From Candidatus Alcyoniella australis (lineage in GTDB: Bacteria; Lernaellota; Lernaellaia; JAVCCG01; Alcyoniellaceae), in assembly GCA_030765605.1 (NCBI GenBank), contig JAVCCG010000107.1, positions 1 to 64,000 on the forward strand: DNA of 64,000 bases, read 5' to 3'. Position 1 is the stretch's first letter. Each line of letters starts with the position of its first letter. The notes under the pieces are model-generated. The model saw only the letters and a program-made list of their open reading frames with translations, did no database searches and was not told the origin of the DNA. A program made the position numbers and the translations under genes. Positions 1 through 64,000 of the stretch are shown one piece after another.

Positions 1-98
1 CCGCGGCCGGCAATGCAAAGTATGCCCTTCTTTTTTAAATCGCAGGCCAGTAGAATGTGACCTTCGTAAATCCAACACTGGCTACGAGGTCGTCAGGC

Positions 99-446
99 AT
101 GCCTAAAAGCGAAGCCAACTGCATCTTCTGCAAGGTCCGGTCGGGCGAGATCCCGTCGGAAAAAATCTACGAGGACGAACTGGTCTTCGTGATCAGGGAC
201 GTTAAACCGCTGGCACCGGTACACCTGCTGGTGATTCCCAACGAACACATTCAGACCCTACTCGACGTTCCGGACGAGCGGATCGACCTGCTGTCGCACA
301 TGCTCGACGTAGCGCGCAAAATGGCGATCCGTGAGGGGATCTCGAAAAAGGGATTCCGCATCCTGATCAATACCAACTCCTGGGGCGGTCAGGTGGTGTT
401 CCACCTGCACTTGCACGTCATCGGCGGCAAGCCGCTCAAAGGCTGA
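99..446 (+). CDS. HIT (histidine triad, HINT-type) nucleotide-binding protein
   Basis: A 115-residue cytosolic HIT-family protein. It starts with a CIFCKV segment typical of HINT proteins and ends with the histidine triad FHLHLHVIGG (His102, His104, His106), which forms the nucleotide phosphoramidase active site in this family. I chose the ATG at 99 because the protein then begins just before the conserved Cys-x-x-Cys segment and GAGG lies about 9 nt upstream. An in-frame GTG at 57 would add 14 residues unlike the family. The next gene starts one base after the stop, so the two are probably cotranscribed. The physiological substrate of bacterial HINT proteins is usually unknown. Confidence 0.93.
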   Translation: MPKSEANCIFCKVRSGEIPSEKIYEDELVFVIRDVKPLAPVHLLVIPNEHIQTLLDVPDERIDLLSHMLDVARKMAIREGISKKGFRILINTNSWGGQVVFHLHLHVIGGKPLKG

Positions 447-447
447 A

Positions 448-1404
448 ATGCATCTCAAGCTTACCCTGGTTTCGATATTCGTTGCGCTGTTGCTGGCCTG
501 CCCGGTCTACGCCGCGCAGCAGACCGCGGCGCAAACATGCGCTCAGGACACGGCCTGCCTAATCGACCTGCTGCAAAACGGCGGCATGTCGCACAAGCTG
601 CAGGCCGCCCGCGAACTGGGCTCCCTGGCCGACCCGGCGGCGGTCAACCCGCTGTATGACGCGGCCCGGTCCAACGACCAAATGCTGGCAACCATCGCCG
701 TGGCCTCCCTGGGACGGATCGGCCAGCCCGCCGCAGCCGAGCTGATTAAACTCGCGGGCCAAAGAAACCCCTTTGTACGCGCCGCCGCGGTCGAGTCGCT
801 GGGCAACCTCAAGGGCGACGAGGTCGCCAGCGCGCTGGTCCAGGCCACGCACGACAAGGACCGCAACGTACGCGCCGCCGCCGCTATCAGCCTAGCGGGT
901 ACGGGCTCGAGCAGGGCCTACATCGCCATCGAGCCGCTGCTGCGCGACCGCTCGCGCAGCGTGCGCGCCTCGGCCGCCAAGGCGCTGGGAATCCTGGGCG
1001 ACCCCAAGGCCGCACCATCACTGGCCGAACTGCTCGACGACATGGACCTCGAGGTTGCCCTCGAGGTCGTGGCCGCGCTGGTCAAGCTCGGGCCCGAGGC
1101 CTCGAGCGCACCGCTGATCGAGCTGACCGGCAAGGGGCCCTCGTTCATCCGGGCGCGCGCTTGCACCACCCTGGGCATGCTGCGCGAGCCGTCCGCGGTC
1201 AAGCCGCTCATCGACTGTCTAACGGCCTCGGATCCCAATCTGGTACGCGCTGCGATCTACGGGCTGCAGCTGATCGGCGATGCGCGGGCAATCGCACCTT
1301 TGAAAAATCTTCGCTACAATCTCCAGCAGGTGGACGGCAAGCCGATCTATCAATGGGCTGCCGAGGCCATCGCGAACATCGAATCGCAGCAGGGCGTCCG
1401 GTAG
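448..1404 (+). CDS. Secreted HEAT-repeat protein
   Basis: A 318-residue protein with an N-terminal signal peptide (hydrophobic core at about residues 5-20, likely cleavage after VYA). The rest is a run of roughly 30-residue helical HEAT/PBS-lyase-like repeats with the recurring pattern A-A-x-x-L-G-x-L-x-D-P-x-A-V-x-P-L, from about residue 45 to 310. Such solenoids are protein-binding scaffolds; no catalytic residues are visible. It is probably periplasmic. It begins one base after the HIT gene and is followed by the membrane FMN/Fe-S gene, so it may be part of the same transcript. Confidence 0.85.
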   Translation: MHLKLTLVSIFVALLLACPVYAAQQTAAQTCAQDTACLIDLLQNGGMSHKLQAARELGSLADPAAVNPLYDAARSNDQMLATIAVASLGRIGQPAAAELIKLAGQRNPFVRAAAVESLGNLKGDEVASALVQATHDKDRNVRAAAAISLAGTGSSRAYIAIEPLLRDRSRSVRASAAKALGILGDPKAAPSLAELLDDMDLEVALEVVAALVKLGPEASSAPLIELTGKGPSFIRARACTTLGMLREPSAVKPLIDCLTASDPNLVRAAIYGLQLIGDARAIAPLKNLRYNLQQVDGKPIYQWAAEAIANIESQQGVR

Positions 1405-1411
1405 TAAGCCG

Positions 1412-1429
1412 CCGGGGCGCCCGCCCCGG
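1412..1429 (+). promoter_or_regulatory. GC-rich hairpin just ahead of the FMN/Fe-S gene
   Basis: Arms CCGGGGCG (1412-1419) and CGCCCCGG (1422-1429) are exact reverse complements, giving a practical stem of about 7 bp. It ends six bases before the ATG at 1436, where no Shine-Dalgarno sequence is visible. No T-run follows, so it is not a classical terminator. It could mask or position the ribosome site, or be an RNA-processing signal. Confidence 0.4.
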
Positions 1430-1435
1430 TTGCAA

Positions 1436-2638
1436 ATGAAACTCTTCGAACCCAGGTTCTCCAAAACATTCTGGTGGTGCCTGACACTGCTGTGTCTGGG
1501 GTGCATCGTGGCGCATCACGCGGCGCACAATCTGTGGCAGATCATCTTGCTGCCCAGCGAAACCCGGGTGGCGCGGTTGGTCCCAGGGACGGTTAGCATT
1601 GAGCGCCTGGAGCGCGTCGGGACCTGGCGGCTGAGCGACTCGGCGGGGCAGGTCAACTACGCCATCTTAACCACGGCGGTGGAACCCGAGGTGGAAGGCT
1701 ACCGCGGGCCGATCAGCGTACTGATTGCCATCGACTCTCAGGGACGAATCAGCGCCGCAGAGCTGCTTGAACATCACGAGACCCCGTACTACATCAACCT
1801 GCTGCTCGAACAGCGCTTTATCGACCGGCTGGTGGGGCTCGACCTGAGCGCGGCTGATCCGCAAGTGGACATGGTTTCCGGGGCCACGGTCAGTTCGCAG
1901 GCGATCCTGCGCGACGTGAGCGCCTCGTCGCTCACATTATTGCACGGCCTCGGGACGCTACAGGTCGACGCGCCGCCGTTGCAGATCGATTGGTACCGCG
2001 CTGCGCTGGCGCTAAGCGCACTGCTGTTTGCAATCGCAGCCTTGGCCTTACGCTCCAGGCTCCCTTGGCTGCGCTGGGTAGTGTGGATCATCAACTTGGC
2101 GCTGGTCGGGCTGTTGTTAAAAGCGCCGCTAAGCTTTGCCGGACTGGCCGACCTGGTCGCGGGCAGGCCGCCGGGCGCGCTTAATATCGACGCGGCGCTG
2201 ATCCTCTACGCGGCGCTGCTGGGCTCGCTGCTCTTCGGACGCTTCCACTGCCGGGCGGTCTGCCCGTTTGGCGTTATGCAGCGCTTGGTTGCCGCGGCGT
2301 CTCCGGTTGCACGTCGCTCGACCGGGTCCGCGGGCGCAAGCGCCGTGTTCCTCGCGCAAATGCCGCTGCTGGTGCTCGCCGGTCTGACAATCGCCACCTT
2401 CGGCTGCGGGCTGTGGTCGATCGCGCCGTTCGAGCCATACGCGCTGCTGTTCAGCGGCTGGCGCGATCCGCTACGCCTGGCCTACGCCGGGCTGGCGTTG
2501 CTGCCGTGCCTGTTCTTCCCGCTGTTCTGGTGCCGCTTCGTCTGTCCCACGGGCGCGGGCCTCGACCTGGTATCGCGCCTGGCACGGCGTCGGATACGGC
2601 CCTGGACCGCGACAAAGGATCGCGACGATGAGCAGTAG
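1436..2638 (+). CDS. Membrane FMN-binding / 4Fe-4S electron-transfer protein (NosR/NapH-like)
   Basis: A 400-residue inner-membrane protein. After a first membrane segment (about 12-34), an extracytoplasmic FMN-binding domain carries S-G-A-T-V-S-S near residues 148-154; in RnfG/NosR relatives the Thr of this motif bears covalent FMN. Several membrane helices follow (about 190-265, 305-330, 350-372), with two C-x-x-x-C-P motifs (about Cys272/276 and Cys366/370) as in NapH/NosR Fe-S membrane domains. The separate C-terminal ferredoxin domain of full NosR is absent. The ATG at 1436 was preferred over a TTG two codons upstream. It overlaps the next small gene by 11 nt, and its position ahead of amrS suggests electron supply to that locus (inference). 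Confidence 0.8.
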   Translation: MKLFEPRFSKTFWWCLTLLCLGCIVAHHAAHNLWQIILLPSETRVARLVPGTVSIERLERVGTWRLSDSAGQVNYAILTTAVEPEVEGYRGPISVLIAIDSQGRISAAELLEHHETPYYINLLLEQRFIDRLVGLDLSAADPQVDMVSGATVSSQAILRDVSASSLTLLHGLGTLQVDAPPLQIDWYRAALALSALLFAIAALALRSRLPWLRWVVWIINLALVGLLLKAPLSFAGLADLVAGRPPGALNIDAALILYAALLGSLLFGRFHCRAVCPFGVMQRLVAAASPVARRSTGSAGASAVFLAQMPLLVLAGLTIATFGCGLWSIAPFEPYALLFSGWRDPLRLAYAGLALLPCLFFPLFWCRFVCPTGAGLDLVSRLARRRIRPWTATKDRDDEQ

Positions 2639-2843
2639 AGCGCTGCTGCTGGTCTGTTTCGCCCTGGTGCTCATGGCTGCGCTGCTGGTCGCCTGGTACA
2701 ATTTCGAGGCTGAGCAGGCGGTGATCACCGGCCACCGCAAGTTCGACGTCGATCGAGTTGAGCAGCTGATCGACGAGTCGCGGCTGTCGGGCAGAGAGGC
2801 CGCCTACTACCTTGATCAGCAGGAGATCGAAAGTGGCCGCTGA
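2628..2843 (+). CDS. Small single-helix membrane protein with an S-x-x-E-A-x-x-Y segment
   Basis: A 71-residue protein with one N-terminal transmembrane helix (about residues 4-24) and a soluble tail ending in RLSGREAAYYLDQQEIESGR. Longer AmrS-type radical SAM proteins often carry an N-terminal membrane or Tat signal followed by an E-A-x-x-Y stretch just before the first VQCLLCP motif. This ORF looks like that segment on its own, and it overlaps the start of amrS by 11 nt in a different frame. It may be a genuine split gene, the upstream half of a frameshifted gene, or an assembly indel. The 11-nt overlap with the preceding gene supports translation. Confidence 0.6.
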   Translation: MSSRALLLVCFALVLMAALLVAWYNFEAEQAVITGHRKFDVDRVEQLIDESRLSGREAAYYLDQQEIESGR

Positions 2844-3816
2844 GGCAATGGTCCAGTGCCTGCTGTGCCCCAAGAGCTGCCGGCTGCTTCCCGGCGAGCG
2901 CGGCGACTGCCGGGCGCGGGTCAACCTCGACGGCAAATTGATCAGCCTGGTCTACGGCAAGGTCTGCTCGGCCAACATCGATCCGATCGAGAAGAAGCCG
3001 CTGTTCCACTTCCTGCCGGGCAGCAGCGCCCTGAGCGTGGCCACGGCCGGATGCAACCTGCACTGCCTGAACTGCCAAAACTGGAGCATCAGCCAAGGCG
3101 ACCCCGAGGATGTGGAAAACTTCGACCTGCCGCCGGAGCAGCTGGTGCAAAGCGCGCTGTCCAACAACTGCAGCATGATCGCCTACACCTACACCGACCC
3201 GGTGATCTTCTTCGAGTACGCCCTGGACTGCTGCACCCTTGCCGCGGAACGCGGCCTGCGCAACGTGCTGGTCAGCGCCGGGTTTATCAACCGCAAGCCG
3301 CTGCAACAGCTCGCACGGGTGACGCACGGCGCGAACATCGACCTCAAGGCGTTTTCCGACGACTTCTATCGCCGGGTGACCACCGGCCGACTGCAGCCGG
3401 TGCTCGACGCACTGGTGACGCTCAAGTCCGCGGGCGTCTGGCTCGAGATTACGAACCTGGTGATCCCCACGCTCAACGATGACGAGGCGCAGGTTAGACA
3501 GATGTGCCGCTGGATCGTACGCGAGCTGGGACGCGACACGCCACTGCATTTCTCGCGTTTCTTCCCGCGCTACAAGATGCGCGACCTGCCGCGCACGCCC
3601 GCCGCGACCCTGCAGCGGCTGCGCAGTCTGGCGCAATCCGAGGGACTGGACTACGTGTACGTGGGCAACCTTGGAAATCCGCAGTTCGAAACAACCTACT
3701 GCCCAAGCTGCGGCGCGGCCGCCATAGTCCGCCGGGGGTACTCGATCGTGCAATACGATTTGCACAACTCAGCGTGCGCCGCATGCGGCCGCCGGCTCCC
3801 AGGAGTATGGGAATGA
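2833..3816 (+). CDS. amrS: AmmeMemoRadiSam system radical SAM enzyme
   Basis: A 327-residue radical SAM protein. Family features are an N-terminal VQCLLCPKSC cysteine cluster, the S-adenosylmethionine-cleaving 4Fe-4S motif CNLHCLNC (about Cys74, 78, 81), and a C-terminal zinc-ribbon-like pair (YCPSC and CAAC) ending in LPGVWE. The GTG at 2833 was chosen because AGGAG lies 7 nt upstream; the longest ORF opens at a TTG at 2812. It sits between two microproteins and just before the MEMO1-AMMECR1 fusion, the defining partner set of this system. The reaction and target of the system are not established. No signal peptide is present with this start. Confidence 0.9.
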   Translation: MAAEAMVQCLLCPKSCRLLPGERGDCRARVNLDGKLISLVYGKVCSANIDPIEKKPLFHFLPGSSALSVATAGCNLHCLNCQNWSISQGDPEDVENFDLPPEQLVQSALSNNCSMIAYTYTDPVIFFEYALDCCTLAAERGLRNVLVSAGFINRKPLQQLARVTHGANIDLKAFSDDFYRRVTTGRLQPVLDALVTLKSAGVWLEITNLVIPTLNDDEAQVRQMCRWIVRELGRDTPLHFSRFFPRYKMRDLPRTPAATLQRLRSLAQSEGLDYVYVGNLGNPQFETTYCPSCGAAAIVRRGYSIVQYDLHNSACAACGRRLPGVWE

Positions 3817-3995
3817 GCGCCGGATCGCGTAGGCGTTTTATCCGCGGGCTGCTCTTTGCCCTGGCTGCAATCGGCGTGGACCGACGTCGGGGCTCGAAGC
3901 GCAGGCCGCTTGGCGATACAATCAACGGCAGGCTGTCCAAACACGAGGCAGCCCACTACACGGTTTTGAAACGGAACAGAGGGAAACACCAATGA
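3813..3995 (+). CDS. Tat-signal microprotein with an S-x-x-E-A-x-x-Y motif
   Basis: A 60-residue ORF starting at an ATG that overlaps the amrS stop, with AGGAG at 3801-3805, and ending in an ATGA overlap with the next gene. Its N-terminus S-R-R-R-F-I-R followed by a hydrophobic stretch fits a twin-arginine export signal. The tail RLSKHEAAHY repeats the motif of the small protein on the other side of amrS. Overlaps at both ends argue for real translation and coupling. No function is known; a role as partner or substrate of AmrS is inference only. Confidence 0.6.
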   Translation: MSAGSRRRFIRGLLFALAAIGVDRRRGSKRRPLGDTINGRLSKHEAAHYTVLKRNRGKHQ

Positions 3996-5536
3996 GACCC
4001 GTCTTGATCGGCGTTGCGCTGGTCGCCGTACTGCTGCTGGTTCTTTGCAGCGGCTCGTGCAAGTCGGCCGAGGAACCGGCCGAGCAACAACCGGGGGCCG
4101 AGCAGGGCCGTCCGGTTGGTGCGAACAAAGACAGGAGCGATGTGATGGAATCGGTTGCAGCCGGACGTTTCTATCCCGGGCAGAGCCGCAAGCTGACCCA
4201 GGAAGTCGACGAGTATCTGCGCCAGGCCGACGTGGAACAGATCGAGCAGGACGTCTTCGGCCTGATCTGTCCCCACGCCGGATACGTCTACTCCGGGCCG
4301 GTGGCGGCCTACGCCTACAAGGCGGTGCGCGGCAAGGTCTACGATCGGGTGGTAATCATCGGACCGAGCCACTACGCGGCCTCCTCGGGCGTCTCGGTGC
4401 TGGACAAGACCGAATACCGCACCCCGCTGGGCTCGCTGAAGATCGACACCGAGTCCGCACGCGAGATCGTGCGCAAGGCCAGCTGGGCCGACGACGCGAT
4501 CGGCCTGTTCAGCCAGGAGCACAGCATCGAGGTTCAGTTGCCGTTCGTGCAGACGGTGATCCCCGACCCGCAGGTGGTGCTGATCGCCATGGGCTCCCAA
4601 AGCCTCGAACTCTCCACGCGGCTGGCGCAGCTGCTCGACGAGCTGTTCGCGGATAAGCGCGTGCTCTACATCGCCAGCAGCGATTTGAGCCACTACCATC
4701 CCTACGATGCGGCCCAGGCCATGGATCACCAGACGCTGGATTTCATCGAGCGCATGGACTCGGCCGGTCTATACCAGGCGACGCGTTCGCGCGATGTCGA
4801 GCTGTGCGGCCTGGGTCCGGTGCTGACGTTGATGGAGCTCTACCGCCTGCGCGGCGGCCAGGACGTGCGCGTGCTGCACTACGCCAACTCCGGCGATACC
4901 TCGGGCAGCAAGGACCGGGTGGTGGGCTACGGCGCGGTGGCGTTCGTCGGCGGCGTACAGCGTTCGGCGGGCACGGGCGAGGGCGGATCGCAGGACGAGT
5001 ACCTGACCAAGCAGGAGAAAGTCGAGCTGCTGCGCTACGCACGCCAGACCGTGGAGACCTTCGTGCGATCCGGGGATAAACCCGATTTCGAACCGCAGAG
5101 CCCCACGCTGCGGGCCGACGGCGCGGCCTTTGTCACGCTGAAAAAGCACGGGGACCTGCGCGGCTGCATCGGGCAGATCATCGCCCGCGAACCGCTGTGG
5201 CAATCGGTGCGCGACATGGCCGTGGCCGCGGCCAGCCAGGATCCGCGCTTCCCGGCGGTGCGGCCCGACGAGCTGGACGAGCTGCACATCGAGATCAGCG
5301 TGCTCACGCCGCTTATCAAGGTCGAGAACGTCGAGTCGATCGAGGTCGGACGCGACGGGCTGCTGATCCGCAAGGGAATCCGCCAGGGTCTGCTGCTGCC
5401 GCAGGTGCCCACGGAGTACGGCTGGGACCGCCGAACCTTCCTCGAGCAGACCTGCCGCAAGGCCGGGCTGGACTTCGACGACTGGCAAAGCGGAGCCGAG
5501 ATCTACAGCTTCCAGGCGATCGTCTTCTCCGAGTGA
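3992..5536 (+). CDS. Exported MEMO1-AMMECR1 fusion (AmmeMemoRadiSam proteins B and A)
   Basis: A 514-residue two-domain protein. Residues about 50-320 are a MEMO1-type domain with putative metal-site residues in PHAGYVYSGP (His95), GPSHYA (His127), the EHSIEVQLPF segment (His177), a DLSHYHPY segment and Cys272. Residues about 335-514 are an AMMECR1 domain with its signature LRGCIGQI (Cys392). The N-terminus is hydrophobic (residues 4-19) with a weak lipobox ending at Cys23, so the protein is probably exported, possibly as a lipoprotein. The start overlaps the preceding stop as ATGA. Genomes with this system may carry A and B as separate genes; here they are fused. The biochemical role is unknown. 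Confidence 0.88.
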   Translation: MRPVLIGVALVAVLLLVLCSGSCKSAEEPAEQQPGAEQGRPVGANKDRSDVMESVAAGRFYPGQSRKLTQEVDEYLRQADVEQIEQDVFGLICPHAGYVYSGPVAAYAYKAVRGKVYDRVVIIGPSHYAASSGVSVLDKTEYRTPLGSLKIDTESAREIVRKASWADDAIGLFSQEHSIEVQLPFVQTVIPDPQVVLIAMGSQSLELSTRLAQLLDELFADKRVLYIASSDLSHYHPYDAAQAMDHQTLDFIERMDSAGLYQATRSRDVELCGLGPVLTLMELYRLRGGQDVRVLHYANSGDTSGSKDRVVGYGAVAFVGGVQRSAGTGEGGSQDEYLTKQEKVELLRYARQTVETFVRSGDKPDFEPQSPTLRADGAAFVTLKKHGDLRGCIGQIIAREPLWQSVRDMAVAAASQDPRFPAVRPDELDELHIEISVLTPLIKVENVESIEVGRDGLLIRKGIRQGLLLPQVPTEYGWDRRTFLEQTCRKAGLDFDDWQSGAEIYSFQAIVFSE

Positions 5537-5628
5537 ACCCTTGCCCGGCAAACGCGCAACAGCCGCGGAATGCGGCGCCTGAGCCAGCCTTGCCTTTTGC
5601 GCCGGGCGGCTGATATTTTGGAACCACA

Positions 5629-6963
5629 ATGACATGCTCTTTGAATCCTGAAGATGCGAGGGGGGTCTACCTCAAGACCTTCGGCTGCCAGATGAACGAG
5701 CTGGACTCGGCCAAGATGCTCTCGCTGCTCGTAGCGCACGGCTATCGCCGGGTGGACGATCCGCGGCAGGCGTCGCTGATAGTGATCAACACCTGCTCGG
5801 TGCGCGAGAAGGCCGCGCAAAAGGCACGCTCGGAACTCGGTCGGCTGGCGCGCTTCAAACGCCATCGACCCGAGCTGGTGATCGCCTACGTCGGCTGCGT
5901 TGCGCAGCACGAGGGCGGCGCGGCGCTGGCGCGCGAAGCAGGCTGCGACATAGTGCTGGGCACCGGCGACCTGGACCAGCTGCCGCAGTTGGTTCAGCGC
6001 GTCAAGCGCCACGGCAGTCGGCTGGCGTTGACCGACGGGCTGGGACGCGATCCGTTCGCCCACGTGCTGCACGAGCCCACGGGGCCCAGCGCCTTCGTGG
6101 CTGTGATGCGCGGCTGCGACAACTACTGCTCTTACTGCGTCGTGCCCTTTGTCAGAGGTCCGGAGGTCAGCCGTCCGCGGCCGCAGATCCTGGAAGAGGT
6201 CAGGCACCTGGTGCGCGGCAATGCGCGCGAGATCGTGCTGTTGGGACAGAACGTCAACTCCTACGGCAAGGGCCTCTACAGCCGTCTGCGTTTTGCCGAC
6301 CTGCTGCGCTCGGTCGCCGCGGTCCCCGGGGTAGAACGGGTGCGATTCGTCACCAGCCACCCCAAAGATCTGGACAGCGCGCTGATCAGGGCGATGGCCC
6401 AGGTGCCGCAGGTTTGCGAGGCGATCCATCTGCCGGTGCAGTCCGGGTCGGATCGGGTGCTGCGGCGGATGAACCGCGGCTACAGCACGCAGCGCTATGA
6501 GGAACTGATCGCCGAGCTGCGCGAGTCGCTGCCCGAAGTGGTTCTGACTTCCGATCTGATCGTCGGCTTCCCCGGCGAGACGGACGAGGATTTCGAACGG
6601 ACCTGCGAGCTGATCGAGCGCGTGCGGTTCGCCGACTTCTTCTCGTTCATCTACTCGCCGCGGGCTCCGGCGCGCGCGGCAAAGTGGGAGGACGACGTTC
6701 CCGAGCCGGTCAAGCTCCAGAGACTCCAGCGGCTGCACAAGCTACAGCGCCCGATCACCATGGATCACCATCGGGCGTTAATCGGCCATAGAGTGGAAGT
6801 CCTGGTCAGCGGCACCAGCAAGCTCGACCCCGCGCATCTCAAAGGTAGGACCAGGGGCGGACAGATCGTGAACTTCGTCCCGCAAGAGGCCCGGGTCGGC
6901 GAGTTGGTCAACGTGTTGGTGTGCGCGGCACACGCCAACAGCCTCTCGGGCAAACAGTGCTGA
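5629..6963 (+). CDS. miaB: tRNA-2-methylthio-N6-isopentenyladenosine synthase MiaB
   Basis: A 444-residue radical SAM methylthiotransferase for A37 of tRNAs reading UNN codons. The N-terminal domain has three auxiliary-cluster cysteines (Cys20 in KTFGCQMNE, Cys56 in NTCSVRE, Cys90 in VGCVAQ). The radical SAM motif is MRGCDNYCSYCVVPFVRG (Cys163, 167, 170), and a TRAM-like RNA-binding domain fills about residues 375-440. The length matches the family. It begins 92 nt after the MEMO1-AMMECR1 gene; the gap holds a small GC hairpin (5562-5576) without a T-run. Confidence 0.95.
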   Translation: MTCSLNPEDARGVYLKTFGCQMNELDSAKMLSLLVAHGYRRVDDPRQASLIVINTCSVREKAAQKARSELGRLARFKRHRPELVIAYVGCVAQHEGGAALAREAGCDIVLGTGDLDQLPQLVQRVKRHGSRLALTDGLGRDPFAHVLHEPTGPSAFVAVMRGCDNYCSYCVVPFVRGPEVSRPRPQILEEVRHLVRGNAREIVLLGQNVNSYGKGLYSRLRFADLLRSVAAVPGVERVRFVTSHPKDLDSALIRAMAQVPQVCEAIHLPVQSGSDRVLRRMNRGYSTQRYEELIAELRESLPEVVLTSDLIVGFPGETDEDFERTCELIERVRFADFFSFIYSPRAPARAAKWEDDVPEPVKLQRLQRLHKLQRPITMDHHRALIGHRVEVLVSGTSKLDPAHLKGRTRGGQIVNFVPQEARVGELVNVLVCAAHANSLSGKQC

Positions 6964-6982
6964 AGCGAGTGAGGCACGCAAG

Positions 6983-7483
6983 ATGTTAATCGAGATGAAA
7001 ATCAACGGGCTGGCAATGGATCCCTACACCAACATGCCGATTGTGATCCTCAAGGACCTGGAGCTGAAGCAGTCGCTGCCGATCTGGATCGGCATCCTTG
7101 AGGCCAGCGCCATCGCCACGGAGCTTGAGCACATCGTGCTCTCGCGCCCGATGACCCACGATTTGCTGAAAAACATCCTCGATCAGCTCAACGTCCAAGT
7201 CGAACAAGTGCAGATCGTCGACCTGCGCGACAACACGTTCTACGCCAAGATCAAGCTGCTGATCGACGAACAGACGATCGAGATCGACGCGCGCCCCTCG
7301 GACAGCCTGGCGCTGTCGTTGCGCACCGGCGCGCCGATCTGGGTCGACAGCTCGGTGATCGAGAACTGCCGCAGCATCGAGCTTTCAACCGAAACGACCG
7401 AGATCGACTGCGAACAGCACGAGAAACTCGCCGAGCTGCTCGAGACCCTCAACGACAAGGACTTCGGCAAATATAAAATGTGA
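6983..7483 (+). CDS. DUF151 bifunctional-nuclease-like protein
   Basis: A 166-residue DUF151 protein. The domain fills the first 130 residues and includes LPIWIGILEASAIA and the conserved RPSDSLALSLR segment near residues 100-110. Some family members have DNase/RNase activity; in bacteria the role is uncertain. GAGG lies 8 nt upstream of the ATG. It follows miaB by 19 nt and is likely cotranscribed with it. Confidence 0.88.
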   Translation: MLIEMKINGLAMDPYTNMPIVILKDLELKQSLPIWIGILEASAIATELEHIVLSRPMTHDLLKNILDQLNVQVEQVQIVDLRDNTFYAKIKLLIDEQTIEIDARPSDSLALSLRTGAPIWVDSSVIENCRSIELSTETTEIDCEQHEKLAELLETLNDKDFGKYKM

Positions 7484-7499
7484 CCCTGGATTATTTTCC

Positions 7500-7925
7500 T
7501 TGCCCAGATTCAACCAACTATTTTCGATCCTACGCGGATCGCCCGCGGCCTGGCTTTACGTGCTGGCTGCCGCAGTGACGATCTTCGTTGCCAGCTCGCT
7601 TGAGTCGACCGGCGTGCGCCAGATTGTTGCGCACCAGGACAAGCTGCTGCATTGCGCGGTGTACGCGGTTCTGGGACTGCTGCTCGCCCGAGCCCTGGGC
7701 ATCAGCCGAAACTGGAACAGCAGCAGGGCGCTGCTGCTGACCGCCGCGCTACTCAGCGTTGCGTACGGTCTGAGCGACGAGCTGCATCAGTCCTTTGTTC
7801 CCACGCGGCATTGCGACGCGTGGGATCTGGCGGCCGACGCCTTGGGCGCTGCGATCGGCGCTGCGCTGTACGTCTTTATCTCCGCGCGCCCCAGAGCAAT
7901 TGACAAGGGTAGGGCGGCTGAATAG
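7500..7925 (+). CDS. VanZ-family membrane protein
   Basis: A 141-residue integral membrane protein with about four helices. The VanZ-like signature is visible in the HQDKLLHCAVYAVLG segment after the first helix and the SDELHQSFVP loop followed by D-x-x-A-D-A-L-G-A before the last helix. VanZ proteins confer low-level teicoplanin resistance in one context, but most family members have no known function. The only in-frame start is the TTG at 7500, with a weak ribosome site, so the exact start is uncertain. Confidence 0.8.
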   Translation: MPRFNQLFSILRGSPAAWLYVLAAAVTIFVASSLESTGVRQIVAHQDKLLHCAVYAVLGLLLARALGISRNWNSSRALLLTAALLSVAYGLSDELHQSFVPTRHCDAWDLAADALGAAIGAALYVFISARPRAIDKGRAAE

Positions 7926-7969
7926 AATAGCGCCCCGGCCAAGTACGCCGTAGCGGGGGAGTATATCCT

Positions 7970-8797
7970 GTGGCACGAAAAAAGGTTAAAATTACAAGGA
8001 AAATGCTGAAACAGCCCGACGAGTTCGTCAGCACGACTACTGAGGCGATCTCCTGGGCTGCCGAGCATTACCGCCTGCTGGTCGCAGTGGGAGCGGCTCT
8101 GTTGGTAGTGCTTAGCGCCGTGTTGATCGTGCGCAACATCCAGCATACCCAAATGGTCAAGGCCAACGAGTTGTTCGGCCAGGCCAACGTCGCCTATAAC
8201 GCGTTCGTCGATCCAACGGGGGAGGGCGTTGACGCTGAGGGCGTGCGGCACCAGATGGTGTTCAAAACAGAGCAGGACAAGTTCAGCAAGTCGCTGGAGA
8301 GCTTCGAGCTGGTGACCGAGAAATACCCCGACACCTCGGTGGGCATGCTCTCGCTGATGTTCTGCGGCCACTGCCTGGTCAAGCTCGGCGAGTACGAGCG
8401 CGCGCGTGAATATTACGATCGCTTCCTTAAAACCGAATTCGACGACCTGTTCATGAGGCAGCTGGCGCAATCGAGCATCGGCGAGACCTACATGGCGCAG
8501 TCCCAGTGGGACGCGGCGTCGCAGTCCTTCGAACTGCTGTCCAACGAGGCGCTGGACAGCCTGCGGCCCTCGATCCTGTTCAACCTGGGCATGAGCCAGG
8601 AACTCGGCGATAAAACCGATCAGGCGATCGCGACCTATGGCACACTGGTCAGGGAGTACGCTGGCAATCCGCTGGCAAAGTCGGCCATGGAACGCACCGC
8701 GGCCCTGGGCGGCAGCCCGTTTGGCTCCGGCGCGAATCCTGACGAGCCGAACATCCGGCTGATGCCGATGGATCAAACCCTGGACATCGGGGAATAA
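7970..8797 (+). CDS. Membrane-anchored TPR protein (YfgM-like)
   Basis: A 275-residue protein with a basic N-terminus, one transmembrane helix (about residues 36-58) and a periplasmic tetratricopeptide-like helical region (about 65-240). This is the architecture of YfgM, the ancillary SecYEG/periplasmic-chaperone protein. The following gene is a BamB-like propeller lipoprotein, the same neighbour pair as yfgM-bamB in enterobacteria, which supports the call. The GTG start is preceded by GGGGGAG about 8 nt upstream. Confidence 0.72.
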   Translation: MARKKVKITRKMLKQPDEFVSTTTEAISWAAEHYRLLVAVGAALLVVLSAVLIVRNIQHTQMVKANELFGQANVAYNAFVDPTGEGVDAEGVRHQMVFKTEQDKFSKSLESFELVTEKYPDTSVGMLSLMFCGHCLVKLGEYERAREYYDRFLKTEFDDLFMRQLAQSSIGETYMAQSQWDAASQSFELLSNEALDSLRPSILFNLGMSQELGDKTDQAIATYGTLVREYAGNPLAKSAMERTAALGGSPFGSGANPDEPNIRLMPMDQTLDIGE

Positions 8798-8810
8798 GGC
8801 TGGTTTGCAG

Positions 8811-10037
8811 ATGATCGTGATCAGCGGCAGACAAAGGGCGACCCTGGCGATACTACTGATAACGGCCCTGGCGCTGCTGCTGTGCGGATGCAACAGCGGC
8901 ACGATCGGCGCGCGGGTGATCGTCTCGCCCGACGCCTTTGTCCAGCGCGCCGCGTTGCCCTACAAGGTCAAATGGGTCAAGGATCTTGGCTCGGGCGAGC
9001 GTTACATCGACGACACGCCGTTCGAACGCTCAGTGCCCCTGGTCGTGGACGAGACAATCTACGTGGGCTCCACAGCCGAAATCTTTACCGCGCTCAACGC
9101 CCGCACCAGCAACCTGATCTGGCAGTTTCAACCCGAGGGAGCCGTGGAGTCCACGGCTGCGGTCGATAGCGACAAGGTCTATTTCGGCGACAGTAACGGC
9201 AAAATTTACGCCCTGAATCGTGATTACGGCGACCTGGTCTGGTCCTACCGCACCAAGGGCGAGATCCTCTCGAAATTGACCGTCAGCAACGACGTGGTCT
9301 ACGCGGCCACGAGCTTCAACCGCGTGCTGGCGCTGAACGCGAACAGCGGCGAGCTGCTGTGGCTGGCCGACCACGATCCGGCCGACGACTTCACCATTCG
9401 CGGAGTCTCCAGTCCGCTGGTGACCAAAAATGCGATCTACGCCGGTTACGCCGACGGCAGCCTGGCGGCCATCGACCCGGCGACGGGTAAGGAGCTGTGG
9501 TCGAACACGCTCAAGCGCGGACAGCGCTTCATCGACGTGGACGCCACGCCGATACTGCACAAGGGTCGGCTCTACGTGCCCAGCTTCGACGGCAAGCTGT
9601 ATTGCCTTGAGGCCGACACCGGAACGATCGTCTGGAGCTTCGAGCACGGCGGCGTGAGCCGGGTGGCGATCCACAACGGCCGGATCTTCTTTTCCAGCGA
9701 CGATAATCAGTTCTACGCCGTGAGCCTGCAAAACGGCGAGCTGATCTGGTCGTTCAACGTCAAGGCCGACTACGAGCTCGACTCGATCTACAAGAGCAAA
9801 CGCTCGCGCAACCAGATCCCGGGCCAAGCGGCGATCGTCAACGACGTGGTGGTCTTCGCCAGCATGTCCGGCTACGTCTATGCGCTGGACATGCAAAGCG
9901 GCGTAAAGCGTTGGACCTACTTGCCCGGCGAGGGAGTCACCAGCGGCGTGGTCGCCTATAAAGACCGGCTGTATTTCCTGTCCAACGCGGGCAAGCTGTA
10001 CTGCCTGCGTCAGTCCGGGCCGCCGCAGGGCTACTGA
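8811..10037 (+). CDS. PQQ-like beta-propeller lipoprotein (BamB-like)
   Basis: A lipoprotein of about 408 residues with a hydrophobic signal ending at LLCGC. The rest is a seven- to eight-bladed propeller built from repeats of the pattern V-Y-x-G-(S/D)-x-D-G-x-(L/I)-Y-A-L-(D/N)-x-x-(T/S)-G-x-x-x-W. No quinoprotein dehydrogenase active site is evident. With a YfgM-like gene immediately upstream it is most likely BamB-like, a scaffold of the outer-membrane protein assembly machine, though other extracytoplasmic PQQ-repeat proteins look similar. A TTG at 8805 is an alternative start; AAGG at 8796-8799 could serve either. Confidence 0.75.
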   Translation: MIVISGRQRATLAILLITALALLLCGCNSGTIGARVIVSPDAFVQRAALPYKVKWVKDLGSGERYIDDTPFERSVPLVVDETIYVGSTAEIFTALNARTSNLIWQFQPEGAVESTAAVDSDKVYFGDSNGKIYALNRDYGDLVWSYRTKGEILSKLTVSNDVVYAATSFNRVLALNANSGELLWLADHDPADDFTIRGVSSPLVTKNAIYAGYADGSLAAIDPATGKELWSNTLKRGQRFIDVDATPILHKGRLYVPSFDGKLYCLEADTGTIVWSFEHGGVSRVAIHNGRIFFSSDDNQFYAVSLQNGELIWSFNVKADYELDSIYKSKRSRNQIPGQAAIVNDVVVFASMSGYVYALDMQSGVKRWTYLPGEGVTSGVVAYKDRLYFLSNAGKLYCLRQSGPPQGY

Positions 10038-10208
10038 TCGATCCACAAAAAGCGTGGGGCATTTTCCGGAACAGGGTATTTTTTCAAACGCTCTAGTTGA
10101 CATAATATATCTTATCGGAACTTCTATTCGGATTAAATCCTATGCCCTCATGGCCCTATCGGTTAAACTCCCACGCCGTACACAGATCCCGCTTGGAGCG
10201 TCCAAACC

Positions 10209-11990
<1,782 letters not shown>

Positions 11991-11991
<1 letters not shown>

Positions 11992-12947
11992 TGCGGTTGC
12001 TGGTCACCGGGGCCGAGGGGTTTGCCGGCAGCCATCTGCTGCAACGGCTGATCGAGGACGGCCACGACGTGGTGGCCTCGATCCTGCGCAAGGACCATCC
12101 GTGCAACCTGGTCCACGTTCCCGGCGACTACCAGGTCCACGAATGCGACCTGCGCGACAATCAGGCCGTGACAACGCTGGTCCACGAGGCGCGGGTCGAC
12201 GCGATCTGCCATCTGGCGGCGATCGCCTTTGTGCCCCAAGCTTTGGCCGATCCGCGACGAGTGGTCGAGACCAACGTACTGGGAACGCTGAACCTGCTCG
12301 AGGCGATCCGCACCCTCGAATCCGACAGACCGCGCCTGCTGTTCGTCAGCAGCGCCGAGGTCTACGGCATCCAGCCCACCGAGGCTTTCCCGCTGACTCA
12401 AAACACGCCCATTGCGCCGGTCAACCTCTACGCCTCGACCAAGGCCGCGGCCGAGGTGCTGGTCGGCCAGTACGCGCGCGCTTTCGGCGTCGAGTCGATC
12501 GTCGTGCGGCCGTTTAACCACGCCGGACCGCGCCAGGAGCCGTGCTTCGCCCTGCCCAGCTTCGCGCGACAAATCGCCTCGATCGAACACGGCGCTCAGC
12601 CGCCGGTACTCAGCGTGGGCAACCTCGACGCCCGGCGCGACCTGCTCGACGTGCGCGATGTGGCCCGGGCCTACGAAGCACTGATCGCAGAGGCGCAGCC
12701 CGGCTGCGTCTACAACCTGTGCTCGGGCAAGGCGCGGCGCATCGGCGACCTGCTGCAAAAACTGCTCGATCTTTCAACAGCCCAAATCGAGGTCCGGCCC
12801 GATCCCGCGCGCATGCGCCCCAGCGACATTCCGCTGATGGTCGGCAACAATCAGCCGATCGTGAGCGACCTGGGCTGGCGACCGCAAATCGAAATCGAGA
12901 CAACCTTGAGCGACATCCTGGAATACGCGCGCGCCTCAATCGAATAA
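11991..12947 (+). CDS. GDP-4-keto-6-deoxymannose reductase-like NAD(P)-dependent epimerase/reductase
   Basis: A 318-residue extended SDR protein with GAEGFAGSHL (Rossmann), SSAEVYG (catalytic Ser region), Y-x-x-x-K in NLYASTKAAAE, and RPFNHAGPRQ. The last motif is characteristic of Rmd, which reduces the product of Gmd to GDP-D-rhamnose. Overlap with gmd (TAATG) fits a two-step pathway. An alternative is an SDR making GDP-6-deoxy-talose or another 6-deoxyhexose. The likely use is LPS or exopolysaccharide synthesis. Confidence 0.82.
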
Positions 12948-12963
12948 GGTCCGGCACAGGCCG

Positions 12964-14643
12964 ATGCGCCCTCGCCCCCCCTCCCTCATTGATCGCCGCA
13001 ACCTGTTGCCCGCGCTGCTGGTCGGCCTGCTGTTGCTCGAACTGTTGCTGGGGCTGGCCTGGGTCGAGCTCGGCGGCGTGGGCATGGGGATCTTCGAGAT
13101 CCGCAACGCCCGCGAGATCGCGGGCCACATCCCCGGCGACCTGCCCGGATTAATCCAGCGCTGGAACGCCCACCACTACTACCCGCCGGGCTACGACAGC
13201 GCCCTAGCCCTGGTCTACGCCGTGGTGCAAAACGATGCTTCGGGCCTGCTGATCTTCAACTGGCTGCTGCTGTGCCTGGGCTGCTGGGGGATGGTCGATC
13301 TGCTGGGCAGGCGCGAGGGCGCGATCGCCGCGATGCTTTTCAGTCTATTACCCGGGGTGTCGTTGGGTCTGCACCTGGCCGCGCGCGAGTACGCCCTGAC
13401 CTGTCTGATGCCCTGCCTACTCGCCGCGCTGTATCACAGCGACGGACTGCTGCGGCTGCGGCGCACGTTGCTCGCCGCGCTGTGGTTCTGTCTGGCAATG
13501 TACGCCAAATGGACCTTCGCGGCCCAGGCGCTGATCCCGGGGATGGCGTTTCTAATCGCCGGAAGCAGCGTTCGGCCGCTGCGTCTGCGCACCAGGCTGG
13601 TCAACCTCTGCGTCGGCGGCGCCCTGTGTCTGGCTCTGCTGTCCGCGTGGTACCTGCGCGGCCTGGATACTCAGGCGTTGCTCTTCGCCTCGGCCAACGA
13701 CCCCAGCGATCTGAGCCTGTGGCAAACGCTGAGCTATTATTTGCGCAGCTTGGTGAACGACCAGCTGCTGTGGCCCGCGGCGCTGCTGGGCCTGGCCGCC
13801 CTGCCCCTGGCGCTGTACAGCCGCCGGAGGATGGCGCTGCCCGCGTTGCTGTGGTTGATCGGCCCGATCGTGGTCTTTACGCCCTTGGCCCATTGCGAGG
13901 CGCGCTATATCCAACCGGTGGTGGGCGCTGTCGCGCTGCTCGCGGCCCTGGCCCTGACCGCACTCCCCTCGCGGCGCGTATTGCAGCCGCTTACCATTGC
14001 GGCGCTGGTGCTGCTGGGGTTGTACGGGGTGACCCTCGATAAATTCCAGCGGCCGATGCTGCTGCGCGACAGCGGCACGCGCGTGCAGGTCAACGGGCTG
14101 TCCTGCTTCGGCCTGGCCCGGGAATACGTCGACTGGCTGGATCAGACCCTGCCGCGCTACGGCGTTGAGGGTGCTCCGGCGCGGGCAATGCTGCACCCGC
14201 TGTCAGCCAACGACGTGCTGCTCGGACCCGAGATCGTAGGCTACGAGCTGTTGCGCCAACGCCGACGCGCGTCCGGCCCGTGGTCGGTTGAACTGATGAC
14301 CCACGAGCGTTTGGGCGAGTTCATCTGCGATCTGGGTTCGTACGACCTGCTGCTGATCCCCGATCAGTTGGCGCAAGCCACGCTCGACACTCAGCGCAGC
14401 ATGGCCCGCGGCTGGCTCTCCGAACAGGATCCTGCGCTGGAAGAGCTGATCGATTGGTCCGACCCGGCGTTGCTCGGATCGATTGAGCGCCAAATGCGAC
14501 CCGTGGCGCGTTTTACCTCGTATTGTGCGGCGGGCGGAAATCGCGGATCGGGGATTACGTTGTATCAGCGCAAGATCCCCGGCGAGCCCCCTGCCCCGCA
14601 ATGCGCACTGGGACTGCTCAGCGAATCGCCGACTCTCTACTGA
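12964..14643 (+). CDS. GT-C-fold membrane glycosyltransferase (PMT/GT39-like)
   Basis: A 559-residue protein with roughly 10 hydrophobic segments in residues 1-370 and a soluble C-terminal part. It carries a HHYYPPGYDS segment after the first helix, the kind of loop seen in GT-C enzymes that use polyprenyl-phosphate sugars, with an acidic residue (Glu37 in FEIRN) in the first extracytoplasmic loop. It follows gmd and the rmd-like gene by 16 nt, so a role in transferring a GDP-rhamnose-derived or related sugar is reasonable but unproven. The donor and acceptor cannot be read from sequence. Confidence 0.65.
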   Translation: MRPRPPSLIDRRNLLPALLVGLLLLELLLGLAWVELGGVGMGIFEIRNAREIAGHIPGDLPGLIQRWNAHHYYPPGYDSALALVYAVVQNDASGLLIFNWLLLCLGCWGMVDLLGRREGAIAAMLFSLLPGVSLGLHLAAREYALTCLMPCLLAALYHSDGLLRLRRTLLAALWFCLAMYAKWTFAAQALIPGMAFLIAGSSVRPLRLRTRLVNLCVGGALCLALLSAWYLRGLDTQALLFASANDPSDLSLWQTLSYYLRSLVNDQLLWPAALLGLAALPLALYSRRRMALPALLWLIGPIVVFTPLAHCEARYIQPVVGAVALLAALALTALPSRRVLQPLTIAALVLLGLYGVTLDKFQRPMLLRDSGTRVQVNGLSCFGLAREYVDWLDQTLPRYGVEGAPARAMLHPLSANDVLLGPEIVGYELLRQRRRASGPWSVELMTHERLGEFICDLGSYDLLLIPDQLAQATLDTQRSMARGWLSEQDPALEELIDWSDPALLGSIERQMRPVARFTSYCAAGGNRGSGITLYQRKIPGEPPAPQCALGLLSESPTLY

Positions 14644-14656
14644 TAGTTCGTGTTGA

Positions 14657-15748
14657 TTACAGGTCGATCGGTTTGTCGTAGCCGCTGAGCTCGACGTAGC
14701 CCTGGCCCGAGACCGTCTGGGAGCCCAGCGTCCCCTGCACGCCCACGGCACCCTCCCAATAGGTGATCTGGGTCAGCCGCGGCCGGACCTCCTGGTCGCG
14801 CAGCACCGGCAGCACCACCAGGTCCACGTCGTATTGCGGCACCTTGATCCGCCACGAGGATGGGTACTTGGCGCGCGACTCCTCGCTGGTCCAATAGCTC
14901 AACGGCCTGATCTCGAAGCTCTCGGAGTAGAAGTGCTCGTAACTGCCATCGGGCATTACGATCGTCCCGGACGAGCACGGATCGATCCCGCCGTCGCTGG
15001 TGTGCAGCGTGAACAGCATCAGCTCGTGATCGTTGTCCAGCTGAATCGAGAACCAGTCCCAGCCGACCAGGTTCTCGGCGATGGTCGGCGAGAGCACCTC
15101 GTGGTCCATCCAGGCCTGGCCGCTGACGCGTAGCGGCTCGCCGTCGCGCACCATCGTCCCCTTGACCTCGAGCCTGGTCAACGAGGTGTAGTACGAGGCG
15201 CCGCCTTGCTCACCCTTGCGCGAGTAGCCGTTCTCGCCGTGAAGCACCGGCGGCTTGAGCGGGTTGACCAGCAGGTCAATGCCGTAGCCGGGCATCTGCG
15301 CGCTGAGGTACCAATCCTCGCCCAGTTGCATCGCCCGCCAGTCCTCGTTCCAGAGCACGAATTTGTCGCTCGACGCACCGCCGCGCAGCGGCTTTTTCAG
15401 CCCGATGCGCTCCGCTTGATTAAAGGTGCGGCCCTGCATGTCGGTGATCGTGAAGTGCGATACGTAGGCCGGATTGGAGACCCACCAGACCGGCACACCC
15501 AGCCGGAACTCGCCCTCGGTGTGCTTCTTGAAAAACACCAGCTCGAATCCGTAACGCTCGCCGTTGTCGGCCTCGAGGTGTCCGGTGAAGTACCACCACT
15601 CGAGGTAGTAATTATCGTGGGCCCAGTGATCGCGCGGAAAGCTCAGCTGATAGTCGGGTTTGACCGGATTGTGCAACGGCGAGTTGGGGCAGCCGCCCAG
15701 GGTCGTGAGCGCAAAAATCAGCGCCAACAACAGAACGATCCTGCGCAT
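14657..15748 (-). CDS. CrtC/AttH-like lipocalin-fold lipoprotein, copy 1
   Basis: A 363-residue lipoprotein (signal ending LTTLGGC) of the carotenoid 1,2-hydratase N-terminal/AttH lipocalin superfamily. Visible signatures are EWWYFTGHLEADNG near the N-terminus, WMDHEVLS and GWDWFSIQLDN in the middle, and Y-W-E-G-A-V near the end. The ATG is at 15748 and overlaps the stop of the upstream paralogue by one base (TGATG). Such proteins bind or hydrate hydrophobic molecules; no carotenoid genes are nearby, so the ligand is unknown. Confidence 0.82.
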   Translation of the reverse strand: MRRIVLLLALIFALTTLGGCPNSPLHNPVKPDYQLSFPRDHWAHDNYYLEWWYFTGHLEADNGERYGFELVFFKKHTEGEFRLGVPVWWVSNPAYVSHFTITDMQGRTFNQAERIGLKKPLRGGASSDKFVLWNEDWRAMQLGEDWYLSAQMPGYGIDLLVNPLKPPVLHGENGYSRKGEQGGASYYTSLTRLEVKGTMVRDGEPLRVSGQAWMDHEVLSPTIAENLVGWDWFSIQLDNDHELMLFTLHTSDGGIDPCSSGTIVMPDGSYEHFYSESFEIRPLSYWTSEESRAKYPSSWRIKVPQYDVDLVVLPVLRDQEVRPRLTQITYWEGAVGVQGTLGSQTVSGQGYVELSGYDKPIDL

Positions 15749-16896
15749 CAGGCCACGCTCCCGACCTCGAGCTTGGTCAGCCACTTCAGCGGTTTTACAT
15801 ATCCGGTGAGTTCCACAAAGCCCTTGCCCGTGACCGGCACGCCTTGGCAGGTGCCGCTGACGCGCACGCTGCCCTCCCAATATTGCGTAAGGGTCTTGCG
15901 CGTGCGCATCTCCTGTTCGGGCATTATCGGCGTGATCTCCAGATCGACCTGCTTGTCCGGAATGCGTAGCCTCCAACGCACCGGATAGGTAACCTTGCTG
16001 CGCGGGCTGGTCCAGCTCTGGAGCGTCTGAAGCTCTATCTGCTCAAAATCGATCGGCTCGGGCGGGCCCTGAGCCGGCACCAGCAAGCCCTTACTGTAAG
16101 TGTCGTAACTGCCGTCGTGCAACGCCAGCATGTAGAGCATCAGCTCGACGTCGTTGTCCAGCCGCAACGAGAACCAGTCCCAACCGCGTTGCTCGGGTCG
16201 CAGCTGATAGCTGCCGAACTCGTGATCGTGCCAGGCCCGGCCGTGGACCGCCTGGGGCACACCGTCCACGAACAGCACGCCGTCGGCCTCGAGGTTGGTG
16301 TAGCTGATGTAGTGCGTGCCCCGCTGCTCTCCCTTGGCGAAGTAGCCGCCCCGGCCCTGCAGCACCGGCGGCTTGTTCGGCCGCAACAGCAGCGTTAAAT
16401 CAAAACCCTTCATCCGCACACTGAGCAGGAAATCGTCGTCGATCTGTTTTAACGACCAGTCGCCGTTCCAGACATAGAGCCAGTCGTACATCACCCCGGC
16501 GTTGCCGTTCTTGTCCTCGTGATCGCGGGCGCGCCGCTCCTCGTAAAAGTGCGTCCCGGCGTTCTCGTCGATGATCGCGAAGTGCGCCATGTGCGCCGGG
16601 TTGCTGTAGTTCTTGATCGCGATGGATCCGGCGATCTTGTCCTGGTCCGTGCGGCGGGAGAAGAAGGTCACCTCGAAGGCGTACTCCCGGCCGTCCTCGG
16701 CGTCCAAATGCCCGGTGAAATACCACCACTCGGTTCGGTAATCGCGATGGCCCGCGTTGTCTTGCGGCAGCTCGATGCGGTTGTGCGGATCGGCCCGTCG
16801 ATAGACCACGTGCTTTGAAGCGCACCCGGCGATCATCGCCAGCGCCAGCATGACCGCCGCAAGGCGCAGGGCGCGTCGAGCGCGGTTCAGACGCAA
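15748..16896 (-). CDS. CrtC/AttH-like lipocalin-fold lipoprotein, copy 2
   Basis: A 382-residue paralogue of the downstream gene, sharing EWWYFTGHLDAEDG, AWHDHEFGS, GWDWFSLRLDN and YWEGSVRV segments. The start is a TTG at 16896. GAGGGG lies 8 nt upstream and the resulting N-terminus (MRLNRARRALRL followed by LALAMIAGC) is a textbook lipoprotein signal. Starting at the next ATG (16851) would lose the basic n-region. It overlaps the end of the thymidylate-synthase-like gene by 10 nt. The pair looks like a tandem duplication that has diverged. Confidence 0.82.
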   Translation of the reverse strand: MRLNRARRALRLAAVMLALAMIAGCASKHVVYRRADPHNRIELPQDNAGHRDYRTEWWYFTGHLDAEDGREYAFEVTFFSRRTDQDKIAGSIAIKNYSNPAHMAHFAIIDENAGTHFYEERRARDHEDKNGNAGVMYDWLYVWNGDWSLKQIDDDFLLSVRMKGFDLTLLLRPNKPPVLQGRGGYFAKGEQRGTHYISYTNLEADGVLFVDGVPQAVHGRAWHDHEFGSYQLRPEQRGWDWFSLRLDNDVELMLYMLALHDGSYDTYSKGLLVPAQGPPEPIDFEQIELQTLQSWTSPRSKVTYPVRWRLRIPDKQVDLEITPIMPEQEMRTRKTLTQYWEGSVRVSGTCQGVPVTGKGFVELTGYVKPLKWLTKLEVGSVA

Positions 16897-17579
16897 GGCG
16901 TCAGCCCCTCTTGCAGTTGATCGGGCAGCGGTCTGCCGGTGCGTAGGGCTGCCAGCTCCCAGGTGTAGTCGTAGAGGTGCAGCCCCTTGGAGCTGGCGAT
17001 GATCTCGCCGTCGTCCACGCCGATCTCCTGGGCCATGTCCTCCTTGACCATCTGCAGCGCGGCCAGGTTGCTGGGTAATCCGGCCCACAAATCCCAGGAA
17101 CGGAAGTAGAGAATGAAGTGCAGCTTGCCGTCGCGGATCCGCGTGTCCACGCCGCGCAGGCACGGCGGGTCGTCGTAGTCCAGGGTCTTGGCGCTGCCCA
17201 CGGCCATGTAGGCTTGGTTGGTATTCGGACCCTGCTCGCGATACATCTTAATCACCTTGGGGATCTGCACGGCCAAGTCCTCGCCGTAGGTGTAGATCTC
17301 GTTTTCGCTTTTAGCGTCGGTGATCAGCTTCTCCAAGTACTGTTGCACGTACTCCATATCGGTCGGCGGCGGGATCGACATGCCCGGCGGCATGTCCGGG
17401 ATCAGCGGCCGCTGTGAGGGATGCTTGATGCAGATCGAGACGAAGTCGTACTCCAGCCGCCGATGCCCCTGCCAACTGCCGCGATCGATCTGGTAATCCG
17501 AGCCCTCATCGAAAATCGAGTAGACCGCTTGAAACCACGCGTCCGGAATATCCCGGGCCTCGATATGTACACATTTCAT
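16887..17579 (-). CDS. Thymidylate synthase, methanogen-type
   Basis: A 230-residue protein related to the short thymidylate synthases of methanogens. Catalytic elements of the ThyA fold are all present: the nucleophile Cys in DDPPCLRG, Arg and Asp in FRSWDLW, the dUMP-sensing Asn in GLPSNLAALQ, and His/Tyr in GLHLYDY. The reaction would be reductive methylation of dUMP, although methanogen-type enzymes may use other folates. I placed the start at the ATG at 17579, about 40 nt below a promoter-like sequence. It is oddly grouped with lipocalin lipoproteins. A related pyrimidine hydroxymethylase is an alternative. Confidence 0.75.
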   Translation of the reverse strand: MKCVHIEARDIPDAWFQAVYSIFDEGSDYQIDRGSWQGHRRLEYDFVSICIKHPSQRPLIPDMPPGMSIPPPTDMEYVQQYLEKLITDAKSENEIYTYGEDLAVQIPKVIKMYREQGPNTNQAYMAVGSAKTLDYDDPPCLRGVDTRIRDGKLHFILYFRSWDLWAGLPSNLAALQMVKEDMAQEIGVDDGEIIASSKGLHLYDYTWELAALRTGRPLPDQLQEGLTPCV

Positions 17580-17618
17580 CGTTTTTACGAGTCCCCACAG
17601 ATGTGTCGAGCGTAGTTC

Positions 17619-17627
17619 TATATAGCA
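17619..17627 (-). promoter_or_regulatory. Candidate extended -10 promoter for the thymidylate synthase-like gene
   Basis: Read on the minus strand this is TGCTATATA, an extended -10 element (TGn followed by TATATA), about 40 nt before the ATG at 17579. No convincing -35 was found, which is tolerated for extended -10 promoters. Confidence 0.4.
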
Positions 17628-17675
17628 CAGCCCCAGAAGCATGAGAAGCGGCTCCGGCCGCGGTTGGACGCTGCC

Positions 17676-18464
17676 TCATTCGGTTGTGGACACAGTGTAG
17701 CTGCCGGTGCGCTGGTTGCTGTGGGCTCCGCACTCGTCCTCCCAATAAACCTGCCAGGTATGTTCACCGACCGTCTCCGTGGGCAGTCGCAGCCCATAGG
17801 TCGTGCCCGATTGCTCCGAAGAACATGCCAGCCAGTCGGGCAACAGATCGTCCATCACCTGCCATTGCTCCGAGTCGAAGCGATACCAGAATTCGCCGCC
17901 GCTCAAATTGCAGTCGCGGTCGTTGTAGTCGAAGGTCACGCCCAGTTCGTCAAAGTCGAAGACATCCACCGGACGCCCGCTGTAGGTCATCTGCTCGTCC
18001 AGCGTGCCGTTGACCCAGACGTAGACCTGTCCCAGTTCCGGCGCGGCGTTGCACAGCGAGCAGGATGTGTCGTAGTACAGCGTGAACTTCTCCTTGGTCG
18101 AGAGCCCGTGCTTGTCGTAGATCTTCACCGCTCCCAAATGCGGGCCCCGGTAGTCCGGACAGGGGATGTCGTGCGTGGCGCGGAAGTGCCCGCGGTCCAC
18201 CGGGTCGCGCTCGAGTCTGATCCACAGGTAGCCGTCGAAGAAAAACACTTTGCTCGAGTCCACGTCGCTCAAACCCTCCGGGTCGTCGACCCAGGCTTCG
18301 ACGTTGACGAAATCGCCCGGGATCAAAGGGTCGTCGGCATCGAGTCCGCTGGTCAACTGATAATCGAGTATTTGCGGATGTCGTGTTTCGTCTTTCTGCT
18401 CAGCGCACCCCGCGGCAAGCAGGACCGCGCAGAGCAACAATGCCGGCAGTCTGAAAATGCGCAT
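17676..18464 (-). CDS. Secreted lipoprotein of unknown function, related to its upstream neighbour
   Basis: A 262-residue lipoprotein with signal MRIFRLPALLLCAVLLAAGC. The mature part is acidic and rich in aromatic residues, with a D-P-E-G-L-S-D-V segment in a beta-rich region near residues 55-80 that matches D-P-E-G-Y-Q-D-V in the upstream protein, and a C-S-L-C pair near residue 128. I chose the second ATG because GGGGAGGA lies six bases before it; the first ATG (18470) abuts that sequence directly. I do not recognise the family. Location is probably the outer membrane or periplasm. Confidence 0.7.
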   Translation of the reverse strand: MRIFRLPALLLCAVLLAAGCAEQKDETRHPQILDYQLTSGLDADDPLIPGDFVNVEAWVDDPEGLSDVDSSKVFFFDGYLWIRLERDPVDRGHFRATHDIPCPDYRGPHLGAVKIYDKHGLSTKEKFTLYYDTSCSLCNAAPELGQVYVWVNGTLDEQMTYSGRPVDVFDFDELGVTFDYNDRDCNLSGGEFWYRFDSEQWQVMDDLLPDWLACSSEQSGTTYGLRLPTETVGEHTWQVYWEDECGAHSNQRTGSYTVSTTE

Positions 18465-18466
18465 GC

Positions 18467-18949
18467 TCATTCCTCCCCGCCGGAGTTCGACTGTAGATAG
18501 ACGATACCTTCCATTGAGGTCAGGCGACCTACGTCGTCCCGGGCAATGAACCAGACGCTGTGCAGCCCATCCTGCTCGATGTTGTCAAACGTGTGATGCA
18601 CGACCCACAGCCACGGCCGGTTCGGATCGACCACCATGTGGCTGGTCGAATACGGCCCCTGGAATTCGACGGCCGCCACGTCCTGGTACCCCTCGGGGTC
18701 GTTGACCTCGGCCTCGACCAATACGCGATCGCCCTGGGCGCAGGGATCCTGCTGATCCTGACAGTCGTCGATCGATACGCTGACAAACCACGGCGGCCCC
18801 TCGTCCCACTCCGGCTCGTCCTGGTCCAGCCACGGCTGATCGTCGTCTTCTTCCCACGCATCGTCATCGTAGTCGCAGTCCAGATCCATGTAGCACGCCG
18901 GTCCCAGCAGCAGCAGCAGCACCAATCCCGCGAAAATCGATCTATGCAT
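18467..18949 (-). CDS. Small acidic lipoprotein of unknown function
   Basis: A 160-residue lipoprotein (hydrophobic core ending LLGPAC) with a very acidic linker (about residues 22-50, mostly D, E, W and P) and one beta-rich domain containing VEAEVNDPEGYQDV, as in the downstream gene. Its stop overlaps the first possible start of that gene (ATGA), so the two are probably translated together. The shared domain suggests a local duplication with one copy extended. GGGGGAGG lies just before the start. Confidence 0.68.
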   Translation of the reverse strand: MHRSIFAGLVLLLLLGPACYMDLDCDYDDDAWEEDDDQPWLDQDEPEWDEGPPWFVSVSIDDCQDQQDPCAQGDRVLVEAEVNDPEGYQDVAAVEFQGPYSTSHMVVDPNRPWLWVVHHTFDNIEQDGLHSVWFIARDDVGRLTSMEGIVYLQSNSGGEE

Positions 18950-19137
18950 CGTCCTCCCCCTGTGTTGCGCAATAGCACACGCAAAGTACGGGCCAAGAAT
19001 CGGGCTGCTCTCTTAATCTTCTTGTTATTGATGGTTAATCCGCCTTGGTTGCCCGCTACGTCAACAATTAATATCCGCCCGGGCAACTCAATTTTTCGTT
19101 ACCAGTCACGAATCTCTAATAGTGGCTATGCGCCTGG

Positions 19138-19166
19138 TTGTCATGGATCACGGAATATTGTATTAA
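19138..19166 (+). promoter_or_regulatory. Candidate sigma-70-type promoter for the thiolase/DUF35 pair
   Basis: TTGTCA (19138-19143; 5 of 6 to consensus), exactly 17 bp, then TATTAA (19161-19166; 4 of 6). The predicted start site is near 19173, giving a leader of about 78 nt before the ATG at 19251. Confidence 0.5.
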
Positions 19167-19182
19167 GGACTTCGCATTTGCC

Positions 19183-19197
19183 GATCGAAATTCGATC
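19183..19197. promoter_or_regulatory. 15-bp palindrome, possible operator
   Basis: GATCGAAATTCGATC has perfect 7-bp arms around a central A. It lies about 10 nt downstream of the predicted transcription start for the thiolase gene, where a repressor would block transcription. No regulator gene is adjacent. Confidence 0.4.
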
Positions 19198-19250
19198 ACA
19201 AAAAATAAAAGCATATCTAAGGACACCACTTCCATGAAGAGGATACGCCT

Positions 19251-20669
19251 ATGATCAAGTTCAGCGAAATGCAGCTAAAAACGCCGCGCTTCATACGTGA
19301 CGTGTACCTTGTCACCGGGGGGATGAGCGAATTCCGCCGGGCCTTCCCCGAACGCAGGACCGAGGAGCTGTGCATCGAGTCTCTGCAGGAGGCGGCGGGC
19401 TACATCGGCATGACCGCGCAGGAGTTGAAGAAGTACATCCACACCTGCTACTACGGCCACTTTGCCGACCACTTCGGCGATCAGCTGCTGGGCGAAGCGG
19501 TAATCCACGACCGCCTCGGGCTGGATCCTTTGGGCAACATCGGCGTCAAAACCGGCGGCGCCACGGGCGGCTCAACAATCTGGGAGGCTGCCAAAACCAT
19601 TGCCAGCGGTTATTCGGATTGCACCCTGGCTATGGGCTGGGAGCGGATGGACGAGGTGCCCACGGACGAGGGCAACCATCTGATCTCCTGCGCCGCTGAT
19701 AAAGACTGGGAAACTCCCCTGGGCCACATCTACACCGGCTACTACGCGGTGATGGCACAGAAGTACTGGAAGGTCTTCGGCAAAGAGCAGGACTCGTTCC
19801 GCCGCACCATGGCCGAAATCTCAGTCAAGAACCACGGCTACGCCTGTCACAATCCCTTTGCCCACTCGCCGATGAAAATCACTGTCGACGATGTGATCAA
19901 CTCCCAGATCGTTGCCTATCCGTTGCGCGCGCTGGACTGCTGCCTAATGAGCGTGGGCGCGGCCTGCGTGATCCTCTGCGACAAGGAGACGGCCTACAAG
20001 CTCACCGACGATCCGCTGCTGCTGTACTGCGCCGCTGGATCGCACACTCTGCGCCCGGCCGATCGCCGCAACATGGAGATCCCGTTGCTGCCCAACGAGA
20101 GCCCGGACCAGTATGCGAACCTCGAAACGGAGTTCCCGGGCAGCGAACGCTATCCAGGCTTCACCGGCTTCCTCGCCGCACGGATGGCCGCCTATTACGG
20201 CTATCGCATGGCGGGCATCAAAGATCCCACCGAGGATCTTGACTTGGTCGAGCTACACGACGCATTCACGATCAGCGACATCCAGACCTATGAAGATGTG
20301 GGCATCCGGCCCTACGGCCGAGGCCGCGAGTACGTGGAGAGCGGCGATTGCTACCACACCAACCCGCAGACCGGCGGACCGGGCAAGCTGCCGGCCAACA
20401 TCTCCGGCGGGCTGATCGGCTGCATGCACGCCGTGGGGGCCACCGGCATCATGCAGGTGATCGAAAGCATGCACCACGTACACCATCGTTGGGCCGAGAT
20501 CCACGGCGACACCAAGCGTTGGGAACGTTACGGCAAGCAAAAACCCGCCGACTGGCAGGATCTGCAGGTCAAGGACGCCAAGCGCGCCCTGGCCATCAGC
20601 CACGCGGGAGTCGGCAGCCACGTCACCGCCACGATCCTCGTCAAGCCCGATGCGCGGCTGGACAAATAG
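19251..20669 (+). CDS. Thiolase-family protein (SCP-x/BbsB-like) lacking the usual nucleophile Cys
   Basis: A 472-residue thiolase-fold protein. Recognisable parts are the ELHDAFTISD motif (His336), the C-terminal GG...H-A-V-G-A-T-G motif (His393) and a closing GVGSHVTATIL strand. At the position of the nucleophilic Cys of classical thiolases the sequence reads G-G-A-T-G-G-S (about residues 102-108), with no Cys. It is followed by a DUF35 partner, the pairing seen in archaeal acetoacetyl-CoA thiolase/HMG-CoA synthase complexes and in benzoylsuccinyl-CoA thiolase. AAGAGGA lies 7 nt upstream. It could be a carbon-chain-shortening thiolase using another residue, or a scaffold subunit; the substrate is unknown. 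Confidence 0.78.
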   Translation: MIKFSEMQLKTPRFIRDVYLVTGGMSEFRRAFPERRTEELCIESLQEAAGYIGMTAQELKKYIHTCYYGHFADHFGDQLLGEAVIHDRLGLDPLGNIGVKTGGATGGSTIWEAAKTIASGYSDCTLAMGWERMDEVPTDEGNHLISCAADKDWETPLGHIYTGYYAVMAQKYWKVFGKEQDSFRRTMAEISVKNHGYACHNPFAHSPMKITVDDVINSQIVAYPLRALDCCLMSVGAACVILCDKETAYKLTDDPLLLYCAAGSHTLRPADRRNMEIPLLPNESPDQYANLETEFPGSERYPGFTGFLAARMAAYYGYRMAGIKDPTEDLDLVELHDAFTISDIQTYEDVGIRPYGRGREYVESGDCYHTNPQTGGPGKLPANISGGLIGCMHAVGATGIMQVIESMHHVHHRWAEIHGDTKRWERYGKQKPADWQDLQVKDAKRALAISHAGVGSHVTATILVKPDARLDK

Positions 20670-20680
20670 GGAGGTCAATG

Positions 20681-21274
20681 ATGGGTAAAAGAGGCACAGT
20701 GTCGGTCAAGAACGACCGCTATTACTTCGACGGCGACTTCCACGTCATCTATCCCAACACGCCGATCTGCAACCAGGACGGCGATCTGTGCGGCGTGACC
20801 AACCCGCGCGACATGACCTACGTCCACTCCTACGGCGGCGAAGCACCGTTCTTCGCGGGCATCGCAAAGGGCAAGCTGCTGGCCACGCGTTGCGACAACC
20901 CGGACTGCGAGTCGGGCTACAAATCGATCAACATCCCGTTCCGCACACACTGCCCGGATTGCCTGGACAAGGCCACGGTGATCGACCTGACCCAGGTCGC
21001 CAACGACACGGCCAAGGTCCATACCTTTATGCTCTGCGAGCGCTCCGGCGCGTTCAACACGCTGCCAAAGCCGATCAAGTTCATCAACGTCGAGTTCCAG
21101 GGAGCGGCGACGATCCTGATGAGTTACTTGCCGGTGGGCGAACCGCAGATCGGTATGCGCGTGGTGCCGATCTTCCGCACGGTGGAGCCGACCTACACCA
21201 TCACCGACTTGGCGTTCGTACCAGAGGGGACCGCGGCCGCGGACCTGCCCGAGGGCTTCACGTTCTCCAAGTAG
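20681..21274 (+). CDS. DUF35 zinc-ribbon/OB-fold protein, thiolase partner
   Basis: A 197-residue protein with a rubredoxin-like zinc ribbon (C-D-N-P-D-C and C-P-D-C, about residues 68-95) followed by an OB-fold, the DUF35 architecture of acyl-CoA-channelling partners of thiolases. I chose the second of two adjacent ATGs because GGGAGG then sits 6 nt upstream. It begins 11 nt after the thiolase gene and is followed by a strong terminator, so the two genes form a complete bicistronic unit. Confidence 0.8.
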   Translation: MGKRGTVSVKNDRYYFDGDFHVIYPNTPICNQDGDLCGVTNPRDMTYVHSYGGEAPFFAGIAKGKLLATRCDNPDCESGYKSINIPFRTHCPDCLDKATVIDLTQVANDTAKVHTFMLCERSGAFNTLPKPIKFINVEFQGAATILMSYLPVGEPQIGMRVVPIFRTVEPTYTITDLAFVPEGTAAADLPEGFTFSK

Positions 21275-21296
21275 TCTTGCTATTGAACGGCTGCAC

Positions 21297-21328
21297 ACGG
21301 GGCGTCCCTTCCGGGCGCCCCGTTTTTT
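21297..21328 (+). terminator. Rho-independent terminator after the DUF35 gene
   Basis: A GC-rich stem (GGGGCGTCC at 21299-21307 pairing with GGGCGCCCC at 21313-21321, one U-G wobble, 5-nt loop) followed by six T (21323-21328). It is 23 nt after the DUF35 stop. The T-run overlaps the end of the convergent SGNH-like gene. Confidence 0.85.
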
Positions 21329-23046
21329 CATTGCTGCGCCGACTGTCCGACCAAACCGTTCTCGACCAGATACTGCGCCAGCAACCGGGCCATCACCGCG
21401 CTGCCGTACTCGTTGTAGTGGCAGTAGGTCTGGAACAACTCTTCCCAGTGATGGTCGGCCAGCAGCAGCGGCTCAATTAGCAAAAACGGGGCCGAGTGTT
21501 TGCGCGCCACCTCTTCCATGGTCAGGTCGAAGGCCTGCGTGTGCTGCGTGGTGGCCTCGGCCACAAATACGATACGGCCACCGCGATTTTCGATTTCGTC
21601 GGCCAGCTCGTCGAGGTTGCGAAAGTACTCTTCAGGCGAATTGACCAACTGCTCGCGAAATTTCAGCCGGGCCAGAATCGCCAGCCGCACGGCGATGTTA
21701 TACAGCGACGAACGCGCTAACAGCCGCTGCATTGAGGCGATCATGCGTACCTGCTGCGGATCGGACGCTCCGCCGTAGGTCTCGAACCACTGACGCTGGG
21801 TCATCACTCCGCGGCGGGACTGCTCGTAGTCGTTGTTCCCGGTGTAGACGATCACCAACTCCGGTTCCAGGTCGCGGCCCACGTCGCGGAACATCACCAT
21901 CAGTTGGTAGCTGGTCCAGCCGCTAACCCCGCTGTTGATCACCTGTGCGTTGACCCCGGATTCGATCAACCGCTGCTCAAGCTGCCGGGTCCAGCGCGCT
22001 TTGGGTGCAACGTCGTGCCCCTCGGTGCTGCTTCCGCCCAGACAGAGGATCACCATGCGCTCGTCCCCTGCCCTGCTTTCGATCTCGATCTTCTCCGCGC
22101 GTTCCTGCAAATCCCACAGATAGATCCGCTGGTTGATGTCCAGCGGCAGCCAACCCAGGCGCTGGTCCTCGAGCATGTCGGCGGTCAGACCCCGCGGCTT
22201 TGCAATGGCCTGTAGCGGACTGGCGCGGACAACGGCCTCGGCCGTCAACAGGCCGCCGAACGCCAGTGTGAACAACAGTAGGTTGGCGAACCTGATCCTC
22301 GGTAAAATCAGCAGCGCCTGCATTGCCAGCAGAACGCCGAGCAGCAGCCCGAGGTAGAGCAAAATGTTCGCATGCAAAATAATCACCGCCGGAACGCTGA
22401 GCACCAGCGGTAAAAAGACCAGTGCGTTTAACAGGCCGGCGCGCCCCCTGCCTCGCGTGCCCAGCAGCAGGCTCAGAAATGCGAACGAAAAGATCCAGGC
22501 GATCAGCGGCCATGTCAGCACCCGATCGACCGCCACCAACGTCGAACACAGTCCCGCGAGCACGATCACGGCGGCCACGGTCAACGGTCGCGTTCCTGGC
22601 TTTGTCGCATCCTGCACAGGCCGCGCTACGTTGCTCAACAGCTCCTGCCCTACTCGTAGCGGTACTACGTAAAGCAGCAGCCCGGCCCAGACCAGCTCCA
22701 TCGGCACGTCGAAATACACGGCCAGCGCGCCGACCGCCAGGAACACGATGTAGGTCAATAGACGCAGAGCAGCCAGGGCCTGCCGTCGCAACACAGTGCA
22801 CAGCGCCGCGTCCGCGAACAACGCACCGCCGCAGAGCAGCAGCACGGGGAACAGGCGTTGGATGACGAACTCGTTTACTCCGGGAGTGGCGCGCAGCAGC
22901 AGCGGATCCGCGGGCCAATAGACAAGGGTTGCCAATGCCGCGAGATAGCCGCCCGCCAGGGCAAAAGGCATCAACAGTGCGCCGAGCATTCCGCGCGCCA
23001 GACGCGCGAGCTGCGTACCTCCGGAGCCCGCCGTCGTCAGTTCCAT
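21328..23046 (-). CDS. Polytopic membrane protein with C-terminal SGNH-hydrolase-like domain
   Basis: A 572-residue protein with about nine or ten hydrophobic helices in residues 15-275 and an extracytoplasmic SGNH-like domain from about 315. Block I is CLGGSSTEG (nucleophile Ser), block II is INSGVSGWTS, block III is YTGNNDY, and the late His is in CHYNEYG, where the Asp usually found three residues before it is missing. Such fusions often modify surface polysaccharides or anchor lipids. It is two bases after the small TPR-like gene, so both are probably cotranscribed. Confidence 0.7.
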   Translation of the reverse strand: MELTTAGSGGTQLARLARGMLGALLMPFALAGGYLAALATLVYWPADPLLLRATPGVNEFVIQRLFPVLLLCGGALFADAALCTVLRRQALAALRLLTYIVFLAVGALAVYFDVPMELVWAGLLLYVVPLRVGQELLSNVARPVQDATKPGTRPLTVAAVIVLAGLCSTLVAVDRVLTWPLIAWIFSFAFLSLLLGTRGRGRAGLLNALVFLPLVLSVPAVIILHANILLYLGLLLGVLLAMQALLILPRIRFANLLLFTLAFGGLLTAEAVVRASPLQAIAKPRGLTADMLEDQRLGWLPLDINQRIYLWDLQERAEKIEIESRAGDERMVILCLGGSSTEGHDVAPKARWTRQLEQRLIESGVNAQVINSGVSGWTSYQLMVMFRDVGRDLEPELVIVYTGNNDYEQSRRGVMTQRQWFETYGGASDPQQVRMIASMQRLLARSSLYNIAVRLAILARLKFREQLVNSPEEYFRNLDELADEIENRGGRIVFVAEATTQHTQAFDLTMEEVARKHSAPFLLIEPLLLADHHWEELFQTYCHYNEYGSAVMARLLAQYLVENGLVGQSAQQ

Positions 23047-23047
23047 T

Positions 23048-23530
23048 TCAGCGCCCGTCTCGTTCGAGGGCAGCCTGGAATAACGCCCTGGCCCGGGCCG
23101 CGGCCGGACGTCCGGCCTGCTCGTCGACGATCTGCTGCATCAGCTCCAGCGCCAGATCCATGCGCCCCTGCTGCAACGCGCACTGCTGCCTGACCAGCAG
23201 GTAGTCTGCGCGCAGACGGGGCGTCTGTTCCCGCTGGGCCACAGTGGCGTCGAGCAGCTCCAGCGCCTCGTCGCAGCGTTGCAGCTCGGCCAGGGCCCGG
23301 GCCTTCACCGCATCGGCCTCACGCGGGTCTTGTAGTCCAAGGGGGTTGTGTTGCACATGACGCGCGACGCTTAGCGCATCTTGGGCTTCGCCGACTTGCA
23401 GCAGCTCGCGCGCCATCGCCAGCAGCTCGCCCGGCGGTCTGTCGGTCGGAGAGACCAGGAACGCGGCGGCCAATCCCAGCAGCGCCCCGCAAACAAAGCA
23501 CGCGACTGCCGCCCGGACCGGATTATTCAT
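23048..23530 (-). CDS. Small membrane-anchored TPR-like protein
   Basis: A 160-residue protein with one N-terminal hydrophobic helix (about residues 7-26) and helical repeats resembling tetratricopeptide units (about 35-155, with patterns such as A-L-A-E-L-Q-R-C-D-E-A-L-E-L-L). No enzyme signature. It lies between the mutase genes and the SGNH-like gene, 12 nt below the mutase small subunit. A role in assembly or interaction is the most that can be said. Confidence 0.6.
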   Translation of the reverse strand: MNNPVRAAVACFVCGALLGLAAAFLVSPTDRPPGELLAMARELLQVGEAQDALSVARHVQHNPLGLQDPREADAVKARALAELQRCDEALELLDATVAQREQTPRLRADYLLVRQQCALQQGRMDLALELMQQIVDEQAGRPAAARARALFQAALERDGR

Positions 23531-23542
23531 CGATTGAGGGCG

Positions 23543-23950
23543 TTAACTATCGGAACGTTGAGGGGCGTTCTCCCTGATGAACTTGGCGATGCTCTCGATC
23601 TTGGTGCCGGGCGTGAAAATTTCGCGGACGCCCAGCTGCTTGAGCTGTTCGATATCTTCGTTAGGGATGATCCCTCCGCCGAAGAGCATCACGTCGTCGA
23701 GCTTGTCGTGCTTCATCAGCTCGAGCACCCGCGGGAAGAGCGTCATGTGGGCTCCGGATAGTATTGAGAGCCCGATCACGTCTACGTCCTCCTGAATCGC
23801 GGCGCCAACGATCATCTCGGGAGTCTGATGCAGCCCGGTGTAAATCACCTCAAACCCCTCATCGCGCAGTGCGCGGGCCACAACCTTGGCCCCGCGGTCG
23901 TGGCCGTCGAGCCCGGGCTTGGCGATCAGGATGCGGATCTTGCGTTCCAT
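23543..23950 (-). CDS. B12-binding small subunit of an acyl-CoA mutase
   Basis: A 135-residue cobalamin-binding domain with the D-x-H-x-x-G signature (Asp15, His17, Gly20 in [10 protein letters not shown]), followed by the S-I-L-S-G and F-G-G-G-I-I-P motifs that contact the nucleotide tail. It is the separate small subunit of the isobutyryl/methylmalonyl-CoA mutase family. The ATG at 23950 was chosen because AAGGAG is 6 nt upstream; the longer ORF lacks this. The large subunit ends 10 nt before it. Confidence 0.92.
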
Positions 23951-23960
23951 GACTGGCTCC

Positions 23961-25649
23961 TTAGAGATAGGCCGGGTCAACGTATTCGCCGTAGACCGGT
24001 TTTAACGCTCCGATGATCTCGCCCTCGCTGGCGTAGGCCCTGACGCAGTCCAAGATGTGGGGCACGATATTCTCGTCGTTGCGCGCCGCGCGGGTCAGCT
24101 CCTCGAGGGCCTTGTCGCAAACCGCGGCGTCGCGCTCGTTGCGCACCTTTTGCAATGCCGCCACCTGTTCGCGCTCAACCTGCGGATCGATCTTCAGCGT
24201 CTGGATCGGCGCTTCCTGGTCATGCACGTACTTGTTGACGCCGACCATGGTTTTAATCCCGGCGTCGAGCTGCCGCTGGTAGTGGATCGCCGCGTCCGCG
24301 ATCTCGCGCTGGGGATAGCCCGACTCGATCGCGGCGATGATTCCGCCCATCTCGTCGATGCGCTCGATGTAGGCCATGGCCTCGCTCTCGAGCTTGTCGG
24401 TCAACGCCTCCACCGCGTAGCTGCCGGCCAGCGGATCGATGATGTTGGCCGCGCCGGACTCCTCGGCGATGATCTGCTGGGTGCGCAACGCCACGGTGAC
24501 CGCCTCCTCGGTGGGCAGGGCGTAGGTCTCGTCCAGGCTGTTGGTATGCAGGCTCTGGGTCCCGCCCATTACAGCTGCCAGCGCCTGGATCGTGGTGCGC
24601 ACGATGTTATTCAGCGGCTGCTGTGCGGCCAGCGAGCAGCCCGCGGTTTGGGTGTGGAAACGCAACATCCACGAACGCGGGTCACGCGCGCCGAACCGTT
24701 CGCGCATCACCCGCGACCAGATGCGTCGCGCCGCGCGGTATTTGGCGATCTCCTCGAACAGGTCGTTGTGAGCGTTGAAAAAGAAACTCAACCGCGGGGC
24801 GAAGCTGTCGACGTCGAGTCCGGCGTCCACGCAGGCCTGCACGTAGCCGATGCCGTCGGCCAGGGTGAAGGCCAACTCCTGCACCGCAGTGCTGCCCGCC
24901 TCGCGGATGTGGTAGCCCGAGATGCTGATCGTGTTCCAGCGCGGAACGTGCTCGGAGCAGAAGGCAATGATGTCGGTGATGATCTTGATGCTCGGCCGGG
25001 GCGGAAAGATCCAGGTCTTTTGCGCGATGTACTCCTTGAACATGTCGTTCTGGATCGTGCCGCCGATCTTGTCCCAGCTCACGCCCTGCTTTTGGGCCAC
25101 GGCCATGTACATGCACAGCAGGATCGCTGCCGGCGGGTTGATCGTCATGCTGGTCGTAACTTTATCCAGCGGGATGCCGTTGAACAGCACCTCCATGTCG
25201 CGTAGCGTGTCGATCGCCACGCCGCAACGCCCGACCTCGCCGGCGCTCATCGGATCGTCGCTGTCGTGACCGTAGAGCGTGGGGAAGTCGAATGCCACCG
25301 AGAGCCCGGTCTGCCCCTGCCGCAGCAGGAAATGGAAGCGCTCGTTGGTCTCGCGCGCCGAGCCGAACCCGGCGAACTGCCGCATGGTCCACAGTCGGCC
25401 GCGGTACATCGTGGGCTGCACGCCGCGGGTGTAGGGATACTCCCCGGGCCAACCGAGCTTTTCGGCCGGGTCGAAATCGGCCATCTCGTCCGGCCCGTAG
25501 ATCGGATCGACCTCGAGGTCGGAGGTGGTCGTAAAACGAAAATCGCGTTTCTTGGGATTCTCATCTTCGGGCCGATAGACCCGCTGAATCCATTGCTGTT
25601 TCTTTTTCATTGATTCAAAGTCCGCTACTGGATTTCGGCTCAGCGTCAT
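23961..25649 (-). CDS. Acyl-CoA mutase large subunit, isobutyryl-CoA-mutase-like
   Basis: A 562-residue TIM-barrel subunit of an adenosylcobalamin-dependent acyl-CoA mutase; radical chemistry shifts a carbonyl-CoA group. The catalytic His is His247 in SISGYH. Methylmalonyl-CoA mutases carry Tyr in RQYAG and Arg in the V-R-N-T segment; here these are Phe92 (RQFAG) and Gln210 (YIAQK), the pair described for isobutyryl-CoA mutase. The predicted reaction is therefore interconversion of isobutyryl- and n-butyryl-CoA or a close analogue. An ATG at 25610 (MKKKQQW) is an alternative start closer to family length; the ATG at 25649 overlaps the porin stop as ATGA. No G-protein chaperone gene is in the window. 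Confidence 0.9.
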
Positions 25650-26959
25650 TTGCCGTGGAACACGTGGTAAACGTCCTCAAAGTTGATGTTGAAGCCGATC
25701 TCCATGTAGTCGTAAGCGTTCTTGTAATAACCGCGGCCGTCGCCCAGCGAGTTGCCCGGCAGGACCTTGGCCACCTCGCGCTCGGCCATGAACAGATGCG
25801 CGTAGGCGAAGTCGAGGCTGAAGCCCCAATAGTTGATTGTGAATCCGCCGCAGGCTCCGTGCTTGTCCGTGTCCGGCCCGCCAAGTCCCGTGGTCTCCTC
25901 GGGCACTGCCCCTTGGTCGAAAAAATAGCCGCAGCGCATGCTGAAGTTTTTGGAGTAGTCGTATTGGGTTCCGGTCCGCAGGCTCCAGGTGTCTTTCCAG
26001 TAGCATGGCATGAAGAAGTCGGCGAGCAGCTCCTCTTTATCCAGGTCGACCGGGTAGCCCTCGACCTTGCTCCACTCGATCCAGACCGCGTCGAACTCCA
26101 GGTCCCACTTGGGAAGCGGGATGAAGCGCACGCCGAAGCGCACCTGTTGCGGGAAGGTTATCTCGACCGAGATGTCGTCCTTGTAGACATCCATGCCGAC
26201 GAACGAGGCGTAGGGCTCGGGCAGTTCGGCCTCGATGAAACCGGAGAGCACCAGATTGTAATCGGGAAGGTAGCTTCCGCCGAACTCGAGCCAGGGCAAA
26301 GGCTGGATCAAAATTCCCGCCATGTAGCCCGGGTTCCAGTCGTCTTTAGCCACGAAGTTGGCGATGACGTTGTAGGCCGGCAGCTTGTCGCCGAGCAGCG
26401 ATACCGAGTAGTGGTCGTTCTTGCCGAATGAAACCAGTTGGCCGCAGGCTCCCAGCCGCAGCCAGCTCAGTGGCTGCCAGCCCGCTGCCAGCGTGTAATA
26501 GATAGCCACGGTCGTCGTCTCAACTGTTCCGCTGACTCCGCCCAGCGATTCCTCGGGATAGCGTGCCGTGACCCCCGGAGGTCCGTAGGCGCCGAAGGCG
26601 AAGGTCCAATGCTTGAGGTGGAAGTCTGTGGATAACGCGCCGAAGGGGATCGGGTCAAGCGGGTTACGGTTAGTTACGAACTCACCGTACGGCTCGCGCT
26701 GGTACCAAATCTTGTACATGTCGAATTTGCTCGAGACATAAAGATTGGTGCCCTTGATTTTGGTCAGGCCGGCCGGATTGTGCCAGATGCAGGTCAGATC
26801 GTCGGCGCGCACGGCCATCGCCGCACCGCGTCCCACCGCCTTGGCCCCGATGTCAGGCTGATAGAAACCGGAAGCCAAGGAGGCTGCGGGCAATGCTAAA
26901 ATTGCCGCCAACGCTCCGAGCAAGATAATACAATGCCACGCGGATCTCCCTCGCCTCAT
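25646..26959 (-). CDS. OMPP1/FadL/TodX-family outer-membrane transporter
   Basis: A 437-residue outer-membrane beta-barrel with a signal peptide (about residues 1-29, ending ASLASG). The FadL-family N-terminal hatch signature follows: [20 protein letters not shown] then W-H-N-P-A-G-L-T. The C-terminus ends in alternating hydrophobic strands typical of barrels. FadL/TodX proteins import long-chain fatty acids, aromatics and other hydrophobic compounds. Its place between the aldehyde oxidoreductase and the mutase suggests uptake of the pathway substrate. Confidence 0.88.
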
Positions 26960-26997
26960 CCCCCAGCTTCCCCCTGTTACTCCGATTTGCTATCTCA

Positions 26998-28881
26998 TCA
27001 GCTGCCGTAAAGCGCGTCCGCCAAGTATTTCAGTTTGTGGTGGATTAGTCTATCCCGCGCCGGCCAGCCCTTTTCGTTAATAGCCCGCAGCTCGTAGAAC
27101 TCTTTGAGCATCAGCTCCATGTCCGGAGCCGAGCCCTCGGTCGGTCCATCCTGGATCGGCGTCATCATCCGCTTGCTCAGCTTGTCGTCCTCGCTGCCGC
27201 TGCCGAACAGATTGGTCAGGCCGCGCTTTAAGTACCACAATCTTTCACCGAGCTCGAGGATCTCTTCCTGGGTGTACTCGAAACCTGTTACCGCGTTGAC
27301 CATCTCCAACGCCTGCGTCAGGTTGAGTATCATTGATCCCAGGTTGCAGAACACCGCGCAATGGGAAAAGAACTGACCGTAGTTCTGAGCGTGAATGTTC
27401 ATCTGGGCCTTGCCCACCGAGGTCAATCCTTCGATATCGTCGCAAAGATCGTCGATCTCGGGCACGTACATTCCGCCGCCCTCGATCGGATACTCCAGGC
27501 TGTTCATGTGGCACGCGCCGCGATTGCTTACCGCGTAGGCCAGGCCGTAGCCGTGCGCCGACCGCGGGTCGTGCATCGGCGCTTCGAGGCCGCGCACCGT
27601 GCTCAGGAAGTCCTCGCCGAAGCCCAGCTCCTTTGCCGCCGCGGCGCTGCCTTTGGCCAGCAACGCGCCGAATCCTTTTCCGGCCGCGATCTGTTTGGCC
27701 AGCTGGATTATCGTCTCGCTGTTGCCCCACGTAAGCTCGAGGCCGCCGGTCGTATCGGTGTCAATCAGTCCGCGCTCGAAACACTCCATGGCCCAGGCGA
27801 TGGACGCGCCGGCGGTGATCGTGTCGATCCCCGCGCGGTTGCAGATCTCGTTGGCCTTGGCTATCGATTCCATCGAAGGGTTGAGCAACATCGTACCGAA
27901 GGTGCCCATGGTCTCGTACTCCGGGCCGGGCCCCTTCTCCATTTGGAACGGACCGTCCGCTACCGCTACCTCGCGCTTGCAGGCTACGGAGCAGCTGTAA
28001 CAGGTCTTGTTGCCGGTCAACACCTTGTCGCCGTAGGCGATGGGGGCGATATCGTCGAACTGGTCCCATTCGCTGATCTGCCAATTCTTCATCGGGATGT
28101 CGCCGGAGATGATTCCCAGGTCCATGTGGCTCGCAGTGCCGAATGCGCGCAGCCCCTCGATGGTGATGTTGCCGTCGTACAGTTCCTTTAGTTCTTTCTT
28201 TAACACATCGAAACGCTCGGGAAGCGCGATCTTGGGTTTACCGCTTCCACGGACCCACAGCGCTTTGAGATTTTTCGAGCCGCAGACTGCTCCCAAACCC
28301 ACGCGGCCTGCCAGATGCCCCTTGTTGTTGACCATGTTGGCGATCGGCAGCAGCTTCTCGCCCGCCGGACCGATGGTGAAGACCTGGCCGCCCTTGTTCG
28401 AGTCGCCCCGATAGTCGGCGATGATGCGGTCGGTGGCCTCGTAGGTGTCCATTCCCCAATAGGCCGATCCGTCGCGGATCTGCACACGGTCGTCGTCGAT
28501 CGCCAACACTACAGGTTTATCCGACGCGCCGGTGATCACGATCCCGTCCCAGCCGGCGAACTTGATCTGCGGTCCGATGAAACCGCCGACGTTGGCTTCG
28601 CCCAGTACGCCGGTCTGCGGGCTCTTGGCCAGCACCTCGATGCGGCACACGGCGTTCATCCGTACACCGGTCAGAGGTCCGGTCATGATCACCAGCGGAT
28701 TGCGCGGATCGAGCGGGTCGATGTCCCAGTTGGGATTGAGCAGGTCGAAAAATAGTTTTACGCCCAGCCCCGATCCGCCGATGTACTCGCGGCTGACCTC
28801 GGTCGGAATCTCGATAGTCTCAATTGCGGACGTGCTCAGATCGACCTTGAGCACCTTGCCCGTGTGGCCACCGTATGTCAT
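26998..28881 (-). CDS. Aldehyde:ferredoxin oxidoreductase family (tungsten/molybdopterin)
   Basis: A 627-residue AOR-family enzyme that oxidises aldehydes to acids with ferredoxin. The 4Fe-4S ligands C-x2-C-x3-C are at Cys294, 297 and 301 (CYSCSVACKR), with the distal Cys in SHCAVFC (Cys508/512). The N-terminal pterin-binding region shows YIGGSGLG and ANVGGFIGPQIKFAGWDGI. The length is as usual for the family. It is 19 nt below the SCP2 gene and 38 nt above the porin gene. Next to an iron alcohol dehydrogenase it would complete alcohol-to-acid oxidation. Confidence 0.93.
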   Translation of the reverse strand: MTYGGHTGKVLKVDLSTSAIETIEIPTEVSREYIGGSGLGVKLFFDLLNPNWDIDPLDPRNPLVIMTGPLTGVRMNAVCRIEVLAKSPQTGVLGEANVGGFIGPQIKFAGWDGIVITGASDKPVVLAIDDDRVQIRDGSAYWGMDTYEATDRIIADYRGDSNKGGQVFTIGPAGEKLLPIANMVNNKGHLAGRVGLGAVCGSKNLKALWVRGSGKPKIALPERFDVLKKELKELYDGNITIEGLRAFGTASHMDLGIISGDIPMKNWQISEWDQFDDIAPIAYGDKVLTGNKTCYSCSVACKREVAVADGPFQMEKGPGPEYETMGTFGTMLLNPSMESIAKANEICNRAGIDTITAGASIAWAMECFERGLIDTDTTGGLELTWGNSETIIQLAKQIAAGKGFGALLAKGSAAAAKELGFGEDFLSTVRGLEAPMHDPRSAHGYGLAYAVSNRGACHMNSLEYPIEGGGMYVPEIDDLCDDIEGLTSVGKAQMNIHAQNYGQFFSHCAVFCNLGSMILNLTQALEMVNAVTGFEYTQEEILELGERLWYLKRGLTNLFGSGSEDDKLSKRMMTPIQDGPTEGSAPDMELMLKEFYELRAINEKGWPARDRLIHHKLKYLADALYGS

Positions 28882-28900
28882 CAGATAAGCCCCGTGGAAT

Positions 28901-29314
28901 TCAGTAGATGTTGAACTCGCCGTATCCGTTGTCGTCGAGGTACTTGGGGTACATCGTGTAGGTCGGCTTGATCGCGGGCAGCAGCTTGAGGATCTTGGGA
29001 ATCGGGCCCTTGGCCACCATCTGCTTGCGTGTCAGCGCGGCCATCAGGTTTACCTTGCCGAACCAGAACTTGTGCGCGATATCCGAGGTCATGCTCATCT
29101 CGACCAGGGCCGGCGAGTCGTTGTCGTTGATCACGACCCTCAAAGCATCGCCGGAGCAATCGATGTACACGCTGACTTCGGGATCGGTGTACTTGAAGCG
29201 GATGGTCAACCCACTGGCCAACAGCTTGTCCGCAACCGCGGGCGTCTGGGCCACGAGGTCAAAGAAGCCGCCGATTACCTCGCCGAATTTCTCGCCTGAG
29301 TCGAATAATGCCAT
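28901..29314 (-). CDS. SCP2 sterol-carrier-domain protein
   Basis: A 137-residue stand-alone SCP2 domain, recognisable by the V-S-V-Y-I-D beta-strand and the D-I-A-H-K-F-W-F-G-K-V-N-L-M helix, with K-G-P-I-P-K-I-L-K-L-L-P near the end. SCP2 domains bind acyl chains, acyl-CoAs or sterols. A strong GGAGGA site precedes the ATG. In this operon it could carry a hydrophobic intermediate between dehydrogenase and oxidoreductase (inference). Confidence 0.82.
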   Translation of the reverse strand: MALFDSGEKFGEVIGGFFDLVAQTPAVADKLLASGLTIRFKYTDPEVSVYIDCSGDALRVVINDNDSPALVEMSMTSDIAHKFWFGKVNLMAALTRKQMVAKGPIPKILKLLPAIKPTYTMYPKYLDDNGYGEFNIY

Positions 29315-29389
29315 TTTTATTTCCTCCAGTCGGTCCTGTATTTATTTACGGGCCGGGCCGGGTCGGCTCGCTTCGTCTCGGATCTTTTC

Positions 29390-30568
29390 TTAGTAGGCCG
29401 CCTTCAGAGTCTCGAGCACCGCTTCCTCCTCGACCTCGCGAGGGTTATAGAAGGTCGTGCCGTCCATTACAGCAGCTGCCGCGATCTTTTCCAGGCCGTC
29501 CTCGGGTACACCGGCCTGGCTAAGCTTGATCGGCAGGCCCGAGGAAGCGGCGAGCTTGTCTTGCAGCTCGCGCACCGCGTCGATCGCCTTGCGCGCGGCC
29601 GAAATCTCGTCCAGGCCATGGGTGTCCAGCCGCATCACCTGCGCCAGATCGCTCATCTGTTTGGGCACTTCCTCGAGGTTGTACTCCATACCGTAGGGCA
29701 GCAGGATCGCGTTGGCCACGCCGTGGGGCACGCCGTAGAGGCCGCCGGTGGCATGGGCCATCGAGTGCACGACTCCGACCATCGAGTGGCTGAAAGCCGC
29801 GCCGGCAAAGGTCGCGGCGACCAATACCTTGCTGCGCGCTTCGAGGTTGTCGCCCTGGCTGACCGCGATCGGCAGAAACTCCATCAGCATCCGAACCGCC
29901 TGCGAGGCGAAGGCGTCGGAGGCCGGATTCTTCTGCAGACCCCAGAAGGCCTCCATCGCGTGGGTCAGCGCATCCATGCCCGTGGCCGCCGTAAGCTGCG
30001 CGGGCAGGCTCAGCGTCATCTCCGGATCGAGCACCGCCAGATTGGGAAGCATGTGCTTGTCCACGAAGCTGTTCTTGGTGTGGGTCTCCTCGTCGAGGAT
30101 CACGGCCACCATCGTCACTTCCGAGCCGGTTCCCGCGGTGGTCGGAATCACGATCAGCGGCCGTAGCGGCTCGGTCAACGTTTGTGCGCCGGAGTAGTCG
30201 TTCAACAGGTCGCCGCCGTTGGTGAACAGGATGTTCGCGGCCTTGGCCGAGTCGATCACGCTGCCGCCGCCGATCGCCAGAATCGAGTCGGCCCGCGCGT
30301 CGCGCGCCTGATCGCAGATCTGCTTGACGATCTTGATCTCGCTGTTGGGCGGAACCTGATCGAACACACCGGCGATCTCTAAGCCGCCGCTTGTGATCCC
30401 GTCCAGCACCGGCTGGACCAAACCGACCTTCTTATAGAGAATTTCATCGGTGACAACGAATGGTCTCTTAATTTTTAAATCGCTGATTTCCGCGCTGAAA
30501 TCCTTGGCCAGACCAGGTCCGTATACAATCCTGGTGGGATGCCAAAACTCAAAAAAATCCGGCAGCAT
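29390..30568 (-). CDS. Iron-containing alcohol dehydrogenase
   Basis: A 392-residue group III (Fe-dependent) alcohol dehydrogenase. The NAD-binding loop is GGGSVIDSAK (about residues 100-109), the T-T-A-G-T-G-S-E segment follows, and the metal ligands are Asp199 and His203 in GMDALTHAMEAF plus His268 and His282 in the VVHSMAHATGG...PHG region. It is the first gene of the minus-strand operon, with AAGGA 9 nt before its ATG and a strong promoter candidate about 45 nt upstream. Substrate range cannot be deduced. Confidence 0.94.
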   Translation of the reverse strand: MLPDFFEFWHPTRIVYGPGLAKDFSAEISDLKIKRPFVVTDEILYKKVGLVQPVLDGITSGGLEIAGVFDQVPPNSEIKIVKQICDQARDARADSILAIGGGSVIDSAKAANILFTNGGDLLNDYSGAQTLTEPLRPLIVIPTTAGTGSEVTMVAVILDEETHTKNSFVDKHMLPNLAVLDPEMTLSLPAQLTAATGMDALTHAMEAFWGLQKNPASDAFASQAVRMLMEFLPIAVSQGDNLEARSKVLVAATFAGAAFSHSMVGVVHSMAHATGGLYGVPHGVANAILLPYGMEYNLEEVPKQMSDLAQVMRLDTHGLDEISAARKAIDAVRELQDKLAASSGLPIKLSQAGVPEDGLEKIAAAAVMDGTTFYNPREVEEEAVLETLKAAY

Positions 30569-30610
30569 AACCGATGTCCTTTCGTTTTATTGCCCTAGAT
30601 TGCGAGCAAT

Positions 30611-30639
30611 TTGATAGCACGCACATCCGGGTGTGTCAA
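30611..30639 (-). promoter_or_regulatory. Promoter of the dehydrogenase-SCP2-AOR-porin-mutase operon
   Basis: On the minus strand: a perfect TTGACA (30639-30634), 17-bp spacer, then TATCAA (30616-30611; 4 of 6). It sits about 43 nt upstream of the ATG of the iron alcohol dehydrogenase, the first gene of the run. Confidence 0.6.
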
Positions 30640-30748
30640 TCCAGAGTCACCGCGTTGTGATTTCCGTCTTGACCGCAATCTGACGCTGTCAGCAAGTGAG
30701 CTGCAATGATACACCACGCCGCCTGGAGTCGAAAGCGTAAGGCATCGC

Positions 30749-30777
30749 TTGATCGCTGCTGCGGCCGCGGATACAAT
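30749..30777 (+). promoter_or_regulatory. Promoter giving a probable leaderless transcript
   Basis: TTGATC (30749-30754; 4 of 6), 17-bp spacer, TACAAT (30772-30777; 5 of 6). The expected start site (about 30783-30786) falls on or just before the ATG at 30786, which has no Shine-Dalgarno sequence. Confidence 0.55.
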
Positions 30778-30785
30778 CGGCCGCC

Positions 30786-32015
30786 ATGAGTTCAGAAGTA
30801 AAGTTCAACGCCAAGTCGCGGCAGGCATCACGTCGGCTGCTGGTACTGCTGGAGACCGTAGAGGACTTCGAGCAGAACCTCGACCTCTACGTGCAGGACG
30901 GCGGGCAGATCGACGAGGATTTCCTGCCGACACTCGACCGCCTGCGGCAGCTGATTACCGAGGATTCCACAGAACTCGCCGGGGTGCTGTGCGAGGTCAG
31001 CGAGCCGTTTCAGGAGGGGCTGCTCGAATGGGCGGTCGCCTACAAGCGCGCCGACATGCTCGAGGCCTGGCTTTCGCACGCCGACCGCTCGATGGCCAAG
31101 GTAATCAAACGGCTGGCGCACACGCTCAAGACCCAGGGGATCCAGATCGAGGATCGGCGCGAGCGGCGCTCGTTGAAGATCGAGCCGGAGAAGCTCGAGG
31201 CGCCGCCCTCGCTGGTCAGCGCCACCGACAGTCAGGGCGAGCACGTTGTCTGGCTGGCGCGCGAAAATCCGCGCGGCGTGCGCACGCTGCAGGCGATCCT
31301 CTCTCCACAGCGCGGCGTGGCCAATTTCGACATGTACGAGGTCTCGCGCAGCGAGTACCGCAAGATGATCCGCGAGATCACTGTGGGCGACGAGTTCTTC
31401 ATCACCGAGGCGCCCACCGCATACGCGTTGTACCTGCTGCGGCGTTACGTCGACATAGGGCAGCCGCCGGATCGTTTCATCACCTCGCTGACGATGATCT
31501 CATCGGGCATCGAGCCTCCGGCCGACGACCCGCTGCTCTCGACGCTCCCCGCGCCTACCGACGCAATCGCCGCGGAGGTGATGCGAACCAGCGACCGCTT
31601 GCACGATCTGGAGCCGTTCAAGCATTTCGTGCCCGACCGCAGCGCTGTGATGGATCTGGAACACAAGCTGTACAACCTGGAGCACAGCGAGCTGATGGTC
31701 GACGAGCAACAGCGCCGCGAACAGATCGGTATCACCCTCAACAAGGCGATCGACGACTTCTTTAAGAGTTCGGCCGTGATCCAGCGGATTCGCGACATGG
31801 CCGCACTGTTGCACCTGATGGGCCGTCCCGAGCAACGCAACTTGGCGCGGGCCACGGCCGAGCTGCTGGAAAGCGGCGAGTGTTTGCCGCACACGGTTCC
31901 GTTCGCATTGCGCACGTTCAGCAAGATCTTCACGCGCTGGCCCCTCGACGCCCCGGAAGAGACCGAACCCGAAGCGGGCTCCGAGTCCGGCGGGCTGATC
32001 GTGGCCGGACGATGA
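30786..32015 (+). CDS. Conserved-looking hypothetical protein, mostly helical
   Basis: A 409-residue soluble protein with no signal or membrane segment. Residues 10-130 look alpha-helical and charged. A mixed alpha/beta part (about 150-230) holds an E-H-V-V-W-L-A-R-E-N-P-R-G-V segment and V-G-D-E-F-F-I-T-E-A. The rest is helical again, with a disordered acidic tail. I do not recognise a family and see no catalytic motif. It appears to be transcribed from the promoter directly abutting its start, and is followed after 4 nt by a B12-radical SAM gene, so the two are probably functionally linked. Confidence 0.65.
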   Translation: MSSEVKFNAKSRQASRRLLVLLETVEDFEQNLDLYVQDGGQIDEDFLPTLDRLRQLITEDSTELAGVLCEVSEPFQEGLLEWAVAYKRADMLEAWLSHADRSMAKVIKRLAHTLKTQGIQIEDRRERRSLKIEPEKLEAPPSLVSATDSQGEHVVWLARENPRGVRTLQAILSPQRGVANFDMYEVSRSEYRKMIREITVGDEFFITEAPTAYALYLLRRYVDIGQPPDRFITSLTMISSGIEPPADDPLLSTLPAPTDAIAAEVMRTSDRLHDLEPFKHFVPDRSAVMDLEHKLYNLEHSELMVDEQQRREQIGITLNKAIDDFFKSSAVIQRIRDMAALLHLMGRPEQRNLARATAELLESGECLPHTVPFALRTFSKIFTRWPLDAPEETEPEAGSESGGLIVAGR

Positions 32016-32019
32016 TTCG

Positions 32020-33468
32020 ATGAGAGTCGCGCTGGTCCATCCGCCGGAGTCGGTCCAGAGCATCGGCTCCGAGATCGTTCAGCACCCGATCAACATCGCC
32101 AGCATCGCCGCCTACATCCGCCGCGAAAACGACGCCGAGGTCGAGCTGTGGGACTACGCCGTGCTCGACCACCCCAGCGAGGACTTCCGCGAACGGATGC
32201 GCCGCTTCAAGCCGCAGATCGTCGGCTTCTCGTGCATGACCCCGTTGATCGTTCAGGGGGCGGAGTTGGCACGGATCGCAAAGCAGGAAGACCCCGAGGT
32301 GTTGGTCGTGGTCGGCGGGCCCCACGTTTCGGCGATCCCCGAGCACACCCTGGAGCAATACGAGAGTTTCGACATCAGCGCCATCGGCGAGGGCGAACAG
32401 ACGATGTCCGAGATCATCCACGCGCTGGAGCACGGACTGCCGCTGGAGAACATCGCCTCCACCGCAGTGCGCATTGACGGCGCCATCCGGCGCAACGAGC
32501 TGCGTGATCTGATCCACGATCTGGACGACCTGCCCTACCCGGCCCGCGACCTGATCGACCTCGAGCTGTACAAGGGCTCGAGCTCGCCGGGCCTGGACAG
32601 CTCGTTGCAGCGAATCACCGAACTGTTCACCTCCCGCGGATGCCCGATGAATTGCATCTTTTGCGCCAGCGCAGTGACGCACCGCAACAAAGTGCGTTTC
32701 CGCTCGGCCGAACATGTACTTGGTGAAGTGCGACAGTGCGTCGAGCAGTACGGCATCCAGCATTTCACCATCGACGACGACACCTTTACCTACGGCCACA
32801 AGCGGCTGACCGCGATCTGCGATGGGTTGCGCGAACTGGGCGTAAGCTGGGATTGTGACAGCCGCGTGGATTCGGTCAATCCCGAGGTGCTCAAGATGAT
32901 GGCCGACTCGGGCTGCAAAAAGATCGCCTTCGGCGTTGAGACCGGCAGCCCGCGGATGCTCGAACTGATCAAGAAACAAATCACGGTCGAGCAAATCGAG
33001 GACGGCTTCGACTGGGCGCATCGCGCCGGAATTCTCACATCAGCCTTCATCATGATCGGAAGCCACCCCAGCGAGACCATCGAAGACCTCGACCAAACCC
33101 TGGCCCTGATAAAGCGCATCCGCCCGGACTTCGTGCTGGTCTACATCGCGGTGCCCTACCCCGGGACCGAGCTGTACCACATCATGCACGACCAGGAGCT
33201 GGTGTTCACCGAGGACTGGAACGAGTACGACATCGTGCGCACGATCCCCAAGTGGCGCACCGAAAACTTCTCGCCCGATCAACTCGTGGCCCTACAAGAG
33301 AAGCTCTACCGCAAGATCTACTTCACGCCGCGCTTTATCGCGCAAAAGCTGTTCGCGATCCGCTCATTGGACGACTTCCGCTATATGTGGGACAAGGGAT
33401 TTTCGCTGCTGAGCTTCCTGGGCGACCGGCGCAAGCAGAGTAAAATCTCGGCGCCTTCCGGCGACTGA
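32020..33468 (+). CDS. B12-binding-domain radical SAM enzyme
   Basis: A 482-residue protein with an N-terminal Rossmann-like cobalamin-binding domain (about residues 1-150, with VVVGGPHVSAIPE and AIGEGEQT) and a radical SAM core whose cluster motif is CPMNCIFC (after TSRG), followed by ESR-like strands IDDDTF and FGVETGSP. No canonical D-x-H-x-x-G is visible, as is common in this class. Members methylate unactivated carbons or rearrange rings in lipids, cofactors and secondary metabolites. It is 4 nt after the hypothetical gene; the substrate is unknown. Confidence 0.85.
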   Translation: MRVALVHPPESVQSIGSEIVQHPINIASIAAYIRRENDAEVELWDYAVLDHPSEDFRERMRRFKPQIVGFSCMTPLIVQGAELARIAKQEDPEVLVVVGGPHVSAIPEHTLEQYESFDISAIGEGEQTMSEIIHALEHGLPLENIASTAVRIDGAIRRNELRDLIHDLDDLPYPARDLIDLELYKGSSSPGLDSSLQRITELFTSRGCPMNCIFCASAVTHRNKVRFRSAEHVLGEVRQCVEQYGIQHFTIDDDTFTYGHKRLTAICDGLRELGVSWDCDSRVDSVNPEVLKMMADSGCKKIAFGVETGSPRMLELIKKQITVEQIEDGFDWAHRAGILTSAFIMIGSHPSETIEDLDQTLALIKRIRPDFVLVYIAVPYPGTELYHIMHDQELVFTEDWNEYDIVRTIPKWRTENFSPDQLVALQEKLYRKIYFTPRFIAQKLFAIRSLDDFRYMWDKGFSLLSFLGDRRKQSKISAPSGD

Positions 33469-33478
33469 CCGTTCCGCG

Positions 33479-34186
33479 TCAGCCGTTCCTGGAAATCTTG
33501 CGCAACAACATCAGCTCGCGAAACCCGCGCCTGATGGCGCCGGCCGATCCGCCGGTCTGAAGTCCGCTGGGCCGCGGACGGTGGGCGATCGGCACCTCGA
33601 CCCAGTCCAGGCCGGCCTGCTTCCAGCGCAGGAAGATCGCGGCGTTGATCCCCGGTCCCTGGATCTGGAGCTGGTCAAGGCGCAATGCGTCGCGCGCCTG
33701 CCTGGTCATCAGCTTGAAAGCACAGTTCACGTCGCGCACCCGCACGCGCAGCAGTACGTTGACCATCGCAGTCCAAACCCTGCCGTAGAGCAACCGGTGC
33801 CAGGGGTCGGCCCGCGGGCTGCGATAGCCCACAACCACATCGACCCCTGCGCTTTGCTGCGCCGCAAGCAGCGTACCGATTTGCGCGAGGTCGAACTGCA
33901 GATCAGCGTCGGAGAACATGATCAGCTCCGAATCCGCAGCTGACAATCCGCTGATCAGCGCCGCGCCGTAGCCGCGGTTGTGCGGATGATGTACGGCCGT
34001 AATCAGCGGATCGGCCAGAGCCAGCTCGCGAATCAGCTCGGTGGAGCCGTCGTCCGAGCCATCGTCAACCAGCACCAGCCGCGCAGCGCAGCCGCAGGCC
34101 TCCAGCGCTGCGCGCGCCTGAGCCACCAGCGCCGGGAGCAACTGGACCTCGTTGTAAATCGGGAAAACAGCGCTGATATCGGCCAT
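33479..34186 (-). CDS. Family 2 glycosyltransferase (polyprenyl-phosphate-sugar synthase type)
   Basis: A 235-residue GT-A-fold enzyme without membrane helices. It shows the N-terminal FPIYNE motif, the LVDDGSDDGST nucleotide-sugar site and the SDADLQFD acidic motif, which is close to dolichyl/undecaprenyl-phosphate mannose or glucose synthases. It may charge a lipid carrier for GT-C enzymes such as the one at 12964. It is convergent with the B12-radical SAM gene, 10 nt apart, and no terminator is visible between them. Confidence 0.85.
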   Translation of the reverse strand: MADISAVFPIYNEVQLLPALVAQARAALEACGCAARLVLVDDGSDDGSTELIRELALADPLITAVHHPHNRGYGAALISGLSAADSELIMFSDADLQFDLAQIGTLLAAQQSAGVDVVVGYRSPRADPWHRLLYGRVWTAMVNVLLRVRVRDVNCAFKLMTRQARDALRLDQLQIQGPGINAAIFLRWKQAGLDWVEVPIAHRPRPSGLQTGGSAGAIRRGFRELMLLRKISRNG

Positions 34187-34249
34187 CGACGAATCCTAAC
34201 CATCGCCCGTGCGCTTTACAAGGCGACCCCTGATCCTCCCCCCGCGTTC

Positions 34250-34278
34250 TTGACACCTCCAATGCGCCGTGATACTTA
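34250..34278 (+). promoter_or_regulatory. Candidate promoter ahead of the receiver-domain gene and valS
   Basis: Perfect TTGACA (34250-34255), 17-bp spacer ending in TGA, then TACTTA (34273-34278), a poor -10 but with a TGn extension. It is about 30 nt upstream of the proposed TTG start. Confidence 0.35.
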
Positions 34279-34307
34279 GCCCAAGCATCTGTTAATTGAG
34301 GGTTATA

Positions 34308-35072
34308 TTGAGTAAGACCGTCCTGCTCGCACAGCATAGCAGCACCATTGATCAGGCCGTGCGCCTGAGCTTGGCAGGCTATGGCCTGCGCTATGTGGTG
34401 TGTAAAAGCAGTGAGCAGATCGTTTCCGCCTGCAGAAGCAATCAGCCGCACCTAGTGATCTGTGACCTGCGTTCGGGAAACGACCGCATGCTCGAGGTCT
34501 GCAATCAGCTCAAGTCCGACACCGAGCTGCAAACGATCCCGCTGATCGTACTGCAGTCCCAGGGCTCGGAGCCGTTGGAAGCGGCGGATCATCAGCTTGA
34601 AAAACCGTTTCGCGCCGAGCAATTGCGCGAGTTGGTCGAGACCTCGTTCAAGTCCGGGGAGGCCCGCGCCGACGACGCGGCAGGCCGCGACTCGATGATC
34701 TACCACCAGATCTACGACCCTGACACCGGAAATATGGTCGACGAATCGATCATTCCCAAGGAATTGGGCGGAACCTTCAGCCCGCTGTCCGGGATTGAAG
34801 CGGACTTCAACCCGACTGCGGACGCGCAGTCCCAGGAGCCTGCCGCCACGCAGCTCAATGCCGAGCAGTATCAACGACTGACCAAGGCCGTTGAAGAACA
34901 GGTATCGCAGATCATCTCCCAGTGGCTGGAAAAATACGCCGAGAAAGAGCTGCGCAAGGTCATTGTATCCAGCGCCAGGGACGTCATCGAAAGCAAGATC
35001 GACCAGTCCCTGCCCAAGCTGATCCAGGGCGTAGTCCGGCAACAACTGCTGTCCCTTAAAAATAAACGCTGA
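34308..35072 (+). CDS. Response-regulator-like protein with helical C-terminal domain
   Basis: A 254-residue protein. Residues 1-115 are a receiver-like domain with an aspartate in VICDLRSG at the usual phosphorylation strand and the conserved Lys in LEKPF; the acidic pair after strand 1 is not conserved (LLAQHSS), so phosphorylation is doubtful. Residues 175-250 form an amphipathic helical region with long charged helices. I chose the TTG at 34308 because GAGGG is about 5 nt upstream and the protein then starts MSKTVLLA; a TTG at 34296 is the alternative. It precedes valS. Confidence 0.7.
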   Translation: MSKTVLLAQHSSTIDQAVRLSLAGYGLRYVVCKSSEQIVSACRSNQPHLVICDLRSGNDRMLEVCNQLKSDTELQTIPLIVLQSQGSEPLEAADHQLEKPFRAEQLRELVETSFKSGEARADDAAGRDSMIYHQIYDPDTGNMVDESIIPKELGGTFSPLSGIEADFNPTADAQSQEPAATQLNAEQYQRLTKAVEEQVSQIISQWLEKYAEKELRKVIVSSARDVIESKIDQSLPKLIQGVVRQQLLSLKNKR

Positions 35073-35131
35073 CCGGGTCAACCGGTTAAACTACCGAATC
35101 ACCACCCCACGTTGGGTTGACGAGGACGATG

Positions 35132-37816
35132 ATGAGCGATAGCCGCAGCAACGAGATGGAAAAGACCTACAGCCCCGACGATCTCGAACAGCGCTGGTAC
35201 GAATACTGGGAACGCATCGGCGCGTTCCGCGCCGGCGAGGGCGACGAACGCGAGGCGTTCTCGATCGTGATCCCCCCGCCCAACGTCACCGGCTCGCTGC
35301 ACATGGGGCACGCGTTCAACAATACGCTGCAGGACATCCTGGCGCGCTACCACCGGATGATCGGCCACAACGTGTTGTGGATGCCCGGCACGGACCACGC
35401 GGGGATCGCCACCCAAAATGTGGTCGAGCGCCAACTGGCCGCCGAGGGCAGCTCGCGCCACGAGCTGGGCCGCGAGAAGTTCATCGAGCGCGTCTGGGAA
35501 TGGAAGCAACAGTACGGCGACCGGATCATCGAACAGCTCAAGCACATGGGCTGCTCCTGCGACTGGGACCGCCTGCGGTTCACAATGGACGAGGGGCTGT
35601 CCAAAGCCGTGCGCAAGGTGTTCGTCACCCTCTATAAAGAGGGGCTGATCTATCGCGGCCAGTACCTGACCAACTGGTGCCCGCGCTGCGAAACCGCACT
35701 GAGCGACCTCGAAGTCGAGCACGAGGACCAGCAGGGCCATTTGTGGCACATCAAGTATCCGCTGGCCGACGGCAGCGGCGAATTGATCGTGGCCACCACC
35801 CGGCCCGAGACGATGTTCGGCGACACGGCGGTGGCCGTTAATCCCGCGGACGAACGCTACGCGGATTTCATCGGTAAGCAGGTGGTCCTGCCGCTGGTGG
35901 GCAAACAGATCCCGGTGATCGCCGACGACTATGTGAGCATGGAATTCGGCACCGGCGCGCTGAAGATCACCCCGGCCCACGACCCCAACGACTTTGAGAT
36001 CGGCCTGCGACACAGCCTGCCGATGGTCAAGGTGATCGACGAGCGCGGAGTCATCGCCTCGGACGTGGAAGAGACCGGGCGCTACGCGGGCATGGAGCGC
36101 AACGCGGCGCGCGCCGCGGCCGTGGCCGATCTGGAGTCCCAGGGGCTGCTGCACAAGGTCGAGGACTACGCGAGCTCCGTGGGGCACTGCTACCGCTGCA
36201 AGGAAATCATTGAGCCCAACCTCTCGGTGCAGTGGTTCGTCAAGACCAAACCGTTGGCCGAGCAGGCGATCAAGGCGGTGCGCGATGGACGCACGCGGAT
36301 CGTGCCCGAGCTGTGGACCAAGACCTATTACAACTGGATGGAGAACATCCGCGATTGGTGCATCAGCCGCCAGATCTGGTGGGGACACCGCATCCCCGCC
36401 TGGCGCTGCCCCGAATGCCCCGACGTGCTGCTAGTCGAAGAGATCGATCCCACGAGCTGCCCCAACTGCGGCGGCAAACTGGTCCAGGAAGAGGACGTGC
36501 TCGACACCTGGTTCTCCAGCGCGCTGTGGCCGTTCAGCACCATGGGCTGGCCCGAGCAGACCGACCTGCTCAAGACCTACTACCCCACCAGCTGCCTGGT
36601 TACGGCCTTTGACATCCTGTTCTTCTGGGTGGCGCGGATGATGATGATGGGGCTCAAATTCATGGACGACGTGCCGTTCCATGACGTGTACATCCACGCC
36701 CTGGTGCGCGACGAGCACGGTCAGAAGATGAGCAAGAGCAAGGGCAACGTAGTCGACCCGTTGGTGATCGTCGACGAGTTCGGAGCGGATTCGTTCCGCT
36801 TCACATTGGCCAGCCTAGCGGCCCAGGGCCGCGACGTCGCACTCTCCAAACAACGCATCGCCGGCTACCGCCGGTTCGCCAACAAAATCTGGAACGCCGC
36901 GCGCTTCACCCTGAGCCACCTCGAGGGCTTCGAGCGTCCCTCGCAAGCGCCCTGCCCGCAGTCGCTGCCCGACCGCTGGATCCTCTCCAAGTCGCGGCAC
37001 ACGGCGCAACTCGTGGGCCGGGCGATCGAGGAGTTCCGTTTCAACGACGCGGCGATGTTGACCTACGACTACATCTGGCACACGTTCTGCGACTGGTACT
37101 TGGAGCTGATCAAACCCGCGCTGTATGACGACGACGCGCCCGCGGAGCAGCGCGAGCTGACCAAGCACGTGCTGTGCACGGCGCTGGACTCCCTGCTGCG
37201 CATGCTGCATCCATTCATGCCCTTTGTCAGCGAGGATCTCTGGCAGCGACTGCCGGGCACCGGCGAGACGATCATGCTCAGCGAGTTCAACCCGCTGGGC
37301 CAGGAGCTGGTCGACGACGAGGCCGAGAGCAAGATGGATCTGGCGATCGAGGCGATCACCGCGATCCGCACGATCCGCGGCGAGATGAACATCGCCCCCT
37401 CGGTGAAAATGCAGGCCGTGGCGGTCGGCGACGAGCAGCAGCTTTCCGTGCTGCGCGGACTGGCCGACCTGGTGCGCGACCAGGCCAAGCTCGAGAGCCT
37501 GATTGTCGATCCCGCGGCCCAGCGCCCGAAGACCGCGGCCGTGGCGCCGTTGGGCTCGATCACGATCTACGTGCCGCTGGCCGGCCTGGTCGACCTCGAG
37601 GCCGAAAGCACGCGGCTCAACAAAGAGATCGACAAGGTCGATAAAGACCTCTCCAAGATCAAGGCCAAGCTGGGCAACGAGAAATTTCTCACCCGCGCGC
37701 CCGAAGAGGTGGTCCAGCTCGAGCGCGAGCGCTACGAGCAGCTCGACGCTCGAAAAGCCAAGCTCGCCGACGCGCTTGAACGCATTGAACTGATCCGCAG
37801 CGAAAGTGCGGTCTGA
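35132..37816 (+). CDS. valS: Valyl-tRNA synthetase
   Basis: An 894-residue class I aminoacyl-tRNA synthetase. The HIGH motif is H-M-G-H in PPPNVTGSLHMGHA, the editing (CP1) domain holds the TTRPETMFGDTAVAV segment, and KMSKS appears in GQKMSKSKGNVVDP. The C-terminal 70 residues are the coiled-coil arm specific to ValRS. I chose the ATG at 35132 because GAGG is then 6 nt upstream; alternatives are the TTG at 35117 and the ATGs at 35129 and 35156. It is the first of valS-nadC-birA-coaX, all closely spaced. Confidence 0.97.
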   Translation: MSDSRSNEMEKTYSPDDLEQRWYEYWERIGAFRAGEGDEREAFSIVIPPPNVTGSLHMGHAFNNTLQDILARYHRMIGHNVLWMPGTDHAGIATQNVVERQLAAEGSSRHELGREKFIERVWEWKQQYGDRIIEQLKHMGCSCDWDRLRFTMDEGLSKAVRKVFVTLYKEGLIYRGQYLTNWCPRCETALSDLEVEHEDQQGHLWHIKYPLADGSGELIVATTRPETMFGDTAVAVNPADERYADFIGKQVVLPLVGKQIPVIADDYVSMEFGTGALKITPAHDPNDFEIGLRHSLPMVKVIDERGVIASDVEETGRYAGMERNAARAAAVADLESQGLLHKVEDYASSVGHCYRCKEIIEPNLSVQWFVKTKPLAEQAIKAVRDGRTRIVPELWTKTYYNWMENIRDWCISRQIWWGHRIPAWRCPECPDVLLVEEIDPTSCPNCGGKLVQEEDVLDTWFSSALWPFSTMGWPEQTDLLKTYYPTSCLVTAFDILFFWVARMMMMGLKFMDDVPFHDVYIHALVRDEHGQKMSKSKGNVVDPLVIVDEFGADSFRFTLASLAAQGRDVALSKQRIAGYRRFANKIWNAARFTLSHLEGFERPSQAPCPQSLPDRWILSKSRHTAQLVGRAIEEFRFNDAAMLTYDYIWHTFCDWYLELIKPALYDDDAPAEQRELTKHVLCTALDSLLRMLHPFMPFVSEDLWQRLPGTGETIMLSEFNPLGQELVDDEAESKMDLAIEAITAIRTIRGEMNIAPSVKMQAVAVGDEQQLSVLRGLADLVRDQAKLESLIVDPAAQRPKTAAVAPLGSITIYVPLAGLVDLEAESTRLNKEIDKVDKDLSKIKAKLGNEKFLTRAPEEVVQLERERYEQLDARKAKLADALERIELIRSESAV

Positions 37817-37819
37817 GCG

Positions 37820-38671
37820 ATGTCCGGGGCGCTGAAACGTGAAATCAGTCGCGTAGTACGCCAGGCCCTACGCGAGGATTTGGGACCGGGCGACATCACC
37901 TCGCATCTGACTTTGCCACAGCGGATCGAGGGCTCGGCGCGGATCGTCGCCCGCCAGGAACTCGTGGTCTCGGGGATCAACTGCGCCGCACGCGTTTTCG
38001 AGATCGTGCCCGGCAAGGTGCACTGGGAACAGTTCGTGGAGAACGGCCAGCGGATCCAGCGCGGAACCGAATTGGCGCGGCTGCACGGTCCGGTCTACGC
38101 GCTGCTCGCGGGCGAGCGCGTGGCGCTCAACCTATTGCAGCATTTCTCAGGCATCGCCAGCACCACCGCGCGTTACGTGGCGGCGGTCAAAGGGACCCAC
38201 GCCAAGATCGTGGACACGCGTAAAACCATGCCCGGTCTGCGCATGCTGCAAAAGGCCGCCGTGGTTCACGGCGGGGGCGAGAACCACCGCATGGGCCTGT
38301 ACGACGCAATCCTGATCAAGGACAACCACGTCGACGCCTGCGGCCAGCTGAACTGGGCCGTGGCCATCGCGCGCTCGCGCATGGAGCAGCCGCTGCCGAT
38401 CGAGGTCGAGGTGCGCACACTGAAAGAGCTCGAGATGGCGCTCGAGGCCGAGGTCGAGCAGGTCCTGCTGGACAACATGCGGCCACAGATGATCCGCCGC
38501 GCGGTTAAAATCATCCGCCGCACCCGTCCCCAGACCCTGATCGAGGCCAGCGGCGGCGTGATGCTACGCAGCGTGCGGGAAGTCGCCCTGGCCGGGGTCG
38601 ACCGGATCAGCGTCGGCGCCCTGACTCACTCGTCCCAGGCGGTGGACATCGCGATGAAGTATTACGAATGA
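37820..38671 (+). CDS. nadC: Nicotinate-nucleotide pyrophosphorylase (quinolinate phosphoribosyltransferase)
   Basis: A 283-residue NadC, which makes nicotinate mononucleotide from quinolinate and PRPP in NAD synthesis. Characteristic segments are DTRKTMPGLR, the K-A-A-V-V-H-G-G-G-x-N-H-R substrate loop, LIKDNHV, and the late ASGGV motif. It starts three bases after valS and overlaps birA by 4 nt (ATGA). Confidence 0.96.
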   Translation: MSGALKREISRVVRQALREDLGPGDITSHLTLPQRIEGSARIVARQELVVSGINCAARVFEIVPGKVHWEQFVENGQRIQRGTELARLHGPVYALLAGERVALNLLQHFSGIASTTARYVAAVKGTHAKIVDTRKTMPGLRMLQKAAVVHGGGENHRMGLYDAILIKDNHVDACGQLNWAVAIARSRMEQPLPIEVEVRTLKELEMALEAEVEQVLLDNMRPQMIRRAVKIIRRTRPQTLIEASGGVMLRSVREVALAGVDRISVGALTHSSQAVDIAMKYYE

Positions 38672-39657
38672 GCTGGGCCGCCGCGCTTAACCTGCTGGAG
38701 CGCGAAGACACGCTGTCCGGCGAACAGCTCGGCGAGCTGCTGGGAGTCAGCCGCGCCGCGGTTCACAAAGGCGTGACCCGTTTGCGGCGCGAAGGATATC
38801 GCATCGAGGGGACCGCGGGCCGCGGCTACCGCCTGCTTGAATCCGCATCGCCCTACTGCCAAATCGAGATCGAACGTCGGCTGCTCAAGGCCGGCTCGAA
38901 CCTGCCCGTTGTTTTCCGGCGCGAGTGCGACTCGACCAACAGCCTGGCCCTGAGTCTGGAGCCCTCACAGGACTGCGTGGTGGTCGCGGACAGCCAGCGC
39001 GCCGGACACGGTAGGCGCGGACGCGATTGGGTTTCGCCCGCGGGCTGCAATATCTACCTCACACGACTGTTCGAGCGTCGTCTCAATGCCCAGAGCGCGT
39101 CCGAGCTGGTGCTGGTCGCCGGAGCCGCCTGCGCCGCGGCGCTCAATTCTCTGCCCGGAATCCAGGTCGGACTGAAATGGCCCAACGACATTTACGCCCA
39201 AGGCGCAAAGCTCGCCGGCATCCTGGTCGAGGGCGCGCTGGTGGAAACCAGCCTGGTGCGCGCGGCCGTGGGGATCGGGATCAACGTCAACATCGACCGC
39301 CGCGAGCTGACGCGCCGTATCGATCGTCCGGCCACCAGCCTGCTGGAGCTGACCGGCCGTTGCATTGCGCGCGGCGAATTGGTCGCCCAGATAGTGTTGC
39401 AACTGGATAAATGGTATGCTCAGTGGCTGAAGGCAGGTTTAAGTAAAGTATTATCCATATATAGCAAACTAGATGTTATCAAAGATAATGTTATCGAAGT
39501 TGATCTGGCTGATCGCACGTTGGAGGCCCGATCTGAAGGGATCGATCAACAGGGTCGGCTGCTGGTCGTCACAATGGATGGAGAGCAGTTGTGCCTGAAC
39601 TCCGGAGAGGTGACGATTCGACCGGCAACAGGAGTGATTGATGCTGCTGGTAGTTGA
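38668..39657 (+). CDS. birA: Biotin--[acetyl-CoA-carboxylase] ligase with N-terminal HTH
   Basis: A 329-residue group II BirA: winged-helix DNA-binding domain (about residues 1-60, with [11 protein letters not shown] as recognition helix), catalytic domain with the biotinoyl-adenylate loop GHGRRGRDW (about 112-120) and KWPNDIY, and a C-terminal SH3-like domain. It may repress biotin genes as well as biotinylate carrier proteins. An unusual AT-rich stretch (about 39437-39500) with codons unlike the rest of the gene encodes the link into the C-terminal domain and contains ATGTTATC twice. It overlaps coaX by 17 nt. Confidence 0.95.
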
Positions 39658-40405
39658 TGTCGGAAATTCGAACATCGTCCTCGGGATCTACCGGGACCAA
39701 GAGCTGATCGCACACTGGCGCTTGGCGACCAACGTCAAGCAGACCTGCGATGAGTACGGGATGATGCTGCTGCAGTTGATGCAGCACAGCGACCTGGACA
39801 GTAAACAGGTCGACGGCTCGATCATTTCCTGCGTGGTTCCCCCCCTGCTCCAATCGTTTGAGGCCATGGTTCGGATCTATTTCAACGTGCGGCCGCTGGT
39901 GGTCGGCCCCGGAATCAAGACCGGGATGCCGATCCTTTACGACAATCCGCGCGAGGTCGGAGCGGACCGCATTGTCAACGCGGTGGCGGCCTACGAGCGT
40001 TTCAAGCGCGCCCTGATCGTCGTGGATTTCGGCACGGCCACGACCCTCGACGCGATCAGCGAGCGCGGCGAATACCTGGGCGGGGCGATCTGTCCGGGGA
40101 TTACGATCAGCATGGAGGCGCTGTTTCTTAAGGCGAGTAAGCTGCCGCGCGTAGAGCTGACCAAACCCAAACGGGTAATCGGACGCAACACGGTCAACTC
40201 GATCCAGTCCGGCATCCTCTACGGCTACGCCGGGCTGGTCGATCGACTGATCGAGCGCATGTCGCAGGAGATGGACGGCAGCCCCGTTGTCATCGCCACC
40301 GGCGGCCTGGCCGAACGAATCTCAATCGAGGCCACGCGGATTGAGCACACCGACAATATGCTGACCCTGGAGGGCCTACGGGTAATTTTCGAGCGCAATC
40401 CGTAA
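39641..40405 (+). CDS. coaX: Type III pantothenate kinase
   Basis: A 254-residue CoaX, first step of coenzyme A synthesis. It has the ASKHA-fold phosphate motif [10 protein letters not shown] at the N-terminus, [22 protein letters not shown] and a late TGGLAE motif. The ATG at 39641 was chosen because GGAG is 6 nt upstream; a TTG one codon earlier is possible. It ends the valS-nadC-birA-coaX run, about 120 nt before the next promoter. Confidence 0.95.
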
Positions 40406-40457
40406 TTCAAGCGCTACAATTGACCATCTATGTATGGTGCTTATTAACAAAATTCTC

Positions 40458-40486
40458 TTGACCATGCGTAATCATCGAAATAGATT
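40458..40486 (+). promoter_or_regulatory. Promoter for the DUF4388/J-domain gene pair
   Basis: TTGACC (40458-40463; 5 of 6), 17-bp spacer, TAGATT (40481-40486; 4 of 6), in an AT-rich gap that is clearly distinct from the coding background. The leader to the ATG at 40528 would be about 35 nt. Confidence 0.5.
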
Positions 40487-40527
40487 ATGCTTTTGACATA
40501 GCAGAAGAAAAAAGCAGCAGAAGAGAC

Positions 40528-42885
40528 ATGCCCAAAGCAGTATCCATATTCGCCGGATCGTTCAGCGATACGCACCCGGCTGCGGTCTTATTGGGGATCA
40601 ACCAGCAACGGGAAAGTGGGGCGCTGTACCTAACCCGCGACAGCGTATTTAAGAAAATCTACTTCCGCATGGGCCTGCCGATGCTGGTCGAGAGTTCGCT
40701 GATTCGCGAAGGCATCATCCGGGTGCTGTGCGACGAGCAACGGATCGACAAGACGATCGTATTCGACGTTGTGTCCCGCGCCGTCGAAAACGAGCGTAAA
40801 CCCGAGGAACTGATCGTCGAATCCGGCCTGATCAGCGGCCACCAGATGCAGGAACACTTGCGCACCAACATCGAGAACCGCCTGATCGAGTGGATGTGCT
40901 GGCCCGACGGCGAGTATTGGTTCGAGTTCGGCGAGGAGCCCCCGGAAAACCTGCGCGGCCTGGTGATGAGCTATAAGATCTCCGCCGCGGTTTGGAACAA
41001 AATGCACTCCGGCCTCGGGGTTCGCCGACTGGAGCACGCCCTGAAGCAGGACATGTCGAGCATCGTCAAGGTACTCAGGCCGACACAGGATATCCAGGCG
41101 GCGATGCACCTGAAGTCGGAGGAGATCCGCTTGCTGCGGATGCTCGACGGAACTCAGACCATCGAGAACCTCTCGTTGACCGAAACCATGGAGCACAAGC
41201 GCGTCCTGGCGTTGATCTTCGTGCTGGGCATGGCCGGCGTCGTTTCGATCAGCACCCCGATCGAGCATGAAGCGGCTCCGGACAACAAGCGCGACGCGGC
41301 AGACCTCGAGTTCGCAAGGCGGGTGCACCAGGAGCGCGGCCAGATCGAGGAGCGCAACTACTTCGAGATGCTGCGCATCGGACGCGATTTCGACGACGAG
41401 CAGCTTCGTCGTGCGTATTACACGCTGTCGCAGCGCTATCACGAGGACAAACTGTTCACCCGCAGCGATCCGGAGACGCGCCAGATTGCCGACTCGATAT
41501 TCCAAAATCTGACCATCGCCTTCGAGACCCTGGGCGGCTACAAACGCTTCCGCGACAGCGGACGCTACGTGGCGATGATGCAGCATCACGAGGAGTTCCA
41601 ATCCAGCCGCGAGAGCCGCCTGCGCAGCCTGCTGCCCTACTTCGACGCCTGCAACGCGATGACGATCGGCGATTCGACGCGGGCGCTGCAATCGATCCGG
41701 GAAGCGATCGACACCTATCCGACCGAGAGCGAGTACCACGGAATCAAGGGCGAGCTGTCGCTGCAAACCGCCAATGACAAAATCTCGCGCAAGGACGCGA
41801 TCAGCGTACTTAAAAAATCGCTGTCGCTCGACGGAATGTGCGAGCGCAGCCTGCTGACCATTGCCGGAGCCATGGAATCCGACGGCAACCTCGAGGAGGC
41901 GGCCAAATACTATCGCCGATTGCTGCGCATCGATTCGGAGAACCGCAGCGTGCGCCGCACTCTGCGCGACATTATGCGCCGCCGTAAGGACAGCCTCTCC
42001 TTCCGGGTCGACGACGATCAGCGCAAAGTAATCGCCGAACTCAAGGTCGAAATCGAGGACTACCTCAAACGAATCGAGAACGCCAACCACTTCCAGATTC
42101 TCAACCTGCCGATGGATTGCGACGGCGACCAAATCAAGAACGCCTACTTCAAACTGGCCAAGAAATTCCACCCGGACCACATGCGCAACATGCCCCTCAA
42201 CCGCGAGATCGAACCGCTGGCCGAGGAGCTGTTCATGCGCATCAACCAGGCCTACCAGGTGCTGATTTCCGAGCAGACCAGGCGGCTGTACGAGCGCTCG
42301 TTGCGCGTCAGCGAGCAGCAGAAGGCGATCGCCGCCAAGATCAGGGGCGGCACGCGACCCGAGGACCAGTTCAAGCAGGCGCTGATGCTGGTCAAGGACC
42401 GAGTCTGGGATCAAGCCCTCGAAGTGTTCAACAAACTCACCCAGCAGGATCCGAAGAACGCCCAGTACGTGGCCTACAAGGTCTACTGCGAGTTCATGAA
42501 CCAATTCCGCAGCAGCGCGGACGGCCCGCGCACGCTGATGCGGTTTGACGAAGCCTTCCGCGAAGCGCAAGCGTTGGGACCTGATAATCCGGACGTACTC
42601 TTCCTCTGGGGCCGGATGTATCGCGTGTTCGGCGATCTGCCGCGCGCCCGGATGCTGTTTCAAAAAGCGCTGAACATTGACGACGAACACATCGAGAGCC
42701 TGCGCGAGATGCGCCTGATCAAGTCGCGCATCGACGACGAGGAGAGCTCCTCGAGCGGCTTGCTCGGCAAATTGCTCTACGGCCGCCCCAAGGAAGAATC
42801 CGCCGAGGGTAAGTCGACCAAGACCGAATCGAAAAAAGAACAGCCGGACGACCAAACCCCGTGGTACAAAAAAAAGCTGTTCTAG
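40528..42885 (+). CDS. DUF4388 / double J-domain / TPR protein
   Basis: A 785-residue soluble protein. An N-terminal DUF4388 (PATAN-like) domain (about 10-150) is followed by a first J-like domain (about 277-340) whose loop reads His-Glu-Asp (H305) instead of His-Pro-Asp. A TPR region follows, then a second J domain (about 518-590) with an intact H-P-D (His548). More TPR units and a charged tail complete it. Only the second J domain should stimulate Hsp70. Such proteins are typical of delta-type lineages and are linked to signalling, polarity or motility in some, but function here is unknown. Confidence 0.78.
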   Translation: MPKAVSIFAGSFSDTHPAAVLLGINQQRESGALYLTRDSVFKKIYFRMGLPMLVESSLIREGIIRVLCDEQRIDKTIVFDVVSRAVENERKPEELIVESGLISGHQMQEHLRTNIENRLIEWMCWPDGEYWFEFGEEPPENLRGLVMSYKISAAVWNKMHSGLGVRRLEHALKQDMSSIVKVLRPTQDIQAAMHLKSEEIRLLRMLDGTQTIENLSLTETMEHKRVLALIFVLGMAGVVSISTPIEHEAAPDNKRDAADLEFARRVHQERGQIEERNYFEMLRIGRDFDDEQLRRAYYTLSQRYHEDKLFTRSDPETRQIADSIFQNLTIAFETLGGYKRFRDSGRYVAMMQHHEEFQSSRESRLRSLLPYFDACNAMTIGDSTRALQSIREAIDTYPTESEYHGIKGELSLQTANDKISRKDAISVLKKSLSLDGMCERSLLTIAGAMESDGNLEEAAKYYRRLLRIDSENRSVRRTLRDIMRRRKDSLSFRVDDDQRKVIAELKVEIEDYLKRIENANHFQILNLPMDCDGDQIKNAYFKLAKKFHPDHMRNMPLNREIEPLAEELFMRINQAYQVLISEQTRRLYERSLRVSEQQKAIAAKIRGGTRPEDQFKQALMLVKDRVWDQALEVFNKLTQQDPKNAQYVAYKVYCEFMNQFRSSADGPRTLMRFDEAFREAQALGPDNPDVLFLWGRMYRVFGDLPRARMLFQKALNIDDEHIESLREMRLIKSRIDDEESSSSGLLGKLLYGRPKEESAEGKSTKTESKKEQPDDQTPWYKKKLF

Positions 42886-42916
42886 CCCGAATTATCCTTT
42901 TTCCTAGGAGCCGCGA

Positions 42917-42949
42917 ATGACCAGAACCCCTAAGGATCCCAATGGCTAG
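42917..42949 (+). CDS. Ten-residue upstream ORF overlapping the next gene start
   Basis: ATG at 42917 with a strong AGGAG site (42906-42910) six bases upstream encodes MTRTPKDPNG and stops at 42947-42949, five bases inside the following large gene (ATG 42942). The main gene has only AAGGA with 5-nt spacing. The arrangement suggests translational coupling or a leader peptide. It is too short for statistical support. Confidence 0.35.
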   Translation: MTRTPKDPNG

Positions 42950-45900
42950 TCGGATCCTTGTCGTTGAAAACGACGACGGCGAATGGGAATTCCTCAGCGA
43001 GGTATTCAACGTTCGCGGTGAAACCGCAGTACGCGCGGTCAACGGCGATCAGGCCCTGGAACTGCTGAAAAAGAAGCCGGGCTGGGGCCTGATAATCATC
43101 GAATCGCTGCTGCCCAAACGTAGCGGAGCCGAGCTTTGCCTGACAATCAAGGAGACCGCCGAGGGCCGTCAGACGCCGGTGCTGCTGATCGGCTCGATCT
43201 TTAAAAACTTCAAAATTGCTCAACAGGCAAAATTCAAGTTCCGCGCCGACGACCTGCTGATCAAGCCCTTCACCCTGGACGAGCTGGAGCAGAAACTCTC
43301 GTTGCACCTCGAGGGCATGTCCCTGGAACAGTTGCAGCAGCTCGATCAAAAACGCATTAAGGGCTCAGAGATCGACGCCGCGCCTCCGGCCAAGTTGGAC
43401 CTCGCCGGCAGCCTGGAGAATATCCGCGTCGGCAGGCTGCTGTCGTGGATCGCCGAACACGAGGAGACCGGCGCCCTACGGGTTGTCGCCGGACAGTCGG
43501 TGCGCTGCGTTTACTTCAAGCGCGGCAAGATCGTTTACGCCTCGAGCCGCTCGTGCGGACAGAGCTTGGGCCAGATGCTGCTAAAACGCGGCGTGATCGA
43601 CCAACCGACGCTGGTGCAATCGCTGCAACAGATGATCGAGCACGACCGCCGACAGGGCGAGGCGCTGTTGCAGATGCAGGTGCTCACGCCGCACCAGCTC
43701 TACAAGTCGCTCTCCGAACACGTCGCTCGGATCGTCGTCGACCTGTTCTCGATCCGCGTCGGCGCCTATTACTTCGAGCTGCTCAGTGGCGTGCCCGGCT
43801 TAAACCTGGCGCTGCAGATCGATCTGAGCGCCATCGTCTTCGAGGGAATCCGCCGCTACTACAGTCCCAGCGGCCTCGAGGAGGAGTTCAGCGAGCTGTC
43901 CAAGTTCTACATCCACCCGGTGGTCGGCGGCCCGTTCCAGATTCCGAACCTGTCGCTGAGCAGCCAGGAGAAGCGCTTCGCCTCCTCGATCGACGGTTCG
44001 GCCAACGCGTCGGATGTCTTTGAATCGACCGACATGGGAGACTTCGACGTGCGGGCGCTGACGCTGGGAATGATCATGCTCGGGTCGGTCAAGCTCGACA
44101 TGCTGCCCGCCTCCGAACACCCGCAGCAGGGGGGCATCCCCTACGGGCAACCCGACCGCTCCAAGAATAACGACGTCAACGCCTATATGGACGAGATCGA
44201 GACGCTCTACAACCGTCTGCGCAGCGCAACCGAGGCCGAGGCGCTCGAGCTCGATCAGGAGCAGGACGCCGATTCGGCGTTAAAGGCCTACATTGTCGCG
44301 GCGACCTCACTGCACAACCGCCTGCTGTTCTCTAAAGCTTCGGCCATCGCCCGCGCCAGGGCCGACGCCTCACTGCTGATCCTGCACTCCGCCTACTCCT
44401 CGTTCGCCTTGCCCGACCTGGATCCCAACGCGGTCAGGCCGGCCCCGGAACCCGACACCCGTTCGGTCGACAAGGCCGACGTGATCCGCGCCTCGCTGGA
44501 GTTCGTCAACGGCAGAGCGAAGTTCGACGACGCCCAATACAGCGCGGCGTTCGAGCTGTTCGAGCGATCTTCGCAGCTCGACCCCCTGCGCGGCGAGTAC
44601 TTCGCCTGGAGCGGATGGGCGCTGTTCAACGAAGCCCTGGTTACCGCCGACGAGCAAAAGAACGAACGCGCCCGCGAGCTGATCGATCACGCGCTGATGC
44701 TCGACCCCAACCTGTCCGACGGCCACCTGTTCAAGGGATTGACCCACAAGCACTCCGGCGATATGCCCTCGGCGGAAAACTCACTGGAGTTCGCCGCCGA
44801 CCTGCGTCCGAACCACGCCCAGACGCTGATCGAGCTGCGGGAGATCTATCGGCGGAAGCGCCTGGATCAACAGAACATCAAACGCAACGTCATGGACAGC
44901 GAGGCGCTGAAGGCCTACATCTCGCACATCGAATCCTGGTACCAGGCCCAAGCCGCCAAGAACCTCTACGAGTTGCTCAGCTTGAGTCCGGAAGACGACC
45001 CGCGGCAGGCGCGACAGATCTACTTCGACCTGGCCGAGACCATCAGGCCGCCGAAGATCTACGCCAACAGCCCGCTGTTGATCCAGGAGATGGCCGACGA
45101 AATCTTCCATCGGCTGACCGAGGCTTACGAGACGATCAGCGATCCGCATAAACACGAGCTGTACCAGCAAGAGCTCGAGCGCAATGAGCAGCCGCTGGAC
45201 GAGGCCACCCTCTCCCAGTGTCTTGAACAGGCCCAGACCCTGCGCAAACGCGCCCAATCGATGTTGGAAGCCAACGACATCCGCGGCGCTGGCCAGCTGT
45301 TCAAGCGCTCCCACGCCACCCACGGCGAGGACCTTCACAGCTTGGTCGGCTACGGCGAATGTCTGTATCGCGATTACTCCGGATTCGGCATCTCCAAAGC
45401 CCAGGCGTTTCAAAAGGCCAAGGGTATTATGCACCAGGCGCTCAACTCCGATCCGACCCTGGCCAAGGCCCACGCGGTGCTCGGGCGAATCTATCTGGAC
45501 GAGCACAAAATCGAACTCGCCGAGGAGGAGTTCGACAAGACCCTCGAGCTCGATCCGCGCAATCTGCAGGCGCTCCACGGCTTCAGAATGCTGCACTCGG
45601 GTCAGTGGCACGAACGTCGACGACAGCAAACCAAGGCCGGCAACGAGGAGCTGCAGCTGCTGCGCGACGAGCTTGAAAAGCGCTACGACAAATTGTACGG
45701 CGTCGACTACGTTCAGGCCCTTGACGTGTCGATCGACTCCGAGGACGAAGACGTCGATGGCGCCTACCGGCAAAAGATCGAGGAACTCTCCGCTCTGGAC
45801 AACGCCGATCTGATGGACTCCGACTCAGTGACCAAGGTGCTGGTCCACCAAATCCGGCGTCGACTGTCCGACGCAGACTGGATCCTTTCGACCTCCGAGG

Positions 45901-46424
45901 GCAGGACCGCGGTGGCCAGCACGTTGAAGTCGCGCAAGGAACGCGACAGGATCCACCGCGTCAAAGAGTTGAACACGGCTCGCGAGTGCATGGAGCTCGG
46001 ATGGGACGCTTTGCGCGATAAGGACATGCAGACCGCCCAGGCCGCATATTCCCGGGCAACGCGGCTCGCCCCGGGTTCTGGTCCGGCCAAATCGCTGGTG
46101 GCATTGTGCCGTTGGCGCAGCGCGGCCGAGGGTGAGCCCGGACTGGAACAGCGCAACGAGGCGTTGGATGCCGCACGCGAGGCGTCCAAGGTCGATCCCG
46201 ACGCCTGGGAAGTCTGGTACGCCCTGGGGCTAATTCAGAAGGCACGCGGCAGCACCAAGGAGGCGATCGCCTGGTTGAAAAAGGCCGCCGCCCTGGCGCC
46301 CAACGTCCCCGAGGTGCAGCGCGACCTCAAGCTGCTGTCCTCGCGCAGCAACACCGAAAAGGTCTATCTCAAGGATTTAATCGTCGATCGTCTGAAGAGC
46401 CTTTTTCGCCGCAATAAAGGCTAG
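42942..46424 (+). CDS. Receiver-like / DUF4388 / J-like / TPR giant protein
   Basis: A 1160-residue protein. Residues 1-125 form a receiver-like domain in which the phospho-accepting Asp is replaced by Glu54 (IIIESLLPKRSG) while the partner Lys108 (IKPF) is kept, a natural phosphomimic pattern. DUF4388 follows (about 150-290), then a helical TPR region, a degenerate J domain (about 673-745, with no H-P-D), and further TPR repeats to the end. It is a paralogue in layout of the preceding gene, separated by 56 nt. It is likely a scaffold or signalling hub rather than an active chaperone partner. Confidence 0.78.
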   Translation: MASRILVVENDDGEWEFLSEVFNVRGETAVRAVNGDQALELLKKKPGWGLIIIESLLPKRSGAELCLTIKETAEGRQTPVLLIGSIFKNFKIAQQAKFKFRADDLLIKPFTLDELEQKLSLHLEGMSLEQLQQLDQKRIKGSEIDAAPPAKLDLAGSLENIRVGRLLSWIAEHEETGALRVVAGQSVRCVYFKRGKIVYASSRSCGQSLGQMLLKRGVIDQPTLVQSLQQMIEHDRRQGEALLQMQVLTPHQLYKSLSEHVARIVVDLFSIRVGAYYFELLSGVPGLNLALQIDLSAIVFEGIRRYYSPSGLEEEFSELSKFYIHPVVGGPFQIPNLSLSSQEKRFASSIDGSANASDVFESTDMGDFDVRALTLGMIMLGSVKLDMLPASEHPQQGGIPYGQPDRSKNNDVNAYMDEIETLYNRLRSATEAEALELDQEQDADSALKAYIVAATSLHNRLLFSKASAIARARADASLLILHSAYSSFALPDLDPNAVRPAPEPDTRSVDKADVIRASLEFVNGRAKFDDAQYSAAFELFERSSQLDPLRGEYFAWSGWALFNEALVTADEQKNERARELIDHALMLDPNLSDGHLFKGLTHKHSGDMPSAENSLEFAADLRPNHAQTLIELREIYRRKRLDQQNIKRNVMDSEALKAYISHIESWYQAQAAKNLYELLSLSPEDDPRQARQIYFDLAETIRPPKIYANSPLLIQEMADEIFHRLTEAYETISDPHKHELYQQELERNEQPLDEATLSQCLEQAQTLRKRAQSMLEANDIRGAGQLFKRSHATHGEDLHSLVGYGECLYRDYSGFGISKAQAFQKAKGIMHQALNSDPTLAKAHAVLGRIYLDEHKIELAEEEFDKTLELDPRNLQALHGFRMLHSGQWHERRRQQTKAGNEELQLLRDELEKRYDKLYGVDYVQALDVSIDSEDEDVDGAYRQKIEELSALDNADLMDSDSVTKVLVHQIRRRLSDADWILSTSEGRTAVASTLKSRKERDRIHRVKELNTARECMELGWDALRDKDMQTAQAAYSRATRLAPGSGPAKSLVALCRWRSAAEGEPGLEQRNEALDAAREASKVDPDAWEVWYALGLIQKARGSTKEAIAWLKKAAALAPNVPEVQRDLKLLSSRSNTEKVYLKDLIVDRLKSLFRRNKG

Positions 46425-46942
46425 CGCGATTCTTTCTTGCCGCCGCCCGTCAACTGATCGCTGATCCGCGCCTTGTAGTACAGATATCCCGCCAGAATCA
46501 CCGTGCACAGTAGGGTCAGCGTCATGCCCATCGCCCGCCAGCGTCCGGCCAAAGAGATCGTCATCGTCAATCCGAATACCAGGCCAAAGACGCTGGGCAG
46601 AACCAGCCCCAGCCAGATCTTGGATTCCTGCTCTTCAAGACTCTTGGCGTGCGTCGGAATTGCGATGACCTGAATCAGATGTTGGCGGTTGAGCCGGGCG
46701 ATGCGCCGCTTTTCGATCGGCAGCCGCTCGTCGTCCACCGACTCGCTATAGCGGCGGATCGCCGTTTTGATCAGAGAATTGCGCAGACAAAATCCGACGT
46801 AGCGGTTGTGCGTCTGCTGGTCGAGTTCCGCTGCGCACACCTCGCTCCAGAGCTGTTCTTCGGCGGCCAGTTGTTCTGCTGAGAGTTGATTGACCTGCGG
46901 CGTAAGATAGTCGGGGCGATCCTTGCGATCCTGGTCAGTCAA
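46421..46942 (-). CDS. Hypothetical membrane protein with two helices
   Basis: A 173-residue protein with a charged N-terminal half (about residues 1-105) and two adjacent transmembrane helices (about 110-130 and 136-156). The start is a TTG directly after the stop of the upstream gene, so reinitiation is likely. Its stop codon overlaps the convergent large gene (shared CTAG). I do not recognise a family. Confidence 0.6.
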   Translation of the reverse strand: MTDQDRKDRPDYLTPQVNQLSAEQLAAEEQLWSEVCAAELDQQTHNRYVGFCLRNSLIKTAIRRYSESVDDERLPIEKRRIARLNRQHLIQVIAIPTHAKSLEEQESKIWLGLVLPSVFGLVFGLTMTISLAGRWRAMGMTLTLLCTVILAGYLYYKARISDQLTGGGKKESR

Positions 46943-48175
46943 CTATTTAAACCGTTGGCGATCGGCCAGCGCCTTGCGCGCGGTAACAGCCAAAATGCCG
47001 GGCACCTGTTTGCTCTTTGAAAGATGCGCCAAGTCCCGGTCGTTGAGCATGGTCATGTATTTGAGCGACAACGGGATCGGTGTCTTGGGATTGTTCACCA
47101 GCGCCAATTTCGTCTGATAGTTCTTGGTCCACTCGCGGCTGTTGGCGATAATCCTGATCAGCTCCTCTCGCGCAGTCTTGTCGCGCGAGAGCTTGAGCAC
47201 CTCCTCGATGGTGATCCGCGGATTCTGCAGCACGCATTCCTGGATTATCTTGTTGGGACTTTTAATCAGGATCATCCTGGCTTCCAGCGATCCCTTAAGC
47301 GCCATCTTGATCTGATCCATGACCCTCATCTTCTTGACGCGGAAGGCCATCGAGCTGCGTTCCGTGCCGGTCAGCTCTTGATCGGGATCGACCAGGAATT
47401 CCTTGGCGAACTCCTCATCCTTCTCGAAGCTCTCCTTGGCCAGCTTATCCAGGTCGACGTGCTGCTTGAGCTCCTTCTCGGACATCGAGTCGAAGACCAA
47501 ATCGTCGTATTGTTCCCCATGCTCCGCCGACTCTACGGCCTCGTCCATGGCCGAAGCTTCGGTGGAGGGGGCCTCCGGGGCCTGGGGCTCGATCCCTTCC
47601 GCCACCGGCGGGGCGAACTCCTCAAACTCGCGATCTTCGGGCGCCTCGATATTCAACAACCGCAGGAACTGTTCTACGCGATCGCGGATCGCCCGCGGCA
47701 CAGCTGAGTTGCGTCTCAGGGCATTGTAAATCTGCGGAGCCTGCACCAACCGCGTCTGGTTGGCGGCGATGATATCGATCAGGCCGATGTCGGTCAGCGT
47801 CTCGGCCAGGAAGATTATCGTCTCGTTAGCGCAGGTGGGATTGAGCAGGATGCGCTCGTACATCGCCGGCAGCGCCAACTCCCTGCGGGCGAAGAAATCG
47901 AGCGCCTGCCAAGGAGTAGCCTGGGACGCCAGCGCGGTATCGATCAGGTTCGGCGGCAGCTCGTCGATACTCTCCTGCGCGGCCTTGGCGATCTGCTCGT
48001 CATCGTCCCGGTGCAGGTAGACCAGGGTGACCACCAGTTCCTGGGTGCCCATCGGCAGCAGTCCCTTGGCCGCCGCCATGCGCACGCCGGGTCCGGCGTC
48101 TTGGGGCAGAATGCTTCTTACCTGTTCGGGCAGCTCTTCCCAGGTGAGTTTTACACCTGTGTAGTTCTCATTCAC
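46943..48175 (-). CDS. Helical-repeat (HEAT-like) hypothetical protein
   Basis: A 410-residue soluble protein with two helical-repeat portions (about 15-170 and 265-400) joined by an acidic, disordered linker rich in E, A and P (about 178-250). The repeat patterns (L-I-K-S-P-N-K-I-I-Q-E-C-V-L-Q-N-P, and N-P-K-T-P-I-P-L) resemble leucine-rich-variant/HEAT proteins seen in delta-type bacteria. No enzyme motif. It follows the EF-G-like gene by 47 nt and runs directly into the membrane protein, so the three probably form an operon. Confidence 0.6.
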   Translation of the reverse strand: MNENYTGVKLTWEELPEQVRSILPQDAGPGVRMAAAKGLLPMGTQELVVTLVYLHRDDDEQIAKAAQESIDELPPNLIDTALASQATPWQALDFFARRELALPAMYERILLNPTCANETIIFLAETLTDIGLIDIIAANQTRLVQAPQIYNALRRNSAVPRAIRDRVEQFLRLLNIEAPEDREFEEFAPPVAEGIEPQAPEAPSTEASAMDEAVESAEHGEQYDDLVFDSMSEKELKQHVDLDKLAKESFEKDEEFAKEFLVDPDQELTGTERSSMAFRVKKMRVMDQIKMALKGSLEARMILIKSPNKIIQECVLQNPRITIEEVLKLSRDKTAREELIRIIANSREWTKNYQTKLALVNNPKTPIPLSLKYMTMLNDRDLAHLSKSKQVPGILAVTARKALADRQRFK

Positions 48176-48222
48176 GGTTCAGGCTCCAGCAAAAGCCGTT
48201 CGTGGCCACTTTCCAACCGCAA

Positions 48223-50313
48223 CTATTCCTCGGACTCCCGTTTGCTTTCCTCGATGATCTTCGCCTGCAGATTGTGCGGCACTTCCTCGTAGCGACTGAA
48301 GCTCGAAACGTAGCAGCCCTTGCCGCTGGTCAACGAACGAAGGTCCGGCTCGTAGCGCAGCACCTCGGCCAGCGGCACCTGAACCCGCACCACCGAGTTG
48401 CGGCCCTTACTGTCGATGCCCAGCACCCTGCCGCGCCGACTGTTCATGTCGCCCATCACATCGCCCGTCTTATCTTCGGGCACGGTTATCTCCATGTCGA
48501 CGATCGGTTCGAGCAACGTGGGTTGGGCCTTTTGCATTGCCGTCTGGAAGCCCATTGAGCCGGCGATTTTGAACGCCATCTCCGAGCTGTCCACGGTGTG
48601 ATAACTGCCGTCGACCAGCTGGACCTGGAAGTCGATCACCGGATAGCCCGCCAGGTGACCGCGCTCGGCGGCCTCGGATATTCCCTTTTCAACAGCGGGG
48701 ATGTACTGGCGCGGGATCGACCCGCCGACGATCTTGTCGACGAACTGGAATCCCGAGCCGCTGGGCAGTGGATCGAGGTTGATCACCGTGTCGCCGAACT
48801 GTCCGCGACCGCCGGTCTGCTTTTTATAGCGGCCGCGCACTTCTTTGACCGAGGCGCGGATCGTCTCTTTATAGGGCACCTTGGGAGCTTTGAGCAGCAC
48901 CTCCACGCCGAACTTGCGCCGAATGCGCTCGATCGTCATCTCCAGATGCCCCTGTCCCATGCCGGTGAGGATCAGCTGTTTGGTCTGGGCATCGCGCCTG
49001 GTATGCAGCGAGGGGTCCTCCTCTTGGATCCGCTGCAGCGCGCTGGCGATTTTATCCTCGTCGCCCTTGGTCTTGGGCTCGATGGCAAAGCTGAGCGAAC
49101 CATCGGGGATTTTAATCATGTCGAAAATCAGCGGCGCCTTGGCGTCAACGTAGGTATCGCCGGTGCGGGTATCCCGCTGTTTGGCCAGGGCGACGATGTC
49201 GCCGCAGACGATGTCGTCCACCGGCTCCTGCTTCTTGCCCTGCATCTTTAACGGCTGGCCGATGCGCTCGTTCGCTTCGCGTGTGGCGTTGCGGGCCTCG
49301 GCGTTGGCGCTCAGGCCGCCGCGGAATACGCGCAGCAGGTTGAGCTTGCCGGCGAACGGATCGACGATCGTCTTGAACACCAGGCCGGCGAACGCGCCAT
49401 CGGTCGCGGGCACTACTTCGATCAGCTTCTCGACATCGGATACGTCGTGGGCTTGCAGCGGCGGGACATCCAACGGGCTGGGCCCCGAGCCCTCGATAAA
49501 ATTGAGCAGCAGGTCAACGCCGATGTTCAGCGTGGCCGAACCGCTGAGCAGCGGGACGATCGAGCCCTGGCTCAGCCCCTTGCCCAGCGCCGCCACCAGT
49601 TCCTCGGGCTGGAGTTCCTGGTCTTCCAGATAGCGCTCCATCAGTTCGTCGTCGCTCTCGGCGATCGACTCGATGGCCTGCATGCGCAGTTCCTCGATCC
49701 TGTCGGTCATCGTCTCGGGAATCGGAATCTCCTCGCACTTGCCCGAGCCGTCCTTGGCGTAGCGATAGGCCTTACCCAAGAGCACGTCGACCACTCCCTC
49801 GAAGGCGTCCTCCTGGCCGATGGGAACAACCAGCGGAACCGGAATCACCTTGAACGTCTGCTTGATTTCTTCGAGCACGGCGTCGAAGTTCGCGCGTTCG
49901 CGGTCGAGTTTGTTGATATACAAAGCCCGTGGCTTCTTTTGCTCGACGGCCAACTCCCAATAGCGTTCGGTCTGGACCTCGATCCCCGAGGCGGAGCAGA
50001 TCACCATCAGCGCCATGTCGATCGCGGACATCGCGTTGCGGGCATCGGGCACGTAGTTGGCGTCGCCCGGCGTATCGATCAGGTTGATCAACGTCTTGCC
50101 GTGCTTGATGTATCCGACTGCCATGCCCAGGCTGACCTGGCGGTCCATCTCCTCGGGCTCCCAATCCATCACAGTGTTTTTATCGGTGATTTTTCCCAGG
50201 CGGGTGAGCATCTTTGCGTTGAAAAACATCGCTTCGGCCAGGCTCGTTTTGCCCGAGCCTCCATGGCCGAACAGGCCGATGTTTCGGATCAGCCTGGGGT
50301 CGTGGCTCTTCAT
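48223..50313 (-). CDS. EF-G-like translational GTPase (FusA2 type)
   Basis: A 696-residue protein with the five domains of elongation factor G. The P-loop is GHGGSGKT (residues 16-23) rather than the classical A-H-I-D-A-G-K-T of EF-G; G3 is DTPGD and G4 is NKLD. This P-loop and the WEPEE switch region mark the second EF-G subgroup, members of which do not always replace EF-G in translocation. GGAG lies 9 nt upstream. It is the first gene of a minus-strand operon, divergent from purM. Confidence 0.85.
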   Translation of the reverse strand: MKSHDPRLIRNIGLFGHGGSGKTSLAEAMFFNAKMLTRLGKITDKNTVMDWEPEEMDRQVSLGMAVGYIKHGKTLINLIDTPGDANYVPDARNAMSAIDMALMVICSASGIEVQTERYWELAVEQKKPRALYINKLDRERANFDAVLEEIKQTFKVIPVPLVVPIGQEDAFEGVVDVLLGKAYRYAKDGSGKCEEIPIPETMTDRIEELRMQAIESIAESDDELMERYLEDQELQPEELVAALGKGLSQGSIVPLLSGSATLNIGVDLLLNFIEGSGPSPLDVPPLQAHDVSDVEKLIEVVPATDGAFAGLVFKTIVDPFAGKLNLLRVFRGGLSANAEARNATREANERIGQPLKMQGKKQEPVDDIVCGDIVALAKQRDTRTGDTYVDAKAPLIFDMIKIPDGSLSFAIEPKTKGDEDKIASALQRIQEEDPSLHTRRDAQTKQLILTGMGQGHLEMTIERIRRKFGVEVLLKAPKVPYKETIRASVKEVRGRYKKQTGGRGQFGDTVINLDPLPSGSGFQFVDKIVGGSIPRQYIPAVEKGISEAAERGHLAGYPVIDFQVQLVDGSYHTVDSSEMAFKIAGSMGFQTAMQKAQPTLLEPIVDMEITVPEDKTGDVMGDMNSRRGRVLGIDSKGRNSVVRVQVPLAEVLRYEPDLRSLTSGKGCYVSSFSRYEEVPHNLQAKIIEESKRESEE

Positions 50314-50400
50314 CAGAACTGACTCCTTTCCATGCTTCGCATCCTGCGGCCCACAGGGCCGATGACAGCCGCAAACGATTCTTGCCGTATATCGCTATTC

Positions 50401-50424
50401 GGGGGAAAACCCCGTAAAAAGGGG
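50401..50424. promoter_or_regulatory. Two mutually exclusive short hairpins in the EF-G-like leader
   Basis: The string GGGG-AAAA-CCCC-GTAAAAA-GGGG lets the central CCCC (50410-50413) pair with either flanking GGGG. It lies between the minus-strand promoter candidate and the EF-G-like start, so it would be in the 5' leader. Confidence 0.3.
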
Positions 50425-50428
50425 AACC

Positions 50429-50457
50429 TTGGTATCACGATAACGATCGACTGTCAA
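50429..50457 (-). promoter_or_regulatory. Candidate promoter for the EF-G-like operon
   Basis: On the minus strand: perfect TTGACA (50457-50452), 17-bp spacer, TACCAA (50434-50429; only 3 of 6). The leader would be about 110 nt. Confidence 0.35.
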
Positions 50458-50583
50458 GAAATCCCGGCCAGGGTGCGCAGTGGCGACCGATTGACTTTAT
50501 TCTGTCTTTTGGTACTCTACGATCGCCCTTAGATCTGGGATTAGGCCATACCCAACAAAAGTCAACCTCAGCGGAGACTGCCA

Positions 50584-51627
50584 GTGAAGCGATCTTTGAC
50601 CTACTCTGACGCCGGCGTTGACATTGAGGCGGGATCGAATCTGGTCGAAAGAATAAAGCCACTGGTGCGCGCGACGTTCCGCCCCGAGGTCATCACCGAG
50701 ATCGGCGGTTTCGCCTCGCTTTTCAAGCTGCACATCGACCAGTGGAAAAACCCGGTGCTGGTCAGTTCCACCGACGGTGTGGGCACCAAGCTCAAGATCG
50801 CCTTTATGATGGACAAGCACGACACCGTGGGGATCGACCTGGTGGCAATGGTGCTCAACGACGTGATCGTCAACGGCGGCCAGCCGCTATTCATGCTCGA
50901 CTACTTCGCCACGGGCAAGCTCAAGATCGATACTGCGGTGCAGGTCATCCGCGGCATCTCCGAGGGCTGCTCCCAGGCCGACTGTTCGCTGATCGGCGGC
51001 GAGACCGCCGAGATGCCCGACTTCTATCCCGACGGCGAGTACGACCTGGCGGGGTTCGGCGTAGGAATCGTGGAGAACGAGGAGATCATCGACGGCAGCC
51101 AGATCCGCGTGGGCGACAAGCTGATCAGCATCGGCTCCAGCGGCCTGCACTCCAACGGCTACTCGCTGGTGCGCAAGATCGTCTTCGACCGGACGAAGTG
51201 CGGCCTCGAGGATCACATCGACGAGCTGGGACGCACGCTGGGCGAGGAGCTGCTCGAGCCGACCAAGATCTACGTGCGCACGGTGCGCAACCTGCTGCGC
51301 GACTTCCCGATCCACGGCATCTGCAATATCACCGGCGGCGGTCTGACCGAGAACATCCCACGCATCCTTCCCGCGCGCTGCCGCGCCATATTGCGCAACG
51401 GCTCGTGGGAGATCCCGCCGATCTTCGAGTTCCTCCAGCGCTCCGGCGAAATCGAGACCGCCGAGATGAACCGCACCTTCAACAACGGCATCGGCATGGT
51501 GTTGATCGTCCCCGAACAGGAGACCGACAACATCTCGATCCGGCTCGAGGGACTCGGCGAGAAGGTCAGCGTGATCGGCGAGATCGTCGAACGTAAAAAC
51601 GACGAGACTGCGCTGCAATTCGAATAG
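50584..51627 (+). CDS. purM: Phosphoribosylformylglycinamidine cyclo-ligase
   Basis: A 347-residue AIR synthetase of purine synthesis. It begins with the family motif LTYSDAGVDIEAG, followed by STDGVGTKLKIA, a GGETAEMPDFY segment and the late ITGGGLTENIPR motif. Start is GTG with GGAG 7 nt upstream. A TTGACT element at 50491-50496 may be its -35, but the -10 is weak. No other purine genes are adjacent. Confidence 0.96.
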   Translation: MKRSLTYSDAGVDIEAGSNLVERIKPLVRATFRPEVITEIGGFASLFKLHIDQWKNPVLVSSTDGVGTKLKIAFMMDKHDTVGIDLVAMVLNDVIVNGGQPLFMLDYFATGKLKIDTAVQVIRGISEGCSQADCSLIGGETAEMPDFYPDGEYDLAGFGVGIVENEEIIDGSQIRVGDKLISIGSSGLHSNGYSLVRKIVFDRTKCGLEDHIDELGRTLGEELLEPTKIYVRTVRNLLRDFPIHGICNITGGGLTENIPRILPARCRAILRNGSWEIPPIFEFLQRSGEIETAEMNRTFNNGIGMVLIVPEQETDNISIRLEGLGEKVSVIGEIVERKNDETALQFE

Positions 51628-51630
51628 CAA

Positions 51631-53109
51631 ATGTTGGGCAAGCTCTTCGACGCGGTTGTCATCGGCACGGAAATTTCCGGCCTGATCGCCGGCGCTCTGC
51701 TGGTCAAGCGCGGATACAACGTGCTGGTCGTCGACGTCGCCTCAGACAAGGTCGAGCTGCACAAGGAGGGCTACCTGCTGCGGCGGGCCAAGCCGTTCTT
51801 CTTCGGCTTCGGCCAGGGGCACGTGTTCAGCGACATCTTCAACGAGCTGGGCATCCCGTTTCTCGAGAAAAAAAAGTTCGTGCTCGCCGAGCCAGCGTTT
51901 CAGCTGATTCTGCCCCAGAGCAGACTGGACTTCCCTCCGGGTCGCGAGGCCCAATTCCAGCTGTTGGAGCACAACCTGGGAACCGATGCCAAGGGACTGC
52001 GCACGTTTTTCACCGAGATCGACCGCTACCACGACCTGGTGAGCACGATCTTCGCCAGCGACGTGGTCTATCCGCCGGCCTCGACCTCGGACCGCTGGAA
52101 GTTCAACCGCGCGACACGCCCGATCGCCGCGGCGCTCAAAGAGAACGAGAAAACGTCGTTCGACGAGTTCGTCAGCTCGTTCAACCTCTCGACCGTTTCG
52201 CAGAAGATCGTGCGCTCGATCCTCTACTACCTGTCGAGCCTGCAATGCGAGAACGTCACCCTGCTGCGCGCGGCCTACCTACTGGGCAGCACCCACCGCG
52301 GACTGGTCACGGCCGAGGGCGGGATCGCCCTGCTCGAGTCGCTGCTCAAGGAGCGCATCTCGAGCTATCGCGGCAAATTCCACCAAGCCGACCAGATCGA
52401 AGAGGTCGTAATTCGCAAGGGCAAGCTTTCGGCGATCCGCTTCCCCGGCGAAAAGGACGAGGTGCGCTGCCGGCACCTGCTGGTCAGCTCCAATCCCAAG
52501 ACCTTCTTCCCCACGTTGCTGCCGCGCGCCTACCGCCGCCAGTTCCGCGAGCTGTGCGAGTGGGAACAGCTGATCCAGACCGAGTTCACGCTCTACGTCG
52601 GCATTGACGACGATGTGGTGCCCGTGGGCATGCACGACAACCTGATCCTGATCCACGACCCCGAGCGCGAGCTGTGGGCGCACAACCTGCTGTTCCTCAA
52701 CCTCAGCCCCCGCGAGAACGAGTTTTACGCGCCCAAGGGCAAGCGGCTGCTGCAGGCCACCTGCCGGCTGAACTTCCGCGAGGACTTCGGTCTGAACGAC
52801 GCCAAGCAGCTCTCCGAGCGGATCGTCGAGGTGCTGCGCGGGCTGATCCCGTTCCTGGACGAGCACATCGACCGCATTTTCGTCGAGGAGAGCTTCAAGC
52901 TCTACAAGCGCCGCCTGGACGTCGATCTGCTGGCGCGCATCGAGCCGATCGACACGCTGGGCCTGGGGCACCTGACCAACCGCACCCCGCAAAAAGAGGT
53001 GCTCTATGCCGGACGCGCGGTGCTGCCCGGAATGGAGATGGAGGGCGAGGCGATCTCGGCGATCACCGCTGCGGACATCTTTTCCAAAAGTTTGATGAAA
53101 AAACGCTGA
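51631..53109 (+). CDS. FAD/NAD(P)-dependent oxidoreductase (phytoene-desaturase/MAO-like)
   Basis: A 492-residue flavoprotein-like protein of the phytoene desaturase/amine oxidase fold. The N-terminal dinucleotide motif reads VIGTEISGLIAG, so the second Gly of G-x-G-x-x-G is Glu. The C-terminus has a closing YAGRAVLPGMEMEGE segment with the FAD-contacting Gly and Glu. It starts three bases after purM, and rpmB follows. Whether FAD is bound despite the changed motif is uncertain; the substrate is unknown. Confidence 0.68.
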   Translation: MLGKLFDAVVIGTEISGLIAGALLVKRGYNVLVVDVASDKVELHKEGYLLRRAKPFFFGFGQGHVFSDIFNELGIPFLEKKKFVLAEPAFQLILPQSRLDFPPGREAQFQLLEHNLGTDAKGLRTFFTEIDRYHDLVSTIFASDVVYPPASTSDRWKFNRATRPIAAALKENEKTSFDEFVSSFNLSTVSQKIVRSILYYLSSLQCENVTLLRAAYLLGSTHRGLVTAEGGIALLESLLKERISSYRGKFHQADQIEEVVIRKGKLSAIRFPGEKDEVRCRHLLVSSNPKTFFPTLLPRAYRRQFRELCEWEQLIQTEFTLYVGIDDDVVPVGMHDNLILIHDPERELWAHNLLFLNLSPRENEFYAPKGKRLLQATCRLNFREDFGLNDAKQLSERIVEVLRGLIPFLDEHIDRIFVEESFKLYKRRLDVDLLARIEPIDTLGLGHLTNRTPQKEVLYAGRAVLPGMEMEGEAISAITAADIFSKSLMKKR

Positions 53110-53176
53110 GCAACCGATTGGACATGCCCGGCGGATTGTGATAAATAAACGCCCTCGTTTTTATCAGAGGTTTGAA

Positions 53177-53368
53177 ATGAGTAGAGTTTGCGAGATATGC
53201 GGCAAGGGAAGGCTGGTTGGTTACAACATCAGCCATTCGCACATCAAGACCAAGAAAGTGCAGCTGCCCAACCTGCAGCGGATCCGCATCGTCCAAGACG
53301 GTACGGTCAAGCGCGTGCGGGTCTGCACCTCGTGCATCAAAGCCGGCAAGGTCCAAAAGGCGGTTTAA
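53177..53368 (+). CDS. rpmB: 50S ribosomal protein L28
   Basis: A 63-residue bL28 of the zinc-binding (C+) type with C-E-I-C near the N-terminus and C-T-S-C near the C-terminus, plus the NISHSHIKTKK segment. The ATG at 53177 was chosen because AGAGG lies 6 nt upstream; the longer ORF adds 13 non-family residues. It is followed by a clear terminator and has no rpmG neighbour. Confidence 0.94.
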   Translation: MSRVCEICGKGRLVGYNISHSHIKTKKVQLPNLQRIRIVQDGTVKRVRVCTSCIKAGKVQKAV

Positions 53369-53391
53369 CCGCACTGCTATTCGTCGATATG

Positions 53392-53417
53392 GGGCGGGCC
53401 GCGAGCCCGCCCTTTTT
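53392..53417 (+). terminator. Rho-independent terminator after rpmB
   Basis: Perfect 8-bp stem GGGCGGGC / GCCCGCCC with a 5-nt loop, followed by five T. It lies 23 nt after the rpmB stop and just before the 3' end of the convergent relA/spoT gene. Confidence 0.88.
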
Positions 53418-53440
53418 ATTTGCCGTCCGGCGCTTCGGCC

Positions 53441-55606
53441 TCAGCCCCCAACCGGGTTGCGCATCCGCTCGACCCGGATCACTCCCTTGATCTTACGCAG
53501 GGCGCGGATCATGTGATCCAGCTGCTTAACGTCCCTGACCTGCAGGCTGAAGGTGTGGTCGGCCTGCTTATCGTGGGTCGTCTCGATGTGCACGCGGGTG
53601 ATGTTTACCGACTCGGTGCTGATCACCTTGGAGATCGCGGCCAGCATCCCGGGGATGTCCTCGGACGTGATCCGGATCGTGGCTTGCGACAGGTCGTTGG
53701 CGGCCAGGTCCCATTCGACCTCCACCTTGCGCTCCTCCTCCTCGGCCTCGACTTCCGGACAATCGGTGGAGTGGATCGTCACCCCCCTGCCGCGGGTGAT
53801 GAAGCCGACGATCGGCTCGCCGGGCAGTGGGTTGCAGCAACGCGCGATGCGGAACACGACGTCGTCCACTCCGCTGACTCTGATTCCCCGATTGCGACCG
53901 CGCAACGGAGAAAGTATTTTGCTGATCGCGCCGCCCTCTTGTTTGGGCTCGGGCTTGTCCGAAGCCGCCTGGGGCGCGAACTCTGAGACCACCGGCTTGG
54001 TCGTCACCTTGCCAAAGCCGATCAGCGTCAGCAGCCCCTCGAAATTGCCAGCGCCGAACTTCTTGGCGATCTCTTCGATCCGCTCGTCGCGCTCGACTTT
54101 GTTCAAACTGATCTTGTAGCGCCGTAGTGCTTTCTCCAGCAGGCTGCGCCCCAGGCTCATCGCCCGCGCGCGCTCCTCTCGCTTTAGAAAAGAGTTGATC
54201 TTGTTGCGCGCCTGGGGGGTCTTGACGATTTTCATCCAGTCGCGGCTGGGGCGCGCGCTCTTGCTGGTGATGATCTCCACGCGTTCGCCGCTTTTAAGCT
54301 GGTACTTCAGCGGCACCAACGAGCCGTTGACCCGGGCGCCGCTGACGCTGTTGCCAACCTCGGTATGGATCGAATAGGCGAAGTCGATCGGCGTGGCCCC
54401 CTTGGGAAAGCTCTTGACGTCGCCGTGGGGCGTAAAGACGTAGACCTCGTCGGGGAACAGGTCGAGTTTGACCGAGTTGAGGAACTCCTCGGGGTCCTCC
54501 AGGTCGCGCTGCCACTCCAGCAGCCGCCGCAACCAAGCGAACTTGTGGTCGTCCTGAGGATTGAAGTCCACACCCTGTTTGTAGCGCCAATGCGCGGCGA
54601 TCCCCTCTTCGGCCAGGGCGTGCATCTCGTTAGTGCGGATCTGGATTTCCACCCGCTCGCCGTAGGGGCCGATCACCGTGGTGTGCAACGACTTGTACAT
54701 GTTGTCCTTGGGCAGCGCGATGTAGTCTTTGAAACGCCCGGGGACCGGTTTCCAGATCGAGTGGATCACTCCCAGCACCTCGTAGCAGTCCTGCAATCCC
54801 TCGACCACGATACGAAAGGCGATCAGGTCGTACACCTGCTCGAAGCTCAGGCCTTGCGACGTCATCTTCGACGCGATCGAATGCACGTTCTTGATCCGGC
54901 CCATCACGTCGGCTTTGATCCCGTGCTCGTCGAGAATCTCCTTGAGCAGCCGAATTACTTCCTGGACATACTTCTCGCGCTCGCGGCGCCCCTTCTTAAG
55001 CTTTAGCGTGATCTTGTAATACTCGTCGGAGTTCAGCACGCGGAACGAGAGATCCTCCAGCTCGGTCTTGACCGCCTGCATCCCCAGCCGCTGGGCCAAC
55101 GGGGCATAGATCTCCATGGTCTCGCGCGCCACCCGCTGCTGCTTCTCTTTGTTCAAATGCTCGATGGTGCGCATGTTGTGCAGCCGGTCGGCGAGCTTGA
55201 TCAGGATCACGCGAATGTCCTTGGCCGTGGCCAGAATGATCTTCTTGAAATTCTCAGCCTGGGCCTCGGCCGAGCTGCCGAAGCTCATGCGGCCAATCTT
55301 GGTCACGCCGTCGACCAGCCCCGCGATCTCCTTGCCGAAGACCTCGGTCAGCCGCTCGATATTTACTTGCTCGCAATCCTCCAGCGTGTCGTGCAGCAGC
55401 CCGGTGGCCACGCTGGCCACGTCCAGCCGCATGTTGGCCAGCTGGTTGGCGACTTCCAGCGGGTGGATCAGGTACGGCTCGCCGGACTGGCGCAACTGCC
55501 CGGCGTGGGCTCTGGCCGAAAAAATATAGGCCCGACGGATCAGATCGAGATCCGCCTCCGGGTTGTACTTCGCAACCCGGTCGATAATTTCATTGAGCCT
55601 GATCAT
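53441..55606 (-). CDS. RelA/SpoT-family (p)ppGpp synthetase/hydrolase
   Basis: A 721-residue bifunctional-type RSH protein. The hydrolase domain keeps the metal-binding His and HD pair (GLLHDTLED, His72/Asp73). The synthetase domain has GRFKDYIALPK, EIQIRTNEMH and AAHWRYK. A TGS domain (from about residue 390, starting VFTPHGDVKSFPKGATPIDFAY) and a C-terminal ACT domain follow. The ATG at 55606 overlaps the gmk stop (ATGA); upstream in-frame sequence lacks family similarity. The omega-subunit gene often found between gmk and this gene is absent. Confidence 0.95.
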   Translation of the reverse strand: MIRLNEIIDRVAKYNPEADLDLIRRAYIFSARAHAGQLRQSGEPYLIHPLEVANQLANMRLDVASVATGLLHDTLEDCEQVNIERLTEVFGKEIAGLVDGVTKIGRMSFGSSAEAQAENFKKIILATAKDIRVILIKLADRLHNMRTIEHLNKEKQQRVARETMEIYAPLAQRLGMQAVKTELEDLSFRVLNSDEYYKITLKLKKGRREREKYVQEVIRLLKEILDEHGIKADVMGRIKNVHSIASKMTSQGLSFEQVYDLIAFRIVVEGLQDCYEVLGVIHSIWKPVPGRFKDYIALPKDNMYKSLHTTVIGPYGERVEIQIRTNEMHALAEEGIAAHWRYKQGVDFNPQDDHKFAWLRRLLEWQRDLEDPEEFLNSVKLDLFPDEVYVFTPHGDVKSFPKGATPIDFAYSIHTEVGNSVSGARVNGSLVPLKYQLKSGERVEIITSKSARPSRDWMKIVKTPQARNKINSFLKREERARAMSLGRSLLEKALRRYKISLNKVERDERIEEIAKKFGAGNFEGLLTLIGFGKVTTKPVVSEFAPQAASDKPEPKQEGGAISKILSPLRGRNRGIRVSGVDDVVFRIARCCNPLPGEPIVGFITRGRGVTIHSTDCPEVEAEEEERKVEVEWDLAANDLSQATIRITSEDIPGMLAAISKVISTESVNITRVHIETTHDKQADHTFSLQVRDVKQLDHMIRALRKIKGVIRVERMRNPVGG

Positions 55607-56256
55607 CTGTTGAAACCCGCTCCTGCCGCGATCTGCGGATCCAGCCGACTCAGGGAGCGTTCGAGCCGGCACTCGTCGGCCCGTTGTGCGTCGCCGCCCC
55701 GGATGTAGTTGACGATCGAAAGCAGGTCCCGGGCCGCCGCGTCGAACTCGTCGTTGATTACCACGAACTCGGAACTGCCCAGATAGGACATCTCACGCCG
55801 AGCGTTGGCCAGCCGTCGCTGGATTACCTCGTCGCTGTCGGTTCCGCGCTGCTCCAGCCGTTGGCGCAGGGTCTCCATGCTCGGCGGGACGATGAAGATC
55901 AAGCGCGCTTCGGGCAGCGCTCCTTTGATCTGCACTGCGCCGATCCCGTCGATTTCGAACAAAACGTCCACACCCCTGGCCCGAATACGTTCCAGGTCGC
56001 TGCGACTGGTGCCGTAAAAGTTGCCGTAGAGTTCGGTGTGTTCGAGCAGTTCGCCGTTGTGCAACATGCGCTCGAACTGTTCTCGATCAACGAAATTGTA
56101 TTGCTCGCCGTTGTGCTCGTTTTTTCGCGGTTCGCGGGTGGTGGTTGAAAGGCTCAGCTCCAGCCCCTGGGCATGTTCCAACAGCCAGTGGACCAAGCTG
56201 GTCTTCCCCGTACCCGAAGCCCCTGAAATTACGAAAACGCGTCCCGGATGCTCCAT
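55603..56256 (-). CDS. gmk: Guanylate kinase
   Basis: A 217-residue enzyme phosphorylating GMP to GDP. The P-loop is SGASGTGKTS near the N-terminus, followed by STTTREPRKNEHNGEQYNFV (GMP-binding region) and ELYGNFYGTS. The ATG at 56256 was chosen; a TTG at 56271 would overlap the yicC stop. It is 7 nt after yicC and overlaps relA/spoT. The residues after about 200 extend slightly past the usual end. Confidence 0.95.
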   Translation of the reverse strand: MEHPGRVFVISGASGTGKTSLVHWLLEHAQGLELSLSTTTREPRKNEHNGEQYNFVDREQFERMLHNGELLEHTELYGNFYGTSRSDLERIRARGVDVLFEIDGIGAVQIKGALPEARLIFIVPPSMETLRQRLEQRGTDSDEVIQRRLANARREMSYLGSSEFVVINDEFDAAARDLLSIVNYIRGGDAQRADECRLERSLSRLDPQIAAGAGFNR

Positions 56257-56263
56257 CGTATTA

Positions 56264-57148
56264 CTACTCAATATTTTGGACTTGTTCCTTCATCTTCTCA
56301 AGCTCGCCCTTGACCTCCAGCGCCAGCTTGGTCAGCGCCAGCGACTGTGTTTTGGCCGACATCGTGCTGATCTCGCGCAGGCACTCCTGGATCAGAAAAT
56401 CGAGGCTGCGGCCACAGATTCCGCCGCGATTGAGCGTCTTGCGAATTTGTTCCAAGTGGCTGCGCAGCCGCGTCATCTCCTCGGTGATGTCGGCGCGGGA
56501 GGCCAGATACGCGGCCTCCATCTGAAAGCGATTCTCGTCGAGCTCCATCCGGCTGGCCAACGATTTGAGCCGTCCCTCGAGCTTTTTACCCAGCTCCTGC
56601 CTGGCCTGCGGCAGCCCGGCCTCGATCTGACCGATCAGGCTGATGATATCTTTTGCCCGGCCGGCCAGATCCTGGGCCAACACCGCGCCCTCGGTGCGCC
56701 GACTCAGATCGTGATCGCGCAACGCCTTACGCATCGCGGTCTCTGCCACGGATTGCTCCGCCGCGCTGGCCTCGGTCCGCTCGGAAACCGTGATCACTCC
56801 GGGCTGGCGCGCCACCAGCTCGAGGCTGACCTGATCGTCGAGCCCAGCCGCGTCGGCCAACTCGCGCAATGCGTCGGCCACCTGTTTGGCCAGCGCCCGA
56901 TCCACGCTCGCCGTGCGCGCCGGGGCTGAACCGCGATCAAGACTTAGGTTGCACTCAATCCGGCCGCGCGCCACCTTCTCGCGTACGATCTCACGCAAGC
57001 GCGGCTCGAGGTGTGCCAAGGCCGTCGGCAGCCGTAGATTGATATCGAGATAGCGGCCGTTGACGCTGCGTAGCTCGACATTCACGTGGGCCTGGCCGCG
57101 CTTGGCCTTGCCCCTGCCGTAACCGGTCATGCTTCGAATGGCACTCAT
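56264..57148 (-). CDS. YicC-family endoribonuclease
   Basis: A 294-residue YicC-like protein with the N-terminal signature SMTGYGRG, the E-L-R-S-V-N-G-R-Y-L-D segment (residues 26-36) and a C-terminal DUF1732 domain containing RSLDFLIQECLREISTMSAK. YicC proteins are RNases acting on RNA, including small RNAs. GGAG is 7 nt before the ATG, which overlaps the upstream stop (ATGA). The yicC-gmk order is conserved in many bacteria. Confidence 0.93.
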   Translation of the reverse strand: MSAIRSMTGYGRGKAKRGQAHVNVELRSVNGRYLDINLRLPTALAHLEPRLREIVREKVARGRIECNLSLDRGSAPARTASVDRALAKQVADALRELADAAGLDDQVSLELVARQPGVITVSERTEASAAEQSVAETAMRKALRDHDLSRRTEGAVLAQDLAGRAKDIISLIGQIEAGLPQARQELGKKLEGRLKSLASRMELDENRFQMEAAYLASRADITEEMTRLRSHLEQIRKTLNRGGICGRSLDFLIQECLREISTMSAKTQSLALTKLALEVKGELEKMKEQVQNIE

Positions 57149-57672
57149 CGCGTTCTCCGATCGATCAGATATTTTTCGCGCAGTCTGGAGAGCAGCCCCA
57201 GTAACTGCTGTTCACGGTAGTCCGGGTGGGTCCAGGCCAGCGGCTGGAAATTGCCGTCTTGATATACCAACCTCAGTTCGGCGTATATCCCGTGGTCCAG
57301 GTAGATCCGTTGCGCTGCGGGCTTGCCCGTCGCCAAAATCAAGCTCCCCTCGCTGAGCAACTCCGGATCGATGTTGACGCCGCGTCGGCCCTGTTCAGCG
57401 AACAGGTCCTCCAGCTCGTTCGTCTTGAGCTTGATCTCGACCAGCCGCCGCGGGCTTACCAAGTCGCTGAAGACCGCCAGCCGTCTGAAGATCGGGCTCC
57501 CCATCTCTTTGTAATAGTAGTCCGAATAATCGAACTCCTCGCTCTGTGTCAGCAGCTCGATTGGACCGAAGCTTGCGATCAGGCTATCGATCGCCCCCTG
57601 CTGATCAGCATCGCGGCCCACGAGCAGCTCGCAGATCAGGCGCGACAGATGAGGTTCGCTCAGAGTGCTCAA
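57145..57672 (-). CDS. DUF4416 protein
   Basis: A 175-residue soluble protein of the DUF4416 family, recognised by F-D-Y-S-D-Y-Y-Y-K-E-M-G, the VEIKLKTNELE segment, VNIDPELL and the closing W-T-H-P-D-Y-R-E motif. The function of the family is unknown. It overlaps both neighbours by 4 nt (ATGA at each end) and sits between the heptose kinase-like gene and yicC. Confidence 0.88.
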   Translation of the reverse strand: MSTLSEPHLSRLICELLVGRDADQQGAIDSLIASFGPIELLTQSEEFDYSDYYYKEMGSPIFRRLAVFSDLVSPRRLVEIKLKTNELEDLFAEQGRRGVNIDPELLSEGSLILATGKPAAQRIYLDHGIYAELRLVYQDGNFQPLAWTHPDYREQQLLGLLSRLREKYLIDRRTR

Positions 57673-58688
57673 GGCGCGCTGATCCGCGAGCGCCGCAGCT
57701 CGCGGACGAGCTGTTGGGCGCTGACCGTGGCCGTACCGACCTCTGCGACCACTATTCCGGCGGCGTAGTTGGCGATCAAGGCCGCGTCGGAGTAGCAGGC
57801 GCCGGCGCCGCGCGCCATGGTCAACACCGAGATCACCGTGTCGCCCGCGCCGGTGACGTCGAACACATCGCGGGCCACGGTCGGAATGTGCACCGGCCGC
57901 TTATCGCGCTGGAACAGACTCATTCCCTGTTCGCCGCGGGTGATCAACACCGCCTCGAGCTCAAAGCGCTTGAGGATCCGCTCTCCGCCGACCTCGACCT
58001 CGGCGTCGCTGCGCAGCTTGCTGCCCAGGGCCTGACCCGCCTCGTGATGGTTCGGTGTAATGATTCCCAATCCGCGGTAGAGGCTAAATTTGCGCACCTT
58101 GGGGTCCACGGCAACGGTCGTCGCGCCACTGATCAGCTTGCGCATTCCCTGAATCAGCGAACGGCCGACCACGCCCTTGCCGTAATCCGAGACGATCACC
58201 GCATCGAGCCCGCCATCGTCGCGAAAAGCCTCGAGCGACCCGAGGATCGAACGCACCGAGCTGCGTTCGATGGGGCCGACCTGTTCGCGGTCCATGCGTA
58301 CGACCTGCTGGGAGTGGGCAATGATCCGCGTTTTAACCGTGGTCGTGCGGCCATCCTCGACCACCAGGCCGCGATGGCCGATGCCGCGTTGATCGAGCCT
58401 GCCGCAGATCTGTTCCGCCGCGGCGTCCGATCCCACCAGCCCCATCAGTTCGACGTGGCCACCCAATGACCGCAGGTTGTTCGCCACGTTGGCCGCGCCG
58501 CCGAGCATGTAGCTCTCCTCGTTGACGTGCACAACCGGCACCGGCGCCTCGGGGCTAATCCGATCCACCTCTCCCCAGACGAACTGGTCGAGCATCACAT
58601 CGCCGATCACGGCAATGCGCACCCCGGAAAACCGTTTAACGATCTCGAGCAGCCTCTTCCTGCTTTCGGCCATATCACCCGTCGCCAT
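57669..58688 (-). CDS. rfaE1: D-glycero-beta-D-manno-heptose-7-phosphate kinase (RfaE domain I)
   Basis: A 339-residue PfkB-type sugar kinase of the HldE/RfaE N-terminal domain type. Motifs are GDVMLDQFVWG near the N-terminus, LGGAANVANNL, ITPNHHEA and the catalytic GAGDT with FDVTGAGDTV. It lacks the C-terminal adenylyltransferase domain of full HldE, so that partner must lie elsewhere. The start may be ATG 58688 (CAGGA close upstream) or ATG 58673. Location inside the LPS-core run supports ADP-heptose synthesis. Confidence 0.88.
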   Translation of the reverse strand: MATGDMAESRKRLLEIVKRFSGVRIAVIGDVMLDQFVWGEVDRISPEAPVPVVHVNEESYMLGGAANVANNLRSLGGHVELMGLVGSDAAAEQICGRLDQRGIGHRGLVVEDGRTTTVKTRIIAHSQQVVRMDREQVGPIERSSVRSILGSLEAFRDDGGLDAVIVSDYGKGVVGRSLIQGMRKLISGATTVAVDPKVRKFSLYRGLGIITPNHHEAGQALGSKLRSDAEVEVGGERILKRFELEAVLITRGEQGMSLFQRDKRPVHIPTVARDVFDVTGAGDTVISVLTMARGAGACYSDAALIANYAAGIVVAEVGTATVSAQQLVRELRRSRISAP

Positions 58689-61092
58689 TGTCCTGCGATC
58701 CCCTGGCCACGAGGGTTCCGGCCAATGCTGCGAACAGCATCATTACCTCCTCGTCGCCGAATACGTGTTGGAACATCCCGGCGGCCATGAACGACACCAG
58801 CGCGGCCGTGGCTCCCAAGTGCAGTGCCGCGTCGGGCCGCGGGGGCAGTCTACCAGATACCCGACCCAGCCCCAGTCTGAATATCGCGACCATCAGCCAG
58901 ACGAACGCGGCCAGCCCCAGCAGCCCGTACTCGGCCGGGACCTGCAAATAGATGTTGTGCGCGTGGGCCGAGCTGGTGAAACTGATGTTGTAATCCTCGC
59001 GATAGGGCGGTATCGAGGTGCGATAATTGCGCGGCCCAACTCCGGTCAGCGGATGGTCCTGGATCATTCGCACCGTGCTCTCCCAAGTCAGGATGCGCTC
59101 GAGGTTGACCCCGGTACGCCCCATGCTCATCACCCGACGCTGCAGCGACGGGCTGGCCAGCGAGAGCACCAGCCCAACTCCGACCCCGACCAGCAGCAGC
59201 GTCATCAGCGCCCGGCGTCCGCGTTGATAGCCCAGGAACAGCGCGCCGCAGAACAGGCCGACCCAGGCACTGCGCGCATAGGTAAAGAACAGCGCGAGCA
59301 GGATCGGCAACGAGCCGAGCATCAGCCACAGCTTCTGGCGGATGTGGCTGTCCCAGGGCCGTCGTACTTTTCCCAACGCGATCTTGAACGGAAAGCTCAG
59401 CGGCTCAAAGTCCGACCGTGTGCGCTGGAAGTAAAGCCCGAGGGCCACGGCCAGCACCATCGCCAACACGTTGCCCAGGGTCAGGTGATGCGAAAAAAAC
59501 CCCATGGCGTGATACGTGATGCCCAACTCGGGAAGATCCTTGAGGTTGTCTTTGACCGGATAACTGAGCCAACCGACCCAGTGCTGAATCACTCCCATTA
59601 CGCCGATGGGCACCGCACCGACGAACAGTAGTCCCAAAGCTGTGCGCACGTGCGACACGCTGAGAAACGTCGCGACGATCAACGGCGTAAACAGCACCCA
59701 GTTATCCAGCAGCCCTTTGATCGCACGCTCGCGGTCCACGGCCGCCAAGGTGGCGATAATCGCCGCCAGAATGAACGCCAGAATCGGCGCCAGCAGGCGC
59801 ATGCCGCCTGGTCGCGGATCGCGGCGCGCCACGGCGCGCACCACGTAGGCCGCCACGGCCAATCCCAGACCGATCTGCGCCAGGGAGATTGAGACCGCGG
59901 CGAACACGAAGTACATCAGCACGCCGATCAGGCCCAGATCGCTCATGGCGCAGGCTGTTCCGTGCTCCAAAATCGGCAGCGCGCAAACTTCCTCAAGGCC
60001 GCTTCGTGCGCGGTCGCGCCGGGCCTCGATGGTAAATTTATCGAGTACCAGCTTACGTGCTTGAGCGCCGCGCTCGCGCGTCTGTTCTAGATTGTCCAGC
60101 GCCTCGCTCAGCGCTCCCTCGAGCTGTGTCCGGTCGCCGCAATCGATCAGCCAGCCGCTCCGGCCATTCTCCACCTGGTCCGGCACTGCTCCGACCCGAG
60201 TTGCAATTGTGGGAACGCCGCCGGCCGCAGCCTCAAGTACCGCACGACAGGTGCCGTCGCTCCCCTCGCCGAGCAGCACCAGCACGTCCAGCCGCCGCAA
60301 GAGCGCCGGCAGATCTTGGTCCACGAACCCGAGGAACAGCACGCGGTCCGCGCAGCCCAATCCGCGCGCCGTCTGCTCCAACTCCTCCCGGCCCTCGCCG
60401 CGGCCCACGATCAGCAGCCGCGCGTCCGGGAAGCGTCCGCCGAGCGAGTCGAACGCCTCGAGCAACATCTGGTGTCCGCGTCCGGCCTTGATCCGCGAGA
60501 CAATGCCCACGGCCGGCGCGCCCGCGGGCAGCCCGTCGATCAACAGCGGCTCCACGCTGGGCGCGAAACGTTGGCAATCGACACCGCCGCCCAGCAGCTT
60601 GATCCGCGCCGGATCAAGCCCCGGATAGCTCTTCAACAGCTCTTGGCGTTGGGGCGTACCCACGCTGAAAATTCCGTCAGTCGATTCGAAGAGTCGCGCG
60701 TGGACCGGCCTGCGACGCGATTGGGCCGAAGTGTGCAACGTGCGCACAATGCGGAAGCGCGTGCGGCTCAGACGCCTCGCCAGTGCGGCGATCCAGTGGT
60801 CGTGGCTTAGTTGGCACCAAACCACGTCAATCCCCTGGTTGCGCACAAAGCGCGCCAGGCTGCGCGCGTCGGCGAGCATGCGCAACGGCCGTAGCGGCTT
60901 GCGCGAAAGCGACAGCTCGGGAGTTGCCTTGAGACCCAGCTCCGATATTTTAGTTTCGAGGGTTCCGGGGCGCGAGCGGTCGAACGCCACCCAGACCTCG
61001 TCGCCCTGTGCGGCGAGCATCGCGGCAGTGGTCAACGTGGGCTCGGCCGCGCCGGTCCAGTGGTGTTGGCTCAGGCAGACCAGCAGCTTCAA
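58675..61092 (-). CDS. GT4 glycosyltransferase fused to an O-antigen ligase/polymerase-like domain
   Basis: An 805-residue protein with an uninterrupted frame. Residues 1-370 form a GT-B glycosyltransferase (family 4-like: VGIVSRIKAGRGH, LFLGFVDQ, and an E-A-A-A-G-G-V-P-T-I-A-T segment). Residues about 385-790 form a polytopic Wzy/WaaL-like domain with about ten helices and the periplasmic ligase loop around HPLTGVGPRNYR and SSAHAHNIYLQ. An internal ATG at 59946 (M383) begins right at the membrane domain but lacks a good ribosome site, so either a true fusion or two proteins from one frame is possible. Confidence 0.78.
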   Translation of the reverse strand: MKLLVCLSQHHWTGAAEPTLTTAAMLAAQGDEVWVAFDRSRPGTLETKISELGLKATPELSLSRKPLRPLRMLADARSLARFVRNQGIDVVWCQLSHDHWIAALARRLSRTRFRIVRTLHTSAQSRRRPVHARLFESTDGIFSVGTPQRQELLKSYPGLDPARIKLLGGGVDCQRFAPSVEPLLIDGLPAGAPAVGIVSRIKAGRGHQMLLEAFDSLGGRFPDARLLIVGRGEGREELEQTARGLGCADRVLFLGFVDQDLPALLRRLDVLVLLGEGSDGTCRAVLEAAAGGVPTIATRVGAVPDQVENGRSGWLIDCGDRTQLEGALSEALDNLEQTRERGAQARKLVLDKFTIEARRDRARSGLEEVCALPILEHGTACAMSDLGLIGVLMYFVFAAVSISLAQIGLGLAVAAYVVRAVARRDPRPGGMRLLAPILAFILAAIIATLAAVDRERAIKGLLDNWVLFTPLIVATFLSVSHVRTALGLLFVGAVPIGVMGVIQHWVGWLSYPVKDNLKDLPELGITYHAMGFFSHHLTLGNVLAMVLAVALGLYFQRTRSDFEPLSFPFKIALGKVRRPWDSHIRQKLWLMLGSLPILLALFFTYARSAWVGLFCGALFLGYQRGRRALMTLLLVGVGVGLVLSLASPSLQRRVMSMGRTGVNLERILTWESTVRMIQDHPLTGVGPRNYRTSIPPYREDYNISFTSSAHAHNIYLQVPAEYGLLGLAAFVWLMVAIFRLGLGRVSGRLPPRPDAALHLGATAALVSFMAAGMFQHVFGDEEVMMLFAALAGTLVARGSQDNGDG

Positions 61093-62123
61093 GGGCGACT
61101 ATCCAAAATCTCCAGCGTGGCGGCGACCACCTGCTCCACGCTGATGCGATTGATGCACCGCGGGTCCGGACACTCGTGCTTCCAGCACGGTCCGCAATCG
61201 ACCTCGTGGGTCAATACACGCGATGGCTCGACCAGCGGCCCGACCCGTTGCGGATCGCTGGGGCCGAACAGCGCGACCACCGGCGTGCCCATCACCGCCG
61301 CGATATGCATCGGTCCCGAATCGCTGCCCAAATAGAGCGCGCAACGCGACAGCAAGTGCGCCAGGGCCTGCAGCGCGGTTGGCGGCGCGATCAGCGCCCC
61401 AGCCTTCGATCCTTTGGCCACGATTTGCGCCAGCTCCTCTTCTCCTGGCCCCCAGATCACCAGCGGAGTATAGCCGCGTTGCGCCAGCTCGCGGGCCACC
61501 GCGCCGTAGCGCTCGGGATCCCAGCGTTTGGTCGGCCAGCTCGCCGCCGGATTTATCGCCACCACGCGACCAGAATCCAGCCGTTGCTCGGCAAAGAAAC
61601 GATCGACCTCCAGCTTTTCAACCTCTGGAACATAAAGCCCCGGCGGCTCCAGGCAGCGCTGTGCGCCCGCAGCCTGAACAAGCGCCATGTACTTCTGCAC
61701 CGCGTGGAGATCGTCGGGCTGCGGCGTGACCAACACGTTGTTGAACAGCCGGCTGCCCTCGCGCCACTTGTCAAAGCCGATGCGCAACGGCGCATTAGAG
61801 GCCAGACTGAAGATCCCGGACTTGAGCAGCGTCTGAAAGTCGATGGCAATGTCGTAGGGCTGTTCGCGTAGCGGGCCGACGGTGCTCAGCAGTTTGCCGT
61901 AGGCCTTGCGCAGACCCAGTGCGCGCAGGTCGCTCATAAATCCCACGCGGTTGAACACGTGGACCTGATCCAGGTCCGGATGTCCCACCACAACCTTGGC
62001 GCTCTTGCCTTCGACCACCCAGCCGATGTGCGCTGTGGGAAAGCTGCGGCGCAGAGCGTGCAGCGCGTAGAGCGTGTGCACGCAATCGCCCACCGCGCCG
62101 AGTTTGACGATCAAAATCCGCAT
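61089..62123 (-). CDS. Family 9 glycosyltransferase (heptosyltransferase-like)
   Basis: A 344-residue GT9 enzyme: N-terminal MRILIVKLGAVGDCVHT, the central N-P-A-A-S-W-P-T-K-R-W motif contacting the donor, and YLGSDSGPMHIAAVMGTP. A C-terminal cysteine-rich stretch (D-C-G-P-C-W-K-H-E-C) is common in this subfamily. It overlaps the fusion gene by 4 nt and begins within the stop of the upstream gene (TGATG). Likely adds heptose in LPS core synthesis; exact linkage unknown. Confidence 0.9.
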   Translation of the reverse strand: MRILIVKLGAVGDCVHTLYALHALRRSFPTAHIGWVVEGKSAKVVVGHPDLDQVHVFNRVGFMSDLRALGLRKAYGKLLSTVGPLREQPYDIAIDFQTLLKSGIFSLASNAPLRIGFDKWREGSRLFNNVLVTPQPDDLHAVQKYMALVQAAGAQRCLEPPGLYVPEVEKLEVDRFFAEQRLDSGRVVAINPAASWPTKRWDPERYGAVARELAQRGYTPLVIWGPGEEELAQIVAKGSKAGALIAPPTALQALAHLLSRCALYLGSDSGPMHIAAVMGTPVVALFGPSDPQRVGPLVEPSRVLTHEVDCGPCWKHECPDPRCINRISVEQVVAATLEILDSRP

Positions 62124-63214
62124 CAGTCCACCAGGCTCCAATAGAACTGCGCCACCTGACGCGCCATGGATTGCGGAGAGAACTCGGCCGCAAACTCGCG
62201 CCCTCCCCCTGCCAACCGCGCGGCGAGCTTTTCATCGGAGAGGATCGTGACTATCTTGTCGGCGATGTCTGCGGGGTCGCGATTTTGGGCCAACAGTCCG
62301 CTGGACCCGTCGGACACGGCCTCGACCTGCCCTCCGGCGCGGGTCGCCACAACCGGCAGCCCGGCCAGGGATGCGTCGAGCAGTGAGGTGTTTAGCCCCT
62401 CAAGGTGGCTTGTCGAGACGTAGAGGTCCGCGGCGGCCAGCAGGTCGGGCACATCGTCGCGGAACCCCAGCAGCTTCACCCGATCGCCGAGGCCGAGCCC
62501 GTTGATCTGCTGCTCGAGCTCCTTGCGCAGTTCCCCGTCGCCGGCCACTGCGCAGGTCAGGTCGGCAAAGCGCGCCAACACCGTAGGCATCGCCTCGATT
62601 AAAAACTGGTGTCCCTTGTGATCGACCAGCGCACCGACGTTGAGCAGCAGCTTGTCTGTGGATTCGAGCCCCAGCTCGGCGCGCACCCGCTCCCGCGCGT
62701 CGTCCGCCGGCGGTCGGTATTCCACGGCCGAGTGCACGACCAGAATCTTTCCCGCGTCAATGCCGCTTTGGATCAGCACGTCGCGCACCGCCTTGCTGAT
62801 CGCAACGTAGCCGTCCACCGCTCTGTACTTCCAGCGGTTGAGCGCGTCCTCTCCTGGCTTGAAATCGACGCGGCGGTGGACCACGACCCGCCCGCCGGGA
62901 ACGTCGCGCGCGGCGAGCAGCGCCAGGGTGTGCGCGTGGCTGGAATGGGCGTGGAGAATGCGTATCCCCTGTTCGCGGGCGATCTTGGCGATGCGTCTGG
63001 CAGCCAATAAATCGAGCTCGCCGAACACGCGCATGGTGCTCACCGGCATGCGCAGCTCCTCGAAGCGCTCGGCGATCGGCGTACCCGGTCGCGAGACTAA
63101 AAAAGCCTGGTGCCCTACGGCGCGCAGCTCGCGCACCAGGAACAGCACCTGGCGTTGTCCGCCGCGCCAAGTGCGCTCGAGGTCGATGTGCAGGCTAGGG
63201 ATCTTCTTGGGCAT
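62123..63214 (-). CDS. Family 4 glycosyltransferase
   Basis: A 363-residue GT-B enzyme with the N-terminal GGQRQVLFLV loop, ILHAHSSHAHTLA, NVGALVDHKGH and the E-G-L-N-T-S-L-L-D-A-S-L-A-G-L-P-V-V-A-T segment of the donor site. The ATG at 63214 shares a base with the stop of the upstream gene (TGATG); the longer ORF runs into that gene. Likely a core or inner-oligosaccharide sugar transferase. Confidence 0.88.
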   Translation of the reverse strand: MPKKIPSLHIDLERTWRGGQRQVLFLVRELRAVGHQAFLVSRPGTPIAERFEELRMPVSTMRVFGELDLLAARRIAKIAREQGIRILHAHSSHAHTLALLAARDVPGGRVVVHRRVDFKPGEDALNRWKYRAVDGYVAISKAVRDVLIQSGIDAGKILVVHSAVEYRPPADDARERVRAELGLESTDKLLLNVGALVDHKGHQFLIEAMPTVLARFADLTCAVAGDGELRKELEQQINGLGLGDRVKLLGFRDDVPDLLAAADLYVSTSHLEGLNTSLLDASLAGLPVVATRAGGQVEAVSDGSSGLLAQNRDPADIADKIVTILSDEKLAARLAGGGREFAAEFSPQSMARQVAQFYWSLVD

Positions 63215-64000
63215 CAGATCACCCCGTTGCGTCGCGCGAGCATCAGCAGCGCTGCCATCGCCTGGTCCACGCCCAGCTCGTTCATGCAGTTGAAATGTTT
63301 TTCCGGACAGCGCTGGTGTCCGTGGGGTCCGCACGGTCGGCATGCCAGCCCCTCGCGCTGCACGATCTCGCAGTTCGCGGTGTACGGCGCGTAGCCTTGC
63401 TCGGGAACGGTCGAGCCGAACAGCGCAAGCAGCGGCACGTTGCAGGCCACGGCCAGGTGCATCGGTCCCGAATCGTTGGTCACGTAGAGCGCCAGTCGCG
63501 AGATCAGCGCCGTAAGCTCGGCGATCGTCGTGCGCCCGGCCAGATTGGTTACGCCCGCGTTGCACATCGCCAGCACGTCGTTGCAAAGCGCGGAGTCGTC
63601 CGCTCCGCCGATCAGCAGCACCCGCATCCCGGTCTGATCCACAATCCGATTTATCAGCGCGGCGAATCGATCAGGCGGCCAGCGCTTAGTGGCCCAGACG
63701 CTGGAAGGGCTGACCCCGACCAGCGCCGCGTCCGAATCGATGGCGCAATCGGCCAGCAGTCGCTCAACGGATTGCTGCGCATTCTGTTCGATCCCCAGGC
63801 TCAGCCGCGGTTTCCGGGGAACCGCGATGCCCACCGCAGGCAGCAGCGAGAGTACGCGTTCAACCTCGTGCAACGCCGGGTCGCGCCCGACCGTCTGCGT
63901 ATAGAGCCGAGCGCCCACCGCGTCGTCGAACCCCACGCGTTGCGGGATGCCCGCCAGCCGCAGAGTCAGCGCGCTGCGCAAAGAGCGATGGGGAGATAGC
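63214..64000 (-). CDS. Family 9 glycosyltransferase (heptosyltransferase-like), truncated by window edge
   Basis: The reading frame is open to base 64000, so the 5' end lies outside the window. The first visible residues L-S-P-H-R-S-L-R-S-A-L-T-L-R-L-A-G-I-P fit the middle of the N-terminal half of GT9 proteins, confirming that the TTG at 63981 is not the start. Later motifs are SPSSVWATKRWP and YVTNDSGPMHLAVACNVP, and a cysteine-rich C-R-P-C-G-P-H-G-H segment as in the neighbour GT9. Confidence 0.88.
   Translation of the reverse strand, partial: LSPHRSLRSALTLRLAGIPQRVGFDDAVGARLYTQTVGRDPALHEVERVLSLLPAVGIAVPRKPRLSLGIEQNAQQSVERLLADCAIDSDAALVGVSPSSVWATKRWPPDRFAALINRIVDQTGMRVLLIGGADDSALCNDVLAMCNAGVTNLAGRTTIAELTALISRLALYVTNDSGPMHLAVACNVPLLALFGSTVPEQGYAPYTANCEIVQREGLACRPCGPHGHQRCPEKHFNCMNELGVDQAMAALLMLARRNGVI

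Follow-up and report, generated by a model that had tools for sequence, protein, structure and literature searches.

AMMECR1 and MEMO, found from archaea to humans, are conserved proteins with links to disease. Together with the radical-SAM enzyme AmrS they make up the AmmeMemoRadiSam triad, for which we found no biochemical activity in the literature searched, and Burroughs et al. (JBC, 2019) reportedly treat Memo contexts. PMC7159879 cites that work for Memo-Ammecr1 systems. The literature searched contained no paper on exported radical-SAM enzymes or on the gene set described below, part of which may be noted by Burroughs et al. 2019, a study outside that search. In the window (the whole 64,000-nucleotide stretch of Candidatus Alcyoniella australis DNA that was analysed), positions 1436-5536 hold five overlapping genes on the plus strand: an FMN_bind/4Fe-4S membrane protein, a microprotein (SP1), AmrS, another microprotein (SP2) and a MEMO-AMMECR1 fusion. 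Like AmmeMemoRadiSam elsewhere, the locus has all three components above curated cut-offs, with MEMO and AMMECR1 as one fused gene. Unlike it, AmrS here has no N-terminal segment, two microproteins carry that segment instead, the MEMO-AMMECR1 fusion is predicted to be exported, and an FMN/4Fe-4S membrane protein belongs to the unit. The triad itself was already known; what is new is that SP1 and SP2 share a motif and that this motif matches the segment missing from the window's AmrS.

The first-pass annotation had described five overlapping genes at this location as one translationally coupled unit. All five were recovered with matching coordinates, and the coupling is supported. Neighbouring genes share 11 nt at junctions one and two (2628-2638 and 2833-2843) and a 4-nt ATGA at the third and fourth (3813-3816 and 3992-3995), and Shine-Dalgarno-like stretches can be read upstream of the SP1, AmrS, SP2 and MEMO genes. 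In other phyla, too, AmrS and MEMO-AMMECR1 have a conserved link to two short proteins and an FMN/4Fe-4S membrane protein, and a Desulfobacterota locus (L252) has a five-gene order identical to the window's.

AmrS (2833..3816) has a GTG start, begins AEAMVQCLLCPKSC and scores 393.6 bits against TIGR04337 (cut-off 220); its CxxxCxxC motif, CNLHCLNC, is invariant. The nearest solved fold to AmrS is that of the PFL-activating enzyme (3cb8, E 1e-15). Unlike the radical-SAM activases, AmrS has an extra four-cysteine N-terminal domain with a hairpin as well as C-terminal zinc-ribbon-like cysteines, and the window's operon has no glycyl-radical enzyme. In most AmrS enzymes the segment strand precedes the first cysteine motif as strand 1 of a beta-hairpin. 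The canonical form, EAxxYxxL...VxCxLCP, is not on the window enzyme, which begins AEAMVQCLLCP.

SP1 (2628..2843, 71 aa) comprises an N-terminal membrane helix followed by a further helix and an LSGREAAYY segment (2784..2810), both predicted to lie outside. SP2 (3813..3995, 60 aa) joins a Tat-type signal, SRRRFIRG, to an RLSKHEAAHY segment, with its motif LSKHEAAHY at 3933..3959. The signal, SRRRFIRGLLFALAAIGV, is of the S-R-R-x-F-L/I type with a hydrophobic stretch, a pattern recognised by eye and not by a trained predictor, and TatC is encoded in the genome. Neither microprotein has a Pfam or NCBIfam match. They share LSxxEAxxY, which matches the N-terminal segment of most AmrS enzymes. Against a matrix built solely from 113 segment-bearing AmrS N-termini, the window's SP2 scored 15.0, a value reached by 0/3000 shuffles; SP1 scored 7.2, equalled by 212/3000 shuffles, and its motif by itself is not significant. 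When every ORF of the fetched loci was searched with a profile of 15 gammaproteobacterial SP1s that excluded the window's, the window SP1 was found at E=1e-5. Scores of 12 or more were found in 15/783 short ORFs beside split AmrS versus 32/27831 other ORFs (p=1e-12). Chance as the source of the shared motif was rejected on the matrix enrichment, the shuffles and the profile match. Judged by sequence, SP1 and SP2 carry AmrS's own detached N-terminal segment in trans. The first-pass annotation was thus right that the microproteins are present and mistaken in treating them as independent accessories, and its interpretation as a whole is partly supported.

Fused relatives show where this segment belongs. 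In AlphaFold models of two of them (L226 and L134) it has a pLDDT of about 98 and forms the first strand of the AmrS N-terminal hairpin, E65-67/E73-75 in L226, which fuses a membrane anchor, and the same hairpin at E46-48/E54-56 in L134, a Tat fusion. Membrane anchor, segment and AmrS are likewise joined in L249, and the SP1 segment also occurs in tails of a large membrane protein; Tat signal, segment and AmrS are joined in L098, L107, L109 and L233 as in L134, the Tat signals being judged by pattern. The gammaproteobacterial SP2 terminates at the hairpin-turn glycine (FYRPHDLAG, then stop), and AmrS begins at the next strand (M-x-V-x-C). Planctomycetota SP2s are without EAxFY and have a different C-terminal end (KYPG...KWSG, then stop); exactly the same mode of binding is therefore not available to them, which counts against the model set out below. 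No residue is invariant across the SP2s compared.

In a tree computed without the N-terminal segment, the segment-lacking AmrS enzymes, the window's among them, form one clade (SH-aLRT 99, 32/32 rows), which is nested in a larger clade (support 95) with the Tat-fused forms. Split AmrS occurs in at least six phyla. By reading loci by eye, we found SP2 homologues between AmrS and MEMO in 53/55 sampled split loci and beside segment-bearing AmrS in 0/24 sampled unsplit loci; SP1 or the corresponding tail was found at split loci only. Segment presence tracks the architecture of AmrS, not MEMO. Purifying selection on the short ORFs, whose absence the first-pass annotation had named as refuting its proposal, was borne out among relatives (pN/pS 0.27 in SP1, 0.33-0.63 in SP2).

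The first gene (1436..2638) encodes a 400-aa membrane protein with FMN_bind (PF04205, 3e-13) and polyferredoxin-like Fer4_5 (PF12801, 1.6e-11) domains. Positive-inside topology predicts FMN outside and Fe-S inside, with two CxxxCP motifs (2249..2545) as predicted cytoplasmic 4Fe-4S ligands. DMVSGATVS (1868..1894, Thr at 1886-1888) is a flavinylation signature of the DxxSGAT type, and the genome encodes an ApbE flavin transferase elsewhere (305 bits), which together predict covalent FMN attachment. Like the NosR, NapH and RnfG carriers, whose models it matches, the protein has FMN_bind with SGAT and Fer4_5 with CxxxCP; unlike them, it scores far below the curated cut-offs and has no nos, nap or rnf neighbours in the stretches read. 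Assignments as NosR (42.7 bits versus a cut-off of 1000) and as an Rnf subunit (RnfG 39.8 bits versus 102, no rnf among the adjoining genes read) were rejected. We propose that it is the electron donor, and the extracytoplasmic setting with an electron path suggested by the first-pass annotation is supported.

A counterpart of this protein adjoins AmrS in other phyla, and in most relatives the larger membrane protein has a spermidine-synthase-like domain too; the window's gene is a reduced form of it. An FMN/Fe-S or spermidine-synthase-like membrane protein lies near AmrS in 40/55 split loci and 9/12 Tat-fused loci, and near none of the cytosolic-AmrS loci in the sampled set. The relatives' large protein matches fused MFS/spermidine synthase-like membrane proteins (PRK03612, NF037959), but it additionally carries FMN_bind/Fer4_5 and the SP1 tail and, in gammaproteobacterial relatives, has an altered active-site loop. 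This part is absent from the window's operon, and the genome has unlinked paralogues. The large spermidine-synthase-like protein of Planctomycetota and Lentisphaerota, a membrane protein that usually has FMN/4Fe-4S domains too, instead carries the SP1 segment as its own C-terminal tail. By predicted topology this tail follows the final membrane helix and is on the same side as the FMN.

The last gene (3992..5536) encodes a MEMO-AMMECR1 fusion with an N-terminal hydrophobic signal, its MEMO part scoring 275.3 bits against TIGR04336 (cut-off 26) and its AMMECR1 part 191.5 bits against TIGR04335 (cut-off 99). MEMO-AMMECR1 proteins next to split or Tat-fused AmrS have a signal sequence; in the 10 Bacteroidota loci where AmrS is cytosolic and MEMO adjoins it, MEMO has none.

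That AmrS has lost its front end, which is carried by two membrane-targeted microproteins, suggests a radical-SAM enzyme working outside the inner membrane, and with moderate confidence we read the operon as a split, exported AmmeMemoRadiSam system. SP1 and SP2 would each provide the missing hairpin strand in trans. In the cytoplasm, SP2 would bind AmrS that is already folded and loaded with its cluster, and would take it through the Tat translocon by hitchhiker export. This route is an established one, used by hydrogenase and formate dehydrogenase subunits (PMC10924467). By analogy, the Tat signal of one partner would export a signal-less, cofactor-loaded partner; unlike in those cases, the signal bearer here is a 60-residue peptide proposed also to complete the enzyme's fold. 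SP1, single-pass with its C-terminus outside, would use the same segment to hold AmrS at the outer face beside the FMN/4Fe-4S protein, where electrons may pass from the cytoplasmic Fe-S side through the external covalent FMN to the AmrS 4Fe-4S cluster. AmrS and the exported MEMO-AMMECR1 would then modify an extracytoplasmic substrate. A radical-SAM enzyme outside the cytoplasm requires SAM there, and we know of no periplasmic SAM supply, nor of a radical-SAM enzyme that acts outside the inner membrane. SAM may be supplied with the help of the spermidine-synthase-like membrane protein that relatives have joined to the FMN/Fe-S part; the window's genome would have to use an unlinked spermidine-synthase-like paralogue for this. 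To the fuller claim we give slightly less than an even chance: an extracytoplasmic radical-SAM enzyme that is exported folded, its fold completed by the peptide hitchhiker, that a second peptide with the same segment docks on the outer face, and that receives electrons and perhaps SAM across the membrane.

The motif, fusion and fold evidence would be equally compatible with complementation in the cytoplasm, which offers SAM and flavodoxin or ferredoxin: SP1 and SP2 would give the hairpin strand to an AmrS that stays inside, their helices only tethering it to the membrane. We regard this as unlikely, given that MEMO-AMMECR1 has a signal sequence for export at such loci, that the tail of the large protein comes after the FMN domain or after a final helix that ends outside, and that some AmrS (L025-L027) bear Tat signals with lipobox-like cysteines. 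Alternatively, SP2 and the SP1 tail could be RiPP-like substrates of AmrS, with a Tyr/His region modified in the cytoplasm and the product exported by Tat. Precursor peptides are usually encoded this way, by a small ORF adjoining the gene of a radical-SAM enzyme, the C-terminal motif is conserved, and mammalian MEMO binds Tyr-containing peptides. The fused, folded segment-AmrS forms weaken this idea: models place the segment as a confidently folded part of AmrS in other lineages. Together with the 0/24 segment-bearing loci that have a separate small Tat peptide nearby and the want of any invariant SP2 residue, they leave it improbable.

SP1, SP2 and MEMO-AMMECR1 are all predicted to lie outside, and the motif might dock MEMO or AMMECR1, not AmrS, and so bring the exported fusion to the membrane complex. 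Cytosolic systems, however, have the segment on AmrS and folded against it, and its occurrence follows AmrS architecture as noted above, which makes such docking very unlikely. Being short, with overlapping starts and without database families, the two ORFs could also be chance or decaying frames, the locus being an ordinary AmmeMemoRadiSam one next to an FMN/Fe-S gene that has nothing to do with it. That explanation is of negligible probability: at least six phyla have homologues, selection is purifying, profiles match, L252 has the same five-gene order, and the microproteins are more than chance. The split, exported system has points against it as well, among them SP1's low matrix score, Tat signals judged by pattern and the need for SAM outside the cytoplasm; and with one segment on both SP1 and SP2, two partners would compete for a single site.

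The operon would tie the bacterial trio to the outer face of the membrane, to a particular electron donor and to a particular assembly step, and so makes it directly testable. Activity of a radical-SAM enzyme beyond the cytoplasm would overturn a general assumption about the class and would mean that SAM has some way across the membrane. Two microprotein families without a Pfam or NCBIfam model also receive proposed names and roles.

Within the window's own phylum, AmrS loci (L023-L030) have neither the FMN/Fe-S gene nor the short ORFs, a pattern that the first-pass annotation had named as telling against its proposal and that counts against the export model too. The AmrS enzymes of those loci belong to other subfamilies, and the gene set recurs in distant phyla.

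All five genes reported by the first-pass annotation are present: an FMN_bind/Fer4_5 membrane protein (1436-2638), the membrane microprotein SP1 (2628-2843), the radical-SAM enzyme AmrS (2833-3816), the Tat-signal microprotein SP2 (3813-3995) and a MEMO-AMMECR1 fusion (3992-5536), overlapping by 11 nt at two junctions and by 4 nt (ATGA) at the other two. The AmmeMemoRadiSam trio is defined by TIGR04335-04337, and the window's AmrS, MEMO and AMMECR1 exceed the curated cut-offs; SP1 and SP2 matched no family in Pfam or NCBIfam. Immediately upstream lie genes for a HIT-type protein (99-446) and an exported HEAT-repeat protein (448-1404), the latter ending 31 nt before the operon, and neither was noticed beside AmrS in loci of other phyla.

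The two microproteins share a motif, LSGREAAYY in SP1 and LSKHEAAHY in SP2, and most AmrS carry the same motif in a segment just ahead of their first cysteine motif, whether cytosolic (e.g., MKEAMLYEKLEDGKVRCNLC or TRYWHKLDDGRIQCDLCPR), Tat-fused (HVKEAYFYKKLADGTVQCGTCP) or membrane-anchored (ITLEQVKDAGLSLREAMYYDKLPDGLVRC). The AmrS of the window and its nearest relatives start at M-x-V-x-C without this segment (split AmrS), and gammaproteobacterial SP2, a Tat signal followed by a terminal LSLREADFYRPHDLAG, ends exactly where AmrS starts. We scanned 80 AmrS loci taken from public genomes. In Chromatiaceae, Sedimenticola and further gammaproteobacteria the motif sits in short ORFs immediately upstream and immediately downstream of AmrS; in Planctomycetota and Lentisphaerota it forms the C-terminal tail of a large membrane protein. 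On a matrix built from 113 segment-bearing AmrS N-termini and nothing else, the window's SP2 scored 15.0, equalled by none of 3000 shuffles, and short ORFs adjoining split AmrS were enriched (15 of 783 versus 32 of 27831, p=1e-12). SP1 scored only 7.2, a value reached by 212 of 3000 shuffles, so the evidence for it comes from the fused forms and from a profile of the SP1 family, which was built from 15 gammaproteobacterial SP1s and matched the window's SP1 (E=1e-5) and the large-membrane-protein tails (E from 4e-6 to 0.08). SP2 ORFs of L029-L110 nearly always end in [L/W]-x-G, and those of Planctomycetota and Lentisphaerota in KYPG...KWSG, without EAxFY.

Built-in and separate segments are complementary in distribution. 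Classified by eye, AmrS was split in 55 of the 80 loci and intact at its N-terminus in 24, with one incomplete locus (L091) in neither class; a Tat-type SP2 was seen between AmrS and MEMO in 53 split loci (not in L042 or L076) and in none of the 24 intact ones. SP1 or the tail was confined to loci with split AmrS, and the tail was absent from spermidine-synthase-like proteins adjoining Tat-fused AmrS. We attach no p-value to these co-occurrence counts, since related loci do not count as independent observations. A tree of 96 AmrS with the segment left out grouped the 32 split sequences in a single clade (SH-aLRT 99) covering Pseudomonadota, Planctomycetota, Lentisphaerota, Bdellovibrionota, Myxococcota and the phylum of the window, plus one Desulfobacterota genome from the survey (G066), enclosed by a larger clade (95) with all Tat-fused forms but one and some cytosolic ones; the simplest reading is one fission event. 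Pooled pN/pS in five close gammaproteobacterial endosymbionts was 0.27 for SP1 and 0.63 for SP2, and 0.33 in five Planctomycetota SP2s; within SP2, the linker varies but the READYY motif and the RR signal do not.

AlphaFold modelling of two naturally fused relatives, the membrane-anchored L226 (pLDDT 98 for residues 61-70; strands 65-67 and 73-75) and the Tat-fused L134 (pLDDT 98 for residues 41-50; strands 46-48 and 54-56), positioned the fused segment very confidently. Given this placement, a hairpin is predicted in which the segment forms strand one and the beginning of split AmrS strand two. Among solved structures, PFL-activating enzyme has the nearest fold.

Judged by eye, every MEMO-AMMECR1 adjacent to a split or Tat-fused AmrS bears a signal or anchor at its N-terminus, and none does in the 10 Bacteroidota loci where MEMO adjoins a cytosolic AmrS. 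A large membrane protein that combines MFS-like helices with a spermidine-synthase-like domain, and usually with FMN_bind and Fer4_5, accompanies AmrS in 40 of the 55 split loci, its motif tail directly following the FMN domain in L032 and L035. The FMN/Fe-S part stands alone in the window and in L252 (Desulfobacterota), where the gene order is also FMN/Fe-S, SP1, AmrS, SP2, MEMO; 9 of the 12 Tat-fused AmrS genes in the 80-locus sample adjoin a spermidine-synthase-like membrane protein without FMN/Fe-S. From hydropathy and the positive-inside rule, FMN and the SP1 segment are predicted to lie outside and Fe-S inside; an external position of the spermidine-synthase-like domain is predicted with less certainty. 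An odd number of predicted helices precedes this domain in L066 and L050, so it may face outward. In proteins beside Tat-fused AmrS the domain retains parts of its nucleotide-site glycine motif and DP loop; in gammaproteobacteria these are altered. An ApbE-like (flavin transferase) gene follows the large FMN/Fe-S membrane protein in L061, L075 and L079 (right end), and in the Planctomycetota locus L249 (6103-9163) FMN_bind/Fer4_5 is fused to a DsbD-like membrane domain, and this fusion adjoins both a spermidine-synthase-like protein and an AmrS with a membrane anchor.

We infer that SP2 completes AmrS and exports it through Tat as a hitchhiker, a route established for other enzymes (PMC10924467). 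The window's genome encodes TatC and ApbE. SP1 would dock AmrS next to the FMN/4Fe-4S donor, and AmrS and MEMO-AMMECR1 may act together outside, with the spermidine-synthase-like domain as the sole candidate link to SAM. We know of no precedent for export of a radical-SAM enzyme, and the operon is of high interest because such export, if the reading is right, would be without one. The split and probably exported form is a new version of the already known trio. No account of the split form, of either microprotein or of an exported radical-SAM enzyme turned up in our literature search, Burroughs et al. 2019 lying outside its scope; Memo-Ammecr1 systems with a radical-SAM enzyme are credited to that study in the citing passage of PMC7159879.

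The window's genome encodes another AmrS on contig C85 (33934-34896; about 287 bits to TIGR04337), which by its usual N-terminus, ETKRAEYYEELGNGVYRCLLCP, and lack of a signal is a cytosolic-type paralogue. In the taxonomic class of the window's genome, three AmrS (L025-L027) with a Tat signal and lipobox-like cysteine, e.g., AFLTGC, are predicted lipoproteins. About half of the 30 AmrS copies sampled from Desulfobacterota have Tat-type N-termini, as do several from Planctomycetota (L144-L173, L204-L232); many Desulfobacterota have several AmrS genes per genome, and L225 holds a tandem pair, each with a Tat-type N-terminus.
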